Source of the DNA: Sulfidibacter corallicola
GTDB lineage: Bacteria > Acidobacteriota > Holophagae > Acanthopleuribacterales > Acanthopleuribacteraceae
Reading direction: 5' to 3'
DNA: 64,000 nucleotides
Assembly: GCF_017498545.1 (NCBI RefSeq)
Contig: NZ_CP071793.1
Coordinates: 2,356,001 to 2,420,000, forward strand
In this document: piece after piece, positions 1 through 64,000 of the stretch
Layout: each line of letters opens with the position of its first letter
How positions within the stretch are numbered: position 1 is the first letter of the stretch
Translations under genes and position numbers: made by a program
The notes under the pieces: generated by a model
Database searches by the model: none
The model's input: the letters and a program-made list of their open reading frames with translations, nothing else
What the model was told of the DNA's origin: nothing

Positions 1-359
1 ACCCGATCGGCCAGCCCCCCCTCGCGGACCTGCCGCCGGATCTCTTCCAGCATCGCTTTGGACTGCTCCAGACAGATCACGCGAATGTCGGGACGATGTT
101 TGACCAGGAACAACATGATCTGGCCGGTTCCGCTCGCCAAGTCCAAGACAACGCCGTTTTTGGGAACCAGACGGGTGAGCGCCAGGGCGTTGAAGCGCAT
201 CAACGATTTCAGGTTGCTCTCGACCTCCGCCTGTCGCACCAGGGCTTCGGCCGATCCCGGTTCCAGGCTCGTGGTCGACTCCGGCTGGGCCCGTGCGGGC
301 CTCTGGGAATGCGACCATTCCCGAAAGATCAAGGGCAGGGCTTTCAGAAATCCAATCAT
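1..359 (-). CDS. Class I SAM-dependent methyltransferase (partial, cut by window start)
   Basis: Only the first ~119 codons lie in the window; the C-terminus is beyond position 1. Translating the minus strand from the ATG at 359 gives a hydrophobic/basic start (MIGFLKALPLIFREW), a variable stretch, then VVLDLASGTGQIM, a classic glycine-rich motif I of Rossmann-fold methyltransferases, followed about 20 residues later by VICLEQSKAMLEEI, the acidic strand-2 end that normally contacts the SAM ribose. The substrate cannot be told. A short minus-strand frame ends in a TGA overlapping this ATG (ATGA), which may mean translational coupling, but that upstream frame is only ~45 codons and unrecognised. 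Methyltransferase: confident. Substrate: unknown. Confidence 0.8.
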   Translation of the reverse strand, partial: MIGFLKALPLIFREWSHSQRPARAQPESTTSLEPGSAEALVRQAEVESNLKSLMRFNALALTRLVPKNGVVLDLASGTGQIMLFLVKHRPDIRVICLEQSKAMLEEIRRQVREGGLADR

Positions 360-897
360 GGCAGAGCGTCCCAGTCGGGTAGTCCGATGCCTCGCCGATG
401 AAGCGTCGCCGCGATGCGGTCGGCATTGGACACGGCTTTAGAAAAGGATTCGAGCAACCATCGAGTGCCTCTCCACCCCTGGCCAAATGGGGAAAGTCAT
501 GAAACTCGAATAGGTTACCAACGTTGTGGGTGAATGCTCGGCCCTTTGCCGAGTCGTCGGGTATGGAAGCGATATTCGGCTGTGGATGGAGGGATTCCCT
601 TGGATTGGAAACAGGGGAGTTGAACGAATTGATCGGGAAACTTCGAGCCGGCGAGACCCAAAAGAACCCATTTACTTCTAATCCTTACGCTTATAACCAA
701 TAACCATTATAATCCAACCCTTTTCAATTGCTATTCTAAAATCTCAATTAACCTTTATATTTCCAGCAAGTGGCAACTTTCAAAGCGGACTCCTCGCCTC
801 GCGCGATAAACTCGTGCCCCCGACCGCGGCCCGAGGTCCCCGCCGGGAACGGATCTAGATTCGGGCAAAACCCACCGTGCGGGCCATGCCCGGGGCA
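360..897. other. Intergenic stretch, no gene supported
   Basis: About 540 bases between the truncated methyltransferase and the 3' end of the mltF-like gene. Short minus-strand frames exist but change frame repeatedly and match nothing I recognise. Bases 690-765 are markedly AT-rich, the sort of sequence found at promoters, but no convincing -35/-10 pair stands out. No hairpin with a T-run was found after the mltF-like gene. Confidence 0.4.
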
Positions 898-2331
898 CTA
901 TTGGGCGCGTTCGGGCTCCACCGTGACCGGCTCGTCCTCGTCGGGAGACATGCGGCCCAACCGTTCCAAAATATTCTGGTAGTTGCGTATGTTCTGGACG
1001 TAGCGCACCGGTTCGGAGCCTCTCGCGTAACCGTGCTTGACGGTTTTGTAGTATTTGCGTTGGGAGAGCTGGGGAAGCACGTGTTTCAGGTCGCGCCAGA
1101 GATCGGGGTTTTTGCCCGCGCGAACGGCCAGCTCGCGGGCATCCATCAGATGTCCGAAACCCACGTTGTAGGCGGCCAGCGCCATCCAGGTCCGATCCGG
1201 TTCCTGCACCGTCTCGGGAACTCGCTTGTGCAACCCGGTCAGATAGCGTACCCCGCCTTGAATCGATTGCGCCGGATCGGCCCGATCCTCGACGCCCAAT
1301 TGCTCGGCGGTGGGTTTGGTCAACATCATGATGCCCCGCACGCCGGTGGGACTGAGCGCATTGGGATTCCAGTGGGATTCCTGATAGGCCTGTGCAGCCA
1401 GCAGCGTCCAGGGAAAGCCGTGTTCCACGGCCTGGTCTCGAAACAGGGCCTCGTAGCGCGGCAGGACCCGCTCCACCTTGCGGCGAAAGGTCCGGGTATC
1501 CACGTAGTCGAAGATCTTGACGTACCCGTAATAGCGTTCCTTCAGGCCGTCCAGCGCTCCGGACCCCTGATAGGCGGCAAACCACGCGGCAAGTTCGGGC
1601 AGGAGATCGGCCATTTCGGGGTTCACCACCCAGGCCAGGGATTGCTCCTCGCCAATCGGGAAGGCCACCCGCAACTCGGGAAAGTAACGCCGATTGATGG
1701 ACACGAGATGGGAATCGCCGATCGTGAAATCCACGTTGCCGGACCAAACCTCTTCCAGCATCTGCTCGGTACTCATTTCCATGTGGGAGGTCCAGGTGAG
1801 CCGCGGAACCTGCTGGCGCAGCGCCTCCAGTTCCTCTTCGTAGCTGCTGCTACCCGTAATCAGCAACGAGGCGCCCACCAGTTCGGCCGGCTCCTCGGGA
1901 ACCGCCAGGCGGCGGCTCCCCACCACCTGCTGCTGCACGGTCTGGTAGGGTGGGCCGAACAGGTAGGTGCGGGCCCGTTCGGCGGTATGGGTCAAGCCGG
2001 CCGCCGCGATGTGTCCCTCGCCCGCCTGGATCGCAGCCAGGATTTCGGCGGTGGTGTCCTTGACGACAAACCGCGGTTTCAGCCCCAGGTGGGCGGCGAA
2101 GGCACTCGCCAACTCGTATTCGAATCCTTCCCAGCGATCGCGGCGCTCGTAGTACATGGTGGGCGCGTTGCGGGTCAGGACCACGAGTTCACCGTCGCGA
2201 TGCAACCGCTCCATCGGGGTCAACGGCGTCTCTCCCCACCAGCAGGCGGACATCCCTCCGAAAACGACCGAAACAACCAGCACCAGAAGCCAGGCGGAAC
2301 GTCGGTTTTTTAGGGACGAAGAAGCAATCAT
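898..2331 (-). CDS. mltF: Membrane-bound lytic murein transglycosylase F-like lipoprotein
   Basis: Two-domain architecture of MltF. After a signal sequence with a lipobox-like GMSAC comes a periplasmic solute-binding (SBP_bac_3) domain (ELVVLTRNAPTMYYE...WEGFEYEL...FAAHLGL), then a C-terminal SLT lysozyme-like domain. In the SLT domain, AAQAYQESHWNPNALSPTG carries the catalytic Glu (~residue 317), followed by GVRGIMMLT and AAYNVGFGH, the family's motifs II-III. It should cleave the MurNAc-GlcNAc bond of peptidoglycan from the periplasmic face of the outer membrane, making 1,6-anhydro ends. The open frame runs upstream to 2406, but the ATG at 2331 is preferred: it has a GGAG about 11 bases upstream and leads directly into the signal peptide. 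It appears monocistronic. Confidence 0.9.
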   Translation of the reverse strand: MIASSSLKNRRSAWLLVLVVSVVFGGMSACWWGETPLTPMERLHRDGELVVLTRNAPTMYYERRDRWEGFEYELASAFAAHLGLKPRFVVKDTTAEILAAIQAGEGHIAAAGLTHTAERARTYLFGPPYQTVQQQVVGSRRLAVPEEPAELVGASLLITGSSSYEEELEALRQQVPRLTWTSHMEMSTEQMLEEVWSGNVDFTIGDSHLVSINRRYFPELRVAFPIGEEQSLAWVVNPEMADLLPELAAWFAAYQGSGALDGLKERYYGYVKIFDYVDTRTFRRKVERVLPRYEALFRDQAVEHGFPWTLLAAQAYQESHWNPNALSPTGVRGIMMLTKPTAEQLGVEDRADPAQSIQGGVRYLTGLHKRVPETVQEPDRTWMALAAYNVGFGHLMDARELAVRAGKNPDLWRDLKHVLPQLSQRKYYKTVKHGYARGSEPVRYVQNIRNYQNILERLGRMSPDEDEPVTVEPERAQ

Positions 2332-2728
2332 GGACCCGTTACTCCAGGCTCTCGTAGGTCGCGCGTCGAACCGCCGGAGGTGCGTCGCGCGCGACCCACA
2401 CGCCATTCGACGGAATCACTCACGGGCGCGCTGCACGCGAATCGGAGGTACGTCAAAAAAGAATGAACCGTTTTTTTACAAGAACGATACACGAAATCAT
2501 GAGGATCAAATACTAACCAAGCCACTCGAAGCGTGTCAAGATTTCAGGCCAAATCGAAGAATTGGAGCACTTTGATATGCGGGAAGGCGCCGTGGAAGCC
2601 AGCGGCGAACAAAGGATCCCACATGGTGCCGTCATCGTGGGGACAAGCCAAAACCATCGCTTCGGGTGCGACGCATGGCGGCCGACAACCCCGACGCCAT
2701 CCATCACGCGAGTGAAACGGAAATGCGG
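2332..2728. other. Intergenic stretch, no gene supported
   Basis: About 400 bases between two minus-strand genes. Several overlapping short frames on both strands are uninformative. It holds the mltF ribosome site near 2342-2352 and A/T runs around 2455-2480, but I see no convincing terminator hairpin or RNA gene. Confidence 0.35.
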
Positions 2729-3151
2729 TCAGGGGGCGACCGATGGATCCACGGTCGCGACGTGGTATCCGGCGGACAACATCATGATTTCACACTCGCG
2801 CCACAAAACGGCCTGATCCTCGTCACTCAAATCGAATTCCAGGTCCAATCTGCCGTCGTTCCAGAACGCAAGGCGAATGTGCCCGTCGTCCAGGTGGCGT
2901 AACTGGGCCACGGGCGCGGGCCGCCGCTTGAGTCGGTCCAGGATGCCGAGTGGTTTGGCGAAGCCGTGGCGCACGCCGTATTCGGCCATATCCGCATAGT
3001 GATAGAGGGTTTCCGTATCCCCGATCGACACTTCCATGCCCTGAATCTGAAAACAGACCCTGTCCAGCCCCGGATTGGAGGGGGAAACGGGTCGAATCAC
3101 CTCGATACGACGTTGGGCCGAATCGATGAATCGCAAGAACTTGCGCCCCAT
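2729..3151 (-). CDS. Hypothetical protein, 140 aa, downstream of metX
   Basis: Not recognised. A soluble, mixed alpha/beta-looking protein with no signal peptide or membrane segment, beginning MGRKFLRFIDSAQRRIEVI and rich in charged residues. It contains a short possible strand-loop segment (VCFQIQGMEVSIGDTETLYH) and an acidic segment DLEFDLSDEDQAVLW. The start is set by AGGAG about 8 bases upstream of the ATG. It lies only 43 bases downstream of the metX-like gene on the same strand, so the two are probably co-transcribed; whether it serves methionine metabolism is not shown by its sequence. Confidence 0.7.
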   Translation of the reverse strand: MGRKFLRFIDSAQRRIEVIRPVSPSNPGLDRVCFQIQGMEVSIGDTETLYHYADMAEYGVRHGFAKPLGILDRLKRRPAPVAQLRHLDDGHIRLAFWNDGRLDLEFDLSDEDQAVLWRECEIMMLSAGYHVATVDPSVAP

Positions 3152-3194
3152 GTAAGACTCCTGTTGGTTTCACGCACCTTGCGGCTCGAGCGGG

Positions 3195-4280
3195 TCAGCG
3201 ATCCAGAAAAGCGCCCACGACCGAGTGGAACCAGTCCACTTCCACCAGGAAGGCGTCGTGGCCGGCCTTGGATTCCAGCATTTGGAACCGCACGTCCCGG
3301 CCTTCCTTGTGCAGAATCTTGGCGACGCTTTCCTGCTCGTCGGGCGGGAAAAGCAGATCCGTGGAAACCCCGATCATCAGGCTGCGCGCCTCGATGCGCA
3401 CCACACCCGCGTCGTAGCTCGGAAAATCATAACCAAGCGAATAGATGTCCATGGCTTTGGTCAGGAACAGGAAACTGTTCGGATCGAAATTGCTGGCCAG
3501 CTTCTTGCCCATGTGGTGCAGGTAGGACTCCACCTGGAAATCGGGCCCGAAGTTGTACCCCTTGCCCGTGCGGGTGCGACCGAAGCGCTCGTTGAATTCC
3601 TCGCGGGAGCGATAGGTGATGTTGCCGATCTCGCGCGCCACCGCCATGGATTCCAGCGGTTTGTTTTCGCAATCGTAATAGCGGCCGTCGTTGTAGAAGG
3701 GATCGGCCAGAATGACCCGACGTTGCAGGTAGCGAAAGGCGATGGACTGGGGACCCGGACGCCCCGAGGCGGAAATCGAAACCAGGCGGGCCACGCGATC
3801 GGCGTAGCGGGCCGCCATCTCCATCGCCAACATGCCGCCCATGGAGGTTCCGATGGCGGCATAGAGCCGTTGGATGCCCAGGCTGTCCAGCAACAGCGCC
3901 GCCGCATCCACGAGATCCTGAATGAGCACCGGCGGAAAGTCCGGGCCATAGCGTTTCCCGGTCTCGGGATTGATGGAAGAGGGGCCGGTCGAGCCGAAAC
4001 AGCCGCCGAGGTGATTGAGACACACGATGAAGAAGCGCCGGGTATCGAGCGCCATGCCGTCGCCGATCATGGCCTCCCACCACCCGGGCACATCGGTGCG
4101 CGAGTGGGACTTGGCGTGGGAGGAAGCCGACAGGCCGGTGAACAGAATGATCGCGTTACTCTTGTCTTCGTTGAGACTGCCCCAGGTTTCATATGCAATT
4201 TGAAAACGAGGAAGAGATCCGCCCAGTTGAAGCTCCAGGGGGCGATTCCATTCAAATAAGTTGTAGGGTAGCTGGGCCAT
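3195..4280 (-). CDS. metX: Homoserine O-acetyltransferase family enzyme (MetX)
   Basis: Alpha/beta-hydrolase-fold acyltransferase of the MetX family, normally converting homoserine plus acyl-CoA to O-acyl-homoserine for methionine synthesis. Family marks: HLGGCFGSTGPSSINP, the nucleophile elbow GTSMGGM (Ser ~146), STDLLFPPDEQ (catalytic Asp ~307) and KAGHDAFL (catalytic His ~340). The length (361 aa) is normal. Sequence alone does not settle acetyl versus succinyl donor, or homoserine versus serine acceptor; the GSTGPSS..P.TG..YG context is usual for acetyltransferases. Its own promoter (4310-4339) leaves a leader of only ~22 bases, too short for a SAM riboswitch. Followed at 43 bases by a small unknown gene. 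Confidence 0.9.
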   Translation of the reverse strand: MAQLPYNLFEWNRPLELQLGGSLPRFQIAYETWGSLNEDKSNAIILFTGLSASSHAKSHSRTDVPGWWEAMIGDGMALDTRRFFIVCLNHLGGCFGSTGPSSINPETGKRYGPDFPPVLIQDLVDAAALLLDSLGIQRLYAAIGTSMGGMLAMEMAARYADRVARLVSISASGRPGPQSIAFRYLQRRVILADPFYNDGRYYDCENKPLESMAVAREIGNITYRSREEFNERFGRTRTGKGYNFGPDFQVESYLHHMGKKLASNFDPNSFLFLTKAMDIYSLGYDFPSYDAGVVRIEARSLMIGVSTDLLFPPDEQESVAKILHKEGRDVRFQMLESKAGHDAFLVEVDWFHSVVGAFLDR

Positions 4281-4309
4281 CTCGCCTACCTTTTCGCGAT
4301 GGACGCGTC

Positions 4310-4339
4310 ATTATAATATCGAGGTTCCGAAAGGTCCAA
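4310..4339 (-). promoter_or_regulatory. Sigma-70-type promoter of metX
   Basis: On the minus strand TTGGAC (4334-4339) and a perfect TATAAT (4310-4315) are separated by 18 bases. The predicted start lies near 4302, giving a ~22-base leader with AGGCGAG before the metX ATG. Found by eye; not experimentally supported. Confidence 0.65.
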
Positions 4340-4648
4340 ACCCAAATGCAAGCGTCACGATTATGGGGTAAACCGCAAATCGCGCAACTCTTTTCTGGGT
4401 GGACGCGGTCATCGAAGGTACGCGTTCCCGAATCCTGGATTACGCGATCGGACTCGGCAAGACGGAATAGCGTGACGATCGACACCGTTCACCGCATAGT
4501 CGGCGCGCGCGATGGCCGAGATCGCGTGATTGCGGGCGTCGCGTAAAACTTCCGAAAACACAGCCGCCCTCGAATTCGTTAGAATGCGCCAAGCACGCTT
4601 TTATGCGCGATCGATGCATTCGACTCACCCACCAAGGATTCCCTCAGC
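4340..4648. other. Divergent intergenic region metX / cca
   Basis: About 310 bases upstream of both metX (-) and the CCA-adding enzyme gene (+). Apart from the metX promoter at its left border and AAGGA at ~4634 before the TTG start of cca, nothing was recognised. I looked for a SAM riboswitch or other structured leader and saw none. Confidence 0.4.
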
Positions 4649-6043
4649 TTGTTGCCTCAAACCACCGTACTTTGCGAACGTCACCGGGAAGCGCTCGACA
4701 TATGCAGGCTGCTCGATCGCTCCGGATTTCAGGCCATGCTCGCCGGCGGCTGTGTTCGCGACCTTCTCCTGGCAAGGGAACCCAAGGATTTCGACATCGC
4801 CTGCACCGCCGAACCCCGCAAGACGCTCGCCTTTTTCCAGAAACAGGGATTCAAGACCGTGCCGGTCGGCATCGAGCACGGCACCGTCGCGGTGATCACA
4901 CCGCGCCAGACACTGGAAATCACCACCCTGCGCGAGGACGTGGTTTGCCACGGGCGCCACGCCGAAGTCGCCTTTTCGACCGATTTCGCCACCGATGCCC
5001 AGCGTCGCGACTTCACCATCAACGCCCTGTTCCAGGATGCCGAGGGGCGGATCCACGACTTCGTCGGCGGGGTCGACGACCTCGAGGCCCAACGCCTGCG
5101 TTTCGTGGGCGACGCCGACGCGCGCATTCACGAAGATTACCTGCGCATCCTGCGCTACTTCCGCTTTCTGGCCCGCTTCGAGTGGCAGGCCGACGTGCGT
5201 CAATTGGAAGCGGTTCGGGCGGGAATCCCCGGCCTCACCCAACTCTCGGCGGAACGCATCCACAAGGAACTGAACGAGACCTTCCGTGCGCCCGGTGCCG
5301 CGGCCGCCCTCGATCTCATGATCGAATGCGGCGTGTTGCAAACCCTGGCTCCCGCCACCACCGAGGCCGGCCTGCGCCGCGCTCTGACCCTCTTTTCCGA
5401 GGCCGCCCCGCTCTCCCAAGTCCTGGCCTGGTTCACCTTTCTGTGGTTCGGCAGCGAAGGGCGCCTCACCGACAAACCGCTTCAGAACGAATTGAGCCGG
5501 CTCCGCTTCACCCGCAAGCAGACCAAGACCCTGCGCACCCTGGTCGATCTGTTCCAGGTCGCGCGACAGCCGTACGCGGTGCTCGCCCACCTGCTCCACC
5601 TTCGCGAACAGGCCATCCTCACACCGTCCGAGTTACGGGCCTATCTCGACCATCACCCCGAGGTCTTCCCCTCCGATGCACGTCCGGCACTCGCCACCTT
5701 TTTCGTGAATCAGGAAGCCGTGGAACCTCCCCGCATCCCCACCGAGACCCTGCTGGAAATCCCGCGCAAACAGCGCGGCGCAGCCGTCGAGGCGGTCAAG
5801 ATTTCCTGGTATTTGGGTATCCTTGGTGATACAAACCAAGTCGAACAACTCTTGAGCCTTTACCATGAAACACCTTCCACCTCACCTTCCGGAACCGTCC
5901 GTCCCGAGGTCCCCGTCGCGGACCGAGGCGAACGGTCGTGGTCCGGCTGGCTCGAACGGATCGGTTTCCGTCCCGAGGCCCACGTGCCTCTGGCGACGGC
6001 CCCCCGAGCAGGTGACTCGGATTCGCGAGACCCGCAACCTTGA
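4649..6043 (+). CDS. cca: CCA tRNA nucleotidyltransferase / poly(A) polymerase family protein
   Basis: Class II nucleotidyltransferase: GGCVRDLLLAREPKDFDIA is the conserved GG.VRD...KD.DI signature with the metal-binding Asp pair, followed by RRDFTINALF and the HEDYLRILRYFRFLARF helix that closes the catalytic and neck domains. It either adds CCA to tRNA 3' ends or adds A tails; the two activities cannot be separated by eye. The start is a TTG at 4649 with AAGGA about 10 bases upstream. The last ~65 residues (after LLSLYHETP) are Pro/Ser/Arg/Asp-rich and look disordered, longer than the usual end of the family. The egtA-like gene follows 72 bases on and is probably in the same transcript. Confidence 0.88.
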   Translation: MLPQTTVLCERHREALDICRLLDRSGFQAMLAGGCVRDLLLAREPKDFDIACTAEPRKTLAFFQKQGFKTVPVGIEHGTVAVITPRQTLEITTLREDVVCHGRHAEVAFSTDFATDAQRRDFTINALFQDAEGRIHDFVGGVDDLEAQRLRFVGDADARIHEDYLRILRYFRFLARFEWQADVRQLEAVRAGIPGLTQLSAERIHKELNETFRAPGAAAALDLMIECGVLQTLAPATTEAGLRRALTLFSEAAPLSQVLAWFTFLWFGSEGRLTDKPLQNELSRLRFTRKQTKTLRTLVDLFQVARQPYAVLAHLLHLREQAILTPSELRAYLDHHPEVFPSDARPALATFFVNQEAVEPPRIPTETLLEIPRKQRGAAVEAVKISWYLGILGDTNQVEQLLSLYHETPSTSPSGTVRPEVPVADRGERSWSGWLERIGFRPEAHVPLATAPRAGDSDSRDPQP

Positions 6044-6115
6044 TTCTCAAATGACGCAGTCGGATCGAGAAATACCGAGATCCGCACCCACATTGCCTCG
6101 AGAGGAAGTGAAACG

Positions 6116-7522
6116 ATGCCCGCAAAACAAGCGACACTCGGCATGCAAGAGCTGAAACAGAAGGTCAATGAGTCCTTTTTCCCCAAGGGAAAAGATTCCA
6201 AGGATCACGTCGGCCTGGAACTCGAGATCTGGCCTTTCCGCCACACGGCGGAATCCCCCCACGCATTGGTCCCTTTCTTCGACGATCAGGAAACGGGGCT
6301 GATTCAGCTTTTGCGCAAACTGGAGGGTCGCCTCGAGGGCTTTCGCTATCACCAGAAACCGGACGGCACCAACATCTTTTATTTCGGCGACGGCGGCAAC
6401 CTGACCTTCGAGCCAGGCCGCCAACTGGAATACAGCGGCGCACCGAAGGCGACCCTGACCGAAGCCATCACCAATCTCAACGATACGATCGAACTGTTGC
6501 GATGTCATCTCAAGAGCTATGACATCTGGTTCTTTCACAGCGGGTTGAATCCCTGGTACACGGTTGACGAAGTCGGCCTGCACCTCACCGCGCCGCGCTA
6601 CATCCACATGAACAACTATTTCAAGACGATCAGCCACTACGGCCCGCGCATGATGCGCCTGTCCACCTCGCTCCAGATCAACCTGGACGCCGGCGATCCC
6701 GACACGGCCCAAAGACGCTGGTTGGCCGCCAACCTGTTGGCGCCGGTATTCACGGCCCTGTTCGCGAACTCGCCGTTCGTGGACCGCAAACCCAGCGGTG
6801 CCTTCAGTTACCGCTCGCTGATCTGGCAAAACCTGGATCCCTCGCGCACGGGCATCCAGAAGGGGTTCCTCACCGAGGAGTACCACCCCTGTCCCGTCGA
6901 ACAATACCTGGACTTCGCGCTGGACGCCCACGTGATGCGTGCACCGAACGCGACGGGCGAGCTGGGATACTGGGGCAATTTCACGACGTTCCGCCAGTGG
7001 CACGAAGAGGGTCTGCACGGTTTTTTCCCCACCGAGGAAGATTGGGCGGTTCACCTCAGCACGCTGTTTCCCGAGGTACGGGCGCGGGGCTTCTTCGAAA
7101 TCCGCTTCCTGGATGCGCAATCCAAGGTGTGGTGCGCGGTGCCGGGCATCCTGCTGGCGTTTCTGCTGTACAACGCGCCCGCCCGCGAACGGGTCATCAC
7201 CCTGCTGGAACCCTATCGCGTCAAACTGCGCGACATGTTGCGACAAGCCGCCTTGCAGGGCTTGACCGACCCCGATTTGTTGGATCTGTCCAAGCGAATC
7301 TTCCAGCTTGCGTTGACCCAGGCCAACGGCGACGAGGCCCCGCTGGCCGCACTCGCCGAGCGTTTCTTCGAGAAATACACCTATCGCGGGCTCAACCCGG
7401 CCGCCGAGTTACTCAAACTGAACGACGGCGCCGTGTTCTCGCCAGAGCAATACCGTTCCTTCGAGAAGAAGCAGGTGGATCGAGCGGGCGACCTGCTGCA
7501 AACGATTTGTGAATATTGCTGA
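6116..7522 (+). CDS. Glutamate-cysteine ligase, EgtA/plant-type GCS2 family
   Basis: Resembles the GCS2-family glutamate-cysteine ligases (plant GSH1 / EgtA type), which join glutamate and cysteine with ATP to give gamma-glutamylcysteine, the first step of glutathione or ergothioneine synthesis. Marks: HVGLELEIWPF near the N-terminus (the GxExE strand that binds metal and ATP), GGNLTFEPGRQLEYSG (substrate-binding loop), RMMRLSTSLQINLDAGDP, and FFEIRFLDAQ towards the end. It has the normal length of 468 aa and a good GAGAGGAAGTG ribosome site. No glutathione synthetase or egtB-E lies nearby, so the final thiol is unknown. Confidence 0.85.
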   Translation: MPAKQATLGMQELKQKVNESFFPKGKDSKDHVGLELEIWPFRHTAESPHALVPFFDDQETGLIQLLRKLEGRLEGFRYHQKPDGTNIFYFGDGGNLTFEPGRQLEYSGAPKATLTEAITNLNDTIELLRCHLKSYDIWFFHSGLNPWYTVDEVGLHLTAPRYIHMNNYFKTISHYGPRMMRLSTSLQINLDAGDPDTAQRRWLAANLLAPVFTALFANSPFVDRKPSGAFSYRSLIWQNLDPSRTGIQKGFLTEEYHPCPVEQYLDFALDAHVMRAPNATGELGYWGNFTTFRQWHEEGLHGFFPTEEDWAVHLSTLFPEVRARGFFEIRFLDAQSKVWCAVPGILLAFLLYNAPARERVITLLEPYRVKLRDMLRQAALQGLTDPDLLDLSKRIFQLALTQANGDEAPLAALAERFFEKYTYRGLNPAAELLKLNDGAVFSPEQYRSFEKKQVDRAGDLLQTICEYC

Positions 7523-7559
7523 GTCGGCCTTCCGGGTCTTCGGCGTCCGAAATTAAAAA

Positions 7560-7581
7560 AACCCGGGTCCAAGCCCGGGTT
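7560..7581 (-). terminator. Rho-independent terminator of the transglutaminase-like gene
   Basis: AACCCGGG / CCCGGGTT 8-bp stem with a 6-base loop. The A-run just left of it (7555-7561) becomes a T-run on the minus strand, so it ends the minus-strand gene at 7617. It also sits just after the plus-strand gene ending at 7522 and might work weakly for that one. Confidence 0.8.
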
Positions 7582-7616
7582 CTTCGAGGGCCGCCTCGTG
7601 CCGAGGTCGGTTGAAA

Positions 7617-8657
7617 TCAGTCGTTTTTGGCGGAAAGGAACCAGCCGTTGTTGGAGTCCAGAGCGAGAATGGGTTTGTAGGCGACCTTGCTAGCCAATTC
7701 GGAACGGGCGGTCAGGTCCACCACTTGGCCGTCGAAGACGACCCAGGCGTGATCGAAAGAGGCTTCCACCGCGTCGTTTTCAGCGGACTGAGCCTGGCCG
7801 GGCTGACTGGCCAACGCGACCTTGCCCACCACGAGCTTGGTGGGGATCTGGTATTTTTCGGCGATCGCCTGGAACAGGATCGCGAAATCCTCGCAGTCTC
7901 CCGTCCCGGTCATCAGCGTTTCATAGGGTGTCTGCCAGAAATCCTGGTCGAACTCCTCCTCCACAGGCACCACTTCACGACGAATGTAGGAGGCCAGTCG
8001 ATTCACCTTGCGCTTGTCCGCATGGCTCGACTTCAGGAAACGCACCAACCGGCGCGGCAACAACCCCTCCAAGCCGTCGGTGTTGATCAACCCGCGACGA
8101 TCGGCCCAACGCTGGTCCAACCGGCAGTCGAAGCAGAGTGAGGCCACCGGGGCGCCCTGCTGGATCCAGAGTTCGTAGAGCCCATCCAGGTTGGGCGTGT
8201 CCAGGCGTGCGTCCAAACGGCCGTCCATGCGGTCGACCAAGGCGTAGAACACCGCCAACCGGGCGGGCTCGGCATCCACCAGGCGCAGCGCGGGGTTGGC
8301 GGGATCGTTGACGTCGAAGTAGAGATCGAGCATCGTCTGGGCCACCACATCGCGAGAATAGTTGGGAAGGGCGTTCTCGTCGATCTGGATGCCTTTCTTT
8401 TCCGGCGCGACCACAGCCAGAGCCTCGGAACGGTTCAACAAGAAGGTCACCGCATCCACTTGACGGTCTCGAGCCACCCGATCGGCCCGCGACAACACAT
8501 GGTAAAGGGCTTTGTTGCCCGTGTCTTTCTTGAGTTCGTCAAAGAGCTCTTGAGCGAGCCAGCGAACCTCCGCATTGGCATAAGTCACTTGATTCGATTG
8601 CGCACTGATCGAGATACCGGTAGTCAACAGGAAAACCAGAAAGACAGAACGAACCAT
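7617..8657 (-). CDS. Exported transglutaminase-like cysteine protease family protein
   Basis: Signal peptide (MVRSVFLVFLLTTGISISAQS), an unassigned ~200-residue N-terminal part, then a transglutaminase-like fold: MTGTGDCEDFAILF with the nucleophile Cys (~255), SFDHAWVVFDG with His (~303) and QVVDLTA with Asp (~314), a complete Cys-His-Asp triad. Such exported proteins often act on cell-envelope peptides or proteins; the substrate here is unknown. The open frame extends to 8711, but the start at 8657 has AAGGAGG exactly 6 bases upstream, which decides it. Single gene with its own terminator. Confidence 0.8.
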   Translation of the reverse strand: MVRSVFLVFLLTTGISISAQSNQVTYANAEVRWLAQELFDELKKDTGNKALYHVLSRADRVARDRQVDAVTFLLNRSEALAVVAPEKKGIQIDENALPNYSRDVVAQTMLDLYFDVNDPANPALRLVDAEPARLAVFYALVDRMDGRLDARLDTPNLDGLYELWIQQGAPVASLCFDCRLDQRWADRRGLINTDGLEGLLPRRLVRFLKSSHADKRKVNRLASYIRREVVPVEEEFDQDFWQTPYETLMTGTGDCEDFAILFQAIAEKYQIPTKLVVGKVALASQPGQAQSAENDAVEASFDHAWVVFDGQVVDLTARSELASKVAYKPILALDSNNGWFLSAKND

Positions 8658-8856
8658 GGGCATCCTCCTTACCGTGGCTGACTGCATGAATAGACCGTGG
8701 ATGAGGATCACAAATCCTATCCATTTTTATCGCCGAGCTGGACCCTCGGATAAACCGTTACCGTTTAAAAAGGCTCGCAAACGGCTCACGCCAAGGCCTC
8801 TTCAAACAAAAAAACCAAACAAAAATCTCATACAAATCGGGACGTTCTAGGGATTG
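8658..8856. other. Upstream region, possible small transcript ending at the 8857 terminator
   Basis: AT-rich sequence between the divergent transglutaminase-like start and an isolated plus-strand terminator. A 64-codon plus-strand frame ends at 8850, but its ATG (8656) overlaps the neighbouring start codon and it has no ribosome site, so I do not call it. If the terminator is real, a plus-strand small RNA here is the simplest explanation. Confidence 0.3.
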
Positions 8857-8877
8857 GCGAGTCTAACTCGCTTTTTT
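8857..8877 (+). terminator. Orphan Rho-independent terminator
   Basis: GCGAGT-CTA-ACTCGC, a perfect 6-bp stem with a 3-base loop, followed immediately by TTTTTT on the plus strand. No plus-strand gene ends nearby: the closest upstream gene on this strand ends at 7522 and is separated by an opposing gene. Confidence 0.65.
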
Positions 8878-9293
8878 CATTGTTTTTAGGACAGTGAAAT
8901 TCCCATCGGTTTTTCTCACAATTTCTTAACAATTTAGCGTTTCACCTCACAAACTGTCAACCTCGAGTTGGGTCTTCGGCCCGCCATGAGCGACTGCGAT
9001 ACAGGGAAATTCCCTATCCAAAATTCTCGAAGCTCGGCAAATTCCCCGGATTTCTCGGCCTGAAGCACCTATCGAACCAATCCACCCAACCACAGCACAA
9101 GCCTAAAAATTTCATACACTTATGATGAAAAAACCGATTTTCGACGCAGGTCCCCTCCGCCATTCGGCACCACAAGTCCCGTCGATCCAACCGAGAACAG
9201 GTCGAACATCACCCGTTTGCCGGCGAAATCTATCCCTTGGACGAATCGCACATATCATCCGTGATCCTTTCGCGAAACCCACCCACTTGTTCC
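8878..9293. other. Non-coding stretch upstream of rpsT
   Basis: About 415 bases, AT-rich in places, with a small palindromic motif GGGAAATTCCC (~9003-9013). No coding frame, tRNA or clear hairpin-plus-T-run was found until the rpsT promoter. Confidence 0.35.
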
Positions 9294-9322
9294 TTGATTT
9301 GCCCCTGCAACTCCCCTATACT
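9294..9322 (+). promoter_or_regulatory. Sigma-70-type promoter of rpsT
   Basis: TTGATT (9294-9299), a 17-base spacer, and TATACT (9317-9322). It gives a leader of about 90 bases before rpsT, room for post-transcriptional control as seen for S20 in other bacteria, though no structure was proven here. Confidence 0.7.
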
Positions 9323-9417
9323 TGCGTGATCTGCGGATTCGCGACCCTTGCCGAAATCGGCAGCCGAAGGTCACGAGTCAGCGACAAAGCCAAGAAACAC
9401 CTCAAGGAGATCTCTTA

Positions 9418-9678
9418 ATGGCGAATCACAAATCCGCGGCTAAAAAAGCGAAGCAGGACATCGCGCGCCGCGCCCGGAATCGCGCCGGGAAAAGCCGTTT
9501 GAGAACCGAACTGAAAAAGATCCGCAAGTTGATCCAGGAAGGTTCCAGCGAAGCCGTCACCAAGCTCCCGGCAATGTATTCCCTCATCGACCGCTCAGCG
9601 AAAAAGGGCTTTATTCACCAAAATGCGGCCGACCGTTTGAAAGCACGCCTGGCCTCGCACATGCCCGCCGCACAGTAA
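9418..9678 (+). CDS. rpsT: 30S ribosomal protein S20
   Basis: 86 aa, very basic, with the S20 start MANHKSAAKKAKQD and the helical body RRARNRAGKSRLRTELKKI...FIHQNAADRLKARLA. S20 binds 16S rRNA in the 30S body. The ATG at 9418 has AAGGAGA 8 bases upstream; the longer open frame back to 9322 is not used. It has its own promoter and is followed 68 bases on by the PASTA protein gene. Confidence 0.97.
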   Translation: MANHKSAAKKAKQDIARRARNRAGKSRLRTELKKIRKLIQEGSSEAVTKLPAMYSLIDRSAKKGFIHQNAADRLKARLASHMPAAQ

Positions 9679-9746
9679 CCTTTCTTTTTTTCCCAAATTA
9701 CCTTTTGTAAAGAACCCCAAACGACAAGGATTCAAAACGGGGAGCC

Positions 9747-10496
9747 ATGGCATTTCGCAAGACTTTGAAGAAACTGCTCGGTACTACCGTCCTTGTCGGT
9801 TTGGGTTTTTCTCTTTTTATCGCCGGAATCACGCTGGGGACCTGGTTTTACATTCGCCACATGGTACAGGGCAAAGTGGTCGAGGTTCCCGATCTGTACG
9901 GCATGACCCAGGTGGAAGCGGAAAAGAGCCTGAAGGCCCGAGGGCTGATACCCGAGCTCGACACCCAATCCACGGTGCACAGCCAGGTCATCGAAAAAGG
10001 TAACGTACTGCTTCAGATTCCGCGGCCCGGACACCCCGTCAAGGCCGGCCGCGCCATCGAAATCATCATGTCCGCCGGGCCCGAGAAGAAGCTGATCCCC
10101 AGCATGCAAGGCGAGACCTTGAGTTATTCCCAAACCCTGTTGCAGCGCGCGGAAGCCAAGGCCGCGGTGGTCTCGCGTATTCCCTCGACGTTGGAGGAGA
10201 AGGGCCGTATCCTGGCGCAACATCCCGATGCGGCCAGCGAGATCGGCATGCGACCGGGTGTGTCGCTGCTGGTTTCGGACGGACCCCCCAGCAAGGCCTA
10301 CGTGATGCCCGATCTGATCGATCGCGATTTCATCAAGGTCAAGGCCTTTCTCGATCGTTTCGAATTCAGGGTGGTCACCAAGTACCGAGCTCAAGACCGC
10401 GGACTCGGTCAGGTGGTTCTGGATCAACGCCCGCAACCCGGGTACCCGATCACCAAGAACCAGAGCATCACTCTCATCGTGAACGAGGATTTTTGA
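9747..10496 (+). CDS. PASTA-domain membrane-anchored protein
   Basis: 249 aa: a short basic cytoplasmic tail, one membrane helix (VLVGLGFSLFIAGITLGTWF, ~17-36), then three PASTA domains outside: ~44-109 (VVEVPDLYGMTQVEAEKSL), ~115-180 (KLIPSMQGETLSYSQTLL) and ~187-249 (VMPDLIDRDFIKVKAFL). PASTA domains bind muropeptides or beta-lactam-like structures and usually belong to PknB-type kinases or PBPs; here neither a kinase nor a transpeptidase domain is attached, so it may be a cell-wall sensor, scaffold or modulator. It lies directly upstream of rpe in the same direction, a neighbourhood I recall from other Acidobacteriota and delta-proteobacterial genomes. Confidence 0.88.
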   Translation: MAFRKTLKKLLGTTVLVGLGFSLFIAGITLGTWFYIRHMVQGKVVEVPDLYGMTQVEAEKSLKARGLIPELDTQSTVHSQVIEKGNVLLQIPRPGHPVKAGRAIEIIMSAGPEKKLIPSMQGETLSYSQTLLQRAEAKAAVVSRIPSTLEEKGRILAQHPDAASEIGMRPGVSLLVSDGPPSKAYVMPDLIDRDFIKVKAFLDRFEFRVVTKYRAQDRGLGQVVLDQRPQPGYPITKNQSITLIVNEDF

Positions 10497-10734
10497 TCCT
10501 CGAAGGTTAAAGTCATTGGTTCGAACGCTCCATCTCCGCACACCATCTTTGCCCGTTTCACCGCGGGAATCGTCGCACTCCAGCCCTTTTCGATCGCGAC
10601 AGCGGGCGCGCGTCGAACCCGCCTTCTTCGGCCTCGACCCCTAGCCCGGCGGTAGGCGCGCCCCAGGGCACGCCCGCTCGCGGCAGGGTCGACGACCAAA
10701 GGCCCATTCCCATCAAGATCAAGGAATCGCGCTC

Positions 10735-11400
10735 ATGTTCAAACTGGCCCCCTCGCTACTCTCAGCCGATTACTGGAACCTCGAAAGAGCGGTGACCCCG
10801 GTCGTCGAAGCCGGTGCGGAAGTTCTGCACATCGACATCATGGACGGTCACTTCGTTCCCAATCTCACCATGGGTCCCGGTATCACCAAGGCACTCTCGG
10901 GAAAAACGAACGCCATTCTGGACGTTCATCTGATGGTCACGAACCCCGAGAACTTCGTCGCCCCTTTCGCGGCGGCCGGCGCCCATTGGATTTCCTATCA
11001 CATCGAGGCCGCGATCCACGCCCACCGCGTGTGCCAGCAGATCAAGGATGCGGGCTGCAAGGCGGGCATCGCGATCAACCCCGGCACGCCGATCGCCGCG
11101 TTGGAAGCCATGATCGAGCACGTCGATTTCGTGCTGTTGATGAGTGTGAACCCCGGTTTCGGCGGTCAATCCTTCATTCCGTCCACCTTCGATCGCCTGG
11201 CCCAACTGGGCGATCTCATCGAGCGCTCAAAAAACAAGCCGTTTATCGAGGTTGATGGTGGCGTTGGCCCGGCGAATATCGCAGAATTATATCGCGCCGG
11301 CGTTTCGGTGGCGGTTGCGGGTTCCGCGGTGTTCTCGCGTCCCGACCCCGCCGCGGCGGTCGCCCAACTTCTCAACCTGGTGGAGGCAACCCATGAGTGA
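10735..11400 (+). CDS. rpe: Ribulose-phosphate 3-epimerase
   Basis: 221-aa TIM barrel interconverting ribulose-5-phosphate and xylulose-5-phosphate (pentose phosphate pathway). Family motifs: LAPSLLSADYWNLE at the start, VLHIDIMDGHFVPN with catalytic Asp and metal-binding His, LDVHLMVTNPE, LLMSVNPGFGGQSF, and IEVDGGVGPANIAEL with the second catalytic Asp. A typical length with no oddities. The stop overlaps the start of the bamD-like gene by 8 bases, indicating translational coupling. Confidence 0.96.
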   Translation: MFKLAPSLLSADYWNLERAVTPVVEAGAEVLHIDIMDGHFVPNLTMGPGITKALSGKTNAILDVHLMVTNPENFVAPFAAAGAHWISYHIEAAIHAHRVCQQIKDAGCKAGIAINPGTPIAALEAMIEHVDFVLLMSVNPGFGGQSFIPSTFDRLAQLGDLIERSKNKPFIEVDGGVGPANIAELYRAGVSVAVAGSAVFSRPDPAAAVAQLLNLVEATHE

Positions 11401-12298
11401 GTCCCGAATCGACTCGGCCGTATCTCTCGAGGCGGCGCGCCCCCTACGGTGGTTCGTTCCCGCCCTGCTCATCTTGGCGGTGCTGCTTTCCACGGCCTGT
11501 AGCGGACCCAAGAAAAAGGAAAAGCTCGCCAATCGACTGGTGCGCGGCGACGTGACCACGGACGAGTTATTCAATCGGGCCACGACCCTGTTCCAAAAAC
11601 GCAAATTCGTCGACGCCCGCCGCTGGCTGCGGGTCATCGAAGCCCACGCGCCCGACAGCAGCGTGTTCCCGGACGTGAAACTGGCGATCGCCGACAGTTA
11701 CTTTTTTGACAAGATGGCCACCTACATCGAGGCCTCGGTGGAGTACAAGTCGTTCCTGACCCACTTCCCCACCCACAAGAAAGCCGATTACGCCCAGTAC
11801 CAGTACGCCATGTGCTTTTTCACCGAAATCGAAAACGCCGACCGCGACCAGACCAGTACCTTCACGGCCTACACCGAGTTCAAGAACCTGATCGACCGCC
11901 ACCCGAACAGCCCCTACGCCGGCAAGGCCAAGGAAAAGATCGATCTCTGCCTGCTGCGGCTGGCCGAGCACGAGTTCACGGTGGGCTACTACTATTTCCG
12001 ACGCGGACGGGGCTTCGAGAAATCGGCCGAATCGCGTCTGAAGGGCATCATCAACAACTACGAAGGGCAATACGATCCCGAAAAAACTTATTTCTTCCTC
12101 GCCGAGACGCTGTGGCGTCGGGAAAAGTTCAAGGAAGCCATCTTTTATTATCAGAACCTGGCACGTAATTACGCGGAAAGCGAGTACATGCCTTTCGTTC
12201 AGGATAAGTTAGCGCGCTGGGAACGCATCAAGGAGGAGGGCCAGGATCCGGGCGAAATCACGGCCGAAGTGCCTTCCGATCCACTCAATACATTCTGA
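11393..12298 (+). CDS. bamD: Outer membrane protein assembly factor BamD-like lipoprotein
   Basis: 301 aa with an uncleaved-looking cytoplasmic tail, a hydrophobic signal and the lipobox LLSTAC, so it is exported and lipidated. The mature part holds TPR-like helices typical of BamD/YfiO: ELFNRATTLFQKRKFVDARRWLR, DVKLAIADSYFF, YKSFLTHFPTHKKADYAQYQYAMC, FKNLIDRHPNSPYAGKAKEKI, and PEKTYFFLAETLWRREKFKEAIFYYQ. BamD is the essential TPR partner of BamA in folding outer-membrane barrels. The ATG at 11393 lies inside the end of rpe. The C-terminal ~20 residues are acidic and probably flexible. Confidence 0.85.
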   Translation: MSESRIDSAVSLEAARPLRWFVPALLILAVLLSTACSGPKKKEKLANRLVRGDVTTDELFNRATTLFQKRKFVDARRWLRVIEAHAPDSSVFPDVKLAIADSYFFDKMATYIEASVEYKSFLTHFPTHKKADYAQYQYAMCFFTEIENADRDQTSTFTAYTEFKNLIDRHPNSPYAGKAKEKIDLCLLRLAEHEFTVGYYYFRRGRGFEKSAESRLKGIINNYEGQYDPEKTYFFLAETLWRREKFKEAIFYYQNLARNYAESEYMPFVQDKLARWERIKEEGQDPGEITAEVPSDPLNTF

Positions 12299-12361
12299 TT
12301 CTCCGGCGCTCACCTCGGGATGCGACGACCGTGGCACCCGATCACTTTGGAAGGAGTTCCC

Positions 12362-13534
12362 ATGAAAAAAGGGGTAAATACCAACGATTTCTTCGGCATC
12401 GACAGCCTGTTGAACGAAGATGAGATCCAGGTGCGCGAAAGCGTACGCCAATGGGTCGAGAAGCGTTTCATGCCCGTCATCAACCAACACAACCGCGACG
12501 CCACGTTTCCGATGGACTTGGTTCCCGAACTCGCCGAACTCGGCGTCTTCGGCGCCAATATCGACGGTTACGACTGCGCGGGCCTCAACAACGTGGCCTA
12601 CGGCCTGATCATGCAGGAGCTGGAGCGCGGTGATTCCGGACTGCGTTCCTTCGTCTCGGTTCAGGGCGCATTGGTCATGTACCCGATCCTGGCCTACGGC
12701 AGCGAAGCGCAGAAGGACCGTTACCTGCCCAAGCTCGCCAAGGGCGAAATGATCGGCTGCTTCGGGCTCACCGAGCCGGACCACGGCTCCGATCCCGGCG
12801 GCATGAAGACCCGCGCCAAGCGCGACGGCGACAAGTGGATCCTCAACGGCGCCAAGATGTGGATCACCAACGGCAGCGTGTCCGACATCGCCATCGTGTG
12901 GGCCAAGGACGAGGAAGGCATCGTCCGCGGCTTCATCGTCGACACCAAGACGCCGGGCTTCAGCGCGCCGGAAATGAAAGGCAAGTTCTCCCTGCGCGCC
13001 AGCATCACCTCGGAACTGGTTTTGGACGACGTGGTGGTTCCCGACGATCACCGCCTGCCCAACGTGGAAGGTCTGAAAGGCCCGCTGGGCTGCCTGACCC
13101 AGGCGCGTTACGGCATCTCCTGGGGTGCGCTGGGTGCAGCCATGGCCTGCTACGATTCCTCGGTGGAATACGCCAAGACCCGGATCCAGTTCGACAAACC
13201 GCTGGGTAGCTTCCAGTTGGTTCAGGTCAAACTGACCGACATGTTGAACGAAATCGTCAAGGGTCAACTGTTGTCGCTGCACCTGGGCCGCATGAAGGAC
13301 GAGGGCACCTACACCTTCCATCAGGTATCCCTGGCGAAGATGAACAACGTCAACGCCGCCTTGGAAATCGCGCGCTCCGCACGCGATCTGCACGGCGCCA
13401 ACGGAATCACGGACGAATATCCGGTGATTCGCCACATGGTGAACCTGGAAACCGTGAAAACCTACGAAGGGACGCACGACATCCACCGTCTCATCGTGGG
13501 TCAGGCGATTACCGGAATCAGCGCCTTCACCTGA
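12362..13534 (+). CDS. gcdH: Glutaryl-CoA dehydrogenase
   Basis: 390-aa FAD acyl-CoA dehydrogenase that matches glutaryl-CoA dehydrogenase much more closely than generic family members: ERGDSGLRSFVSVQ (the Arg that binds the glutarate carboxylate), GCFGLTEPDHGSDPGGM, GKFSLRASIT, ARYGISWGALGA, and LETVKTYEGTHDIHRLIVG with the catalytic Glu at ~369. It oxidises and decarboxylates glutaryl-CoA to crotonyl-CoA in lysine/tryptophan degradation. The start at 12362 is set by GGAAGGAGT 6 bases upstream; the longer frame to 12320 is rejected. A strong terminator follows. No other lysine-degradation genes lie nearby. Confidence 0.94.
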   Translation: MKKGVNTNDFFGIDSLLNEDEIQVRESVRQWVEKRFMPVINQHNRDATFPMDLVPELAELGVFGANIDGYDCAGLNNVAYGLIMQELERGDSGLRSFVSVQGALVMYPILAYGSEAQKDRYLPKLAKGEMIGCFGLTEPDHGSDPGGMKTRAKRDGDKWILNGAKMWITNGSVSDIAIVWAKDEEGIVRGFIVDTKTPGFSAPEMKGKFSLRASITSELVLDDVVVPDDHRLPNVEGLKGPLGCLTQARYGISWGALGAAMACYDSSVEYAKTRIQFDKPLGSFQLVQVKLTDMLNEIVKGQLLSLHLGRMKDEGTYTFHQVSLAKMNNVNAALEIARSARDLHGANGITDEYPVIRHMVNLETVKTYEGTHDIHRLIVGQAITGISAFT

Positions 13535-13556
13535 TTTCGCCATCTGATCATCGGGA

Positions 13557-13594
13557 GGGAACGCCACGGCGGTTTCGCAGTGGCGTTCCCTTTT
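13557..13594 (+). terminator. Rho-independent terminator after gcdH
   Basis: A perfect 11-bp stem GGGAACGCCAC / GTGGCGTTCCC around a 12-base loop, followed by TTTT. Ends the rpsT-to-gcdH stretch. Confidence 0.88.
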
Positions 13595-13637
13595 GTCGTT
13601 TGTGCGTCGCCCCCAATGAACCACGAGTGAACCCGCG

Positions 13638-14387
13638 ATGTTATTCCTCTCCCCTTCTTGGCAACATCCCGATTGGGCCCGCCTGCCGCGCCGGCCGCTG
13701 ACCACCGACGGCGGTCGCGGCCAGGTCGCGCTGATCGAACATCCACGCGGGAAGGTCGTGGCCCGTCCCTACCGGCACGGCGGCCTTCGTCGCCTGATCC
13801 TGCCGAATCACTTCCTGCCGGGCGATCGCGCGCGACGGGAGTACGCCCACCACCAGCGTGCCTTCGAGGCCGGCGTGCCCACCCCCGAGCCGGTGGGCTG
13901 GGAGCGACGTGCGAGCGCGGTCCCGGGACTGTTCCACTTCTCCTATTTCAGCGCCTTTCTGGAAGACGCCGTCACCGTGCCCCGCCTGCTCGGGCAGGGT
14001 CCGCCGACCCGCGACCAACTGGCCATGGCCGCCGACACCCTGGCTCGGCTCTACCGAGCCGGCATCTTCCACAGCGATCTCAACCTCAACAACTGGCTCT
14101 GGGCCGACAGCCGCATCTGGCTGATCGACTTCGACCGGGCACGCCCTTTCGAGGGCGATGCGGACAGCTTCCTGTGCGCCTGCCTGAACCGCATGGGCCG
14201 CTCGGCCTTCAAATTGGGCTTGACGCGCTATCGCCTTTCCTTCCTACGCTTTGTCATTCTCTGCGCACGCGCTTTCGACCTACCCAGGGCGAACTTGCGC
14301 GGCCGCCTGAAGGGCTGGGGCGAGCGCCCCTCGAGCTGGCAGCGATTCCGCTGGAAAATCCTAGGGGGACATCGGCAAATTGGTTAG
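13638..14387 (+). CDS. LPS core heptose/Kdo kinase-like protein (WaaP/KdkA family)
   Basis: 249 aa with the compact protein-kinase-like fold of lipopolysaccharide kinases: VALIEHPRGKVVARPYRHGG (the ATP-binding Lys region), REYAHHQRAFEAGVPTPEPVG, then FHSDLNLNNWLW (catalytic loop HxDxxxxN) and IWLIDFDRARPF (the DFD metal-binding site). It should phosphorylate a sugar of the lipid A-core, most like Kdo kinase KdkA or WaaP, on the cytoplasmic face. The start 44 bases after the gcdH terminator implies its own promoter, not identified. Which sugar is modified is unknown. Confidence 0.82.
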   Translation: MLFLSPSWQHPDWARLPRRPLTTDGGRGQVALIEHPRGKVVARPYRHGGLRRLILPNHFLPGDRARREYAHHQRAFEAGVPTPEPVGWERRASAVPGLFHFSYFSAFLEDAVTVPRLLGQGPPTRDQLAMAADTLARLYRAGIFHSDLNLNNWLWADSRIWLIDFDRARPFEGDADSFLCACLNRMGRSAFKLGLTRYRLSFLRFVILCARAFDLPRANLRGRLKGWGERPSSWQRFRWKILGGHRQIG

Positions 14388-14500
14388 AGTATGATATTTT
14401 CTAGAAATCAGCCGACAATCACAGCACAGCAAACCACCCGTTCCATTTCTCTACACGCGTCGTCACTCATGAAATGAGCGGACCCTCTCAGGAAGTCACC

Positions 14501-15343
14501 ATGCAAACCGTCGAAAAACTGCGTAACGACGATTACAAGGCGATTCGCGAATTCGTCTACGAACGCAGCGGTCTGTTTTTTTCCGACGCCAAACTCTACT
14601 TCATCGAGAACCGGGTTTCGAAACGACTCAAATCCCTGGGAATGACGCGCTACCAAGATTACCTCCGCCATATCAAGAGCCCCGCCAACGCGGACGAAAT
14701 GAACCATCTTTTCGACGCCGTGACGACCAACGAGACCTCCTTCTACCGCAACCCGCCGCAGATCGACGCCTTTGCCGATCACATCCTCCCCAAGGTCGTC
14801 GAATCGATTCGCGCACGCGGGCAACGCACGCTCAAGATCTGGTCCTCGGCCTGTTCCTCGGGCGAGGAACCCTACACCCTGGCCATGGTGCTGTTGGAAA
14901 AGAAGGATCTCCTGCGCGGCCTGATTCCCCGCGTCTACGGCAGCGACATCAGCGTCGAAATCCTCGCCAAGGCCAAGGAAGCCACCTACCAGGCCTACAC
15001 CATGCGCAACTTGCCACCCAACTATAAAAAAAGTTATTTTGAACCCAAGGGCAACGAGTTCGGAATCGCCAGCCAGGTTCGCAACATGGTGCAGTTGAGC
15101 CAGTTCAACCTCGTCGATTACAAGAGCTATATCAAGTTTCGCAGTATGGACATCATCTTTTGCCGCAATGTCCTCATCTATTTCGATCTCAAGGTCAAGC
15201 GCCAGATCATCAAGAATTTTTTCGATTGCCTCAACAATCAAAGCTTTTTGCTCATCGGACATTCCGAGAGCCTGCACAATATTAACCGTGACTTTAAGCT
15301 GGAACACTTTTCACGCGCACTTGCCTATCTAAAATCAGTTTAG
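14501..15343 (+). CDS. cheR: CheR-type chemoreceptor glutamate methyltransferase
   Basis: 280 aa with the N-terminal helical CheR domain (DYKAIREFVYERSGLFF...YFIENRVSKRL) and a C-terminal SAM domain with LKIWSSACSSGEEPYTLAM (motif I), PRVYGSDISVEIL, MDIIFCRNVLIYFD and FLLIGHSESLHN. It methylates glutamates of methyl-accepting chemotaxis proteins. AGGA 7 bases before 14501 favours that ATG over the ATG at 14474. No MCP, CheA or CheB lies in the window, so it may belong to an alternative pathway with the HDOD genes that follow 10 bases downstream. Confidence 0.93.
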   Translation: MQTVEKLRNDDYKAIREFVYERSGLFFSDAKLYFIENRVSKRLKSLGMTRYQDYLRHIKSPANADEMNHLFDAVTTNETSFYRNPPQIDAFADHILPKVVESIRARGQRTLKIWSSACSSGEEPYTLAMVLLEKKDLLRGLIPRVYGSDISVEILAKAKEATYQAYTMRNLPPNYKKSYFEPKGNEFGIASQVRNMVQLSQFNLVDYKSYIKFRSMDIIFCRNVLIYFDLKVKRQIIKNFFDCLNNQSFLLIGHSESLHNINRDFKLEHFSRALAYLKSV

Positions 15344-15353
15344 GAGAGCCTGG

Positions 15354-16214
15354 ATGCCGATAACACCCGAGGATATTGTCAAAAAGACCGGCGACCTGCC
15401 GACCTTGCCCCACGTGGCCACCAAGGTCATGACCTTGGTCTCCGATCCCGAAACCTCTGCCAAGGACCTCCAAGAGGCGATCATCACGGATCAGGGCATG
15501 ACCGCCCAGATCTTGAAAATATCCAATTCAGCCATGTTCGGCCTGAAACGCGAAGTCAAAACCCTGACCCACGCCATCATGATCCTGGGTTTCAATACCA
15601 TTCGATCCATCGTGTTGGCCGCCGCGGGTAAAAAGCTCTACACCAAGAAGGGCGCACCCAATACGGGATTCAAGGAGAAACTGATCTGGGAGAACTCGAT
15701 CGGTTCGGCCTTGATCGCGCGCGGCCTGGCCGAGCAATTCCGCGGTATGGACAAGGAAGAGGCATTTATCGGTGGCCTGATGCACAACCTGGGCAAAACC
15801 GTGCTCAACGCCAAACTCCCCCAGAAATACAGCGAAATCATGGTCGCTTCCTACAACGAATCGAGACCGATCCACCTGCTGGAGCAAGACTACCTGGGCT
15901 TCGACCACGCCGAGTTGGGTTACTGCATCGTCAAGCAGTGGAACCTCAGCGAAAGTCTCGCGGAATCCATTCGTCACTACCTGGCACCCGAAAACGCCCC
16001 CCAGGAACACCGCGTCCAAACGGCCATCATCAGCTTGGCCACCCACTACTGTCTCGACCTGGGCTTGGGTGTCGGTCAGGCGACGCCCATGGAAGAGCAG
16101 GAATTGGGTGAGATCCCGGCGATCCTGAAGATCGACCTGCCTCGCCTGCTGCGCTGGCGCGAAATCATCACCGAAAAAATGGAAAAGGACCGGGCCCTCA
16201 TCAACAGCTTCTGA
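15354..16214 (+). CDS. HDOD-domain signalling protein (degenerate HD)
   Basis: 286 aa. The HDOD domain fills residues ~10-210: DLPTLPHVATKVMTLVSDPE, IITDQGMTAQILKISNSAMFG, AIMILGFNTIRSIVLAAAG. At the place of the catalytic HD pair the protein has GLMHNLGK, so the Asp is replaced by Asn and phosphodiesterase activity is unlikely. HDOD proteins act as output or scaffold modules in chemotaxis, c-di-GMP and stress circuits. It starts 10 bases after the cheR-like stop, so it is probably in the same operon, and is paralogous to the next gene. Confidence 0.88.
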   Translation: MPITPEDIVKKTGDLPTLPHVATKVMTLVSDPETSAKDLQEAIITDQGMTAQILKISNSAMFGLKREVKTLTHAIMILGFNTIRSIVLAAAGKKLYTKKGAPNTGFKEKLIWENSIGSALIARGLAEQFRGMDKEEAFIGGLMHNLGKTVLNAKLPQKYSEIMVASYNESRPIHLLEQDYLGFDHAELGYCIVKQWNLSESLAESIRHYLAPENAPQEHRVQTAIISLATHYCLDLGLGVGQATPMEEQELGEIPAILKIDLPRLLRWREIITEKMEKDRALINSF

Positions 16215-16419
16215 GTCACGGCCCGCCAGGATCCCTGGGATTGGGTCGTCATCCGGCCCAATCCGAGCGAACCCCGGATCACCCAACCCATCGCCCCTAC
16301 CCGCGAGGCCCACACGCCGCTCACGATCACCGTCACACTCTGAACACGACACCATCCTCAACACATCCAAACTTAGGCTTTGCATCTCCGCGGGGACACA
16401 GGGCCGCAGGGGGCGGAAC

Positions 16420-17289
16420 ATGGGTCAAGTCGAAGCATATGTGGAAGGCATTCGCGATTTGCCGGTGCTACCGGAGATCGCGCAGCGCATCATTTCGCTC
16501 ACCGATGATCCCAACCCCAACATCGCCAAGATCGCCGACCTGATCCAAATGGATCCGACCATCACCGCCAACATCCTCAACATCATCAATTCCGGTTACT
16601 ACGCCTTGCGCCGCGAGGTCACCAGCGTCCGTCAGGCCGTGGTCCTGCTGGGCCTGAAGCAGATCCGCAACCTGGTGGTCACGATGGTCTCGGTGAATCA
16701 TTTCGTCGAGCCGCCGGGCTCCCACATCAAGCTCTCGGATTTCTGGAACCACAGCCTGGCGGTGGCCACGATCGCCCAGAGCCTGAGCAACCGCTTCAAG
16801 TATGCGGAGGGCAGCAACGTCTACCTCGCCGGCCTGCTCCACGACGTGGGCAAGGTCATCATTCAGTGTTTCTATCCGGAGGACATGAGCCGCATCATCG
16901 AGGTGATCGACAGCGACCATTGCTCGATGTACGATGCGGAGCAAAAGGTATTGGGATTCTCCCATGCGGAAATCGGAGGCTGTTTGACGCGGAAGTGGAA
17001 ACTCCCCCAGCAGGTTACCGAATCCATCCATTACCACCATCGCTGTCACAGGGCCGATGACCACGTCTTCGCGGCCATTCTCCAGTTCTCGGACTACATC
17101 ACCAAGGTTCGCCTCTACGCCGTTTACGGCGATCAGAACGTCGACATCATCTTCGACGAGGAACCCTGTTGGAAAATACTCCTCGCGACCTTCACCCAAA
17201 AGAACCTGGATTTCGAACGACTTCTGTTTGAAATGGACGACGAAATCGACAAGGCTCGTGAATTGGTACGCCAGGCCAGGGGTGGCTGA
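16420..17289 (+). CDS. HDOD-domain signalling protein (HD retained)
   Basis: 289 aa, a paralogue of the upstream HDOD protein: DLPVLPEIAQRIISLTDDP, IQMDPTITANILNIINSGYY, AVVLLGLKQIRNLVVTM. Here the central motif reads GLLHDVGK, keeping His-Asp, unlike its neighbour. The C-terminal ~60 residues (SDYITKVRLYAVYGDQNV onward) form a helical tail. It lies ~205 bases after the first HDOD gene and overlaps the next gene by 8 bases. One active-looking and one degenerate HDOD protein side by side suggests a pair with different roles; this is inference. Confidence 0.88.
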   Translation: MGQVEAYVEGIRDLPVLPEIAQRIISLTDDPNPNIAKIADLIQMDPTITANILNIINSGYYALRREVTSVRQAVVLLGLKQIRNLVVTMVSVNHFVEPPGSHIKLSDFWNHSLAVATIAQSLSNRFKYAEGSNVYLAGLLHDVGKVIIQCFYPEDMSRIIEVIDSDHCSMYDAEQKVLGFSHAEIGGCLTRKWKLPQQVTESIHYHHRCHRADDHVFAAILQFSDYITKVRLYAVYGDQNVDIIFDEEPCWKILLATFTQKNLDFERLLFEMDDEIDKARELVRQARGG

Positions 17290-17845
17290 TTTGGGATGGC
17301 AATCCGTGTTGATCGGCGGGATCGCCGTGCTCCTTCAAATCGGCCTGTTGCTGGTCCTCTGGCGTTGGCTTCGCGGGCAATTACAGACACGTGACGAAAT
17401 GGTGTACCGCCTCCAACAGAAGCTGGATCAGTACGAACGGGAGCTCGCCCAGCTCGAGAAGCGTCCGCTGCCGCCGTTGAACGCCGAGCAGTGGCGCGAA
17501 TTCCAGCAGTGGCGCGACGGCGCCCGATCGAACCTCGAACGCCTGGCGCAGGATCAGGAAAAGCTGACGGAGGAGCAACGCTTGCTGCGGGCGAAACTGG
17601 AGGCGCAATTCACGTCTCGACCCGCCCCGCCCCCGCGGGACGAGGTCTCCCCCGATGAGGCGAAGCCGAGCGAAGCGGGAGACCAAGTCCTATCCTCCTA
17701 CCAGTCACCGCTGGTCAAGGAGGTGGTGCGCATGCTGGCCGAGGGCGAGGCTCCGGTGGCGATCGCGCGCAAGAAGGGCATGCAGGTGGGTGAAGTGGAG
17801 CTGATTCGCGCGCTTCACAAATTCAGCCCCAGGACCGAGTCATGA
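17282..17845 (+). CDS. DUF2802-like membrane-anchored coiled-coil protein
   Basis: 187 aa from a GTG at 17282 that overlaps the previous stop. One N-terminal membrane helix (VLIGGIAVLLQIGLLLVLWRWL), a coiled coil (~35-110, QKLDQYERELAQLEKR and RLAQDQEKLTEEQRLLRAKLEAQ), a Pro/Glu linker, and a C-terminal helix-turn-helix-like segment VKEVVRMLAEGEAPVAIARK...GEVELIRALHKF. This layout recalls DUF2802 proteins found beside flagellar and chemotaxis genes, but I am not certain of the family. Its stop overlaps the ATG of the TPR gene, so translation of all three is likely coupled. Confidence 0.75.
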   Translation: MADLGWQSVLIGGIAVLLQIGLLLVLWRWLRGQLQTRDEMVYRLQQKLDQYERELAQLEKRPLPPLNAEQWREFQQWRDGARSNLERLAQDQEKLTEEQRLLRAKLEAQFTSRPAPPPRDEVSPDEAKPSEAGDQVLSSYQSPLVKEVVRMLAEGEAPVAIARKKGMQVGEVELIRALHKFSPRTES

Positions 17846-19281
17846 CGGAGGTCGAGCAACATCTGGCGCCTTTCCATTTCAGCCAGATCCAATTGGATCC
17901 CCCCAAGCGCCTGACCTTCACCATGCACCCCTTCAAGACGTTTTTCGAAGGCATGCGGCTGATCTACCGCCATATGCGTCACAAGGAGTGGCGCCAGGCG
18001 GAACGCCACTACAACGAGGGGTTGCGCGCCCACAGTATCGGCATGTTCATCGAGGCCGAGGCCGCCTACCGCGAGTGCCTGGATTTGGAACCGGCCCACG
18101 AGCCGGCCCATACCAACCTGGCCGCCCTCTACCTACAGCGCCAAAACCTGGAAGAGGCCGAATCCCACATTCGTCTGGCCATCGAAGCCCGACCGCACTA
18201 CCACCGCGGCTACTACAACCTGGCGCTGTTGTTGATGCACCTGGAGGAAAACGACGAGGCCATCTCCTGGTTCCAGGAGTCGCTCAACCGCAGCCCCAAG
18301 CATTTCTGGAGCCTGGTCAATCTGGCCGAGGTCCACGCCAACCGCAACGAAATGGACAGGGCGATCGAATTCTACGAGCGGGCCCTGGCCACCGGCAACG
18401 AGCAGCACGCCGTCTACCAACGCCTGTCGGAACTTCACTTCGTGCGACGCGACTTCCCGGCCTCGGAACGCTGCCTGGAAGAGATGCTGCGTCGCAGAAA
18501 GAGCGCGGAGACCTACTACAATCTGGCCTGGATCATGGTCGCGCGTCAGGACCACATCGAAAAGGCGATCGAGCACCTGGAACAGGCACTGAACTACAGC
18601 GCCAATTATCGGGAAGCGCTGTTCAACCTGGCGCTGGTGCTCTCGATCGCCGGCAAGAACACCGAGTCCGTCACGCGCATGAACCAATACATGGACGCTT
18701 ACGTGGAGCGCGATTCGGACGAATACCTGCAGCACCTGCGGTTGCTGACGCGCATCAATCCGCAAAACTACGTGGCGTTGTTGAAGGTCGCCGAACTCCA
18801 TCTCAAGGCCAACCGCATCAACGATGCGATCGAGGAACTGGAATGGCTGCTGGAACGCAATGCCAAGGTGGAACCGGCGTTGGAGATGCTCGGCAACATC
18901 CATCTGGACCAGGCCAACCACAAGGAGGCCTTGCGCACCTATCGCAAGTTGGTGGAAGCGGCGCCCGAAAAGGTGCCCGGCTACCTGGGCATCGCCAAGA
19001 GCTACGGCGCCATCGAGAATTACGCCGCCGCCAAGCCCGTGATCCGCAAGGTGTTGGACCTGGATCCCAACAATCCGGAACTGCACTACCAATACGCGAC
19101 GCTGCTGGCCCAGGACGGCGATTTGCGCGAAGCGGCAAACCACTATCGCATCGTCGCCAAGTTACGCCCCACCTATCCACGCATCGAAAAACGGATCCGC
19201 ATGGTCGAAGCCGAGTTGGCGGAACAGGAAACCGAGAAGCCCAAGGCCTGGCCGCTGGCGCGCACCATCAAGGGGCGTTGA
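17842..19281 (+). CDS. Tetratricopeptide-repeat protein
   Basis: 479 aa composed largely of TPR helices from ~residue 45 on, for example GMFIEAEAAYRECLDLEPAH, AHTNLAALYLQRQNLEEAE, GYYNLALLLMHLEENDEAI, TYYNLAWIMVARQDHIEKAI, and YQYATLLAQDGDLREAANHY; about ten repeats. No signal peptide or membrane segment. TPR arrays mediate protein-protein contacts; the partner is unknown but is likely encoded in the same coupled operon (cheR-HDOD-HDOD-DUF2802-like-TPR). Starts at an ATGA overlap with the previous gene. Confidence 0.88.
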   Translation: MTEVEQHLAPFHFSQIQLDPPKRLTFTMHPFKTFFEGMRLIYRHMRHKEWRQAERHYNEGLRAHSIGMFIEAEAAYRECLDLEPAHEPAHTNLAALYLQRQNLEEAESHIRLAIEARPHYHRGYYNLALLLMHLEENDEAISWFQESLNRSPKHFWSLVNLAEVHANRNEMDRAIEFYERALATGNEQHAVYQRLSELHFVRRDFPASERCLEEMLRRRKSAETYYNLAWIMVARQDHIEKAIEHLEQALNYSANYREALFNLALVLSIAGKNTESVTRMNQYMDAYVERDSDEYLQHLRLLTRINPQNYVALLKVAELHLKANRINDAIEELEWLLERNAKVEPALEMLGNIHLDQANHKEALRTYRKLVEAAPEKVPGYLGIAKSYGAIENYAAAKPVIRKVLDLDPNNPELHYQYATLLAQDGDLREAANHYRIVAKLRPTYPRIEKRIRMVEAELAEQETEKPKAWPLARTIKGR

Positions 19282-19309
19282 GGCTCGTCCCGGGCTCGTT
19301 CGGCCCCCA

Positions 19310-20854
19310 TCAAGCGATGCCGTGTTTCTTCATGCGCGCCAGCAAGGTGGTTCGTTTCATGCCCAGGATGCGCGCCGCTTCGCTCTGATTGCCCCGCACC
19401 TTTTTCAGAACGTAGCGAATGTAGTCGCTCTCCACTTCGTGCAGGGTCTTGAAGCTCGCGGTCTCCGAGGGTTCGTCCTCGGCCTCGCTGGCGTCGTCCA
19501 TGCCGCCCTCGAACCATTCGGCCTCGTACAGCAGCTTCTGCCCCGGCGACAGCACCATCATGCGGTAGAGGAAGTTTTTCAGCTCACGGATGTTGCCCTT
19601 CCACTCGCGTTCCGAGAGCATTTCCATCACGTTGCGCGGAATCAGGTGGATGCCCTTGTGGAGTTTGCGGTTGAACTCCTCCACGAAATGATTGACCAGC
19701 AGCGGGATATCCTCGCGCCGATCGCGAAGGGGCGGCAGGTGAATCGGGAACACGCTCAAGCGATAAAAGAGATCCTCGCGGAAGTTACCCTTTTTCACCT
19801 CGGCGGCCAGATCGCGGTGGGTGGCCGCGATGATGCGGGCATCGGTCTGGCGATCGCGCGTCTCGCCGACCCGGCGAAAGGTACCCGTCTCCAGCAGCCG
19901 CAGGAGTCGCACCTGCATGGCCGGCGAGGCTTCGCCGATTTCGTCGAGAAACACGGTGCCGCCGTCGGCGATCTCGAACAGTCCGACCTTGTCGGACGTG
20001 GCGCCGGAAAAGGCGCCGCGGCGATGGCCGAACAACTCGCTCTCCAACAGGGTGTCGGGCAGGGCACCGGTATTTTGGGCGACGAATCGCTTGTCCTTGC
20101 GATTGCCCTGGTAGTGGATCGCGTGCGCGACCAGCTCTTTCCCGGTGCCCGATTCCCCCTGAACCAGCACGGTGATCGGGTTGTCCAACACCTTTTCGAT
20201 GGCGAGGCGCACCCGCTGCATGCCGCGACTCTGGTAGACGATCATGTCGAACCGGTCGGCCTCGTCGAGCGGTTCTTTCAAAAAGAGATAATCCTGTTTG
20301 AGCTTCTGGTGTAGCTGGGCGTTTTCGATCGCGATCGCGGCCTGGGCGGCGAAGGCGTCACACAAACCGCGATCCAGTTGATGGAGCCCGTGATCGACCG
20401 CGTCGGTATCCACGTACATCACGCCAATCACGCGATCGCGGGCGGTGAGCGGTACCGCCAACACCGCGGTCAGCCCCAGATCCATGACGCTGTGGCGGTT
20501 GCGGACCCCCGAGGTCGGCACGTCCTCCACGACCATCATGGTGCCTTCGGCGATCGCCTGTCTCGCGATCGAGCGACTGATGTGGAAGTCCTGATTTTCG
20601 GCCATGTTGGCGGCGCGCACCAGTTTCAGTCCGCCCTGTCGATCACACAGCATCAGCAGGCCTCGCTGGGTGCCGGTCAGCTCGATCATGTGTTCCAAAA
20701 TGAGGCCCAACACCTGGTCCAGGTCCAGAGAGGAAATCCGCCGGCAAATCTCCAGTAGCTTTTCCCATGCCAGCACTTTGCGATTCATGCGGTCGCTACT
20801 TTTCTGTCTTACCTTGTTCAACGAATCCAGAAAGTGGGATTTTTTTCCGGTCAC
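19310..20854 (-). CDS. Sigma-54-dependent transcriptional activator (GAF-AAA-Fis)
   Basis: 514 aa: an N-terminal GAF sensor (~25-185, SLDLDQVLGLILEHMIELTG...ARDRVIGVMYVDTD), an AAA+ domain with GESGTGKELVA (Walker A, ~236), RRGAFSGAT (sigma-54 contact loop, ~281), GGTVFLDEIGE (Walker B) and the GNIRELKN sensor II region, then a C-terminal Fis-type helix-turn-helix (NQSEAARILGMKRTTLLARM). It remodels sigma-54 RNA polymerase at target promoters. The GTG at 20854 follows GGAGGATTC and is preferred to the upstream start at 21088. The contact loop reads GAFSGA rather than GAFTGA. Convergent with the TPR gene; targets unknown. Confidence 0.93.
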   Translation of the reverse strand: MTGKKSHFLDSLNKVRQKSSDRMNRKVLAWEKLLEICRRISSLDLDQVLGLILEHMIELTGTQRGLLMLCDRQGGLKLVRAANMAENQDFHISRSIARQAIAEGTMMVVEDVPTSGVRNRHSVMDLGLTAVLAVPLTARDRVIGVMYVDTDAVDHGLHQLDRGLCDAFAAQAAIAIENAQLHQKLKQDYLFLKEPLDEADRFDMIVYQSRGMQRVRLAIEKVLDNPITVLVQGESGTGKELVAHAIHYQGNRKDKRFVAQNTGALPDTLLESELFGHRRGAFSGATSDKVGLFEIADGGTVFLDEIGEASPAMQVRLLRLLETGTFRRVGETRDRQTDARIIAATHRDLAAEVKKGNFREDLFYRLSVFPIHLPPLRDRREDIPLLVNHFVEEFNRKLHKGIHLIPRNVMEMLSEREWKGNIRELKNFLYRMMVLSPGQKLLYEAEWFEGGMDDASEAEDEPSETASFKTLHEVESDYIRYVLKKVRGNQSEAARILGMKRTTLLARMKKHGIA

Positions 20855-21279
20855 GAATCCTCCATCGAGCCTCGCTCCACCAAAAGCCTGGAGGGGGCAA
20901 ATGTAAAGATAGCAAATAAGGGGCAAAACCCGAATGCGGGAGCTCGCCGCGAACAACCTTTCCTCGAAATTCCCGGTCACAAGGTGACTTTTCCGATGAG
21001 CACATTTCCAACCGATTCCTTTTTCCAGCGGCACGGGAATCGGGAAATTTTGATACGCTTTAGGTCTCGACACATGGTATATAGCCATAGGGTCCGTGGT
21101 GCCGTCTGGTTCTAAAGCGATATGAATCGAGTACGTTGCAAGCTATGACCCAAAGTGTGCGAATCGGGGTGGATGCAATCGTGCACAATGCCTATTTCGA
21201 TCGACACCCCCTTTCATAGTCTCTCCGAAATCGAGCCTACCGTTCGGCAAAAATCCATGTTTTCCCGCGGAGAATTTCC
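20855..21279. other. Divergent intergenic region
   Basis: About 425 bases between the sigma-54 activator (-) and the outer-membrane protein gene (+). It contains the strong GGAGGATTC ribosome site of the activator and AT-rich tracts near 20895-20930 and 21040-21085. No promoter with good spacing, sigma-54 -24/-12 box or RNA gene could be supported. Confidence 0.35.
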
Positions 21280-22041
21280 ATGCTTGTTTTGATGTCCCTG
21301 CTTCTTTTCCAAACGCCCGAGCTGGTTACGGACCGACCCGATCAGTCCGAATCCGCCGAAGTGGTCCCGGTCGGGTCCTGGCAATTCGAGATGGGTGTCG
21401 CCCGTAGCGAGTCGGATCCCGGCATCGAATTCGAGACGACGGCCTTCCCCCAGACCTTGATCCGCTACGGCCTGAACCCGAACCTGGAGTTGCGCATCGG
21501 CTGGGACGGCGTGATCGACGTGGAAACCGACGCATTCGGCGGCAATTCCGACTCCGGTGCCGGCGACACGAGCCTCGGCGTGAAGTGGAAGCTCTTCGAC
21601 GAGCGCGGTCGTCGTCCGCAAATGGCGATCGTGGCGGGCACCAATCTGACCACCGCGGAGGATGGATTCGGCAGTGACGAATTCGAACCGGCGGTTCGTC
21701 TGGCGTTTTCCAGCACGCTCAGCGACCGATTGGGCCTCGGCTACAACCTGGGTTGGTCGAGCCTGCGCACCGACGACGGCATCGACGAGCACACCCTGGC
21801 CACCGTCCAATATTCCATGGTCCTCGGCATCGGCGTGAGCGACCGCGTAGGAGCCTTCATCGAGGCCTTCGGCGACGTCCCGGCCAGCGCCCCCGGAGGA
21901 CCCAGCAACAGTATCGATACCGGGATCACGGTGGCACTGTCACCGTTGGTCCAGGTAGATGCCGCCGGTGGTTTCGGCATTTCCGACGAGGCGGACGATT
22001 GGTTCGCCACGGTGGGCATCTCCTTCCGCCTCGACCGTTGA
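21280..22041 (+). CDS. Predicted outer-membrane beta-barrel (transporter/phenol-degradation MetA-like family)
   Basis: 253 aa with a short hydrophobic start (MLVLMSLLLF) that may be a signal peptide. The body is made of alternating amphipathic strands separated by turns: TDRPDQSESAEVVPVGSWQFEMG, NLELRIGWDGVID, GDTSLGVKWKLFDE, RLGLGYNLGWSS and WFATVGISFRLDR, ending in a C-terminal strand with an aromatic/Arg pattern. The opening LVTDRPDQ...VPxGxWQxE is characteristic of a family of small outer-membrane channels (PF13557-like). Substrate unknown. Followed by the repeat cluster, with no terminator visible. Confidence 0.75.
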   Translation: MLVLMSLLLFQTPELVTDRPDQSESAEVVPVGSWQFEMGVARSESDPGIEFETTAFPQTLIRYGLNPNLELRIGWDGVIDVETDAFGGNSDSGAGDTSLGVKWKLFDERGRRPQMAIVAGTNLTTAEDGFGSDEFEPAVRLAFSSTLSDRLGLGYNLGWSSLRTDDGIDEHTLATVQYSMVLGIGVSDRVGAFIEAFGDVPASAPGGPSNSIDTGITVALSPLVQVDAAGGFGISDEADDWFATVGISFRLDR

Positions 22042-22204
22042 GGCCAGGCCCGGCGAAGTCGTGCGGCCCCGAGAAACCGTTGCGGAATGTTCATAAGCAC
22101 TTCCAAATCGGTGGGTTGATCGGATTGGCGTTTCCTGCACGGGAGGATCGGTCGCTTCGCTTTTTGACCCTAGGATCAGCCGAAGCCGACACTGCTTCGA
22201 TGAG

Positions 22205-22560
22205 CCCGCATGACCGTAAGCGGCACAAGGCCTGTAGGTTGAGCAGCTTGCTCAACCATTCGAAGCAACCCAAGCAACGCCAACCAATTGCACCAAAGAG
22301 CGGAGCCGACCATTTCCCTCGCGACGCCGATCAAAAGCCACCATGTCCGAAGTCCCCGCATTGCGAGAGGGGCGTAAGGCCTGTAGGTGGAGCAGCTTGC
22401 TCAACCATTCGAAGCAACCCAAGCAACCCCAACTAATTGCGCCAAAGAGCGGAGCACAGAATCTCCCTCGCAACCCCAATTCGAAGTCGCAAGGTCCAGA
22501 TTCCCGCATCGTCAGAGGGGCGTAAGGCCCGTAGTTGGCCCGCTGGGCCGGCATTGAGAA
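22205..22560 (+). repeat. Three direct copies of the ~149-bp GTAG-hairpin repeat (cluster 1, plus orientation)
   Basis: Cores begin at 22231, 22380 and 22528 (spacing 149 and 148). Each has ...GGCGTAAGGCCTGTAGG followed by a palindrome, then CGAAGCAACCCAAGCAAC and GCGCCAAAGAGCGGAGC. The first palindrome is GGTTGAGCA/TGCTCAACC, the second is a near copy with one arm changed (GGTGGAGCA/TGCTCAACC), and the third is built on GGCCC-GCT-GGGCC. The conserved GTAG before a hairpin matches the layout of REP sequences mobilised by RAYT (Y1-HUH) transposases. Confidence 0.85.
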
Positions 22561-22949
22561 GCAATTCAAGCGACATTAGCAAAATATGCAAAGGAGCGAA
22601 CCCCAACCCATCGAAGTAATCCAACAGCGGGGTGGCTCCATCTCAAAAGAGACGTCGTGCCAGGTTCAGAGGCGGCAAGCCCGCTGGGACAACGTGTCGA
22701 AGGCGGTTGCTTAGCAGGAGCACAGCAGAAAGGCGAACGCCGAAATCCGGGTGACCGCCGGAACCGGTATGATCGACAGCGATGGCGCCAGCACCTGAGA
22801 GTTCGACGTGGACGGCAAGGTCCTGGCCTCGGGCCTAGGGGCCATTATAGATCGGAGTGCGAAAGAGCGAAGCGATCGGTTCCCCCGCGGAAGAAAGGCC
22901 GAGACTTCGGACCTCTCGAAGACTGCGACAAGTCGTCTTTCGATCGGCT
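22561..22949. other. Spacer between opposing repeat arrays, with a degraded coding-like segment
   Basis: About 390 bases separating plus- and minus-oriented repeats. Around 22725-22880 the plus strand reads AEIRVTAGTGMIDSDGAST, an in-frame TGA (22806-22808), then EFDVDGKVLASGLGA, which looks like a remnant of an exported repeat protein; it lacks a start and is too short to name. A fragment resembling the repeat tail (CGAAAGAGCGAAGCGATCGG) begins near 22860. Confidence 0.35.
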
Positions 22950-23430
22950 TAAAGGGTTGAGTAAGCTGCTCCACCTACAGGTCTTACGCCGTTCTCCCGA
23001 TGCGGGAAATTTGGACCATACGGCTTCGCTGGCGTAGCTCGAGGGAGGAAATCGGCTTCGCTCTTTGGCGTAACTCCCTCCCGTTTCATACGTTGCTTCG
23101 ATTGGTGGAGCAAGCTGCTCCACCTACAGGCCTTACGTCCCTCTCATGATGCGGGGACTTCGGACTTGGCGGCTTTTGATCGGCGTCGCGAGGGAAATTA
23201 TCGGCTTCGCTCTTTAGCGTAACCTACTTCCGTTTCCTGAGTTACTTCGATCTGTCGGCCCAGCGGGCCATCCTACAGACCTTAGGTCCCTCTCATGATG
23301 GGGGGACTTCGGACTTTGCGGCTTTTGATCGGCGTCGCGAGGGAAATTATCGGCTTCGCTCTTTAGCGTAACCTACTTCCGTTTCCTGAGTTACTTCGAT
23401 CTGTCGGCCCAGCGGGCCAACCTACCCGGC
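22950..23430 (-). repeat. Four inverted copies of the ~149-bp GTAG-hairpin repeat (cluster 1, minus orientation)
   Basis: The same unit in reverse orientation. The CCTACAGG boxes (reverse complement of CCTGTAGG) or their variants start at 22974, 23123, 23272 and 23421, exactly 149 bases apart each time. Two cores are of the GGTGGAGCA...TGCTCCACC type and two of the GGCCC-GCT-GGGCC type. The third and fourth units are almost identical over ~149 bases (for example GCGTAACCTACTTCCGTTTC at 23217 and 23366), implying recent tandem duplication. Confidence 0.88.
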
Positions 23431-23571
23431 ATGACGCCGCTCTCGGTATGCGGGCACTCCCAGCATGGATCACTTCGACCCGGCGGCTCGGGCGGGCCTG
23501 GCACTTACTGCGCCTCGCCACTCTCTCGATGCGGGGACTCCGTGCCTGGGCACCTCGATGCCACACGGGAA
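23431..23571. repeat. Decayed repeat remnants at the end of cluster 1
   Basis: Sequence with repeat-like words (CTCTCGGTATGCGGGCACTCC, CTCTCGATGCGGGGACTCC) about 90 bases apart, resembling the region between cores in the units upstream but diverged. Probably older copies. Confidence 0.5.
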
Positions 23572-26500
23572 TCAGCCGTCCGATTGGCTCAGCGACTCCA
23601 TGAAGGAAAGTACCTCTTCCACCTGAAAGGCCTTCTCGTATTCGGTCCAATCCGCCTCGGACAGATCGACCGCCACGGCTTCGATCTGATCCATGCAGTC
23701 GGCCATCGTAATGCGCGCCTCGCTGAACCGGGTGGCGTCGGCCTGGTATTTTGCGGCCGTAAACAGATTGCGCCAAGTCTGGGTCCGCGCCGCCAACTCC
23801 TGGCTCAGGGGCATTGACGGTACGACGGGAAGCGCCTGCACCGCCGTCGCCAGTGGCGCGACCGGCACATCCGACGGACCCCTGTCTTCGGGCTCGCCAG
23901 GCGGGGACGCCGCCGGCAGCCGCTGGATCAGCGTATCCTCCTTCGTGCTCACACCCTGCAGACGCATGTCGGCAAGCGCTTCCACCATTTCCTGGGCACG
24001 TCCGAACCGCTGCTCGGGCGAAAACGCCAAAGCTTTCATGACCAGGTTGGTCAACGGCAGCGGCAAGTTGGGTGCGATTTCGCGAAGGTTCAGGATTCGG
24101 CCGGCGCGAATGTTCCCGATCAGGCTGATCTCGTGTGCGCCCTGGTAGGGTAGGCGGCCACACAGCGTCTCGAACATCAGCACACCCAAACCGTAGATGT
24201 CGCTGCGGTGGTCGCAGCGCCGGTGGATCACCTGCTCCGGAGCGATGTAGGCAAGGGTGCCCATCAGTCCGTTACCGCGGGTGATCGTTTCCATGTGCTC
24301 CGCGTTGGAGAGTCCAAAATCCATCAAAATGACCTGTTTCTTGTGGATTACACCGTTGGCCAGGGCCGCGATATCGCGCGAGGAGAATCGCCAGGCGGGC
24401 GATTGAAAGAGTGCGTCGTGCGTCAAAAAGATGTTGTCGGCCTTCAAATCGCGATGCAGGATGCCTTTGTCGTGAATGTAAGCCAACGCCTCGGCCACCG
24501 CCTCGAAGATGACGATCGCCTTCCGCCACGGCAGCGGGCCCTGCTCCGCCATCAGACGGCGCAAGGTGACGCCTTGCAACAACTCCATGCTGATGAAACC
24601 ACGCCCATCGATTTCCCCGGTCTCGTAGACCTTCACGATATTGGGGTGTTTCAAACTCTTCAAGATCGCGGCTTCGCGTTGAAACCGACGCCGCAGTTCC
24701 TTTTTGTGGGTCAACTCGGGCGGAAAGGTCTTGAGCGCCACCGTGCGACGCCGCACCACGTTGCGGGCCCGGTACACGACCCCCATGCCGCCCTCACCCA
24801 AGAGGCCCTGCAACCGGTAGGGACCCAGATAGTGGGAGGAAATCCAGTGGGAAAAGCCACATTCGTTGACCGCACAGAACGTCAAAAACAGCCCGGCCCC
24901 GAACCAAATCCCCATCTGGCGAACCCCGGAATGGTGAAGTGTGGCCAGATCGACAACCAGATAGAGTGCCATCGCGGCAATGGTGGTACAGGCAAAGGTC
25001 CGCGAAATCGGCCCCGTCCTGCGCGGTAACAAATAGCGGTAGAGGCCCAGCAACAGCAGGAACAGGGCGATCCACTTGGCCGCGGTCCCCCAGGGATCCA
25101 CCCGCGTCAGGTTCAAACCCATCTGGTGAAATGTCGCATAAACCGGGCGGATCAAGGGCCGATGGGCCGAGAGTTCCAGGGTCTGGCCAGGCGCTAGGCC
25201 GGCCAGCTCGGCGATTTCGCCCGTGGGGAACATCGCCCGCACGCGATAGGTTCCATCCTGGGCCAATCCAAAATGTACCTGATCGCCCAGCCCGTATTGG
25301 GCCTGGTTCTGCCCCGAGACGCCCACCTGCTGAAAGCCCACCAAACGCGATTCACCGTTGGGCTCCTCGCGGTAAAGCCAGACTCGCGTGCCGATCCCCT
25401 CGTAGTTGCCCGGGGTTCCGACGAGGTCGAACTTCAGGAACTGTCGGTCGTCGCGTACATTGTCGACGACCTTGATCGGTCCTTTGCCCTCGACCAAGAT
25501 ATCCAAATCGCCGTCTTGATCGAGATCGGAGAATTGAAACGGAACTCCGGGAATCTCCTCGGTCACCATCGAATCCAAATCCCGCCACCGCCCGTCACTC
25601 CCCCGCGAGAGGATGTGGCGTTCGTTTTTTCCGCCGATGTCGGTCATCAGGAAGATTTCCGCGTAGCCGTTGTGATTCAGGTCGCCCGCAACGACGATGT
25701 TGACACTGGGATAATTGAGTTCCCCGATCATGGTGGGAAAGTCGGCTGTGCGGTTCACGAAAAAGCCGGTACCGTCGTTGAACCAGACCTCCAGCTCGCT
25801 GCGAAAGATGATCAAATCCAGGTCACCGTCCATGTCCAGGTCACCGAGTTCGGCTCGACCATAACCGGCGCCCCAGGTCGCATCGAGGCCGGATTCCGCC
25901 GACATGTCGCTGAACACCCGATCGCCCTCGTTGCGGTAGACCAGCAGGTCGCTGGGCCGATATCCCGGCGAGATGGCGTCCAGGTCCCCATCTCCGTCGA
26001 GGTCTCCCCAGAAATAGGGCGTCGCCGAGTACGCAAACCGCACGTTCACGTCTTCCTCGAATCGATTGTCCTGGTTCCAGAGGATATAAGGATAGGCGAT
26101 ATTACCGACCATTCTCGCACAGTAAAGGTCCAAATCGCCGTCTTGGTCCAAATCGAAGATGCCCTGGAGCAAGCGCTGCTCGACTTTTTCGGTGTTGCCG
26201 AGGACGTTGGATGCAACCCATTGCGGCGCAACCCCCAATCGATCCGACACCACCAAACGCGGGTTTCGATTCGGCCAGGTCGTACTGGCCATCAATTCGA
26301 CCCGATCGAAGTGGTCGACCTTGGCTGCATGCACCTGGGTGTAGAACCCGGAAGTGGATTCCTCCATCAGTGTCTGGTCGAGCACGAACTGACCACCGCC
26401 CAAGTTGATGTAACTCTGGACTTCCCGTTTTTGGGAGATCAGCAGGTCGGGTCGCCGATCCCCGTTGAGGTCCATCACGCGCGAACCGCTCTCGCGCTGG

Positions 26501-27609
26501 GTGAAGTGGGGCAGACCCGAAGGATGATCCAGCGACCTCAGATAGGGCGGATTGATCTGCGTCGGCGCGAGTATGTGGTTGTTACCCAAAATCCAAGGCT
26601 GGCCGGGCGTTTTTTCGGCGAAGTGCGACAAGGCGTTGGCCGAGGCGGAGAAGACGCGTTGCCATTGCCGCCCATCGTAGCGAATGATGGTCCCGCTGCT
26701 GCCGACCGCCAGGACCTCCTCGGGTCCGATCGCCAAAATATCCAACAGGGTCAGATTCACCGGTAAGTCGCGCCACCAGCGCCATGTCCCTTCGCTGTAA
26801 GAGGCCACCATGCCGTCACCGGCGATCCACACCGTTCCGTTCTCGTCCACATCGAGCGCGCGAAACCAATTGTCGGGCAAATCCGCAGGAGGTTCGATCA
26901 TGCGCCAGACACCGTCGCGATACTCGGCCAGCATGCTGATGGTCCCGCAGGCCCAACCGGTATCGCCGTCGACCATGTGGATATCGAGAAAATTGAAGGA
27001 CCGCTTGGTTTTTTCGGAGTAGGTCTGAAACCGTTCGTTGGGTTCGGCGACGGCCAGATACCAATCGTCGTCACCGAAATACAGAAGACGTCTGCCGTTG
27101 CCGGCCAACCACCCTTCCGTGGGCGAAACCATGTCCATGGCCTGGGGCCAGATTTGGGTGTCCGGCAAGGTGCGCCGAGTCCATTCCTGCCCATCGAAGC
27201 GCAGCAATTCCAGATGCTCACGAGGATCCCACCCATCCTCGTAGGGCGCCATGGGACACACCCAGAGCCGATCGGCCGGATCGACATCCATGACGAAGGT
27301 TCGCTTACACTCCAGGGGAAAACTGGGTTCCAATTGCCAGGTGCCATCTTGGTAACGGTAAAGCAGGTCCTTGGTGGGCGTCGTCGAAACGCCTCCGGCC
27401 CAGCCCCGCCCCCGGCTGTCGAAGACCATGCGCATTTTCCAACCGCCCAAGGGGGTCTCGCTATGGACGTACCAATCCAGGCGCGGCGTCACATCGGAGG
27501 CGGGCGAAAATCCAACCCCAAACACCAAACAACTCAACCAGGAAAGCCGAGCCGCGATCTCCCTAATGAGGTCAAGAGAAAAGTGTCTCACTTTCTGAAG
27601 ACTCCGCAT
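23572..27609 (-). CDS. Receptor-like Ser/Thr protein kinase with FG-GAP/ASPIC ectodomain
   Basis: About 1345 aa. Order: a signal/anchor segment (~20-38); a propeller-like region (~40-370, repeats such as GWLAGNGRRLLYFGDDDWY and TVWIAGDGMVASYSEGTW); six FG-GAP/VCBS calcium-loop repeats (~385-715; DLNGDRRPDLL, DLDQDGDLDLY, GDLDGDGDLDAI, GDLDMDGDLDLII, SDLDQDGDLDILV); an ASPIC/UnbV-like domain (~735-825, GIGTRVWLYREE...GLGDQVHFGLA); three membrane helices (~845-915); then a cytoplasmic Hanks kinase with GEGGMGVVYRA, HRDLKADN (~1050), DFGLS (~1096) and APEQ, plus a helical tail. All kinase residues are present. The ATG at 27609 is chosen over a TTG at 27633; neither has a good ribosome site. Ligand and targets unknown. 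Confidence 0.88.
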   Translation of the reverse strand: MRSLQKVRHFSLDLIREIAARLSWLSCLVFGVGFSPASDVTPRLDWYVHSETPLGGWKMRMVFDSRGRGWAGGVSTTPTKDLLYRYQDGTWQLEPSFPLECKRTFVMDVDPADRLWVCPMAPYEDGWDPREHLELLRFDGQEWTRRTLPDTQIWPQAMDMVSPTEGWLAGNGRRLLYFGDDDWYLAVAEPNERFQTYSEKTKRSFNFLDIHMVDGDTGWACGTISMLAEYRDGVWRMIEPPADLPDNWFRALDVDENGTVWIAGDGMVASYSEGTWRWWRDLPVNLTLLDILAIGPEEVLAVGSSGTIIRYDGRQWQRVFSASANALSHFAEKTPGQPWILGNNHILAPTQINPPYLRSLDHPSGLPHFTQRESGSRVMDLNGDRRPDLLISQKREVQSYINLGGGQFVLDQTLMEESTSGFYTQVHAAKVDHFDRVELMASTTWPNRNPRLVVSDRLGVAPQWVASNVLGNTEKVEQRLLQGIFDLDQDGDLDLYCARMVGNIAYPYILWNQDNRFEEDVNVRFAYSATPYFWGDLDGDGDLDAISPGYRPSDLLVYRNEGDRVFSDMSAESGLDATWGAGYGRAELGDLDMDGDLDLIIFRSELEVWFNDGTGFFVNRTADFPTMIGELNYPSVNIVVAGDLNHNGYAEIFLMTDIGGKNERHILSRGSDGRWRDLDSMVTEEIPGVPFQFSDLDQDGDLDILVEGKGPIKVVDNVRDDRQFLKFDLVGTPGNYEGIGTRVWLYREEPNGESRLVGFQQVGVSGQNQAQYGLGDQVHFGLAQDGTYRVRAMFPTGEIAELAGLAPGQTLELSAHRPLIRPVYATFHQMGLNLTRVDPWGTAAKWIALFLLLLGLYRYLLPRRTGPISRTFACTTIAAMALYLVVDLATLHHSGVRQMGIWFGAGLFLTFCAVNECGFSHWISSHYLGPYRLQGLLGEGGMGVVYRARNVVRRRTVALKTFPPELTHKKELRRRFQREAAILKSLKHPNIVKVYETGEIDGRGFISMELLQGVTLRRLMAEQGPLPWRKAIVIFEAVAEALAYIHDKGILHRDLKADNIFLTHDALFQSPAWRFSSRDIAALANGVIHKKQVILMDFGLSNAEHMETITRGNGLMGTLAYIAPEQVIHRRCDHRSDIYGLGVLMFETLCGRLPYQGAHEISLIGNIRAGRILNLREIAPNLPLPLTNLVMKALAFSPEQRFGRAQEMVEALADMRLQGVSTKEDTLIQRLPAASPPGEPEDRGPSDVPVAPLATAVQALPVVPSMPLSQELAARTQTWRNLFTAAKYQADATRFSEARITMADCMDQIEAVAVDLSEADWTEYEKAFQVEEVLSFMESLSQSDG

Positions 27610-28156
27610 ATGTGCGTGATTCGTCGGTTTCAACCACGTTCAGTTGGATGTGTCTGCAAGGGTGCAAACGCAACGCCATACATTTGCACCTACAATGACC
27701 TTTCTCGACCACTTCATGAATAGGCCTTCCACCCGTTCTTCAAAACCGTGAATCGTCTTTCCCATACGACATCGATGGCGGTCGGGAAAAAACGCCTGAA
27801 TCGCATTCTCGTTCACGTCGACAGGTAGGGCCGAATATAGCCCCCGGTCGCTTGCCGGGGAAAACATGATGTAAATGAAAAAACACAAATCAAAACATGC
27901 GGTTTGAGGTGGCACCCACCATTGGAAAGCCTCTCCGCCAAGGCTTTCACACCATGAGGTGCCGTACTCCCGAAACCATCATGCCACGAAACGAGGGCTC
28001 GTGGGAGAGGAAAATGTGCTCAAAGCCCTTTCCACCGACGATCTGGTGAGCTCTGTAACGACATTGCGACCCGAGTCATGGGCACCCAACCGATTCGGGC
28101 GAAACTTCGGTCCAATGATCGGCACGCCCGCTTTCGGGAAATTCGACCGGCGGGGA
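27610..28156. other. Intergenic stretch, no gene supported
   Basis: About 550 bases, less GC-rich than the neighbouring genes. A 91-codon minus-strand frame (27640-27915) has no family signature or good ribosome site. A hairpin GAAAGCC...GGCTTTC lies near 27925-27948 but has no T-run on either strand. The long plus-strand frame that crosses into 28157-29137 is an antisense shadow. Confidence 0.35.
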
Positions 28157-29167
28157 TCAGCGGAGCCGCAGACCGATCACCATGAGCAGGGAGAGAAAGG
28201 CCAGCGATACGCCCACGATCCACCAGCGATACGGATGCAGCTCGTTGGGCATGCGCTGAAATTCGCGCCCGGTGTTTTCGGTGTGCTGCTCTTCCTCGCT
28301 GGAGGGTTTCGGTGCCGGTTTGCCGTGAAAATTCACTTCGAGCACTTCCTGACCTTCCTGGCGCCGCCACTCGTAGAGCTTGACGTCGTTGTCGTCGTCC
28401 ACGTCCACGAACACGATGCCCTCGCCTTCGAGTTCCAGGTTCTGGGGCATCACCAGGATGTGCATGGCCTCTTGGTCGGGAAGCAGGGGAATTTTGTAAT
28501 AGTTACTGGCGTCGCTGGGATTGTAGGCGTGAATGCTGCGCACCATGACCTGCGTGCGACCCGGCCGGATGGGATAGGCGATGCCGGCGTGATCCTCTTC
28601 CACGCGAACCGTTTGACGAAGTGGCATCTGCCCGCGCCGGGTACTGACCTCGATCTCGCGATAGCCGGGCAGAAGCGGCCAGCGGAAAGTGGTGCCCTGG
28701 CGATTGAGGGTCCGCGGCGGGTCACTTTGGTTGTCGACATTGATGAACATGCCGATCTGGGCCGTCTGGCCTTCGGCGAAAAGGGCAAGCGAGCCGATCG
28801 CGGCGTTCAGGGGCAGATCTTCGGCCACGTCGTAGACGGTGATCTCGATGGGCTGCGCGGGATCCTGCACCGGGAGCGAATAGATGGCCCCGCCCTTGAC
28901 CGCCTGAATCAGCAGGGTTCCCGGCTGAAACGGGTCTTCGTATTCGAAGGTGAAGGCGCCCTGGACATTTTGCTGGACGGCGACGGTTTCCATCGCATTC
29001 CCCAACCGCACCAACTGAACCGTGTCGGCCTGACCGTCACCGCCGTTGGTTCCGTCGACGAGCGATCCGTTCAGGGTCACGGCGGCCGACGCGAACGCGG
29101 ACACCCACCAGATCGGAATCGCCAGGGCGATCGGTAGAAATCGCGGCCGGGTAGCGAAGAAGCGCAT
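28157..29167 (-). CDS. Exported, C-terminally membrane-anchored protein of unknown function
   Basis: 336 aa: signal peptide (MRFFATRPRFLPIALAIPIWWVSAFASAA), a first domain with a beta-sandwich look like carboxypeptidase-regulatory or Cna-B modules (VTLNGSLVDGTNGG...GAFTFEYEDPFQPGTLLIQ), a second beta-rich domain, a charged linker (PAPKPSSEEEQHTENTG) and a single C-terminal helix (WWIVGVSLAFLSLLMVIGL) ending RLR. It is thus exposed outside and tethered by its tail. GGAGG 5 bases upstream fixes the start at 29167. It is divergent from the ccm locus; a role in heme or cytochrome handling is possible only from that position. Confidence 0.72.
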   Translation of the reverse strand: MRFFATRPRFLPIALAIPIWWVSAFASAAVTLNGSLVDGTNGGDGQADTVQLVRLGNAMETVAVQQNVQGAFTFEYEDPFQPGTLLIQAVKGGAIYSLPVQDPAQPIEITVYDVAEDLPLNAAIGSLALFAEGQTAQIGMFINVDNQSDPPRTLNRQGTTFRWPLLPGYREIEVSTRRGQMPLRQTVRVEEDHAGIAYPIRPGRTQVMVRSIHAYNPSDASNYYKIPLLPDQEAMHILVMPQNLELEGEGIVFVDVDDDNDVKLYEWRRQEGQEVLEVNFHGKPAPKPSSEEEQHTENTGREFQRMPNELHPYRWWIVGVSLAFLSLLMVIGLRLR

Positions 29168-29401
29168 GCAAACCTCCAAAATCGACGGGCGGGAGCGCGT
29201 GAGGCCGAAAAAAATCCTCGGTCGGACGGCATCGTGGCGGTCCTCGGGAGCGAGCTACGAATCGCAGCGAAATCGAACATCCCGCCATCGGGGCCCTATT
29301 GTAGCGATGCCTTTGGGACCGGCCAACAAGAATCGTATCGAGGGTACGTCGGGACGCGTCATGAACCGGTGTGATACCGGACCGGTTCGGTCCAGATTTC
29401 G
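29168..29401. other. Divergent region upstream of ccmE
   Basis: Sequence between the minus-strand anchored-protein gene and the ccmE promoter. It holds the GGAGG ribosome site of the former near 29173-29177. No other element was recognised. Confidence 0.35.
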
Positions 29402-29430
29402 TTGACCACGCGAGGGTTAACCTGTAGATT
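29402..29430 (+). promoter_or_regulatory. Sigma-70-type promoter of ccmE
   Basis: TTGACC (29402-29407), a 17-base spacer, and TAGATT (29425-29430). About 45 bases of leader precede the ccmE ATG, which has GGAG 11 bases upstream. Confidence 0.6.
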
Positions 29431-29483
29431 GGGGACAAGTTCGAGGGCTTGGTCCCTCTCTGAAAAATGGAGTTTGTCGCAGC

Positions 29484-30029
29484 ATGCAAGCAAAGATCAT
29501 GATCCCGCTCCTGCTCATCGTCGGTGCCGTCGGATGGTTGGTCACCTCCAACCTTGCCGGTGCCAACTACTTCTACAAGGTAGACGAACTGCCTGCCCTG
29601 GGAGACAAGGTCTACAACATCGGTCTGCGCGTCAAAGGCCGCATCGTCCCCGGCAGCATTAAAAGCAAACCCAACGACCGTCCCGTCATTTTCACCATCC
29701 ACGAGAACGATGTGGAGCTGGTGGTCCACTACATCGGCGAAGCGCCGCTTCCCGACATGTTCAAGGATCACGCCGAAGCCGTTGTCGAGGGCAAAATGCG
29801 TCGCGACCGCGTTTTCGAGGCCAATCACCTGCAAGCCAAATGCGCCTCGAAATACGAAGCGGGCCTCACCGAGGAAATGGTCGACGGCAGCTACCCTCAA
29901 GGTTCCGAAACCCCCGCCAACCCGCCGGCCGATCAAGTCTCCTCAACCCCCACAGATTCCGCTGAAGCGGCCAAAACCGCCGAAGTAGCCACACAGGCCG
30001 AACCAGAGCAATCTCAAGCGGCCAACTAA
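29484..30029 (+). CDS. ccmE: Cytochrome c maturation heme chaperone CcmE, Cys-type
   Basis: 181 aa: one N-terminal membrane helix (MIPLLLIVGAVGWLV), then the OB-fold heme chaperone (YFYKVDELPAL, YNIGLRVKGRIVPGSI, VIFTIHENDVELVVHYIG, AEAVVEGKM), and a Pro/Ala/Glu-rich flexible tail of ~50 residues. CcmE carries heme from CcmC to CcmF in the periplasm. In E. coli heme is bound covalently by a His in HxxxY; here that site reads QAKCASKY, giving Cys120 and Tyr124 (CxxxY), the variant known from Desulfovibrio and archaeal System I*. It has its own promoter, and ccmF follows after ~260 bases with a second promoter. Confidence 0.92.
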   Translation: MQAKIMIPLLLIVGAVGWLVTSNLAGANYFYKVDELPALGDKVYNIGLRVKGRIVPGSIKSKPNDRPVIFTIHENDVELVVHYIGEAPLPDMFKDHAEAVVEGKMRRDRVFEANHLQAKCASKYEAGLTEEMVDGSYPQGSETPANPPADQVSSTPTDSAEAAKTAEVATQAEPEQSQAAN

Positions 30030-30134
30030 AAACGGGCGCCCCACCCCGAACTTCAGGAGCCGCCATCATCTCGGGAAGGCTGTCGCAGAGACGCTTCTTT
30101 TCACGCGGCCTTCCCTTTCGAACAAGCGGTGTGC

Positions 30135-30163
30135 TTGACCTTCGGGGCGGCTCGTTCTATGGT
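30135..30163 (+). promoter_or_regulatory. Sigma-70-type promoter upstream of ccmF
   Basis: TTGACC (30135-30140), a 17-base spacer and TATGGT (30158-30163), inside the 260-base gap between ccmE and ccmF. The leader to the ccmF ATG would be ~118 bases. It suggests ccmF and downstream genes can be expressed separately from ccmE. Confidence 0.6.
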
Positions 30164-30288
30164 GCGCATGACGCGCCTTAGCCGGTTCTCTTTCGGAAGA
30201 CCGTGCCCCAGGCGGGAGGACCTTCGCCGTCGATTCCAATCGATCCTCCCCCTACAACCCCCACGCACAACCAAGATTGGAGCCATCC

Positions 30289-32313
30289 ATGGCCACACTC
30301 GGCAATCTAGCCCTCATGCTCGCTTTGGCGTTCTCCATTTTCGGCACCTTCGCCTCGCTGGTTGCGGCCAAGGCCGCCCGCGAGCGTTTTCGGCGCGCGG
30401 CCGTTCGCGCCTACGTCGCCACCACCTTTCTGGTGCTTTTCGCCGTCGGCGTCCTGGGTTACCTGCTTCAGATCGACGCCTTCCAAATCGCCTATGTCCA
30501 GGGCCATTCGAACGTGACCCTGCCCACCATCTTCAAGCTTACGGCCATTTGGGGCGGTAGCCAGGGATCCCTGCTCTGGTGGACCCTGATCCTGACCCTG
30601 TACAGTTGCGCCTTTCTGTTCCTGACCCGCAAGGCGCCGCGGCTGATGGTCTCCTGGGCCATGGTTTTCGTGGGTCTGGCCCTCGTTTTCTTTCTCGTGA
30701 TCAACAACATCGTGTCCAACCCCTTCGTCCAATGGGGCGAAGTCATGGCCGACGGTCACCTCGCCACCATCACCCCACGCGACGGCAGCGGCCTCAACCC
30801 CCAGCTCCAGCACTGGGCCATGATCATCCACCCCCCGCTGCTCTACACCGGATATATCGGCTTCCTGTTCCCCTTCGCCCTGGCGCTCGGCGCCCTGATC
30901 ACGCGCCTGGAGGGACGCACCTGGCTACCGATGATTCGGTCCTGGACGCTGGTCGCCTGGTTGATCCTCGGGGTCGGCATCATTCTCGGCGGCGCCTGGG
31001 CCTACATGGAACTGGGCTGGGGCGGATACTGGGCCTGGGACCCGGTCGAAAACGCCTCCTTCATGCCCTGGCTGTTGGCCACCGCCTTCATTCACTCCAT
31101 CATGGCCCAGGAAAAGCGCGGCATGTTCAAGCTCTGGAACATCCTGCTGTTGGTCGGCGCCTTCCTGATGTGCATGTTCGGCACCTTCATCACCCGCTCC
31201 GGTCTCATTTCATCGGTTCACGCCTTCGCCGAGAGCGACATCGGCAATTACTTCATCGCCTACATCGTGCTGAATCTGGTACTGAGCCTGCTGGTGCTCG
31301 CCGTACGCCGCGATCAACTGGTGGACGACAACCGCTACGAGTCGGTGAGTAGCCGCGAAGTGGGACTGTTGTTCAACAACGTCCTGTTCGTGGTGCTGTG
31401 CGGCCTGACCCTGCTGGGTACCGTCTGGCCCATGATCACCGAGGCCGTCAACGGTGTGAAACGCGAACTGCGCCACGGCTTTTACAACACGGTCGAACTA
31501 CCGCTGTTCATCGGCGTGATGGTCCTGATGGGCATCGGCCCGATCCTCACCTGGAAACGCACCAGCACGCGCCTGCTGCGCGAGCGGTTCCTGTGGCCCA
31601 CCATTCTGGCCGTCCTGGTGTTGGTCGGACTCGTGGTCGTCGACAGAGGCCCCCTGATTTCCTCGCTTTCCTTCGCATCGCTGACCTTCGTATTGGCGAC
31701 CATCGCCCACGAGTTCGCGGAAACCGTGCTTCGCCGGGCCAAGCGTGCCGGTGAATCGCTGCCGACCGCCCTGATTTCGGTGGTCAGCCTCAACAAACGT
31801 CGCTATGGCGGCTATGTCACCCACTTCTCGGTGTTCCTGATGGCCCTCGGCATCACCGGCTCGGCCTTCAATCACCAAGACAAGCGCGAGCTGGGTATCG
31901 GCGGCACCATGCAGGTCGGCGGGCACCTGTTCCAGGTGGAGCACATCGAAACCCGCGAAGAGCTGAACTACGTCACCTACACCGCCAAGGTGAACTTGAT
32001 GGAGAACGGCAAGGTCACACGCACCTTCCAGCCCGAGCAGCGCTTCTACAAGGCCTCCGAATCACAGGCCTCGGAAGTGGATATCCAATCCACCCTGGTG
32101 CGCGACTACTACGTCGTCGTGGCCGGGCCCGCCCCCAACCATACCGCGGAACACCCGATCGGCGTGTTCCACGTCTACGTCAATCCACTCGTCGCATGGA
32201 TCTGGATCGGCACCCTGTTCATGGTGCTCGGTACGGCCATCGCCTTCCTACCGGATCGGGTCCGCGCCACCGCCCGCACGACGATGCCCAGCACCGCGGA
32301 GGAAGCCGTATGA
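30289..32313 (+). CDS. ccmF: Cytochrome c heme lyase subunit CcmF
   Basis: About 674 aa, polytopic (about 15 hydrophobic helices) with the heme-handling WWD-type motif WGGYWAWDPVENASFMPW (~244-261), preceded by WGGSQGSLLWW (~88) and the conserved HPPLLYTGYIG. CcmF takes heme from CcmE and attaches it to apocytochrome CxxCH sites, with a periplasmic domain near the C-terminus (KRELGIGGTMQVGGHLFQ...). The ATG at 30289 has GGAG 6 bases upstream and is preferred to an in-frame TTG 12 bases earlier. The stop overlaps the ATG of the next gene (ATGA), so they are translationally coupled. Confidence 0.95.
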   Translation: MATLGNLALMLALAFSIFGTFASLVAAKAARERFRRAAVRAYVATTFLVLFAVGVLGYLLQIDAFQIAYVQGHSNVTLPTIFKLTAIWGGSQGSLLWWTLILTLYSCAFLFLTRKAPRLMVSWAMVFVGLALVFFLVINNIVSNPFVQWGEVMADGHLATITPRDGSGLNPQLQHWAMIIHPPLLYTGYIGFLFPFALALGALITRLEGRTWLPMIRSWTLVAWLILGVGIILGGAWAYMELGWGGYWAWDPVENASFMPWLLATAFIHSIMAQEKRGMFKLWNILLLVGAFLMCMFGTFITRSGLISSVHAFAESDIGNYFIAYIVLNLVLSLLVLAVRRDQLVDDNRYESVSSREVGLLFNNVLFVVLCGLTLLGTVWPMITEAVNGVKRELRHGFYNTVELPLFIGVMVLMGIGPILTWKRTSTRLLRERFLWPTILAVLVLVGLVVVDRGPLISSLSFASLTFVLATIAHEFAETVLRRAKRAGESLPTALISVVSLNKRRYGGYVTHFSVFLMALGITGSAFNHQDKRELGIGGTMQVGGHLFQVEHIETREELNYVTYTAKVNLMENGKVTRTFQPEQRFYKASESQASEVDIQSTLVRDYYVVVAGPAPNHTAEHPIGVFHVYVNPLVAWIWIGTLFMVLGTAIAFLPDRVRATARTTMPSTAEEAV

Positions 32314-32714
32314 CTTTGGCAGCCACTTTGGCCGTTTCCCTGACTATGCTCGCCTGGGTCGGGTACCCGCTCATCGCCAAAACCCAACGAACCAGGCTGG
32401 CCTCCGATCGCCAGATGAGCGAGCAACGCGTGCGTGCACTGCTGGCCTCGCTCGAAAAGCTGCGCGAGAACCGCGATGCCGGCAAGATCGCGGGGGATGA
32501 TTTCGAAAACATCGAGCGCGGGCTGTTGCTGCAGTTGGCGAAGCTCTACCGCGAATTGGACATCGCCCCCTTGGGAAGCGAGACCGAAACCGTGGAGACC
32601 GACGACGAAGAAGGCGCCGAGCCCGTCAAACAGCCGCCCCAATGCGCATGCGGTGCACCCCTGCGCGATTTCTACCACTATTGTGCCAATTGCGGTAGAA
32701 AGGTCGCGGCTTGA
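32310..32714 (+). CDS. Membrane-anchored zinc-ribbon protein, CcmI/CcmH-like position
   Basis: 134 aa: one membrane helix at the start (LAATLAVSLTMLAWVGYPLIA), a helical segment RVRALLASLEKLRENRDAGKIAGDDFENIERGLLLQLAKLYREL that resembles the N-terminal part of CcmI, an acidic linker, and a C-terminal zinc ribbon with Cys112, 114, 125 and 128 (CAC...CANCG). It is coupled to ccmF by an ATGA overlap. The orientation puts the ribbon in the cytoplasm if the helix is N-out. It may help assemble the lyase complex; it lacks the CcmH thioredoxin-like CxxC motif, so it is not a simple CcmH. Confidence 0.75.
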   Translation: MTLAATLAVSLTMLAWVGYPLIAKTQRTRLASDRQMSEQRVRALLASLEKLRENRDAGKIAGDDFENIERGLLLQLAKLYRELDIAPLGSETETVETDDEEGAEPVKQPPQCACGAPLRDFYHYCANCGRKVAA

Positions 32715-32826
32715 ATGGGATGATCTCTCCATTCGCACCGCCCGACGTGTCCGCGGCCCCCGGATCGGGTTGGCTTCATTCCGTCTTTGTCTGAATTTGA
32801 AATGGGCGATCGCCCTCGGATAACCT

Positions 32827-33540
32827 GTGACATTAAGCATTCAGTTTCATCAATTGACCAAACAGTTCGGCGAAACGATCGCGTTGTGGCGCGCCGAGGA
32901 ACAATTCCATCCCGGCGATCGCATCTCCCTGTTGGGCCACAACGGTGCAGGTAAATCGACCCTGCTCCACATCCTGGCCACGCTGACCAAACCCACCTCG
33001 GGCACCGTCACCTGGCACCTCGACGGCGAGGCCTGCAGCGACGTGCGCCGTGTTCGCGCCCGTCTTTCGTTCCTCTCGCACGAACCCATGCTGTATCCCG
33101 ACCTCACCGCCCTCGAGAATCTGCAGTTCATCAATCGACTGTACCGCCGCGGTTTGAGCGACAGCGAACTGGTGGGCCTGCTCGACCAGGTCGGCATGGC
33201 CATCCACAAGGATCGCCTGTTCCGCACCTGTTCGCGCGGCATGCAGCAACGCATCAGTCTGGCCCGGGCGCTGCTGCCCGAACCGGAGATGCTGCTGCTG
33301 GACGAGCCCTTTTCGGGGTTGGACGGCGAAGGCGTCGCCCGCATGAAGGACGTGTTCACCCGCGCCCATACCTGCTGGTTGATGGTCACCCACCACCTCC
33401 AACACGGCTACGAACTGGCCAATCGGTTCTGGATCATGAATCGCGGCAGGCTGGTGCACAGCCTCCACAAGAGTGACCTGAGCTACGAGGCCTATCTCAA
33501 ACTGTGTCAGGGGTCGAAAATGGAGGCCAGAAACTCATGA
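32827..33540 (+). CDS. ccmA: Heme exporter ATP-binding protein CcmA
   Basis: 237-aa ABC ATPase: Walker A LLGHNGAGKSTL, Q-loop region LSFLSHEPMLYPDLTALEN, signature CSRGMQQRISLARAL, Walker B MLLLDEPFSGLDG and H-loop MVTHH. It drives CcmABCD-dependent release of holo-CcmE. It starts at a GTG (32827) with only a weak ribosome site, 112 bases after the zinc-ribbon gene. The stop overlaps the ccmB start (ATGA). Confidence 0.9.
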   Translation: MTLSIQFHQLTKQFGETIALWRAEEQFHPGDRISLLGHNGAGKSTLLHILATLTKPTSGTVTWHLDGEACSDVRRVRARLSFLSHEPMLYPDLTALENLQFINRLYRRGLSDSELVGLLDQVGMAIHKDRLFRTCSRGMQQRISLARALLPEPEMLLLDEPFSGLDGEGVARMKDVFTRAHTCWLMVTHHLQHGYELANRFWIMNRGRLVHSLHKSDLSYEAYLKLCQGSKMEARNS

Positions 33541-34208
33541 GTCCGGTGGTTTCCGTCTTCTCCGCCATGCTCCACAAGGATTTGCGCCGTGAGCTGCGCT
33601 CTCGCGAAATCTTCATTTCCAGTTTTCTGTTTTCCATCATCCTGTTGACGGTCATCTACTTCGCCTCCACCTCCAGCGGCGTCAAGTACGAGCTGATGGG
33701 CGCCGGCGCCCTGTGGCTGTGCATCACCTTTTCCGGGACCATCGGCCTCAACCGCACCCATCAATCCGAAATGGTCAACAATTGCTATCGCGGTTTGATC
33801 CTGTCTCCGGCCGACGGCGGCTGGCTCTACCTGGCCAAGGTCTGCTCCAACTGGCTGCTGCTGTCGGCGATGGAAGTCCTGCTGCTGCCGCTGATCGCCC
33901 TGTTCTTTCACGTGGACCTGCTCCAGAGCCCGGGTTGGTTGGCCCTCAGCCTGCTGCTGGGTACCGGCGGTTTCGTCGCGGTGGGCACCCTGGTGGTGGT
34001 CATCACCGCGAATACCCGAATGAAGGACGTGCTGTTCCCGGTCGTCCAACTTCCGCTGGTTGTTCCGGCACTCATCGCTGGGGTAAACTCAACCGAAGTC
34101 GCCCTACGCGGGCAATCGCCGTGGAATTGGATTCAATTCCTGCTCGCGCTCAACGTAGTGTTCCTTTCGGTCGGTTTCCTCCTATACGAATTTTTGCTCG
34201 AGGAATGA
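33537..34208 (+). CDS. ccmB: Heme exporter permease CcmB
   Basis: 223 aa with about six membrane helices (FLFSIILLTVIYFA, LLLSAMEVLLLPLIALFF, LALSLLLGTGGFVAVGTLVVVI, LLALNVVFLSVGFLLYEFLL). The start ...VFSAMLHKDLRRELRSREIF is the conserved cytoplasmic N-terminus of CcmB, and SGTIGLNRTHQSEM is the family's first loop. It pairs with CcmA. Starts by ATGA overlap with ccmA and is followed 10 bases later by ccmC. Confidence 0.92.
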   Translation: MSPVVSVFSAMLHKDLRRELRSREIFISSFLFSIILLTVIYFASTSSGVKYELMGAGALWLCITFSGTIGLNRTHQSEMVNNCYRGLILSPADGGWLYLAKVCSNWLLLSAMEVLLLPLIALFFHVDLLQSPGWLALSLLLGTGGFVAVGTLVVVITANTRMKDVLFPVVQLPLVVPALIAGVNSTEVALRGQSPWNWIQFLLALNVVFLSVGFLLYEFLLEE

Positions 34209-34218
34209 GAGGAATGAC

Positions 34219-34920
34219 ATGAAACTATCCATCAAAGATCTGCTGATCTTCACCCTGTTGACGGTGACGATGGAGTTGGCATTGATTTGGGCCCTGCAGA
34301 TCGCGCCGCCGGATCGGATGCAAGGTGACGTTCAACGCATTTTCTACTTTCACCTCGGCAGCATCTGGCCAGGTTTCCTGGCGTTTTTCTACGTCATGTA
34401 CGGGTCGGCCCGCTACTTGGCGGGAAGGGATCTCCACTGGGACCGCAAATCGCTGGCCTCCGGCGAGATCGGCCTCGTGTTCTGCACCATCGTGCTCACG
34501 ACCGGCCCGATTTGGGCCAAGCCCACCTGGGGTGTCTGGTGGTCATGGGATGCGCGCCTGACCTCGACGGTCGTCCTGTGGCTCATCTTCCTGGGTTACA
34601 TCAACCTGCGCCATTACATCGACGACGAGAGCAAGCGCCCGCGGATCAGCGCCATTTTGGGGATCGTCGGAGCCTGCGTCGTGCCGTTCGTGTACATGTC
34701 CACCCGCCTGTTCGAGACCCAGCATCCCAAACCGGTCATCATGGGCGACGAGGACAGCGGCATCAAGGATCCCAACATGACCATCGCGCTCGTGCTGGCC
34801 ATGGCCGCCTTCACCCTCCTCTACATTTGCCTGTGGCGCATCGCCGTCACGCAGTTCCAAGCCCGGGACAGACTGGACAAGCTCAAGACCCGCCTGTCTC
34901 TCCTGGAAGACGAATATTGA
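34219..34920 (+). CDS. ccmC: Heme-handling protein CcmC
   Basis: 233 aa, six membrane helices, with the WWD motif WGVWWSWDARLTS (~104) on the periplasmic side and the flanking heme-ligand histidines in FYFHLGSIW (~45) and ETQHPKP (~173). CcmC loads heme onto CcmE. The C-terminal ~25 residues form a charged helix (ARDRLDKLKTRLSLLEDE), a modest extension. Tight spacing to ccmB shows a common operon. Confidence 0.93.
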   Translation: MKLSIKDLLIFTLLTVTMELALIWALQIAPPDRMQGDVQRIFYFHLGSIWPGFLAFFYVMYGSARYLAGRDLHWDRKSLASGEIGLVFCTIVLTTGPIWAKPTWGVWWSWDARLTSTVVLWLIFLGYINLRHYIDDESKRPRISAILGIVGACVVPFVYMSTRLFETQHPKPVIMGDEDSGIKDPNMTIALVLAMAAFTLLYICLWRIAVTQFQARDRLDKLKTRLSLLEDEY

Positions 34921-34969
34921 AGCCACGAAACCGATTCCCGGTGAACGTGCCGACCCGAGAGGTATCACA

Positions 34970-35140
34970 GTGGAAAGCAACATGAGTTATCTGGTGGCCG
35001 CCTATTCGGTGGTGTGGGTGGTCGTCAGCATTTACATCTTCACCCTGATCCGTCGCAATCGCGACCTCGACAAAACGGTGGAAACGCTCGAGGCCCGCAT
35101 CGCGCGCCTGGAGAGCGAAGGACTCGATCGCACCGAATGA
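34970..35140 (+). CDS. Small CcmD-like membrane protein
   Basis: 56 aa from a GTG at 34970 (GAGAGG 7 bases upstream) or 52 aa from the in-frame ATG at 34982. One membrane helix (YLVAAYSVVWVVVSIYIFTL), then a basic cytoplasmic segment IRRNRDLDKTVETLEARIARLESE that should form a coiled coil. Size, position directly after ccmC and the helix-then-RRN layout all fit CcmD, the small partner of CcmABC. CcmD is too variable for a firm call by eye. Confidence 0.75.
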   Translation: MESNMSYLVAAYSVVWVVVSIYIFTLIRRNRDLDKTVETLEARIARLESEGLDRTE

Positions 35141-35272
35141 CGCGAACGCCACCGCGCGGGCCAGGCCGCATTCGAACCGAGCCGACGGGCACACCCGTTT
35201 CGGAACCGGTTCGAGGCCCCTTGGGCAGCGGCACCCCGACGCCCACCTTCAATCCGGGAGGTCCTCCTTTTC

Positions 35273-36055
35273 ATGACCATGACCATTCATTTCGAAACAC
35301 ACGGCGAGGGTCCGCGCGACATCGTGATCTGCAACGGCTTGAGTCAGAGCTGCGCCAACTGGCGCGGCATCGCCCGCAAAAACCCCCAATTCCGCTGGAT
35401 TCTCTTCGATGCCCGCGGCACGGGTAAATCACCCATGGGCCAGACGCCCTATCACATCGACGACCACGTCACCGACGTGCTGGACGTGCTGGACGCCGCC
35501 GGGGCCAAGAACCCCCTGTTGATGGGCTTCTCCCACGGCGGGCGCATCGCCCTGCGGGCCGCGGCCGAGCACGGCTATCGGTTTCGCGGACTGCTCCTGG
35601 TCAGTACCGGCGCCGGGCAGACCACGTTGCGTCAGGCGCACGTGCGGTCCTGGTACGAGTCGCTCAAGAGCGGCGGCGTGCGGGCCATGGCCTGGACCTC
35701 GTTACCGACCATCGTCGGCATCAAGATACTCGACCGCTTCCAGGATTGGGACCTCCTGGTCAAGGGCACGGTTGCCCGCAACAACGAGGAAGGGTTGCTG
35801 GCGCTGTTCCAAGGCATGTTCCGCTACCCCTCGGCCCAGGTGGACGCGGCCTCCATTCGACTGCCCACCCTGGCGATGCGCGGCGAGGAGGACCCCTTGG
35901 TGCGGCCGACCGACCTCGACGATCTCGTGAAATGGATCGACGGGGCCCGGGGCGAAACCGTGCCGCAAACCGGTCATACATTGCCGCTGGAAGAACCGGA
36001 AGCGTTTATCGCCCACATCGATCGGTTTTATGAAGAACTGGATCAAGGTGAATAA
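35273..36055 (+). CDS. Alpha/beta-fold hydrolase
   Basis: 260-aa soluble alpha/beta hydrolase: oxyanion region VICNGLSQSCANWRG, DARGTGKSPMGQ, nucleophile elbow MGFSHGGRIAL (Ser87), Asp in AMRGEEDPLVRPTD (~206), and His in PQTGHTLPLEEPEAF (~240). A complete triad with a small cap domain between ~115 and 180. These include esterases, C-C hydrolases and haloperoxidase-like enzymes; the substrate is not evident. GGGAGGTCC lies upstream of the ATG. It follows the ccm locus by 132 bases on the same strand, but the function seems unrelated. Confidence 0.85.
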   Translation: MTMTIHFETHGEGPRDIVICNGLSQSCANWRGIARKNPQFRWILFDARGTGKSPMGQTPYHIDDHVTDVLDVLDAAGAKNPLLMGFSHGGRIALRAAAEHGYRFRGLLLVSTGAGQTTLRQAHVRSWYESLKSGGVRAMAWTSLPTIVGIKILDRFQDWDLLVKGTVARNNEEGLLALFQGMFRYPSAQVDAASIRLPTLAMRGEEDPLVRPTDLDDLVKWIDGARGETVPQTGHTLPLEEPEAFIAHIDRFYEELDQGE

Positions 36056-36208
36056 ATGGCGTCGGGATTTCCCAATAAATGGTTAAAATTTTTGGAAAAC
36101 AGCCGTTAACCCAATATATAAAAGGGTGACGCCGTTGGTTGCGGCCGCTTCGCAATTGATTTACAATCGCCGCTTCGTTTATTTCGTTCCGCCTTGATTG
36201 GGGGCTGT

Positions 36209-37933
36209 GTGGCTTTTTGGAAAATATTCGGCAAAAAAAAATCACCCCAGGACCTGCTTGCCGCGGGTGACCTCAAAGGTGCCCTGAAAGGATTTCAGGT
36301 CGTCCTGAAGCAAAAAAAATCCTTTGACCCGGCACTCGTGATCCAGGTTGCGGGCATCCACACCAAACTCGGCAATCTGGAAGAAGCCAAGAATTGCTAC
36401 ATGAAGGTCGGCGAACACTACGGCGATGCCGGATTTTTCAACAAAAGCGTCGCGGCCTTCAAAAAAGCGCTGAACCTGTTTCCCGAGGACCAGGGCATTC
36501 TGGACAAGTTGGCCTCCTACAACGATAAAGTTCCCAAGTTCATGATCGACGAGAAGTTCCTGCGCAAGATCAATCGCTGGGAAGAAGAGGCCAACCAGGC
36601 CGGCGATGTGGATGTCGACTTCGACGACCGCTTGGACGGCGAAGATGCCTTGGATGGCGACGGCCTGGCGACGATTACCGACATGTCCGACGAACCCCCT
36701 TCCCTGGAAGACCCCACCGACTTCGTGCGCCACCGCGACGCACCCATCAACGGTGCGGCTGAAGAAGCGGGCATCGCCGATCCCAACCAGTCCGGTATGG
36801 ACATCGACATGAGCTTTCTGGGCAACGAAGGCGACGACACCTTCGACGTCGACGACGAAACCATGGATCAGACGTTCGACAACCCGGATATCGACATGGA
36901 TTTCAATCCCGTCAACGAGTCACCCGAGCCGGAAGTCACCCCGGTGATGGATTTGATTCCGCCCAGCGACGAGGACGACGCGATTCTCGACGTATCCGCC
37001 GCGGAGCTGCCCCCGATCGTCGAAGAAACACCGTCGATTCCCATCGATCTTCCCGAGGACAGCATCCCCGAAGACGACATCGCCCAGCGCGCGGCCCACG
37101 AGCCCAATATCGAGGATACCGGCAACCGCATGGTGTTCAAGTCGCGCATCGAAGACGAAAAACCCAAGGACAACGGGCAACAGCAGTTCGACAGCGTCGA
37201 CGATGCCCTCGACTCGCTGTTCGGCGGCGATGACGAAGAAGAGGGTGGTCTTTTCGGTGGGCTGGGCGCCGCCGAACCCGAACCGGCACCCGAACCCGAA
37301 CTAGCACCCGAACCCGAGGCTTCGGAAGCGCACGCGGAGCCCGAACGCGTGCAACCCGCGGAGCCCGCACCCGAGTCGGTAGCTGCCGCAACCGCCGTTC
37401 CCGTGGTGGGCAATACCGATGAAAGTGTCGACTTCACCGCCGGGGAACTGCACTTCCTCGAAGAGGAAGACGATTTCGTCAACCCCTTCGATGCCGCCAG
37501 CGACGAGGAGAACCAACGCCATTGGGCCCTCTTCCGCACCATGCCGAAAGAAGTGTTCACCGCCTTCGTGGTCGCGCTGGACATGAGCGAGTACGAACCG
37601 GATCAGTACCTGATGAAACAGGGCGACACCGGAGCCGAGATGTTCCTGATCTCGGAAGGTGAAGTGGCGGTGGAAATCGAAAAGAGTGGCGAGGTCGCCA
37701 CGGTCGCCAAATTGGGTGAGGGCGACTTCGTCGGCGAGGCCTCCCTATTGACCGGCGCGCCGCGCAACGCCTCTGTCAAGGCCTTGGCCCCCACGACCTG
37801 TCTAATCCTTAAAGGTCACGATTTAAACCAGTTAACGGAAGATCATCCCTCGGTTATGGAATCCATCAAATCGATTTACTATACTAGGATTAGGCAAAAT
37901 GCCTCACGCTTCAGACAAAACGCCGAGGAATAA
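36209..37933 (+). CDS. TPR - acidic linker - cyclic-nucleotide-binding domain protein
   Basis: 574 aa: TPR-like helices at ~10-110 (DLLAAGDLKGALKGFQVVL, IHTKLGNLEEAKNCYMKVG, FFNKSVAAFKKALNLFPED), a ~320-residue strongly acidic, Pro-rich and probably disordered linker (including AEPEPAPEPELAPEPEASE), then a CNB domain (~440-560) with YLMKQGDTGAEMFLISEGEV and the phosphate-binding cassette GDFVGEASLLTGAPRNASV, whose Glu and Arg needed for cyclic-nucleotide binding are kept. The GTG at 36209 (MAFWKIFGKKK) is preferred to a TTG 15 bases earlier, having GGGGG just upstream. It is followed 10 bases later by def. A cNMP- or effector-responsive scaffold is likely. Confidence 0.82.
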   Translation: MAFWKIFGKKKSPQDLLAAGDLKGALKGFQVVLKQKKSFDPALVIQVAGIHTKLGNLEEAKNCYMKVGEHYGDAGFFNKSVAAFKKALNLFPEDQGILDKLASYNDKVPKFMIDEKFLRKINRWEEEANQAGDVDVDFDDRLDGEDALDGDGLATITDMSDEPPSLEDPTDFVRHRDAPINGAAEEAGIADPNQSGMDIDMSFLGNEGDDTFDVDDETMDQTFDNPDIDMDFNPVNESPEPEVTPVMDLIPPSDEDDAILDVSAAELPPIVEETPSIPIDLPEDSIPEDDIAQRAAHEPNIEDTGNRMVFKSRIEDEKPKDNGQQQFDSVDDALDSLFGGDDEEEGGLFGGLGAAEPEPAPEPELAPEPEASEAHAEPERVQPAEPAPESVAAATAVPVVGNTDESVDFTAGELHFLEEEDDFVNPFDAASDEENQRHWALFRTMPKEVFTAFVVALDMSEYEPDQYLMKQGDTGAEMFLISEGEVAVEIEKSGEVATVAKLGEGDFVGEASLLTGAPRNASVKALAPTTCLILKGHDLNQLTEDHPSVMESIKSIYYTRIRQNASRFRQNAEE

Positions 37934-37943
37934 GGAAGAAAAT

Positions 37944-38453
37944 ATGGCAAAAATCGTGGTTTACGGTGACCCAGTTCTAGAGAAAAAAGCCGAGAGGGTC
38001 GACGTTTTCGATGAGGAACTCACGCGCTTCATCGCCGACATGCACAAAACCATGATCAAGGCGCAAGGCGTGGGGTTGGCCGCACCACAGGTCGGTGTCA
38101 GCAAACAGATCTGTATCGTCGACCTCTCCGTGGGCGAGAACCCCGACGAACTGCACATTTTGATCAACCCCGAGATCGTCGAAGCGGACGGAGCACAAAA
38201 AGGGGAAGAGGGCTGTCTCAGCTTCCCAGAAATCGTCACCGTTGTGGAACGACCCAATCACGTGATCGTCCGAGCCCAAAACCTGGCCGGCGACCCCTTC
38301 GAAATCGAGGCCGAAGGGTTTTTGGCACGCGCCTTCTGCCACGAGATCGATCACCTCAACGGGGTCCTTTTTACCGAGCGCGTCTCGAGCCTCAAGCGCA
38401 ACATGATTAAAAAGAAAGTCAGCAAACGCGTCAAAGCGGGAACGTGGGAATAG
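37944..38453 (+). CDS. def: Peptide deformylase
   Basis: 169 aa with the three deformylase motifs: GVGLAAPQVG (~43-51), EGCLSFP (metal ligand Cys91) and HEIDHLNG (His133, Glu134, His137). It removes the formyl group from nascent N-termini. AAGGAAG upstream fixes the start at 37944 rather than the longer frame at 37899. It directly abuts fmt (TAG followed by ATG), the classical def-fmt pairing: one adds formyl to initiator tRNA, the other removes it. Confidence 0.97.
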   Translation: MAKIVVYGDPVLEKKAERVDVFDEELTRFIADMHKTMIKAQGVGLAAPQVGVSKQICIVDLSVGENPDELHILINPEIVEADGAQKGEEGCLSFPEIVTVVERPNHVIVRAQNLAGDPFEIEAEGFLARAFCHEIDHLNGVLFTERVSSLKRNMIKKKVSKRVKAGTWE

Positions 38454-39401
38454 ATGAAGGTCGTATTCATGGGAACGCCCGAGTTCGCGGTCCCCGCCCT
38501 TCGCCAACTGAACGAAACACACGAAGTCCAGGCGGTCTTTTGTCAACCCGACCGCCCCAAGGGCCGGTCCAAACGTCCGGTGCCCTGCCCGGTCAAGGCC
38601 GCCGCCCTGGAACTGGGCCTGCCGGTCCATCAACCCAAGCGGGTTCGCGCCCGCAAGTGGGTCTCGATCCTCACGGACCTGGCGCCGGACCTGATCGTGG
38701 TCGCGGCCTTCGGTCAAATCCTGCCCCAATCCGTGCTGGACATTCCGACCATCGACTGCATCAACATTCACGCTTCGCTGTTGCCCCGTTGGCGAGGCGC
38801 CTCTCCCATTCACCATGCGATCCTGGCGGGCGACGCCAAGACCGGGGTGGGCATCATGCGGGTCGAGCTGGCACTTGACGCGGGGCCCGTCTACAGTGAA
38901 GGCGAGATCGCCATCGACGACGACACCACGCGCGAACAACTGGAAGTGGATCTGGCCCAATTGGGTGCCGACCTGTTGATCGAGACGATCCCCAAAATCC
39001 CCGAAACGGAGCCCAGGCAACAGAACGAGGACGAGGTGACCTACGCACCCATCATCGAGAAGAGCATGGGTTACCTGGATTTTGCGCGGGCCACGGCACG
39101 CGAGGTGTTCAACGGCGTGCGCGCGTTCAGCGGATGGCCGGGCAGCTATTGTCGGTTCGCGGACCAGCCGTTGAAGCTGGTCAAGGTTCGCCCGCTCGAC
39201 GATTCGGCTCGGCTCGAGGGTGCGGCGGCCGAGCCGGGAACCCTGGTCGAAGTCACCAAAAAGAAAATGGTCGTGGCCTGCGCCGAAGGCACCCGGCTGG
39301 AAATCCTGGAACTTCAGCCGTCCGGGAAAAAAGTCATGCCGGCGCACGCCTTCATCAACGGGCACAAGACCAAGGTCGGCGATCGCCTGGAGCCGATGTA
39401 A
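38454..39401 (+). CDS. fmt: Methionyl-tRNA formyltransferase
   Basis: 315 aa: KVVFMGTPEFAVPALRQL, the folate-binding INIHASLLPRWRGASPI (Asn104, His106), the catalytic Asp region LDAGPVYSE (~142), and a C-terminal OB domain (TREVFNGVRAFSGWPGSY). It formylates Met-tRNA for initiation using 10-formyl-THF. It starts immediately after the def stop, with no gap, so ribosomes probably reinitiate. The second repeat cluster begins ~80 bases after its stop, and I see no terminator between. Confidence 0.96.
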   Translation: MKVVFMGTPEFAVPALRQLNETHEVQAVFCQPDRPKGRSKRPVPCPVKAAALELGLPVHQPKRVRARKWVSILTDLAPDLIVVAAFGQILPQSVLDIPTIDCINIHASLLPRWRGASPIHHAILAGDAKTGVGIMRVELALDAGPVYSEGEIAIDDDTTREQLEVDLAQLGADLLIETIPKIPETEPRQQNEDEVTYAPIIEKSMGYLDFARATAREVFNGVRAFSGWPGSYCRFADQPLKLVKVRPLDDSARLEGAAAEPGTLVEVTKKKMVVACAEGTRLEILELQPSGKKVMPAHAFINGHKTKVGDRLEPM

Positions 39402-39489
39402 CCCGAAGTGGCTACCCCCGGGCGGGAGTCCGGGTTGATTTCGGGAAGGAAACAACGCGGAGCAAACCGGCCCGAAGAGCCCGCATGCG

Positions 39490-40105
39490 CGCAAGCAACG
39501 CAAAGCCTGTAGGTTGGCCCGCTGGGCCGACGCGTCGAAGCAACCCAAGCAACAGCAATCAATTGCGCCAAAGAGCAAAGCCGCCCTTTTCCCTCACGAT
39601 CCTCATCGAAAGCCGCGAGGTCCAAGGTTCCCGCATCGCGAGCGGGGCCTAAGGCCTGTAGGTGGAGCAGCTTGCTCCACCAATCGAAGCAACGTAGGCA
39701 ACAGAAGGGAGTTACGCCAAAGAGCGAAGCCGATTTCCTCCCTCGAGCTACGCCAGCGAAGCCGTATGGTCCAAATTTCCCGCATCGCGAGAGCGGGGCG
39801 TAAGACCTGTAGGTTGGCCCGCTGGGCCGACGCGTCGAAGCAACCCAAGCAACAACCATCAATTGCGCCAAAGAGCAAAGCCGCCCTTTTCCTTCACGAC
39901 CCTCATCGAAAGCCGTGAGGTCCAAGGTTCCCGCATCGCGAGCGGGGCCTAAGGCCTGTAGGTGGAGCAGCTTGCTCCACCAATCGAAGCAACGTAGGCA
40001 ACAGAAGAAACTTACGCCAAAGAGCGAAGCCGATACTATCCCTCGCCGCGTGCCATCGAAACAACCTTGCACTCATCGAAATCGATCATCGAGAGATCTA
40101 GAGGC
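39490..40105 (+). repeat. Cluster 2: two tandem 300-bp copies, each of two ~150-bp GTAG-hairpin units
   Basis: CCTGTAGG boxes begin at 39506, ~39656, 39806 and ~39956. The 300-base period from 39506 to 39806 is exact and the two copies are nearly identical. Within each, the first unit carries the GGTTGGCCC-GCT-GGGCCGAC hairpin and the second carries GGTGGAGCA-GC-TTGCTCCACC, so two unit types alternate. Shared unit words: CGAAGCAAC, GCGCCAAAGAGC, GAAAGCC, TTCCCGCATCGCGAGAGCGG. The same family forms cluster 1 at 22.2-23.4 kb. Confidence 0.9.
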
Positions 40106-40600
40106 CCGACGTCTCTGCTTCGCTCTTTTTCCACTCGACCATGCGAAGCGTAGGCCGCTTCGAAGTGTCGGGCTGGCAGCCCAACCTACCAGGCACGACA
40201 AATCTCTCGGCATCCGGTCACCCCAAGCGGATTTGTTTCTAGGGAGCATCGAACCAAAGGGCACACCCAGCTCGATTCCTAGATAGAAACAACTCGAAGT
40301 TAGCAGATTCGGGGAGCCCTGCAATCTATGTGGGACGTCGGGCACGGCGATACCGGCCGCGCTCGCAACACATTCCGACTTCGCTCTCTAACGTTTCGTA
40401 TCTGCGCAACCTTGATCGCTTCGACGAGTCGGGCCAGCGGCCCAACCTACTGCCGTGCCGACCCTCAAAGCTTGCGGGGGCTCCTCACATGGATCGCTTC
40501 GAAATGTTCAGCCGACGGCTGAACCTACCGGGCGCGACGCATCTCTCGGCATTCGGGGACTCCGAGTGAATTCGTTTCTAGAGAGCCGCGAACCAGCGGG
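40106..40600 (-). repeat. Diverged minus-orientation GTAG-hairpin copies
   Basis: Three cores read on the minus strand as GTAGG + hairpin: around 40167-40190 (GTTGGGCT/AGCCCGAC), 40428-40450 (GTTGGGCC/GGCCCGAC) and 40506-40529 (GTTCAGCC/GGCTGAA). Arms differ between copies yet stay complementary within each. Spacing is irregular, unlike the phased arrays. Two copies of an unrelated word (GGATTTGTTTCTAGGGAGC / GAATTCGTTTCTAGAGAGC, near 40220 and 40569) also recur here. No gene is present from 39402 to 40665. Confidence 0.7.
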
Positions 40601-40614
40601 CACACCGCAAACCA

Positions 40615-40640
40615 AAAACGGGGGCCGAAGCCCCCGTTTT
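40615..40640 (-). terminator. Rho-independent terminator of the lipase-like gene (possibly bidirectional)
   Basis: AAAACGGGGGC / GCCCCCGTTTT, an 11-bp stem with a CGAA loop. The A-run on the left gives a U-run for the minus-strand gene ending at 40666; the TTTT on the right would serve plus-strand transcripts too. Confidence 0.85.
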
Positions 40641-40665
40641 CGATGAAATCATGTCGATGGCGAAC

Positions 40666-42756
40666 TCAGCGAATCGCGCCCGTCACGGGGAACAGGTTCA
40701 TGCGTTCCACGGGCATTGGCGTTTGCAGCCCATCACCCAATTCCAGCCAGATCTTCCCGGCAAGGAACGGATCGATGACCGTGGGTGTGCCCTGCAAGCC
40801 CAGGAACAGGAACGAGAAGGCCTGGGTCTGCATTTCGACGGTCGAGCCTTCGGACGGATCCAAAAGGGAACCGTGGCCGGCGTTCTCGAAGAGATAGAGA
40901 CCGGAGCCCAGATGCGGCGCGGGGACTTGGGTCAAACCAGGAAGCGCCGTGTTGGCCGCCACTTGAGGCGCGCCGACCGCCAATGCGAGATCGGTGGTCG
41001 CCGAGTTGGGAATGACGGGATCGTCGAGCGTCATCTGCAGCAGGACAGTGGTCGGCGAACCGTTGGCATAGTTGCCGGTGGCCGCGTGCGGACCGTAGTT
41101 GAAGCCGTCGGCGTCGTCGACGATCGTCTGTGCGACCAGGAAGTACAGTTCGGCCAGGAACGAACCCGGCGGAATACCGAAACCGGCCAGCCCCGCCTCG
41201 ATGAGCGGACCAAACTGTTGCGAATTGCGGAACAGGCTGCCGAAGCGACCACCGGAGTTGTTGAACACCGCCAGTGAGACGTTGGGCTCGGTGGTCACGA
41301 AGTTCACACCGGCCACGCCGCCCAGGGACTGACCCACGTAGGTCAAACCGAAGGGTGCGACGTCGCTGGCCCCGTCGCCGTTGAAATCGGCGCCGCCGCT
41401 GGAGAGCATCCGCGTCAGGTAATAGAGGTTGCTGGTCGTCTGCCGGAAGTTGTCCCGCGTCTGAAGCAGGTTGGTGAGGTTGATGAAATGGGTGCCGGAA
41501 GCATCGGGAACGCCATCGGGTCCCGGTTCGCCGGTTTCGTTGTTGACCACATCCAGGTTGTCGGTCAGCTCGCCGTGCAGCCAGATATCGATGCCGATCA
41601 CACCGATCCCGTTGCTACAGGGCCCGTTGGCCAACCCGAACATGTCCTCCTTGAACCGGGTGATCCCGTGCTCGAAGATGAGCGCCGGTGAAGCGCCCTG
41701 GGCGCCCAACGGCATACAAGCCAGGAAGGGCACGGACATCGTGGCGCGTTCGACCGGCAGACCGTCGGCACCGATTTGGAACGGCTCGGTCAACGGGTTG
41801 CCTATGTAACGCGGCGCCTCGAAAGTGCCCATATAGATCGCGCCGATGCTTTCGTGCGGTACGAAGCCGGCACCGATCAAGTTGAAAAAGGCATCGACGG
41901 CCGCGGTCCCCTCGATCGCTGTGGTGATGGTGGCCACGGGTTGAGCGGATTGGGCCTTTTCACGGATCTTGGGAAGGGTGTCGAACAACGGTTGGGTGGT
42001 GAAGGCGAAGACCAGCGGAATGAAGACCCGCTGGCGACCGGTCACCCCTTCGGCCGCCTCCCACAGCGGCTGGAAGGATTGGCGCAGGGGTTCCAAGGCC
42101 AGAGCGTTGGCGTCGGGAAGCCCTTCCACCGTCGACCGTCCCTCCTCGTCCACCAAGGGCACGGTGTTGCGCGTCAGGATGGTCGCCGCCTGGGCCTCGA
42201 CGGCGAACCCTTCGCTGTTGTCACCGATCACGCCATCGGTCACCACGACCAAGTGGGTGCGGCCGGGTTGCAACGGCAGGATGGGACGGGCCAGCACCGT
42301 GGCGTCGCCGGTGGTCTCGTCGGTGGAGATGTCGAAGGTCACCGGACGAATGGGGTTCACCGGTTCGCCGGCAGCGGCTCTCTGAAAATCTTCGAGGTCG
42401 ACGACCAGAACGGTTTGGCTGTTGACCGTCTCGGGCCGAATGCCCCCTTCGAAGGGAATGATGATCGGTCCCGAGGTACTGAAACCGGAAATCGTGTTGA
42501 TCTGCGCGACAAGCGCGTCGATGCCGGGATCCCCGAGCGAGGGAACGGCGTTTTGACCGGTTGTGGGGTCTCGCAGAAGATCGTTGGGCAGGGGAATCTT
42601 GGTGGGATCACCCGATGCGGGATCGAAGCGAGCGAAAGTGTAATCGGTAAAAATCTGGCGGGGTTGCAGCTCCACATCTTCATCGTCATTGGAGCAGCCC
42701 ACCATAGCAAGTGCAGCAAGGGCCAGCAATACGAGATGCCAGAAACGCAAGCTCAT
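40666..42756 (-). CDS. Lipase/esterase-like outer lipoprotein (VolA/Pla-1-cef type)
   Basis: 696 aa. Signal peptide with lipobox LAMVGC (MSLRFWHLVLLALAALAMVGC), then an N-terminal domain like the 'bacterial virulence factor lipase' N-domain (ARFDPASGDPTKIPLPNDLL...GTTGDATVL-like strands). The alpha/beta hydrolase part carries PALIFEHGITRFKED and the nucleophile elbow YVGQSLGGVAG (Ser ~477), with a His in LFENAGHGSLLDP that is a good candidate for the triad. Probably surface-exposed and acting on lipids or esters. GGAG 6 bases upstream fixes the start at 42756 over 42870. Single gene with its own terminator. Confidence 0.78.
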   Translation of the reverse strand: MSLRFWHLVLLALAALAMVGCSNDDEDVELQPRQIFTDYTFARFDPASGDPTKIPLPNDLLRDPTTGQNAVPSLGDPGIDALVAQINTISGFSTSGPIIIPFEGGIRPETVNSQTVLVVDLEDFQRAAAGEPVNPIRPVTFDISTDETTGDATVLARPILPLQPGRTHLVVVTDGVIGDNSEGFAVEAQAATILTRNTVPLVDEEGRSTVEGLPDANALALEPLRQSFQPLWEAAEGVTGRQRVFIPLVFAFTTQPLFDTLPKIREKAQSAQPVATITTAIEGTAAVDAFFNLIGAGFVPHESIGAIYMGTFEAPRYIGNPLTEPFQIGADGLPVERATMSVPFLACMPLGAQGASPALIFEHGITRFKEDMFGLANGPCSNGIGVIGIDIWLHGELTDNLDVVNNETGEPGPDGVPDASGTHFINLTNLLQTRDNFRQTTSNLYYLTRMLSSGGADFNGDGASDVAPFGLTYVGQSLGGVAGVNFVTTEPNVSLAVFNNSGGRFGSLFRNSQQFGPLIEAGLAGFGIPPGSFLAELYFLVAQTIVDDADGFNYGPHAATGNYANGSPTTVLLQMTLDDPVIPNSATTDLALAVGAPQVAANTALPGLTQVPAPHLGSGLYLFENAGHGSLLDPSEGSTVEMQTQAFSFLFLGLQGTPTVIDPFLAGKIWLELGDGLQTPMPVERMNLFPVTGAIR

Positions 42757-43124
42757 AGAACACTCCAAAAATAATAGATCCAAATATCTCAATCGCCTGG
42801 GGGAGAATGAGCTTTGATTCAGAATATTTCCATGTGGGGAACCACTATAACGCATGGCCCCCCGTGACACAACAATTCCCGCCGATTTTACTATTTCCTC
42901 GATCCCCGACCTGGCTGTCCAACCCCACCTGGGAACGGTGATTTTCGGCGGGCTTCACGCATCGCCGCAGCCACCCTCCATGTGGTTTTTTCCTAGGAAT
43001 CGATGCCAGGTCCTGCGGGCGGGCGTCGAGATTCGACCCTCTCGATTTCGTTCATCAACCCGTTTAAAACAAGAAACTTATAGTATCACTAACACAACGC
43101 GAGAATCTCGTGGGACGCCAGCCC
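42757..43124. other. Intergenic stretch, no gene supported
   Basis: About 370 bases, AT-rich at 42760-42850, between two minus-strand genes. The left part must hold the promoter of the lipase-like gene, but no unambiguous -35/-10 pair was found. No terminator was recognised after the histidine kinase gene. Confidence 0.35.
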
Positions 43125-46100
43125 TCAAAGCTCCTCTCGCGGCGGCTCCACCGGCAGCCTGATGCGAAAAGTGGCCCCACCGAAATTGCCGGCCGGTTCC
43201 AGCACGAGCTCCCCTCCGATCTCCCGCAACGTGTTGGCCGCGTGATGGAGACCCGAGCCGTGGCTGTTCGATTTGGTGCTGAACCCGAACTGAAAAATTT
43301 TTTCCCGCAGGGTTTCCGGCACGCCGGGTCCGCTGTCGGACACGCGCACCACGAGGTCCTCTCCCTCGCGATCCCGTTGGACCTCGATCGCGATTCGCTT
43401 GCCGGGCCCGGTCTGGTTCATCATCGCTTCCTCGGCGTTGTGAATGATCTGGGTCAGCGCGTGCAGCAAGCGCGCCTTGGGCACCTGCACCGCACCTTCG
43501 TCGTGTACCCGCACGTCCACCTCGATACCCAGGACCTCGAACGCCTTGCGAAAGGGGCCCAAGGCCTCTTCCATCAGTTCGCCCATCTCCACCGGCTGAA
43601 CCACCGCGGCGGCTCCGATGTACTCGCGCTGGGAGAGGATCTCGTTGCGAACCAGGCCGATGGCGTTTTGAATGCGCTCCAGCTCGTGGCGCACCGCCAC
43701 ATCTTCCCGTTCGAGCGCGCTCTCGATCTGTTTCAGGTAGCGACACAAATCGCCGGCCTTGCCCTCTGCCAACCAGGCCTCCAAACGATCCCGCTGCTCG
43801 TCCAATAGGGCGTTGACCCGGGTCAAGCGTCCTCGCGAGGACCGATCGAGCAGGGACACGAGCTGTTCGCCCGACACCGACAGGCTGTTGACCAGGTTGC
43901 CGATATTGTGAACCACGCCGGCCGTGACCTCGGCCACGCCGGCCTCGCGCGCCATGTGCAGCATCTTGCCGCGCGCCATTTCCAGTTCCGCCGTTCGCTG
44001 GCGAACCAATTGGGCCAGCTTGCGGTTGTGGCGCTTGATCGCGAGTAGGCGCCACTGAATACCGCCCACCATCGAAGCCAGGGCGCTGAGCACCACCAGA
44101 GAGCGGAACCAGGGTTTGTGCCAGAACGGCGGCTGGATCGTCAGGCTCAGGCCGGTACCCAGCTCGTTCCAGGTGCCGTCACTGCTGGTTCCCCGAACCC
44201 GAAAGACATAACTCCCTGGCTGCACGTTGGTGTAATGGGCCGAATGATCGCCGTCGGTGTGGATCCAGGTTCGGTCAAACCCCTCCAATCGATAGGCATA
44301 ACGGTTTTTTTCAGGATGCCGATAATCGAGCGCGGCAAAGTCGAACGAGAAAAAGTTTTCCGCGTGGCGCAGGGAAATGGGCACATAGGCATCGTTCGCG
44401 CGGTACAGCCAGCGCTCGTCGGAAAAGACCTTGAAGGCGGTCAGCACGATCGGCGGCGTGCCCGGACGCTTGATGATCTGAGACGGATAGAACGCCGTCA
44501 ACCCCCGTAAGCCGCCGAAATAGAGTCGCCCGTCATCCGCACGAAACGCGGATCTCAAAATGAACTCGTTACCCTGCAGCCCATCTTCGAACTGGTACGA
44601 CTGAAAGCTGTTGTCGTGAGTATCCCAGCGCAACAGGCCCTTGTTGGTCGCCAACCACAGCTCGGAGCCGTCGCCCAACAGCATCGAACGGATATTGGCG
44701 TTGGGCAGGCCAAAGTCCGCGGTAAAGCGTTGAAATCGACCGTCGCCTTCGTGTCGATTCAATCCGTTTTCGGTACCGACCCACACCCTTCCCTCGCGGT
44801 CCTCCAGAATCGAGGTGACGGAGGCGTTGCTCAAGGTCCGCAGATCGTCGCGTTCGTGGCCGTACCGAGCGATGACGCCCTTTTCGGGATGCAGGACATT
44901 CAAGCCATCGCTCACCAGCCCGACCCAGACGGTGCCATCGGAGTGTGGATAGAGGTAGTAGGCTTCGGGACCGCCGAGACCTTCCGGGTCGTTGGGTTTG
45001 GGTAGAAATCGCTGGAACCGTTCGGATTCCGGAAGGAAACGGCATACGCCGTTGCGGGTTCCCAACCACAGGAGGCCGTCGCGGTCGACGGTGAGTACAC
45101 TCACCACGTCATGGCTCAGGCTTCGCGGATCGTCGGGGTCGTGGCGATAGTGCGCGAACCCCCGCTTCTCCGGAAGCCAGCGCTGTACGCCGCCGTAATA
45201 GGTACCGAACCAGAGTTGGCCGCGACCATCCTCGGCGATACTCATCACCTGGTTCTCGCTCAGGCTGTCCGGATCCTTCGGGTCGTGGAACAGGTGCTCG
45301 AAGCGATTGGCGCCAGGAGCCATGCGGTTCAAACCCGACAGGGTACCCACCCATACCGCACCCTCGCGATCGTGGATGATCGAGCGCACGCGATTGTTGG
45401 TCAGGCCTCCCGATTCGGTGGGACTGGAGCGGTAGAGGTGAAACGGCATCGGATCCACCTCACTCTTGCTCAAGCCGCCGAGGTAACCACCGACCCACAT
45501 GACCCCCGATCGATCGAACAACAGCGAGAGAATGTTGTCGGTCTTGATGCTGAACGGGTCCAGGGGATCGGGAGTGAAGCTGGTGAACCGCCGGCGGTCC
45601 GCGTCGAAACGGGCCAGCCCTCCGCTCCGCGTGCCGATCCACAGCCGCCCCTTGGGACCTTCACTAATAATGTTGACCCAATCGTCGCTCAAGCCGAGAT
45701 CGTCCTCGGCCTGAAAACGATGGAAGCCGCGGCCGTCCGGCAACATGCGGTGAAGTCCGTCACTGGTACCCACCCAAATGTCCCCTTTCCCGGTGACGTG
45801 GATGGCGCGCACCCCCTCGTTGCTCAGCGATGTGGGATCGCCGGGATCGTGACGATACGAAAGCCAAGCCCCGGAAGCGCGGTCCAATCGATGGAGCCCG
45901 CGGCTGGTGCCGATCCACACGTAGCGGTTCCCCTGGGTGGCCACCGCCCGCGACCAATTGGTATTCTGGTTGGCACGCAGGGCTTCGGGCACACCGAAGC
46001 GGCGGGCCGCGCCCGTCCGGGGGTCGACGTGATCCAGACCGCCGCGAAACGTGGTCAACCAGATCTCGCCATCCTCATCGAGTGCCAGCGCGGAAACGCT

Positions 46101-46550
46101 GGGATGGGAAATGGTTTCGGAGTCATCGGGATCACTGAAAAAAGACTCGAACCGGTTGCGATCCGAGTCGTAACGATTCAAACCGTGGTCGGTTCCGATC
46201 CACATATGGCCCTCGCGATCTTCGACCAGGCACAGCACCGTATTGTGGCTGAGTCCGTCGGTCGTGTCCAAGGTCAGGCGGTACTGACGGAAACTGTAGC
46301 CATCGTAGCGGTTCAGGCCGTCTTCGGTACCGATCCAGATAAAACCCTCGCGGTCCTGCAACAACGCGTACACCGTGCTCTGGGACAGGCCTTGCTCCGT
46401 GGAAATCCCGGTGAACCGGAGTTCGTCGAACGGGACCGACCAGGAAGCGCGCGGCTGGCCCCAAAGCGGCTGCAGGGCACACCAGGCCCACACTGCCACG
46501 AACAACCCGGACCAGCGTGCCGATCCCGAATTGGACATCACCAAATTCAT
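43125..46550 (-). CDS. Two-component-propeller sensor histidine kinase
   Basis: About 1141 aa: a signal peptide, then roughly fourteen two-component-propeller blades (~45-700; repeats of the type LSHNTVLCLVEDREGHMWIGT and DGLNRYD), a Y_Y_Y domain (~735-805, YAYRLEGFDRTWI...YTNVQPGSYVFRVRG), one membrane helix (~810-830), a coiled coil, an H-box-like AGVVHNIGNLVNSL (His ~882) and a HATPase domain (NAEEAM, DSGPGVPETLREKIF, GSGLHHAANTLREIGG). The phospho-His is followed by Asn rather than Glu. No receiver or AraC output is fused. Propeller kinases of this kind often sense polysaccharides. The ATG at 46550 has AAGG 10 bases upstream. Confidence 0.9.
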   Translation of the reverse strand: MNLVMSNSGSARWSGLFVAVWAWCALQPLWGQPRASWSVPFDELRFTGISTEQGLSQSTVYALLQDREGFIWIGTEDGLNRYDGYSFRQYRLTLDTTDGLSHNTVLCLVEDREGHMWIGTDHGLNRYDSDRNRFESFFSDPDDSETISHPSVSALALDEDGEIWLTTFRGGLDHVDPRTGAARRFGVPEALRANQNTNWSRAVATQGNRYVWIGTSRGLHRLDRASGAWLSYRHDPGDPTSLSNEGVRAIHVTGKGDIWVGTSDGLHRMLPDGRGFHRFQAEDDLGLSDDWVNIISEGPKGRLWIGTRSGGLARFDADRRRFTSFTPDPLDPFSIKTDNILSLLFDRSGVMWVGGYLGGLSKSEVDPMPFHLYRSSPTESGGLTNNRVRSIIHDREGAVWVGTLSGLNRMAPGANRFEHLFHDPKDPDSLSENQVMSIAEDGRGQLWFGTYYGGVQRWLPEKRGFAHYRHDPDDPRSLSHDVVSVLTVDRDGLLWLGTRNGVCRFLPESERFQRFLPKPNDPEGLGGPEAYYLYPHSDGTVWVGLVSDGLNVLHPEKGVIARYGHERDDLRTLSNASVTSILEDREGRVWVGTENGLNRHEGDGRFQRFTADFGLPNANIRSMLLGDGSELWLATNKGLLRWDTHDNSFQSYQFEDGLQGNEFILRSAFRADDGRLYFGGLRGLTAFYPSQIIKRPGTPPIVLTAFKVFSDERWLYRANDAYVPISLRHAENFFSFDFAALDYRHPEKNRYAYRLEGFDRTWIHTDGDHSAHYTNVQPGSYVFRVRGTSSDGTWNELGTGLSLTIQPPFWHKPWFRSLVVLSALASMVGGIQWRLLAIKRHNRKLAQLVRQRTAELEMARGKMLHMAREAGVAEVTAGVVHNIGNLVNSLSVSGEQLVSLLDRSSRGRLTRVNALLDEQRDRLEAWLAEGKAGDLCRYLKQIESALEREDVAVRHELERIQNAIGLVRNEILSQREYIGAAAVVQPVEMGELMEEALGPFRKAFEVLGIEVDVRVHDEGAVQVPKARLLHALTQIIHNAEEAMMNQTGPGKRIAIEVQRDREGEDLVVRVSDSGPGVPETLREKIFQFGFSTKSNSHGSGLHHAANTLREIGGELVLEPAGNFGGATFRIRLPVEPPREEL

Positions 46551-46966
46551 CAGCAAGCAACCTTGTTTCAGCAAGTTACGGGGTATGGCGCTTCATTCGA
46601 CTACGCTGCGGATCCATTCTCGAGCGGAACGACCAAAACGCCGGCAGGTTTGAAGAGAGATTTTTGGCGGCGATCCGTGATCAACTGAATCCCGTGCTCG
46701 AGCTGCTGTTGGCAATCGATGGCCTGGATTCAAGCAAGGAAGCCATATATTTGTTCGGAATATTTATTCTCGAATTGAAATTTGCCATTTTTCCAAATGT
46801 CGCTCGGTTTAGATTACGTGATCCCATGCTAAAGATCCAGTTCGGAATCCACAGGCACCATGGGGGCAGCCGGTCGCGCTCGATGCTCCCCGCCCGGTGG
46901 ACGGTGGCAGCCGCCAGGTCATCGGGCGCTGCGGGGGCCGGGATCGCGACCATGACTACCCACGGA
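46551..46966. other. Divergent intergenic region upstream of the selD locus
   Basis: About 415 bases between the histidine kinase start (-) and the selD promoter (+). A plus-strand frame runs through it (46517-47155) but is only convincing in its last 33 codons. The AT-rich segment 46745-46820 may hold promoters. I searched for a tRNA-Sec and did not find one. Confidence 0.35.
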
Positions 46967-46995
46967 TTGGCCGAAACCGGGACCGGTGGTATGAT
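46967..46995 (+). promoter_or_regulatory. Sigma-70-type promoter of the small-peptide/selD operon
   Basis: TTGGCC (46967-46972), a 17-base spacer and TATGAT (46990-46995), about 50 bases before the 33-aa ORF and ~225 before selD. Confidence 0.6.
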
Positions 46996-47053
46996 GCGAG
47001 CCAGTCGCGCGCCTCGCGTGCGGCGGCCAGAACGATCGGACCATGAGGTGGGC

Positions 47054-47155
47054 ATGAAGTTGAGATCTTTGGAGAATGTGTTGATTGCCGGTGCCATCAC
47101 GGTCGTGGTCGGTCTGACCATTCTCGCCCTCTACGCCTATATGAAGGGTTCCTGA
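47054..47155 (+). CDS. 33-residue single-helix membrane peptide upstream of selD
   Basis: Starts MKLRSLENVLIAGAIT, then VVVGLTILALYAYMKGS: a short basic N-terminus, one hydrophobic helix of ~21 residues and a short tail, hence probably an inner-membrane peptide. The ATG has GAGGTG 3 bases upstream, ending in GGC. It begins ~58 bases after a good promoter and ends 73 bases before selD. Not recognised. A longer frame passes through it, but only this part has an initiation site and protein-like composition. Confidence 0.5.
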   Translation: MKLRSLENVLIAGAITVVVGLTILALYAYMKGS

Positions 47156-47228
47156 TTCGGTTCCGCCGCAAGGCTTGCCGAAGGTACCCCGGAGTGCCGG
47201 CAACGAGCATCGTCTTCGAGGAGAAACC

Positions 47229-48260
47229 ATGCGCTTTCCGCGTCTGAGTCATACCGCCAAGTCCGCCGGTTGAGCGGCCAAGATTCCGCCCAAGGTCTTG
47301 GGTGACATTTTTTCCGCGATTCCTCCCAGCGAGGACCCCAACCTGTTGGTCGGGTTCTCGGGTCACGAGGACGGAGCCGTCTACCGGCTCGATGGGGATC
47401 GTGCGCTCGTACAGACGGTGGACTTTTTCACCCCGATCGTCGACGATCCCCGCGATTTCGGCGCCATCGCCGCGGCCAACGCGCTCTCGGACGTGTACGC
47501 CATGGGTGCGCGGCCCCTGACCGCCCTGTCCCTGGTATGTTATCCCTATAAAAGCATGGACATCGAGATCCTGACGGAGATCGTGGCCGGAGGTGCCGAG
47601 AAGGTGTGCGAGGCCGGTGCCCTGGTGGTCGGCGGTCACAGCGTCGGCGATGCCGAAATCAAATTCGGTTACGCGGTCACGGGCGAGGTGCACCCGGATG
47701 CGGTATGGCGCAATCAGGGCGCCCGACCCGGCGATCGACTGGTGTTGACCAAGCCGCTCGGAACCGGCGTCCTGACGACCGCGGTCAAACAGGACAAACT
47801 CCCGACCGACCTGCTGACGGAACCGATCGCGGAAATGAAACGCCTGAACCGCTACACGGCCGAAGCGGCCCGTGACCTGAAAGTGCATGCCGCCACCGAT
47901 ATCACCGGTTTCGGCCTACTGGGGCATCTCTACGAAATGGTCTCCCCCAACCGGCTGGGTGCGCGCGTGCAGTGCGACGCCTTGCGCCTGTTCGAGGGGA
48001 TCTGGGAAGGCATCGAGGCCGGAGCGCTGACGGGCGCGCACCGCACCAATCTGGAATACATCGAGACCTACACCGTACCGCGCACTGCCGCCTTCACGCG
48101 CTATGAAAAAGCGGTACTGGATCCCCAAACCAGCGGCGGTCTGTTATTCGCGTTGCCCGCCGATCAGGCCGACGTCCTGATGGGGCGTCTGGAGGCGTCG
48201 GGACACCGGCCTTCACTGGTCGGAGAAATCACCGACACGCCCGAACTCACATGCTGCTGA
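47229..48260 (+). CDS. selD: Selenophosphate synthetase with in-frame UGA (selenoprotein SelD)
   Basis: Reading from the ATG at 47229 gives MRFPRLSHTAKSAG, TGA, AAKIPPKVLGDIF: the SelD active-site segment, where E. coli has Cys17-x-x-Lys20. The TGA (47271-47273) at codon 15 thus encodes selenocysteine, and Lys18 follows. The full protein is 343 aa, the normal length. Downstream motifs: GFSGHEDGAVYRLD, TVDFFTPIVDDPRDFGAIAAANALSDVYAMGA, GGHSVGDAEIKFGYAVTG, LTKPLGTGVL, DITGFGLLGH. It makes selenophosphate from selenide and ATP. The ribosome site GAGGAGAAACC precedes the ATG. A conventional ORF finder would start at the TTG at 47298 and lose the active site. Confidence 0.93.
47278..47301 (+). promoter_or_regulatory. 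Candidate bacterial SECIS hairpin in selD
   Basis: Starting 4 bases after the UGA: CCAAGA (47278-47283) pairs perfectly with TCTTGG (47296-47301); inside, a UU bulge (47284-47285) and a CC/GG pair (47286-47287 with 47294-47295) leave a 6-base loop. The 3' side contains GGUCU, as in the E. coli fdhF element bound by SelB. Position and size fit bacterial SECIS elements; binding is not proven. Confidence 0.65.
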
Positions 48261-48299
48261 TCCGACGTCCTGGATTCCGGAATCTCCACGGAGGAACCC

Positions 48300-49391
48300 A
48301 TGATCTATTGTTTGTTTTGGTTGTCCCTGACCGCCCTCCAACCGCCGTCGAAGGGAGCCGCCGTCCCCATGCCGAAAATCGATGAAGCCCAGGCCGCGCG
48401 GTTCGCCGAGCTCGCCCTGGCCTGCGTTCACCGCGAGTATCCCAACAAAATCGCCCATGTGATGAACGGCGACGGGGACGCCCTCCCGCCTCGCCAATTA
48501 CACCCCGTCTTCTACGGCTGTTTCGACTGGCATTCCTCCGTACACGGCCACTGGCTGTTGGTGCGCCTGCTCCGCCAGTTCCCCGAGGCCGCTTTCGCCC
48601 CCCGCATCGAAGCCGCATTGGACCGCAGCCTTACGGCCGAGGCCATCGCCGGTGAGGTCGCCTACTTCAAGGCCAAGGGTCGCACCGCCTACGAACGCCC
48701 CTACGGGCTGGCCTGGCTGCTCCAGCTTTCCACCGAACTGTTCGAGTGGAACGACCCCCGCGCCAAACGCTGGCACGCCCACCTACGCCCACTCGAAGAA
48801 ATCGTGGCACATCGATTCAGGTCCTGGCTGCCCAAGTTGTCGCACCCGATTCGCACCGGCGAACACAGCCAGACCGCCTTCGCCTTCGGCCTGGCGCTGG
48901 ACTGGGCCCGCGCCACGGGAGATTCGAGACTGGCCGCGTTGCTCTATGAAAAATCGCAGGCCTTCTACCTCGAAGATCGCGACGCTCCCCTGGCCTACGA
49001 ACCCTCCGGCCAGGATTTCCTTTCCCCCGTCCTGGCCGAAGCCGACCTGATGCGCCGGGTCCTCGACGCCAAGGCCTACGCGGGCTGGCTGACGCGCTTC
49101 ATGCCGAAGCTGGCCCAACGGTCCGGTGCCGATTGGCTCCCGGTCGCGGTGGTGACCGACGCAAGCGACGGGAAACTGGCCCACCTCGACGGCCTGAACC
49201 TCAGCCGCGCCTGGATGTTGGAAGGCATCGCCGCGGGTTTGCCCCCCAAGGACAGCCGTCGCGAACCCTTGCTCGCCGCGGCTCGCAGCCACCGCACCGC
49301 CGGGCTGGCCTCGGTCACCGGCGAGCACTACGAGGGTGGCCATTGGCTGGCGAGTTTCGCCGTGTATCTGGTCACCACCCGCGGGTATTGA
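48300..49391 (+). CDS. DUF2891 family protein
   Basis: 363 aa beginning with a short hydrophobic stretch (MIYCLFWLSLTALQPP) that may be a signal peptide; GGAGGAACCC lies just upstream of the ATG. The body matches DUF2891: ACVHREYPNKIAHVM, LHPVFYGCFDWHSSVHGHW, ERPYGLAWLLQLSTEL, HPIRTGEHSQTAFAFGLALDWA, and EHYEGGHWLASFAVYL near the end. These form an alpha/alpha-toroid-like helical fold of unknown activity; the conserved His/Trp/Glu residues suggest an enzyme. It lies 39 bases downstream of selD, so probably co-transcribed, though no selenium link is known. Confidence 0.85.
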   Translation: MIYCLFWLSLTALQPPSKGAAVPMPKIDEAQAARFAELALACVHREYPNKIAHVMNGDGDALPPRQLHPVFYGCFDWHSSVHGHWLLVRLLRQFPEAAFAPRIEAALDRSLTAEAIAGEVAYFKAKGRTAYERPYGLAWLLQLSTELFEWNDPRAKRWHAHLRPLEEIVAHRFRSWLPKLSHPIRTGEHSQTAFAFGLALDWARATGDSRLAALLYEKSQAFYLEDRDAPLAYEPSGQDFLSPVLAEADLMRRVLDAKAYAGWLTRFMPKLAQRSGADWLPVAVVTDASDGKLAHLDGLNLSRAWMLEGIAAGLPPKDSRREPLLAAARSHRTAGLASVTGEHYEGGHWLASFAVYLVTTRGY

Positions 49392-49466
49392 TCCGAAGTT
49401 GCCGAATCGGGGTTTCGCAACGCGGAAGAGAGACGTTTTCAGCCCGAGTCCCGAACCCAGCCGCAG

Positions 49467-50063
49467 CTACAGAAGTCCCTGCCGTTTCGCTTCATACCAG
49501 ACGAAAGGTGACAGTTCCTTCAGCGTTTCTTCATCCCTGCCACGCACGTAACGCGAAAAGTGCTTGGCTCTCATTCGATTGTGTTCGGCACTGTTCAATT
49601 TCAATCGATCGATCGTATTTCCTGCGCGGAGCCGCGTGGTTTCGTCGAGGGCCGGGTTGGGGCGAATCGTGCCACCCAACAGGTTCAATACAAAGGTATC
49701 CTTCTGCAATTCCATCGGATCCAGCACATCGTCGAACCGGCCCTTGTTTCGATTCGGCCCCAGGCACGAGAGCCGAAAGTTGGCCCACTCGTAGGCATCG
49801 ACGGCCTTTCTCGATTTTGCAACGAAGTGATCGGTGGACGAAGCGCCCGTGACCCACTCGAAGTAGATTGCCAAGTAAGCACAGACACCGGAATACGCCT
49901 CCCAGAGTTGTTGGTTGGATCGCCGCCAAAATGGGGGAAGTTCGGCTGCTTTCGGCGGTACGGCATTCAAGGAGATCCCCTGACCGGCCAACCATTCTCG
50001 ACCGGGTTGACGCACTTTGCGATCGAAGTCGTCGGGCTCGGGCTGGAGCAGTACCGGGATCAT
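49467..50063 (-). CDS. HNH-type endonuclease-like protein (Septu PtuB-like partner)
   Basis: 198 aa. The core YSGVCAYLAIYFEWVTGASSTDHFVAKSR...YEWANFRLSC...NRNKG fits an HNH/beta-beta-alpha-metal nuclease: Asp78-His79 for the first His, Asn95 in the middle and the Asn104/Asn106-Lys107 segment at the end. The usual first Cys-x-x-Cys is reduced to a single Cys61. It would nick or cut nucleic acid. The ATG overlaps the stop of the ATPase gene (ATGA), so the two are made together. ATPase plus small HNH protein is the layout of Septu (PtuA-PtuB) and retron-Ec78 effectors. Confidence 0.72.
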   Translation of the reverse strand: MIPVLLQPEPDDFDRKVRQPGREWLAGQGISLNAVPPKAAELPPFWRRSNQQLWEAYSGVCAYLAIYFEWVTGASSTDHFVAKSRKAVDAYEWANFRLSCLGPNRNKGRFDDVLDPMELQKDTFVLNLLGGTIRPNPALDETTRLRAGNTIDRLKLNSAEHNRMRAKHFSRYVRGRDEETLKELSPFVWYEAKRQGLL

Positions 50064-51340
50064 TCAAGCCAACCTTTCCTCCGACAGATATACCGCCAGT
50101 TGAACAGGAATTCGTCTTTGGGGCTCAGCGCCTGGACCAAGGCCGAGTTCACTTTCTTGATGTTCTCCAAATCCGGCGCCTCTTCCTGCAGGAGTGCCGA
50201 AGCATCTTCGATCAGGGATTCGTAGGCCAAAGATCGACCACTCTTGAGATCGAACGCCTCGCTGGTCAGCCAAGACCCCGCTTCGCCGTGTTTTTGGAAT
50301 TCCCGATGTTTCAACGAGACCTGGCCCCCTGCGAAATCCAAATCGAACCAGGCGTCTTTCTCGTTGTCGAAGAAGGGTTCGACCGAAGCCATGATCAGGG
50401 GCGAGTGCGTTGCCGTGAGAAGTTGAATCTCCGCTTCCGTGGCCAACCTGTTCATCACGGTCATCAATGCCGGCACAATCGTACGTTGCCACCGTGGGTG
50501 GAGATGAGATTCGATTTCGTCGATCAAAAAAATGACCCGATTGGTCTCGGGTTCCTGAAGCTGCTTCGATGCCTGTCGATGCTCTTGCCAGGCCCAAACC
50601 AGGAAATAGGCCAGAGCCATGACCCGTCGCATGCCCGCCGAGGCGTGAATGACCGCCACGTCCTGCTGATACGGCATGCTGATGGTCGGCATGTCCCTGA
50701 CATCGTCCAAACTGATACGCGTGAGTTGGCCGGGCGTCAGAGTCTCCTGCTTGGATGGCGAGAGCGCTTCGAGCACTTCCTTCAAATACTCGAAAGGCGC
50801 TCCTTTTTCCTTGAGCCAGCCAGCCCAATCGCGTACCAGCCCATTGCACAGCCAGGTTCCATCGGCCGCCAACAATCCGTCCCACACCTCACCGGGATGG
50901 AACACATATGCGGGGCGACGATCTTGAACATCGACACCATTTCGGGTTTGCCAATAGTTCCTGGCCGGGTCCCAAATCGCAAAGCTCCCGTCGGACATGG
51001 CATAGAGCACCAAAGCCGAATTGGCTGGTCGACCGGGCCGACCCAACCAGGCCTGCTCTTTGCGGGAATACATGCTTTCATATGCTTCCGAGGCGGTTCC
51101 GTTCCCGAGGGAAAAACGGATCGTCGCTTCTCCGGAACCGGCGGGCACCGCTTTTTTTCCGGCGGTCAGTTTGTTGTTGATTTCCGCAGGCCACTTTCGC
51201 GTCAGGGACCACCACGCGATATCCAACAAAAAACTTTTTCCCAAACCGTTATCGCCCGTGAACAGGTTCAAACGTTTGCCAAACTCCAGGTTCATGCTTG
51301 GGGCAGGACCCACATTGACCAGATCGAGATGCTGAATCAT
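50060..51340 (-). CDS. AAA/ABC-type ATPase of a putative defence pair (PtuA-like)
   Basis: 426 aa. MIQHLDLVNVGPAPSMNLEFGKRLNLFTGDNGLGKSFLLD has the SMC/RecF-like start with Walker A GDNGLGKSF (~29-37). Later come DVAVIHASAGMRRVMALAYFLVWAW (signature-like region), VIFLIDEIESHLHPRWQ (Walker B, ~272) and LLTATHSPLIM (switch His), all typical of OLD/AAA_21 ATPases. No Toprim nuclease domain follows; instead a separate HNH gene is attached by an ATGA overlap. Likely role: phage-sensing ATPase controlling the nuclease. Its start also overlaps (ATGA) a short upstream frame. Confidence 0.8.
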   Translation of the reverse strand: MIQHLDLVNVGPAPSMNLEFGKRLNLFTGDNGLGKSFLLDIAWWSLTRKWPAEINNKLTAGKKAVPAGSGEATIRFSLGNGTASEAYESMYSRKEQAWLGRPGRPANSALVLYAMSDGSFAIWDPARNYWQTRNGVDVQDRRPAYVFHPGEVWDGLLAADGTWLCNGLVRDWAGWLKEKGAPFEYLKEVLEALSPSKQETLTPGQLTRISLDDVRDMPTISMPYQQDVAVIHASAGMRRVMALAYFLVWAWQEHRQASKQLQEPETNRVIFLIDEIESHLHPRWQRTIVPALMTVMNRLATEAEIQLLTATHSPLIMASVEPFFDNEKDAWFDLDFAGGQVSLKHREFQKHGEAGSWLTSEAFDLKSGRSLAYESLIEDASALLQEEAPDLENIKKVNSALVQALSPKDEFLFNWRYICRRKGWLE

Positions 51341-51513
51341 GCCTTCTCCTTCACCCCCAGTTTCGCATCGATCTCGGCAACCGGACTGACGATAGCCATC
51401 ACTCGAGCCGCCCGTACCACTCGATGAACCGATTTGCCTCCGGAAGACACGAGTCGCTCGTCGAATCTTTGGGTTCGCGTCGGGTCACCAACGATCGAAC
51501 GGGAAACCGACAT
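51337..51513 (-). CDS. Possible small first gene of the ATPase/HNH cassette
   Basis: A 58-codon frame, MSVSRSIVGDPTRTQRFDER...VVRAARVMAIVSPVAEIDAKLGVKEKA, whose TGA overlaps the ATPase ATG. That 4-base overlap and the basic/helical C-terminus are the only support. No recognised family, and the ribosome site (GTGAGAC) is weak. The frame stays open back to 51786, where it is less protein-like. It could be a DNA-binding regulator of the cassette or a chance frame. Confidence 0.35.
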   Translation of the reverse strand: MSVSRSIVGDPTRTQRFDERLVSSGGKSVHRVVRAARVMAIVSPVAEIDAKLGVKEKA

Positions 51514-51875
51514 GCGTCTCACAGCGGATGACCCGTGGAGGATCGAACACTCTATAACTAGCATTCTAAATCGCTTAGCGGAGGAACACCAACCGCTATC
51601 GTCAGCACTCAAACCGGGATTGCCGCCCATCCAGGCGAACCAACACGGTAGTTGGCATTTTGCCCTTTCCGGATGGACACTAGCCAAGCTTCGTCCCGGC
51701 GTGCGAAGCTTGGCCCTTCGCGGCGGAAGCTCGCGCATACCCTTTTGAGCATCCCCTGTAGCGAGCGCCGACCCAGACACACCCACCCATTCACCAGCGT
51801 TCGCTAATCCTTTTTGTTAAAATGGTCGTAGCATACCCGACCGACAGAACAAGTCTCCTGATTAGAGGTGTATGG
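51514..51875. other. Divergent region between defence-like cassette and ABC operon
   Basis: About 360 bases. It must hold promoters for both directions; an AT-rich segment lies at 51805-51825 (TCCTTTTTGTTAAAATGG). GAGGTG at 51865-51870 is the ribosome site of the next gene. Short frames on either strand are not supported. Confidence 0.35.
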
Positions 51876-52820
51876 TTGCTGTTAACCATTGATAATTTCA
51901 CTGTTTCCTATGGCAGGCACCGCGTTTTGGACAATATCAGCCTGGAACTTCCCCAGGCCGCCGTCGGCCTTCTGGGCCCCAACGGCGCCGGCAAGAGCAC
52001 GCTCATCAAGGCCATCCTGGGCCTGCTCAAGCCAGAGTCCGGAAACGGCCGGTTCCTCCAATTCGAACTCGGTAAAAACGACAAACGCATTCGGCAATAC
52101 GTGGGGTACATGCCGGAAAGCGAATGTCTGATACCGGGTTTCAGCGCGGTCCAATACGTCAGCTACGTGGCCCAGCTCAACGGCATGGGTCGCCGCGAGG
52201 CGTTCAAGCGTGCCCACAAAGTCTTGTATCTGGTAGGTCTGGGCGAAGCCCGCTACCGCAACCTCGACACCTATTCCACCGGCATGAAGCAGCGCCTCAA
52301 ACTGGCACAGGCCATCGTCCACGACCCCCACCTGATTTTTTTGGACGAGCCGACCAACGGGCTCGATCCCGATGGCCGCGAAGAAATGCTCGACCTGATC
52401 CGCGAGATCGCCCGCATCGAGAACCGCTGCATCATCCTTTCCTCGCACCTGATGCGCGACGTGGAACGCTGCACCGAATACCTGGTCATCATGGATCAGC
52501 AGAAGATCAAGTGCAGCGGGTACATCAAGGAGCTCTGTGCCGGTCAGGCCCACCGCTACCGCCTACGCGTCAATCGCGACCATAAACAGGCCGCCGAAAT
52601 CCTGCGCGGCAAAGGATTGACCGTCGATCACGTGTCCGAACGCGAACCGAATTTCGAGGTCATGCTGGACGGCGGCATCCATGCCCGCGATCTCTTTCGG
52701 CACCTGACCGATGCCGGCATTCAAATTCGCCAATTGATTCCGCGCAACTACACGGTCGAAGAAATCTATCGCAAGCACGTGCACATCAACGCGAACGCGG
52801 GAGAGGCCAATGGCATCTAA
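51876..52820 (+). CDS. ABC transporter ATP-binding protein (first of two)
   Basis: 314-aa ABC ATPase: LTIDNFTVSYGRHRVLDN, Walker A LLGPNGAGKSTLI, signature YSTGMKQRLKLAQA, Walker B LIFLDEPTNGLDPDG, H-loop SSHLM, then a ~90-residue C-terminal domain seen in ABC-2 drug and polysaccharide exporters. The start is a TTG at 51876 with GAGGTG 5 bases upstream; the ATG at 51822 lacks a ribosome site. Overlaps the permease gene by 11 bases. With the next three genes it forms two ATPase/permease pairs. Substrate unknown. Confidence 0.88.
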   Translation: MLLTIDNFTVSYGRHRVLDNISLELPQAAVGLLGPNGAGKSTLIKAILGLLKPESGNGRFLQFELGKNDKRIRQYVGYMPESECLIPGFSAVQYVSYVAQLNGMGRREAFKRAHKVLYLVGLGEARYRNLDTYSTGMKQRLKLAQAIVHDPHLIFLDEPTNGLDPDGREEMLDLIREIARIENRCIILSSHLMRDVERCTEYLVIMDQQKIKCSGYIKELCAGQAHRYRLRVNRDHKQAAEILRGKGLTVDHVSEREPNFEVMLDGGIHARDLFRHLTDAGIQIRQLIPRNYTVEEIYRKHVHINANAGEANGI

Positions 52821-53727
52821 AAGTGAAATATATTCACAGGGTTACCAAAAATGGGACGGCGACCGCACCCAAGTCACACCACCCTGGTACCTGATTGGCC
52901 GAGCCGGCGTCCAGAACATCCTGGCCTCCACCGGCAAAAAGAGCCGCATGTTTTTCATCATCGCCTTCGTGATCTACTACTTCATGTTGGTGGCGTCCAC
53001 CACCCTGCGCCTGCAGATCGAAAACTTCAAGCGCATCGAATGGCTGGCCGGCGTACTGGAAGCCTGGCAAGCCGCCCAACCGGCGCAATCCGAAGTGTGG
53101 TACCACGAGGCCTTCATTCTCCGACCGGCGATTTTCTTCACGTTCTGGACCATGATCCTCTACGGGTCGCAACTCATCTCGAAGGATCGCGCCGCCAACG
53201 CGCTACAGGTCTATTTCTCCAAGGCCGTCAGCCGCTTCGACTACCTGTTCGGGAAATTTTTCGCCGTCGCCCAAATGACCGCCGTCGTCACCCTGGTTCC
53301 CTCGGCGATCATCATCTGCGTCGGCCTGGTCGCCACCACCGACCATCTCGAATTCATCAAACAGAGTTGGTACATCCCGATCCTGACGGGCTCGTTCTGG
53401 CTACTGCTCACGATCACCTACGGCTCCATCATCCTGCTGTGCTCCTCACTGATGAACCGCAGCTACATGGCCGGTGCCAGCTTCTTCGGGTTCGCGGTCT
53501 TCACCGCCGTGTTCCCCTACATCCTCGGCTTCATTTTCGGAGCCCATTCGTTCGTCGAAGGCTTGAAGTGGACGAGTTCCATCGCCACCATCGGCGAGGC
53601 GATCTACTCCCTGAAAGTGAATGAAGCCGGCCTGCTGTTCTGGCAGGTCTTCGATGTCGCCCTGGTGACCGGAGTCGCCATATTCCTGATAACCCGCCGC
53701 ATCGAGCCGGTGGAGGTGGTGAAATGA
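52810..53727 (+). CDS. ABC-2-type permease (first of two)
   Basis: 305 aa with six hydrophobic helices (MFFIIAFVIYYFMLVAST, IFFTFWTMILYGSQLI, MTAVVTLVPSAIIICVGLV, GSFWLLLTITYGSIILLCSSL, ASFFGFAVFTAVFPYILGFIF, VFDVALVTGVAIFLI). The segment GSQLISKDRAANALQVYFSKAVSRFDYLFGKF is the usual cytoplasmic coupling region of ABC-2 permeases. The N-terminal tail has EIYSQGYQKWDG, conserved in this permease type. Translationally linked to both neighbouring ATPase genes by overlaps. Confidence 0.85.
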   Translation: MASKSEIYSQGYQKWDGDRTQVTPPWYLIGRAGVQNILASTGKKSRMFFIIAFVIYYFMLVASTTLRLQIENFKRIEWLAGVLEAWQAAQPAQSEVWYHEAFILRPAIFFTFWTMILYGSQLISKDRAANALQVYFSKAVSRFDYLFGKFFAVAQMTAVVTLVPSAIIICVGLVATTDHLEFIKQSWYIPILTGSFWLLLTITYGSIILLCSSLMNRSYMAGASFFGFAVFTAVFPYILGFIFGAHSFVEGLKWTSSIATIGEAIYSLKVNEAGLLFWQVFDVALVTGVAIFLITRRIEPVEVVK

Positions 53728-54653
53728 GCGCCTATTCGATCGAAGTCACCAATGTCTCGAAGTGGTACGGTGACGTTTCGGCACTGACCGAAGTCAGTTT
53801 GAACATCGAGCCCGGCATTCTCGGGCTGTTGGGCCCCAACGGTGCCGGCAAGTCGACCCTGCTGAAGCTGATGAGCGGCCAACTGGACCCCAGCATCGGC
53901 GAGATCAATATCCTGGGCCAGAACTACCACAACAACCCGCAGCTCTGGTCCAAGGTCGGGCTCTGCCCGGAACAGGACAGCCTGTGGGAGGAATTCAGCG
54001 GACCCGGTTTCCTCAGCGCCATGCTTCAGCTACAGGGCTGGGGCGTTCACGATTCGGACCGTCGCGCGGCCGAGCTGATCGGCATGCTCGACCTGGCCAA
54101 GGCCGGCAGGCGCCGAGTGAGCGGCTACTCCAAGGGCATGCGCCAAAAGCTGCGCATCGCCCAAAGCCTGGCCCACCGACCGGAGGTCCTGTTCCTCGAC
54201 GAACCGATGACCGGGCTGGACGCCACCAGCCGCACCCTGGTCTCCGATCTGATCATCGAGATGGGACGATCGGGCATGACGGTCGTCGTCAGCTCCCACA
54301 TCCTGCACGAGGTGGAAAACATCACCAAGGAAATGGTGATCATCAACCAGGGCAGCCTGCGAGCCCGGGGCAACGTCTACGAAATCCGCGAACTGCTGAC
54401 CGACCACCCCTTGCAACTGGAACTCTCCGTGGACGATCCGCGCCGATTCTGCCAGGCTTTCCTGGGCAAACCCCACGTGGTCAAGGTGGAACTGGTGCCC
54501 GAGGACCCGGAGCGCGTCATCGTTTTCACACAACATCAAAACCAGTTTTTCCAGGACCTTCCCGAAATCTTGGAGGACCACGACATTCACATCAAGAGCA
54601 TCCATGCCGAGGACGAGGACATGGAAGCCGTCTTCAAATATTTGGTGCATTGA
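53724..54653 (+). CDS. ABC transporter ATP-binding protein (second of two)
   Basis: 309-aa ABC ATPase: VTNVSKWYGDVSALTEVSLNI, Walker A LLGPNGAGKSTLL, signature YSKGMRQKLRIAQS, Walker B LFLDEPMTGLDATS, H-loop SSHIL, and a C-terminal extension (VDDPRRFCQAFLGKPHVVKVEL) that differs from the first ATPase. ATGA overlap with the upstream permease. Two distinct ATPases with two distinct permeases suggest a heteromeric exporter or two related exporters in one operon. Confidence 0.9.
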   Translation: MSAYSIEVTNVSKWYGDVSALTEVSLNIEPGILGLLGPNGAGKSTLLKLMSGQLDPSIGEINILGQNYHNNPQLWSKVGLCPEQDSLWEEFSGPGFLSAMLQLQGWGVHDSDRRAAELIGMLDLAKAGRRRVSGYSKGMRQKLRIAQSLAHRPEVLFLDEPMTGLDATSRTLVSDLIIEMGRSGMTVVVSSHILHEVENITKEMVIINQGSLRARGNVYEIRELLTDHPLQLELSVDDPRRFCQAFLGKPHVVKVELVPEDPERVIVFTQHQNQFFQDLPEILEDHDIHIKSIHAEDEDMEAVFKYLVH

Positions 54654-54668
54654 GGGGAGGCCGATCAC

Positions 54669-55580
54669 ATGCAAACCTTGGAAACCACAGCATCACCCGA
54701 GCGGGAACACATGGACAGGCCTTCCCAGCCCGCACCGCGCAAGGCCCGTCTGGGAACCGGCCCGCAACCGAACCTGAACCAGGTAAGGCTGACCTGGACC
54801 CTGGCGCGACTCACCGCCAAACGACTCATTCGCCGCAAGCTGTTCTGGTTCCTGTCACTGCTCAGCCTGCTGCCCTGCCTGGTGGTGTTCTACTGGATCA
54901 TCGACCGCTTCGCCGCCAACTGGTCCAGCCCGGAAATGCCCTTCGCCATGTTCCGCAACATTCAGGCGGTGTATTTCCACATTTTCTTCATGCCGCTGCT
55001 GTCCGTGTTCATGGGCCTGGGCGTGATCTCCGAAGAGATCGAATCCAAGAACATCACCTTCACCCTGGTGCGGCCCCTCAACCGCGCCTCGATCGCGGTG
55101 GGGCGCCTGTTGGGCCACCTGCTCGCCGCATCGCTGCTGCTGTCCGTAGCCGTCTTCTGCAACTTCATGAGCAACATGGTGTTCCAGGTGGAGGAGCTGA
55201 TTCCGACGCTGCCCAACCTGATCAACGGCATCCTCATCCTGTGCGCCGGTCTGGCCGGGTACATGAGCGTGGTGGCCATGCTCGGCACCTTCTGGAAGAA
55301 GTTCGCCATCCTAGGATCGATCATATTCCTGTTGATGGACACCGCGTTTTCGCTGATTCCCGTGGCCACGCTGAACTTCATCAGCGTTCGGTTCCGCATG
55401 ATGGCCGCCTACTGGGAGCCGTTGCCGCGATTCCTTCCCAGCCTGATCGACATTCCCCGCGGCTCGTTCGTGCTCAACATCGCGCTCATCTTCGTGCTGT
55501 TCGTGGCCATTCCCCTCGGGGTCATGGCCTTCCGCTTGAGTCAGTTCGAAATCGTGCTCGGCGGCGGCGAAGCGGGGTAG
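54669..55580 (+). CDS. ABC-2-type permease (second of two)
   Basis: 303 aa. A ~45-residue polar start (QTLETTASPEREHMDRPSQP) is followed by six helices (LFWFLSLLSLLPCLVVFYWII, IFFMPLLSVFMGLGVI, LLLSVAVFCNFMSNMVF, LINGILILCAGLAGYMSVVAML, IIFLLMDTAFSLIPVATL, LNIALIFVLFVAIPLGVMAF). EEIESKNITFTLVRPLNRASIAVGRL is the coupling segment typical of ABC-2 permeases (compare NosY/YhaP types). Ends the four-gene operon. Confidence 0.85.
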   Translation: MQTLETTASPEREHMDRPSQPAPRKARLGTGPQPNLNQVRLTWTLARLTAKRLIRRKLFWFLSLLSLLPCLVVFYWIIDRFAANWSSPEMPFAMFRNIQAVYFHIFFMPLLSVFMGLGVISEEIESKNITFTLVRPLNRASIAVGRLLGHLLAASLLLSVAVFCNFMSNMVFQVEELIPTLPNLINGILILCAGLAGYMSVVAMLGTFWKKFAILGSIIFLLMDTAFSLIPVATLNFISVRFRMMAAYWEPLPRFLPSLIDIPRGSFVLNIALIFVLFVAIPLGVMAFRLSQFEIVLGGGEAG

Positions 55581-55779
55581 TGCCCATCTGCCATGGGCAC
55601 GCGTGCAGGCTCCATGAATCAGTCAGGTTTCGGCAAAATCCTTATGGGGAGGTCGCCGAAGCCTGACGGCTCGGCGCCTTTCCCCAACCATGCCTCTCGG
55701 TGGTGCGACGGCGGGTCGCGCCCATCCTGGACGGGCTCGCTTTCGGAGTTCGGGCGCCCCATTTCGACGGGGTAAATAG

Positions 55780-55803
55780 AAAACGGCCGGGTTGCCCCGG
55801 CCG
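55780..55803 (-). terminator. Rho-independent terminator of the DUF697 gene
   Basis: CGGCCGGG / CCCGGCCG, an 8-bp stem with a TTGC loop. On the minus strand it is followed by TTTTCTATTT, ending the gene at 55837. Confidence 0.82.
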
Positions 55804-55836
55804 CGGTTAACTGGAAATCTCGCTGCGTCGGACCGC

Positions 55837-56325
55837 TCAGGCGGGCGCCGCGGCTTCTTCCTTGCCTTCTTCGAACGCCTTTGCGAAGTGGGCGCGCATG
55901 CCCTCTACGTCAAAGTCCAGCATGTTCCCGCCGGTCTCGAAGTGCTGTATGAAGACCCGACCAATCGCGTAGGTCAGGGCCGCCGAGAATCCCGGCAACG
56001 CGAGTCCACCCAATACCGGGCCCACCAGGGGCAATCCCTTGAGAATGGAGCCGACGGTGCCGAATGCCAAGGTGGGCGCACCCAGGCTGGCGACCAGACT
56101 GGCCACGATGGATTTGCCGACGTCTCTGCGAAACGGAATTTCGTAGAGATTCGCCAAGTCGTTGATCATTTTCAGTTGAACCGCCGTGATACCGACAAAG
56201 TCCACCACCGGAATGGGAAAGATCCCGACACCGGCAGCCCACAGCATGTTCTGATTGACAATTTTGTTCGCGGCTTCCTCGTGGGGGCTCGCAAACGTTT
56301 CAGTTTGTTCGGCTGTTGCTTCCAT
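55837..56325 (-). CDS. DUF697-like membrane-associated protein
   Basis: 162 aa from the ATG at 56325 (AGGCAGG upstream); the longer frame to 56433 is not needed. The core NMLWAAGVGIFPIPVVDFVGITAVQLKMINDLANLYEIPF is typical of DUF697 (YcjF/TrmE-associated membrane domain), followed by a Gly/Pro-rich hydrophobic hairpin (LKGLPLVGPVLGGLALPGF) and FSAALTYAIGRVFIQHFETGG. The acidic ends are cytoplasmic. In other bacteria DUF697 often accompanies GTPases; none is adjacent here. Function unknown. Confidence 0.82.
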   Translation of the reverse strand: MEATAEQTETFASPHEEAANKIVNQNMLWAAGVGIFPIPVVDFVGITAVQLKMINDLANLYEIPFRRDVGKSIVASLVASLGAPTLAFGTVGSILKGLPLVGPVLGGLALPGFSAALTYAIGRVFIQHFETGGNMLDFDVEGMRAHFAKAFEEGKEEAAAPA

Positions 56326-56873
56326 TAACCTGCCTCTACATAGAATTGTTATTCCGCATGAAGCACGAGGCGACACACGGGTCGTTCCCTGCACCCGAGA
56401 AGCGATACGCGAAATGCCCCAAAACCGGTACATCCGAAGAGATGGGAACGCACAGATCCCCCCAGAAATCCGATTAGAGAAGCAAAGGACAGTAGGAAGC
56501 GGATCGCGTTCACGTGATTATACCACTTTCGAAGGAAAGAATTTATTCTCAGCCACGGTCGAATAGAAACCTGAACCCGTTCGTTCACGAAACCCGAGCC
56601 GGGACAGGATGATGTTACAGACCCACAGAAGCCCATCCAATATTATTACCGAAGTCACATGATGTGCATCTCTACCAGATGGCGAGTCTCTACAATTTCA
56701 GGTTCATGTGATGTTTCCTGTGTGACGATGGCGTTCACTCGTTTTATCTCCTCTTTGTTTGCCGTCGCTAACATTTGTTGTTAGGATTCAAAGCAATCCT
56801 TCAGCTACATTCCTCGTCACAAACAAGTGGTGCTCTTCGAGTGCCGAATTACCGTCCCATATCGAGTAGGCAT
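56326..56873. other. Intergenic stretch, no gene supported
   Basis: About 550 bases with lower GC than the surrounding genes. Short frames on both strands (for example 56255-56566 plus and 56349-56636 minus) lack family signatures. It presumably carries divergent promoters; the tract 56640-56800 is AT-rich, but no spaced -35/-10 pair is convincing. Confidence 0.35.
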
Positions 56874-57542
56874 ATGATCCCCCATCCAAGCCCAAACGAC
56901 CTATTGACCGAACTAGACAAAAACCACCCCGGTTTGGGGACTTTGTTGGCTCAGTTCAACTTGGCGGAAGTGGAACATTCGGGCAGTCATTTTCTCAATC
57001 ACCTCACCAATACCGGAAAAATCCTCGAAGGTTGGGGCTGCCCACATTACCTGGTGGCCGCGGGCATCTGTCACAGCCTCTACGGAACTCAGTATTTCGA
57101 GTTATCCGAAGGCCCAGACCGGGAAAAGGTCAAAGAGATCCTCGACGAACGAGCCGAACGAATCGTGTACCTATTCTGCACCATGCAGCGCACCAGCTTG
57201 TACGCCAATCGGGACTTGGCCCCGACCGTCCAAAAAACCGTGATCAATCGATTCGATGGTGTCGGCATCCCGATCTCGGATGAAGACTTTCGCGACCTGG
57301 TGTCACTGGATGTGGCCAACTTCCTGGAACAGAGACGCCGAGCCGGTTGGAAGGGGCTGCGTTGGGATGCCATGGCCAGGCGCAACTACACGGGTATGAG
57401 TCCGTTTCTCCCGGAAGCGGCGGCCCGAGAAATCGAGCCTTATCTCCAGGGGGTCCGTCACCTGTGGCTGCGTCTCAAGAAGCAGGCTCCGATCATGCCC
57501 GCCGAAGGTCCGGTCGCCCTGAACGCGTCTAAATCGACGTGA
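56874..57542 (+). CDS. DUF6817-like HD-type protein
   Basis: 222 aa from the ATG at 56874 (GTAGG just upstream). The central block HSGSHFLNHLTNTGKILEGWGCPHYLVAAGICHSLYGTQYF has the spaced histidines of DUF6817, an HD-like metal-binding helical domain found in plants and bacteria, with a further segment EILDERAERIVYLFC and LDVANFLEQRRR. Activity unknown. It precedes the amidase by 138 bases on the same strand; both may belong with the adjacent NRPS region, but nothing proves that. Confidence 0.72.
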   Translation: MIPHPSPNDLLTELDKNHPGLGTLLAQFNLAEVEHSGSHFLNHLTNTGKILEGWGCPHYLVAAGICHSLYGTQYFELSEGPDREKVKEILDERAERIVYLFCTMQRTSLYANRDLAPTVQKTVINRFDGVGIPISDEDFRDLVSLDVANFLEQRRRAGWKGLRWDAMARRNYTGMSPFLPEAAAREIEPYLQGVRHLWLRLKKQAPIMPAEGPVALNASKST

Positions 57543-57680
57543 GCGCTCGCCCGATCTACCTCACAACCGCGAAAAGGCTCCACGTCGCCGCGAGCCACAT
57601 GCACGTGAGCATCGGATCGCACAGGATCATCCGCTCGTCCGAAGATCGATCGCCCAATAAAAATCACGGGAGAATCCTCA

Positions 57681-59306
57681 ATGACGCAGTCCGATATCTC
57701 ACCCAAAGCCGTTCTTGAATATACCCGCTTGCTCGGATTGGATTTCACCCCCACGGAATGCGAATGGGTCGCCATGGGGATGAATATGAGCAAAAAGCCC
57801 TTCCAGCAATTGAGAGCCAACCCTCTCGAAAACCGGGACCCACCGGCGTATGGGTTTTCTTTGCTGGAACCGAGCCCGGCCGGGCTCGCCTCCGATACGA
57901 ATTGGTGGACACCAACGCGGACCACCATCGATCGCCCTGCGAAAGAAGACGACCTCGCCTTCCTGTCCGTCGCGGAGCTTGCCGGCCTGATCGCCGACAA
58001 AACCGTCAGCGCCACCGAACTGACAAACCTGTACCTGGCAAGACTGAAAAAGTACGACGACTCGTTGCATTGTGTCGTAAACCTCCTGGAACAGAGAGCC
58101 TTGGCTAGCGCCCAACGCGCCGACGAAGAAATCCAGGCGGGTCGTTACCGCGGTCCGCTCCACGGCATTCCTTACGGCATCAAGGACCTCTTCGCTGCCA
58201 AGTCCGCACCGACGACCTGGGGCGCCGCGCCCTACAAGGATCGGGTCTTCCAGGAAGATGCGGGTATCGTTTCCAAGTTGGAAGAACAAGGTGCGGTGCT
58301 GATCGCGAAACTGTCCACGGGGACCTTGGCCTATCACGACGATGTGTGGTTCGGAGGCCAAACCAAAAACCCCTGGGATCCGAAACAGGGCGCCCTCGGT
58401 TCTTCTGCGGGACCCGCCGCCGCTGTGGCCGCAGGGCTTGTCCCCTTTTCGGTGGGCACCGAAACCAAGGCCTCGATCAGTGCCCCCTGTGACCGGTGCG
58501 GCGTTTTCGGTTTGAGGCCCACCCCTGGCTTGGTGAGTCGAACGGGGCTGATGACACAAAGCTGGACCATGGATCGCATCGGTCCTATCGGACGAACCGT
58601 CGAAGATTGCGCTCTGGTCTTCAATGCCATCCAAGGTCCCGATGGAACCGATCCCGAAGTGACCAGGCACGACTTCCAGTGGGAAGACCGCCCCGATTTG
58701 CGTCACCTGACCATCGGGTATGTGGCGGATCTTTTCGACAGAAATCCCCAGATGGCCCCGAGCAAAGATCAACTGAAGGTGTTTACCGAACTGGGAGCGC
58801 GTCTGAAACCCGTGAAAATCCCCGATTATCCCTCAGAGTGCCTTCGTCTGATTGTATTTGCCGAAGCCGCCGCTTCCTTTGACGAACTTACCACGGCAAA
58901 GAAGGACGCCCTGTTGACCCATCAGGGTCCCACAGACATTCCCAATTTTCTGAGGACGGCACGTCTGATACCGGCGGTGGCCTACATTCAGGCCAACCGC
59001 ATCCGCGCCAGGCTCATGGCCCAGATGAAAGAGATCTTTCGAGAAGTGGATCTATACTTACTCCCCAATCTTCCTAGTGAGGAACGCCAGGCATCTTGTT
59101 ATTGTGGCTTACCCGCGTTGGTCATTCCAAACCGCTTCGACGAGCGAGGCAGACCGGAAAGCAGCTTTCAATTTGTGGGACCTCCTCATGGAGAATCATT
59201 GATACTAAGTGTAGGTCACCGGTTCACTCGATCTATAGGTATCACGTTGGGTCAACCTCCGATGACACGGGAAAGGAATCCAGAAGAAGAAAAGGCATTA
59301 AATTGA
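57681..59306 (+). CDS. Amidase-signature family enzyme with altered signature
   Basis: 541 aa. Residues ~95-500 follow the amidase signature fold: LAGLIADKTVSATELTNLYL, GPLHGIPYGIKDLFAAK (catalytic Lys), GALGSSAGPAAAVAAGLVPFSVGTETKASI (cis-Ser and nucleophile Ser), CGVFGLRPTPGLVS. The usual GGSSGGSAAAVA and GSDTGGSIR blocks are changed here to GSSAGPAAAVA and GTETKASIS, but the Lys-Ser-Ser triad is preserved. An extra ~85-residue N-terminal domain (AVLEYTRLLGLDFTPTECEW...) precedes it. It hydrolyses or transfers an amide; substrate unknown. It could tailor the peptide of the neighbouring NRPS. Confidence 0.83.
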   Translation: MTQSDISPKAVLEYTRLLGLDFTPTECEWVAMGMNMSKKPFQQLRANPLENRDPPAYGFSLLEPSPAGLASDTNWWTPTRTTIDRPAKEDDLAFLSVAELAGLIADKTVSATELTNLYLARLKKYDDSLHCVVNLLEQRALASAQRADEEIQAGRYRGPLHGIPYGIKDLFAAKSAPTTWGAAPYKDRVFQEDAGIVSKLEEQGAVLIAKLSTGTLAYHDDVWFGGQTKNPWDPKQGALGSSAGPAAAVAAGLVPFSVGTETKASISAPCDRCGVFGLRPTPGLVSRTGLMTQSWTMDRIGPIGRTVEDCALVFNAIQGPDGTDPEVTRHDFQWEDRPDLRHLTIGYVADLFDRNPQMAPSKDQLKVFTELGARLKPVKIPDYPSECLRLIVFAEAAASFDELTTAKKDALLTHQGPTDIPNFLRTARLIPAVAYIQANRIRARLMAQMKEIFREVDLYLLPNLPSEERQASCYCGLPALVIPNRFDERGRPESSFQFVGPPHGESLILSVGHRFTRSIGITLGQPPMTRERNPEEEKALN

Positions 59307-59593
59307 CGCTACACTCCTTCTAATAAAAGAAAGTTGAAAGATAATCCTAAAACCAATTTCATGTGTCACTTTTGGTTCTCGTAAAAAACATCCCATCTGA
59401 AAGGAATGTAATCATCGATATAGAACCTGGACTCCATCACAAAATATCTACCATTCCTCCCCATTGGAACCATTCTCGACGACATGTTCGGTAGGCCGAC
59501 ACCTCCTCGCCGGATTCGCCGCGGAACGCTTTTCAACGCGTTTCTCTTCAGCATCTTGCGCTATTGCACCTACAGGCACCGCACTCCTTTGGA
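59307..59593. other. Convergent intergenic region
   Basis: About 290 bases between the amidase (+) and the NRPS 3' end (-), AT-rich at 59320-59440. A 62-codon minus-strand frame (59366-59554) has no recognisable features. No clear terminator hairpin was found for either gene. Confidence 0.35.
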
Positions 59594-62500
59594 TTAAGGT
59601 TGGCATTTTCTTCCCCGTGATCCCGCCAATGACAAGATCAAATCCGCCAAGCCCTCGACATGAGGATGGCGGAGCATGGTGGCGTGATCACCTTGCGCCC
59701 AACAGGCGTGCATGGCACCGGAGGTCAAGCGCGCCCAGCCCCAACTTTGGGCATCTTCGGCCGCGGCCTTCGAAGCGGCACCGGCTGCGGTTGCACGGGT
59801 CCGAACCAGGTTCAGGTCGAAATCGCCGAGCGTTTGAGGCCGGTATACCATGCGTGACTGGGCGCGGAACACGGCGACCGGTCCCTCGAGATCTTCAGCC
59901 GTGGTCCCCGCCGGCAGCAGCTCGTCCGCCACCAATCTCTCGGCGAAGCGGGCAAGCGCCGAATGCCAGGTGCACCCGGCAAGATCGTCGCGAGTCAGGG
60001 GACAGTCGCGTCCATGAAAACCGGCCAGCATCGTAGCCATGTCGACCAACCAATCGGCGTCGTCCATATCGGGCGGCGGGTCCAGATCGCCACGGGGCGC
60101 GGGTGTATCCAACAAAATGAGAGGCGCCACCGGGCGACCCGCTTGGCGCAGGCGGCAAGCCATTTCGAATGCCAGGTAGCAACCGAAGCTATGGCCGACC
60201 AACTGAATCGGAGCCTCGTCCAGATCCAGGTCGAGCAACGCCTCGAGGTTGGCCGCCACGATCGCCTCGATCGAATCGTGCGGTTTGACTCGGTCCGTCG
60301 ATCCGTCCCCATCCAGACCAACCGCCTGCAAACCGTAGACGATTTTCCGGCGCGTGCCCAACGCCTGAGCCAACTCGTGGAAATAGACCAAATTGCCGCC
60401 GGTTCCGGGAAGCAGGAACCAGGGCGAACCGATACCGCGCCCATGCAGTGGCACCAAGGGGGCCCGACGGGGCTCGGCCCCATCCTGACGCAGCAGCTCG
60501 GCCACCTCGGCCACGGATCCGTGTCGGAACAACTCGGCCAGCGGCAGGCGGCGACCGAAGCGCGACTCGATCCGTGCAACGAGGCGAACGGTCAACAACG
60601 AATGTCCACCCAACTCGAAGAATCCATCGTAGGCGCCCACCGAGGGAACCTCCAACAGCTCGGAATACAGTGCCGCCAGTTCGCGTTCGAGGGCATCCCG
60701 CGGAGGGATGAACGCGACCGCACCGAACGCCTCCCGACCCGGCTCGGGCAACTGGTCGCGGTCGGGTTTGTCCGAGGCATTGCGCGGCATATCGTCCAGA
60801 AGAACCCAGGCGGAGGGCTGTAGGTAGTCGGGCAGGCTTTGGGCAGCCAAACGGCGCAGCTTCATGACGGTCGGCTCCCGCTCCGGCATGGCCGTCACAT
60901 AGGCGGCAAGGTAGGGCATCTGCCGCTCGCGACGCACGACGACGACGGCATCGGCCACGTCTTCACGGCCGCGAAGCCAGGCCTCCACCTCGCCTGGCTC
61001 GATGCGGCGGCCGCGGATCTTGACTTGATCGTCGAGACGGCCGACGAAATCGAATCCGCGATCTTCACCATCGGAATCGACCGGCCTGCGTCGCACCAAA
61101 TCGCCGGTGAGGTACATCCGCGAACCGGGCGGGCCGAAGGGGTTGGGAACGAAGACGGCCGCCGTCGCACCGGGACGATTGCGGTAGCCACGCGCCACTT
61201 GCGGTCCGGCCAATGCCAACTGGCCCGCGATCCCCAATGGTGCGAGCTGCAGGTCCGAGTCCAGCACGAAGGTCCGGGCGTTGGGTACCGGCGAACCAAT
61301 GGGTGTGGCGCCGGGTCGGCCATCACAGGCGAACAACGTAGCCGCCACGGTGTGCTCGGCCGGACCGTAACCATTGACGATGCGGCGTCCGGGCAACCAG
61401 CGGCGCACCAACGACTCGGGGCAAACCTCCCCCGCCAGGATCACGCAACGCGGCAAATCGCCACAGGGCTCGACCGTCGCCACCGCGCTCGGCACCGCGA
61501 TCAGATGGGTGATGCCGTTCCGGGCCACGTACGCCGCCAGCGGATCACCCAGCAGGCGTTCTCGGTCGGGACCCAAATCCAAGGCGGCACCCGAGGAGAA
61601 GACCAACGCCAATTCGATCACCGACGAATCGAAATTGAGCGAAGCGAAGAAGTAGAACACGGAGCACGGCTCCACCCGCATGAACGCCTGCAGCGCCATG
61701 GCGGACTGGAACAAGCCCGCGCGGGTCAACTGCACGCCCTTGGGCTCACCGGTCGAGCCCGAGGTATAGGTCAGGTAGGCCAGGTTCTCCGGATGAGGCC
61801 GTCGCCTCTCGATATTCGGGTTCGGTTCGGGCACCGCCATCGAAGACGGCTCGTCCCAGACCAGAACGTCGAAATCTCCTTCCGGAAGCCGGTCGCGCAG
61901 TGCCGCATGGGTCACCACGAGATGGCCGCCACAATCGCGAAGCACCGGCGCAAAGCGCTGAGGATAGGCGGGATCCAGACCCACGAACACCGCCCCCAAG
62001 CGTTGGACGGCCAGAAAGGCCGCCGCCAGATCCGGATCGCGTTCGGCCATCACCACGACCGGAACTTCCGGGCCGACGCCACGCGAGGCCAAGACTTCGG
62101 TCAAACGGGCCACTTCGGCGTCCAGCTCGGCATAGGTCCAACGGCGGTCGCCGTACACGATGGCCGTGGCTTCGGGTCGTTGCCGAACCCACCCGGCAAA
62201 GCGACTTTCCACCTCGTAGGGCGCGCCCCAATCGCGAGGCCGGGGATTGCCGTCGGCCATGACCGCGTCCCGTTCCCAGTCCGGCAGCATCGGCAGTCGC
62301 GAGACCGCTTCCTCCGGCCGTTCCACCATCGCGGACCACAACCGAGACAGGTGTTCCCCCAGCCGTGCCACCGTTTCTTCGTCGAACAGGTCCCGGTTGT
62401 ACTCGATCGCGCCGAAGAGCCCGTCGGGGCCCTCCTCCATCGCCAGGGTCATATCGAACTTGCTGACGACGACCTCGCGCGCCTGGTTCACCACCTCCAA

Positions 62501-64000
62501 ATCCGGATGTTCCAACTCGGGTTCCGTGAAATTCTGGAGCACGAACATGACCTGGAAAATCGGCGCATAGCTCAAGTCGCGTCGCGGCTGAAGCGCCTCC
62601 ACCAATTCCTCGAAAGCCAGGTCGGCATGCGCGTAACCCTCCAAACAGGCGTGGCGCACGCTCGCCAGCGTGGTTGCCAGATCGCCGCGCGCTTCCGGCT
62701 GCAACCGCAGGGGCAGCGTATTGGCGAAGAACCCGATCAATTGTTCCTGCTCCGCCGAAGTCCGGTTGGCGACAGGTGTGCCGATCACCAGGTCGCGACG
62801 GCCGCTCCAACGGGCCAAGACCTCGGCGAAGCCCGCGAGCAACACCATGAACAGGGTACAATCGTGGGCCACGGCCAGACCGTTCAGGCCCGAGGTGAGC
62901 TCGGCCGAGAGCGCGAACCGGTGCATGGCCCCGCGCGTGGAGGATCGCGTGGGACGCGGCCGATCGGTCGGCAGTTCCAACAACGGCGGCGCGCCATCCA
63001 AATGGGCGCGCCAATAGTCGAGTAGCGCGCGTCGGCGATCTTCGTCCATGCGCCGCGCCTGCCAGGCGACCACATCGGCGAATTGCACGGGCAGCGGCGG
63101 GAGGTCCACCGGTTCACCGCCGGCGAACGCCGGATACAGCGCGGACAGTTCGCGCAACAACAATCCTTGGGACCAGCCGTCTCCCGCGATGTGATGGAGC
63201 ATCAGTACCAAAACGTGGTCGGTCCGGCTGAGACACAACAGCTCGACGCGGAGCGGGCAATCGCGAGCCGGATCGAAGGGCGCGGCCGTCCGGGCGTTCA
63301 CCCAATCCCGAACGAACGCCTCACCGCGCGCGGACTCGTCCTCGGAAACCGCGACTTCCACCAGCGGCATGGGGTGCTCCGTCAACAATCGCGCGCGGGG
63401 CTCGCCGTCGACGTCCTCGATCGTCGTGCGCAGCACTTCGTGGCGTTCGGCAATGGCGCTCGCGGCCCGGCGCAGGGCATCCCGATCCAGAGACCCTCGC
63501 AGGCGCAGGACGACCGGCATGTTGTAGGCGGCGTTGGGACCTTCCAACCGGCTCAGGAACCACAACCGCTTCTGATTGCCCGACAGCGGGATTTCCTCGT
63601 AACCCCTGGGCGTGATGCGGGCGGCCACGGCCGCGTCGCCGTCCTCATCCAAATGCAGGGTGGCGACACGCTCGGCCAGGTCGCACAAACGCGGTGCCTC
63701 GAACAGCCAACGCAGCGGCATCTCGATCCCGAGCCGGTGGCGAAGTGCGGCCACCACGCGGGTCGCGGTCAGGGAATGGCCGCCCAGCCGGAAAAAGTGA
63801 TCGCCGCGACCCACTTCGGCCACGCCCAGAAAGGCGCACCATATCTCGGCGAGACACCGCTCGAGCGGCGAGGCCGGCGGTTCGATGACCGACGCGGCGG
63901 TTCCCATCTTCGGCAAGGGCCGGCGCCCCAATGCCGCTCGATGCACCTTTCCGTTGGGTGTCAGTGGAAAGTCATCCAATACTTCGAAATGTTCCGGCAC
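59594..64000 (-). CDS. Nonribosomal peptide synthetase, terminal module with thioesterase (partial)
   Basis: The 5' end lies beyond 64000. Domains on the minus strand: the end of an adenylation domain (FPLTPNGKVHRAAL, its A10 motif), PCP (LGGHSLTATR, ~63775), condensation (~63600-62290, HHIAGDGWS), adenylation (~62250-60760: LTYTSGSTGEPKGV, NGYGPAEHTV, YLTGDLVRRR, GRLDDQVKIRGRRIEPGEVE), PCP (LGGHSLLTVRL, ~60600) and a C-terminal thioesterase (~60450-59650; GHSFGCYLAF with the active Ser). It adds the last residue and releases the peptide by hydrolysis or cyclisation. A10 of the full A domain reads RNASDKPDR, keeping its Lys. Reading the specificity pocket by eye gives D-S-I-I-I-A-G-V-A-K, which I cannot assign. 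Confidence 0.92.
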   Translation of the reverse strand: MPEHFEVLDDFPLTPNGKVHRAALGRRPLPKMGTAASVIEPPASPLERCLAEIWCAFLGVAEVGRGDHFFRLGGHSLTATRVVAALRHRLGIEMPLRWLFEAPRLCDLAERVATLHLDEDGDAAVAARITPRGYEEIPLSGNQKRLWFLSRLEGPNAAYNMPVVLRLRGSLDRDALRRAASAIAERHEVLRTTIEDVDGEPRARLLTEHPMPLVEVAVSEDESARGEAFVRDWVNARTAAPFDPARDCPLRVELLCLSRTDHVLVLMLHHIAGDGWSQGLLLRELSALYPAFAGGEPVDLPPLPVQFADVVAWQARRMDEDRRRALLDYWRAHLDGAPPLLELPTDRPRPTRSSTRGAMHRFALSAELTSGLNGLAVAHDCTLFMVLLAGFAEVLARWSGRRDLVIGTPVANRTSAEQEQLIGFFANTLPLRLQPEARGDLATTLASVRHACLEGYAHADLAFEELVEALQPRRDLSYAPIFQVMFVLQNFTEPELEHPDLEVVNQAREVVVSKFDMTLAMEEGPDGLFGAIEYNRDLFDEETVARLGEHLSRLWSAMVERPEEAVSRLPMLPDWERDAVMADGNPRPRDWGAPYEVESRFAGWVRQRPEATAIVYGDRRWTYAELDAEVARLTEVLASRGVGPEVPVVVMAERDPDLAAAFLAVQRLGAVFVGLDPAYPQRFAPVLRDCGGHLVVTHAALRDRLPEGDFDVLVWDEPSSMAVPEPNPNIERRRPHPENLAYLTYTSGSTGEPKGVQLTRAGLFQSAMALQAFMRVEPCSVFYFFASLNFDSSVIELALVFSSGAALDLGPDRERLLGDPLAAYVARNGITHLIAVPSAVATVEPCGDLPRCVILAGEVCPESLVRRWLPGRRIVNGYGPAEHTVAATLFACDGRPGATPIGSPVPNARTFVLDSDLQLAPLGIAGQLALAGPQVARGYRNRPGATAAVFVPNPFGPPGSRMYLTGDLVRRRPVDSDGEDRGFDFVGRLDDQVKIRGRRIEPGEVEAWLRGREDVADAVVVVRRERQMPYLAAYVTAMPEREPTVMKLRRLAAQSLPDYLQPSAWVLLDDMPRNASDKPDRDQLPEPGREAFGAVAFIPPRDALERELAALYSELLEVPSVGAYDGFFELGGHSLLTVRLVARIESRFGRRLPLAELFRHGSVAEVAELLRQDGAEPRRAPLVPLHGRGIGSPWFLLPGTGGNLVYFHELAQALGTRRKIVYGLQAVGLDGDGSTDRVKPHDSIEAIVAANLEALLDLDLDEAPIQLVGHSFGCYLAFEMACRLRQAGRPVAPLILLDTPAPRGDLDPPPDMDDADWLVDMATMLAGFHGRDCPLTRDDLAGCTWHSALARFAERLVADELLPAGTTAEDLEGPVAVFRAQSRMVYRPQTLGDFDLNLVRTRATAAGAASKAAAEDAQSWGWARLTSGAMHACWAQGDHATMLRHPHVEGLADLILSLAGSRGRKCQP

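Follow-up and report, generated by a model that had tools for sequence, protein, structure and literature searches.

GTAG hairpin arrays of the acidobacterium Sulfidibacter corallicola as probable REP/REPIN clusters of a RAYT system

The group-3 REP of Stenotrophomonas maltophilia, as studied in vitro, is 23 nt long; GTAG precedes a perfect 8-bp palindrome that encloses the loop GCT (PMC8266576). The first G of the loop (G13) is essential, whereas altering the stem makes only a modest difference, and no activity is seen with the inverse strand (PMC8266576). Repeats with a GTAG tag were found in a 2013 survey in Proteobacteria, Cyanobacteria, Chloroflexi and PVC; the acidobacterial Y1 genes of the same survey were TIR-flanked TIRYTs without GTAG REPs (PMC3733652). 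Our literature search for acidobacterial REPs returned no report beyond that survey. Here we describe arrays of GTAG hairpins in the acidobacterium Sulfidibacter corallicola, and argue that they are very probably REP/REPIN clusters of a RAYT (TnpA_REP) system, that is, elements of a known kind. The argument is built on the repeat family itself, its covarying fold, strand asymmetry, head-head architecture, adjacency to RAYT genes and dispersal, all observed in this genome.

The window is the whole stretch of DNA that was analysed, 64,000 nucleotides in length, and corresponds to 2356001-2420000 of the single genomic contig. At 22220-23441 of the window, three units on the + strand face four on the − strand, each consisting of GTAG and a hairpin, and together they occupy the gap between two convergent genes, one for a PF13557 protein and the other for a large FG-GAP/Ser-Thr kinase (Table 1). 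Successive + units are 149 and 148 bp apart, and each of the three steps between − units measures 149 bp. This layout of three direct and four inverted units, with a GTAG-headed hairpin in every core and a near-constant pitch of 149 bases, had been recognised in an earlier, sequence-only reading of the window and is confirmed here, the cores given then being within about 4 bp of ours. The regular pitch is a property of the full units only; the third + unit covers profile positions 1-91 and the innermost − unit positions 3-41, both being partial or decayed. An Rfam search of 21000-24600 returned no relevant family. A second array, at 39495-40531, has the same design and likewise sits between convergent genes.

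Table 1. Features of the two arrays in the window, followed by composite clusters and IS110-family copies elsewhere in the genome.
Feature	Position	Strand	GTAG 5' end	Hairpin or other detail
Phenol_MetA_deg (PF13557) outer-membrane-type protein gene	21292-22041	+		3' end towards array
REP unit 1, 149-bp type	22220-22367	+	22234	GTTGAGCA-GCT-TGCTCAAC
REP unit 2, 149-bp type	22368-22516	+	22383	GTGGAGCA-GCT-TGCTCAAC
REP unit 3, partial/decayed	22517-22606	+	22531	TTGGCCC-GCT-GGGCCGG
Spacer at centre of converging arrays	22607-22940	none		without detectable full unit
Innermost unit of minus array, partial	22941-22990	−	22978
REP unit, 149-bp type	22995-23141	−	23127	GTGGAGCA-GCT-TGCTCCAC
REP unit, 149-bp type	23144-23290	−	23276	GATGGCCC-GCT-GGGCCGAC
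REP unit, 149-bp type	23292-23441	−	23425	GTTGGCCC-GCT-GGGCCGAC
FG-GAP repeats and Ser/Thr protein kinase gene	23572-27492	−		3' end towards array
Second cluster, four + units	39495-40070	+	39509, 39658, 39809, 39958
Second cluster, diverged − units	40111-40531	−		40199-40111, 40464-40323, 40531-40487
Composite, copy 1	1428764-1429312
Composite, copy 2	6946391-6946974
Composite, copy 3	9339653-9340236
IS110-family copies	about 999.7-1001.2, 1803.4-1805.1 and 8263.3-8265.0 kb; also 3880.7, 6083.6, 7584.6 and 11713.8 kb

The core of the unit is 23 nt long and is made up of GTAG and an 8-bp palindrome that closes a triloop, either GCT or GCC. In an unbiased sample of the genome (100 systematically spaced stretches of 20 kb, 2 Mb in all), GTAG stands immediately 5' of an 8-bp palindrome with a 3-nt loop at 177 sites, the arrangement of group-3-type REPs, and the loop is GCT or GCC at 171 of the 177. 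The stem covaries strongly. Across 54 units, 99.5% of the cells are paired, compared with 76.6% after shuffling; the corresponding covariation scores are 0.574 and 0.152, and slid controls have 24-44% of cells paired. About 22 stem sequences occur in the one genome. The third position of the stem has a T·G wobble on the GTAG strand 83-84 times among the 171 sites; the converse mismatch, C.A, which would be a wobble on the opposite strand, was seen once. This asymmetry indicates that the GTAG strand is the one whose fold is selected, and with the covariation it gives the conserved, strand-specific secondary structure of a REP. The predicted structure is limited to the hairpin, the remainder of the unit being conserved as sequence.

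Units whose bodies are 95-99% identical can nevertheless differ in the stem (for example, 79776 and 80074), and nearest-body neighbours have a common stem in 63 of 115 cases. Exchange of the stem as a block, or conversion of the body between hairpins, would explain such differences. It is possible, although we put it forward tentatively, that the hairpin is an exchangeable cassette, in which GTAG, the loop GCT/GCC and pairs 1, 2 and 7 of the stem form an unchanging frame and about 22 stems are swapped as a block between bodies 95-99% identical. If so, strand transfer or conversion with breakpoints at the hairpin would keep diversifying the elements, and the loop and the tag would stay fixed for recognition by the RAYT. 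A variant REP has a long apical insert with AGGGGCGGTAAGCCC, and its 5' stem arm is often decayed (L077:7311, L045:10468, L116:11985, and others; local stretches).

The GTAG hairpin combined with TCGAAGC has 909 matches in the 11.79-Mb genome (searched as a single contig of 11,786,365 bp), of which 430 are forward and 479 reverse. With the pattern reversed there are 0 matches in the genome, and zero are expected in the shuffled window, so the hairpins are not a product of chance. The 2-Mb sample contains 174 REP cores, corresponding to about 1,000 per genome, and we put the family at roughly 900-1,000 copies. With one unit as query, blastn against the genome gives at least 145 matches spread over many clusters; a CM search has at least 150 among the matches listed, a figure that is not intended as a count. 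The sequence-only reading had proposed a genome-wide search, on the ground that units occurring nowhere else would mean a local duplication; they occur throughout the genome, and once more within the window.

Most REPs are extragenic. Of the 174 in the sample, 165 fall between called genes, 6 are inside called ORFs and 3 are located where a sampled stretch ends; high copy number and an extragenic position are characteristic of GTAG REPs. REPs avoid divergent promoter regions: 76 are found in 66 kb of convergent gaps and 83 in 197 kb of codirectional gaps, as against 6 in 100 kb of divergent gaps (2-Mb sample, genes called by a simple hexamer script that is adequate for gap types and not for exact starts). 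A giant polyketide synthase ORF of over 4,200 codons contains five units (at about 10748185-10748605). Their spacings are 78/132/132/78 bp, all multiples of 3, and their in-frame translation is a repetitive stretch of roughly 200 aa that links an acyl-carrier domain to a ketosynthase domain.

The repeat was not found in relatives, either by blastn of the unit against 30 of them or by the hairpin pattern in 6 genomes of the family. No excision or insertion polymorphism is visible among these genomes; at the single orthologous flank, in one relative, the upstream gene is conserved and the next gene is different, so that no empty site is seen.

A RAYT gene had also been suggested as something to look for, and the NF047646 profile finds three RAYT-like genes in the genome, at 3386535+, 728975+ and 3327244-. 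These were detected only with NF047646 and not with PF01797. They score 65-68 bits against a curated cut-off of 80, and the proteins are 57-62% identical to one among the three. The motifs of RAYTs, HUH MPNH(V/L)H and Y(V/I)xxNP (Y-x-x-x-N-P), are invariant in all three, and in the PDB E. coli TnpA_REP (4er8, E 0.01) is their best match and the sole plausible one. Convergent GTAG hairpins stand on both sides of the gene in all three cases, as in a REPtron. The flanking stems agree with each other, being GTTGAGCA at 3386535, GTTGGCCC at 728975 and mainly GTTCATCC at 3327244, and the two hairpins of a nearest pair mostly have the same stem allele. The other Y1 genes provide an internal control: hairpins of this REP type are found within about 9 kb of none of the five. 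The copy number of the hairpins, together with the three RAYT genes that they flank, supports the REP/RAYT reading.

The Y1 genes found with PF01797 at 8.50, 10.22 and 11.26 Mb were considered as the relevant RAYTs and rejected, being without nearby GTAG hairpins of the family. Motifs of the form GGGGACAG occur in their flanks. A TIRYT, or TIRtron, is recognised as a Y1 gene with GGGG-type terminal repeats rather than GTAG REPs, and the three Y1 (HUH) genes in the local stretches L134 (about 9500-10130), L135 (about 9405-10410) and L136 (about 8780-9760), with GGGGACAG motifs in their flanks and without GTAG hairpins of this family, may resemble this TIR-associated type. RAYT-like genes of relatives have no GTAG hairpins in the flanks examined. 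A contig scan with one RAYT found only distant relatives, in Lentisphaera and Bacillota. The Lentisphaera relative (MAG contig DYMC01000064.1) has GTAG hairpins of its own, GTAGGGCGGCC...GGCCGCC, unlike the present family in sequence; they stand at 2951 and 3627, before the RAYT relative and beside its 3' end.

Clusters with units on both strands are ordered all + and then all −, head-head with GTAG outside, in 26 of 29 cases as against 8.1 in shuffles, which is the organisation of inverted REPs in REPINs. The smallest head-head pairs measure 120-121 bp from GTAG to GTAG. REPs are mostly sense near the 3' ends of genes and mostly antisense near the 5' ends, an orientation that follows from the head-head geometry of the cluster. 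These data bear on whether the units could instead be RNA elements that serve the host, as hairpins in the 3' UTRs of converging transcripts, where they would protect the ends of the mRNA or prevent read-through and be kept by selection rather than by mobility. The strong bias to convergent and 3'-end gaps would suit such elements, but it is also expected from selection against insertion into promoters. The fold is conserved on one strand and single-strand clusters in codirectional gaps favour the gene sense by 11 to 4, both of which speak for RNA elements, but units facing a gene start in such gaps are antisense by 22 to 5, in keeping with the head-head geometry. Moreover, a search of the array for a terminator-like site or T-tract found none, the units are absent from the relatives searched, and REPs flank all three RAYT genes and none of the five other Y1 genes. 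Orientation and context are thus better accounted for by removal of promoter insertions than by a sense-strand RNA function, and we consider the latter rather unlikely.

The conserved unit is far longer than a REP, as had been pointed out from the sequence alone. The smallest tandem unit is 78 bp and comprises the hairpin, TCGAAGC, about 14 bp, AGTTCCCGCATC, GAGAG and a G-rich stretch that ends in GCC directly before the next GTAG. The 149-bp unit is the 78-bp unit expanded by about 71 bp that include CGCCAAAGAGCGAAGCC, a sequence that the smallest head-head pairs also have in their spacer. Conservation reaches about 50 bp upstream of GTAG (to about -51) and at least 9 bp past the hairpin (+32 or more). 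The outermost REPs retain the upstream tract, and 61 of 88 have a CGAAGC-like motif about 51 bp upstream, the place expected from a preceding 78-bp unit; the extended unit is therefore general. Thus it is the 23-nt core that fits the size of a REP, and not the unit, which is not limited to about 20-40 bp. Since known REP clusters can take in flanking DNA (PMC3733652), the long conservation is treated here as a variant of the unit whose core is still a REP.

The regular pitch had suggested a dedicated array, in which the 149-bp phasing would itself be functional, for example by spacing sites for gyrase, IHF or a nucleoid protein. Among same-strand neighbours of the 2-Mb sample 148-150 bp is indeed the commonest distance (30 of 79), but 77-79 bp follows closely (22 of 79), pitches of 132-137 and 143-146 bp are also present, arrays range from 1 to 9 units, and many REPs are single. 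A unit of fixed length copied in tandem can account for the pitch, and regularly phased tandem REP arrays are known in Pseudomonas fluorescens SBW25 (PMC3116915). A function for the phasing as such is improbable.

Dispersal of clusters is seen directly in a composite that is about 545 bp long, carries REPs in the order +, −, − and is present at three distant sites (1.43, 6.95 and 9.34 Mb) in copies 98-99% identical with unrelated flanks. The copies show that REP clusters disperse, not which enzyme is responsible, and they can serve to mark recent dispersal and where its borders lie. REPs are also targets of IS: IS110-type copies and one DDE-type IS interrupt REP hairpins. The IS110-family element (PF02371, PF01548) has seven copies, identical over the 401 bp compared. 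In the three copies whose flanks were examined the element stands at the GTAGG head of a REP; another three have REP units within about 0.6 kb. IS110 elements use guide RNAs, which would allow the target loop of this one to be set against the REP; an Rfam search of the element returned none. The DDE transposase element (DUF772, DDE_Tnp_1_6) at 3527411-3529497 is located in the centre of a REP hairpin, apparently with a 7-bp duplication, CAAGCTG, and a related copy is found at 8119378-8121465. The location of both IS types inside REP hairpins might suggest that the units are miniature elements moved by one of these transposases, but the IS interrupt the hairpin as they would a target, their ends are unlike the REP unit, and the equivalent relation, insertion of IS into known REPs, has been described in other bacteria (PMC1525189), which makes this origin very improbable. 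A purely local tandem duplication with inversion, for which near-identical adjacent bodies (such as 23189-23337 and 23338 onwards) could be cited, is refuted by the genome-wide matches and the many clusters built in the same way, and can be dismissed.

The mechanism that we propose under the REP/RAYT account is as follows. The 23-nt REP, single-stranded and in the form of the GTAG strand only, would be the substrate of an HUH/Y1 RAYT encoded elsewhere in the genome. The RAYT would bind GTAG and the loop, and would cut and transfer the single strand, so that head-head pairs are copied into intergenic space; it is in this sense that we infer RAYT-driven mobility. Insertions would persist mainly where two genes converge or at the 3' end of a gene. 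Arrays may later grow by tandem amplification of the REP with its flanking body, either as the 78-bp unit or as the 149-bp unit with a spacer-like body, probably via recombination or circular intermediates. Counted against the REP/RAYT account are the RAYT scores, which are below the profile cut-off, the excision or insertion polymorphism looked for and not seen, and the unit, which is longer than a classical REP.

The arrays extend canonical GTAG REPs with RAYTs to an acidobacterial lineage where the 2013 survey had only TIR-flanked relatives; the species is in culture. With about 1,000 REPs, about 22 stems and one nearly invariant loop, the genome offers an extensive natural data set on the features that a group-3 RAYT may need for recognition. 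The data set agrees with in vitro selection on the Stenotrophomonas enzyme, and the natural variation agrees with each of the properties of the S. maltophilia REP determined in vitro (PMC8266576). Many arrays are present at several stages of growth, which makes the expansion of REP clusters directly testable.

The family resembles the group-3 REPtron Sm (TnpA_REP, REP_Sm) in its 23-nt geometry of GTAG, 8-bp perfect palindrome and GCT loop, in strand specificity, in the invariant first G of the loop, and in having the RAYT gene between a REP and an inverse REP (PMC8266576). Unlike REPtron Sm, it has about 22 stems in one genome, a common T.G wobble at stem position 3, and a unit conserved about 50 bp upstream of GTAG and into a 3' body (PMC8266576). 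With the GTAG REP superfamily it shares the tag, a 5-13-bp stem with a 2-20-nt loop, the predominance of head-head dimers, and clusters of units reiterated with flanking DNA; unlike the acidobacterial Y1 genes of the same survey, GTAG REPs and RAYTs occur here together (PMC3733652). As in E. coli, where BIMEs accompany TnpA_REP (group 2; PDB 4er8), there are a GTAG tag, an HUH/Y1 RAYT and inverted REP pairs, but in E. coli the REP palindrome is longer, imperfect and bulged, whereas here it is perfect and carries a triloop (PMC8266576). P. fluorescens SBW25 also has three RAYTs, each adjoining its own REP type, a dominance of head-head pairs, and ordered tandem arrays with fixed spacings (PMC3116915). 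The spacings are 72 and 112 bp in SBW25 and 78 and 149 bp here, and SBW25 arrays are repeated pairs, whereas here several + units converge with several − units (PMC3116915). The family departs from the known REP/RAYT systems in the length of its conserved unit, in an unusual diversity of stem alleles and in its acidobacterial host.
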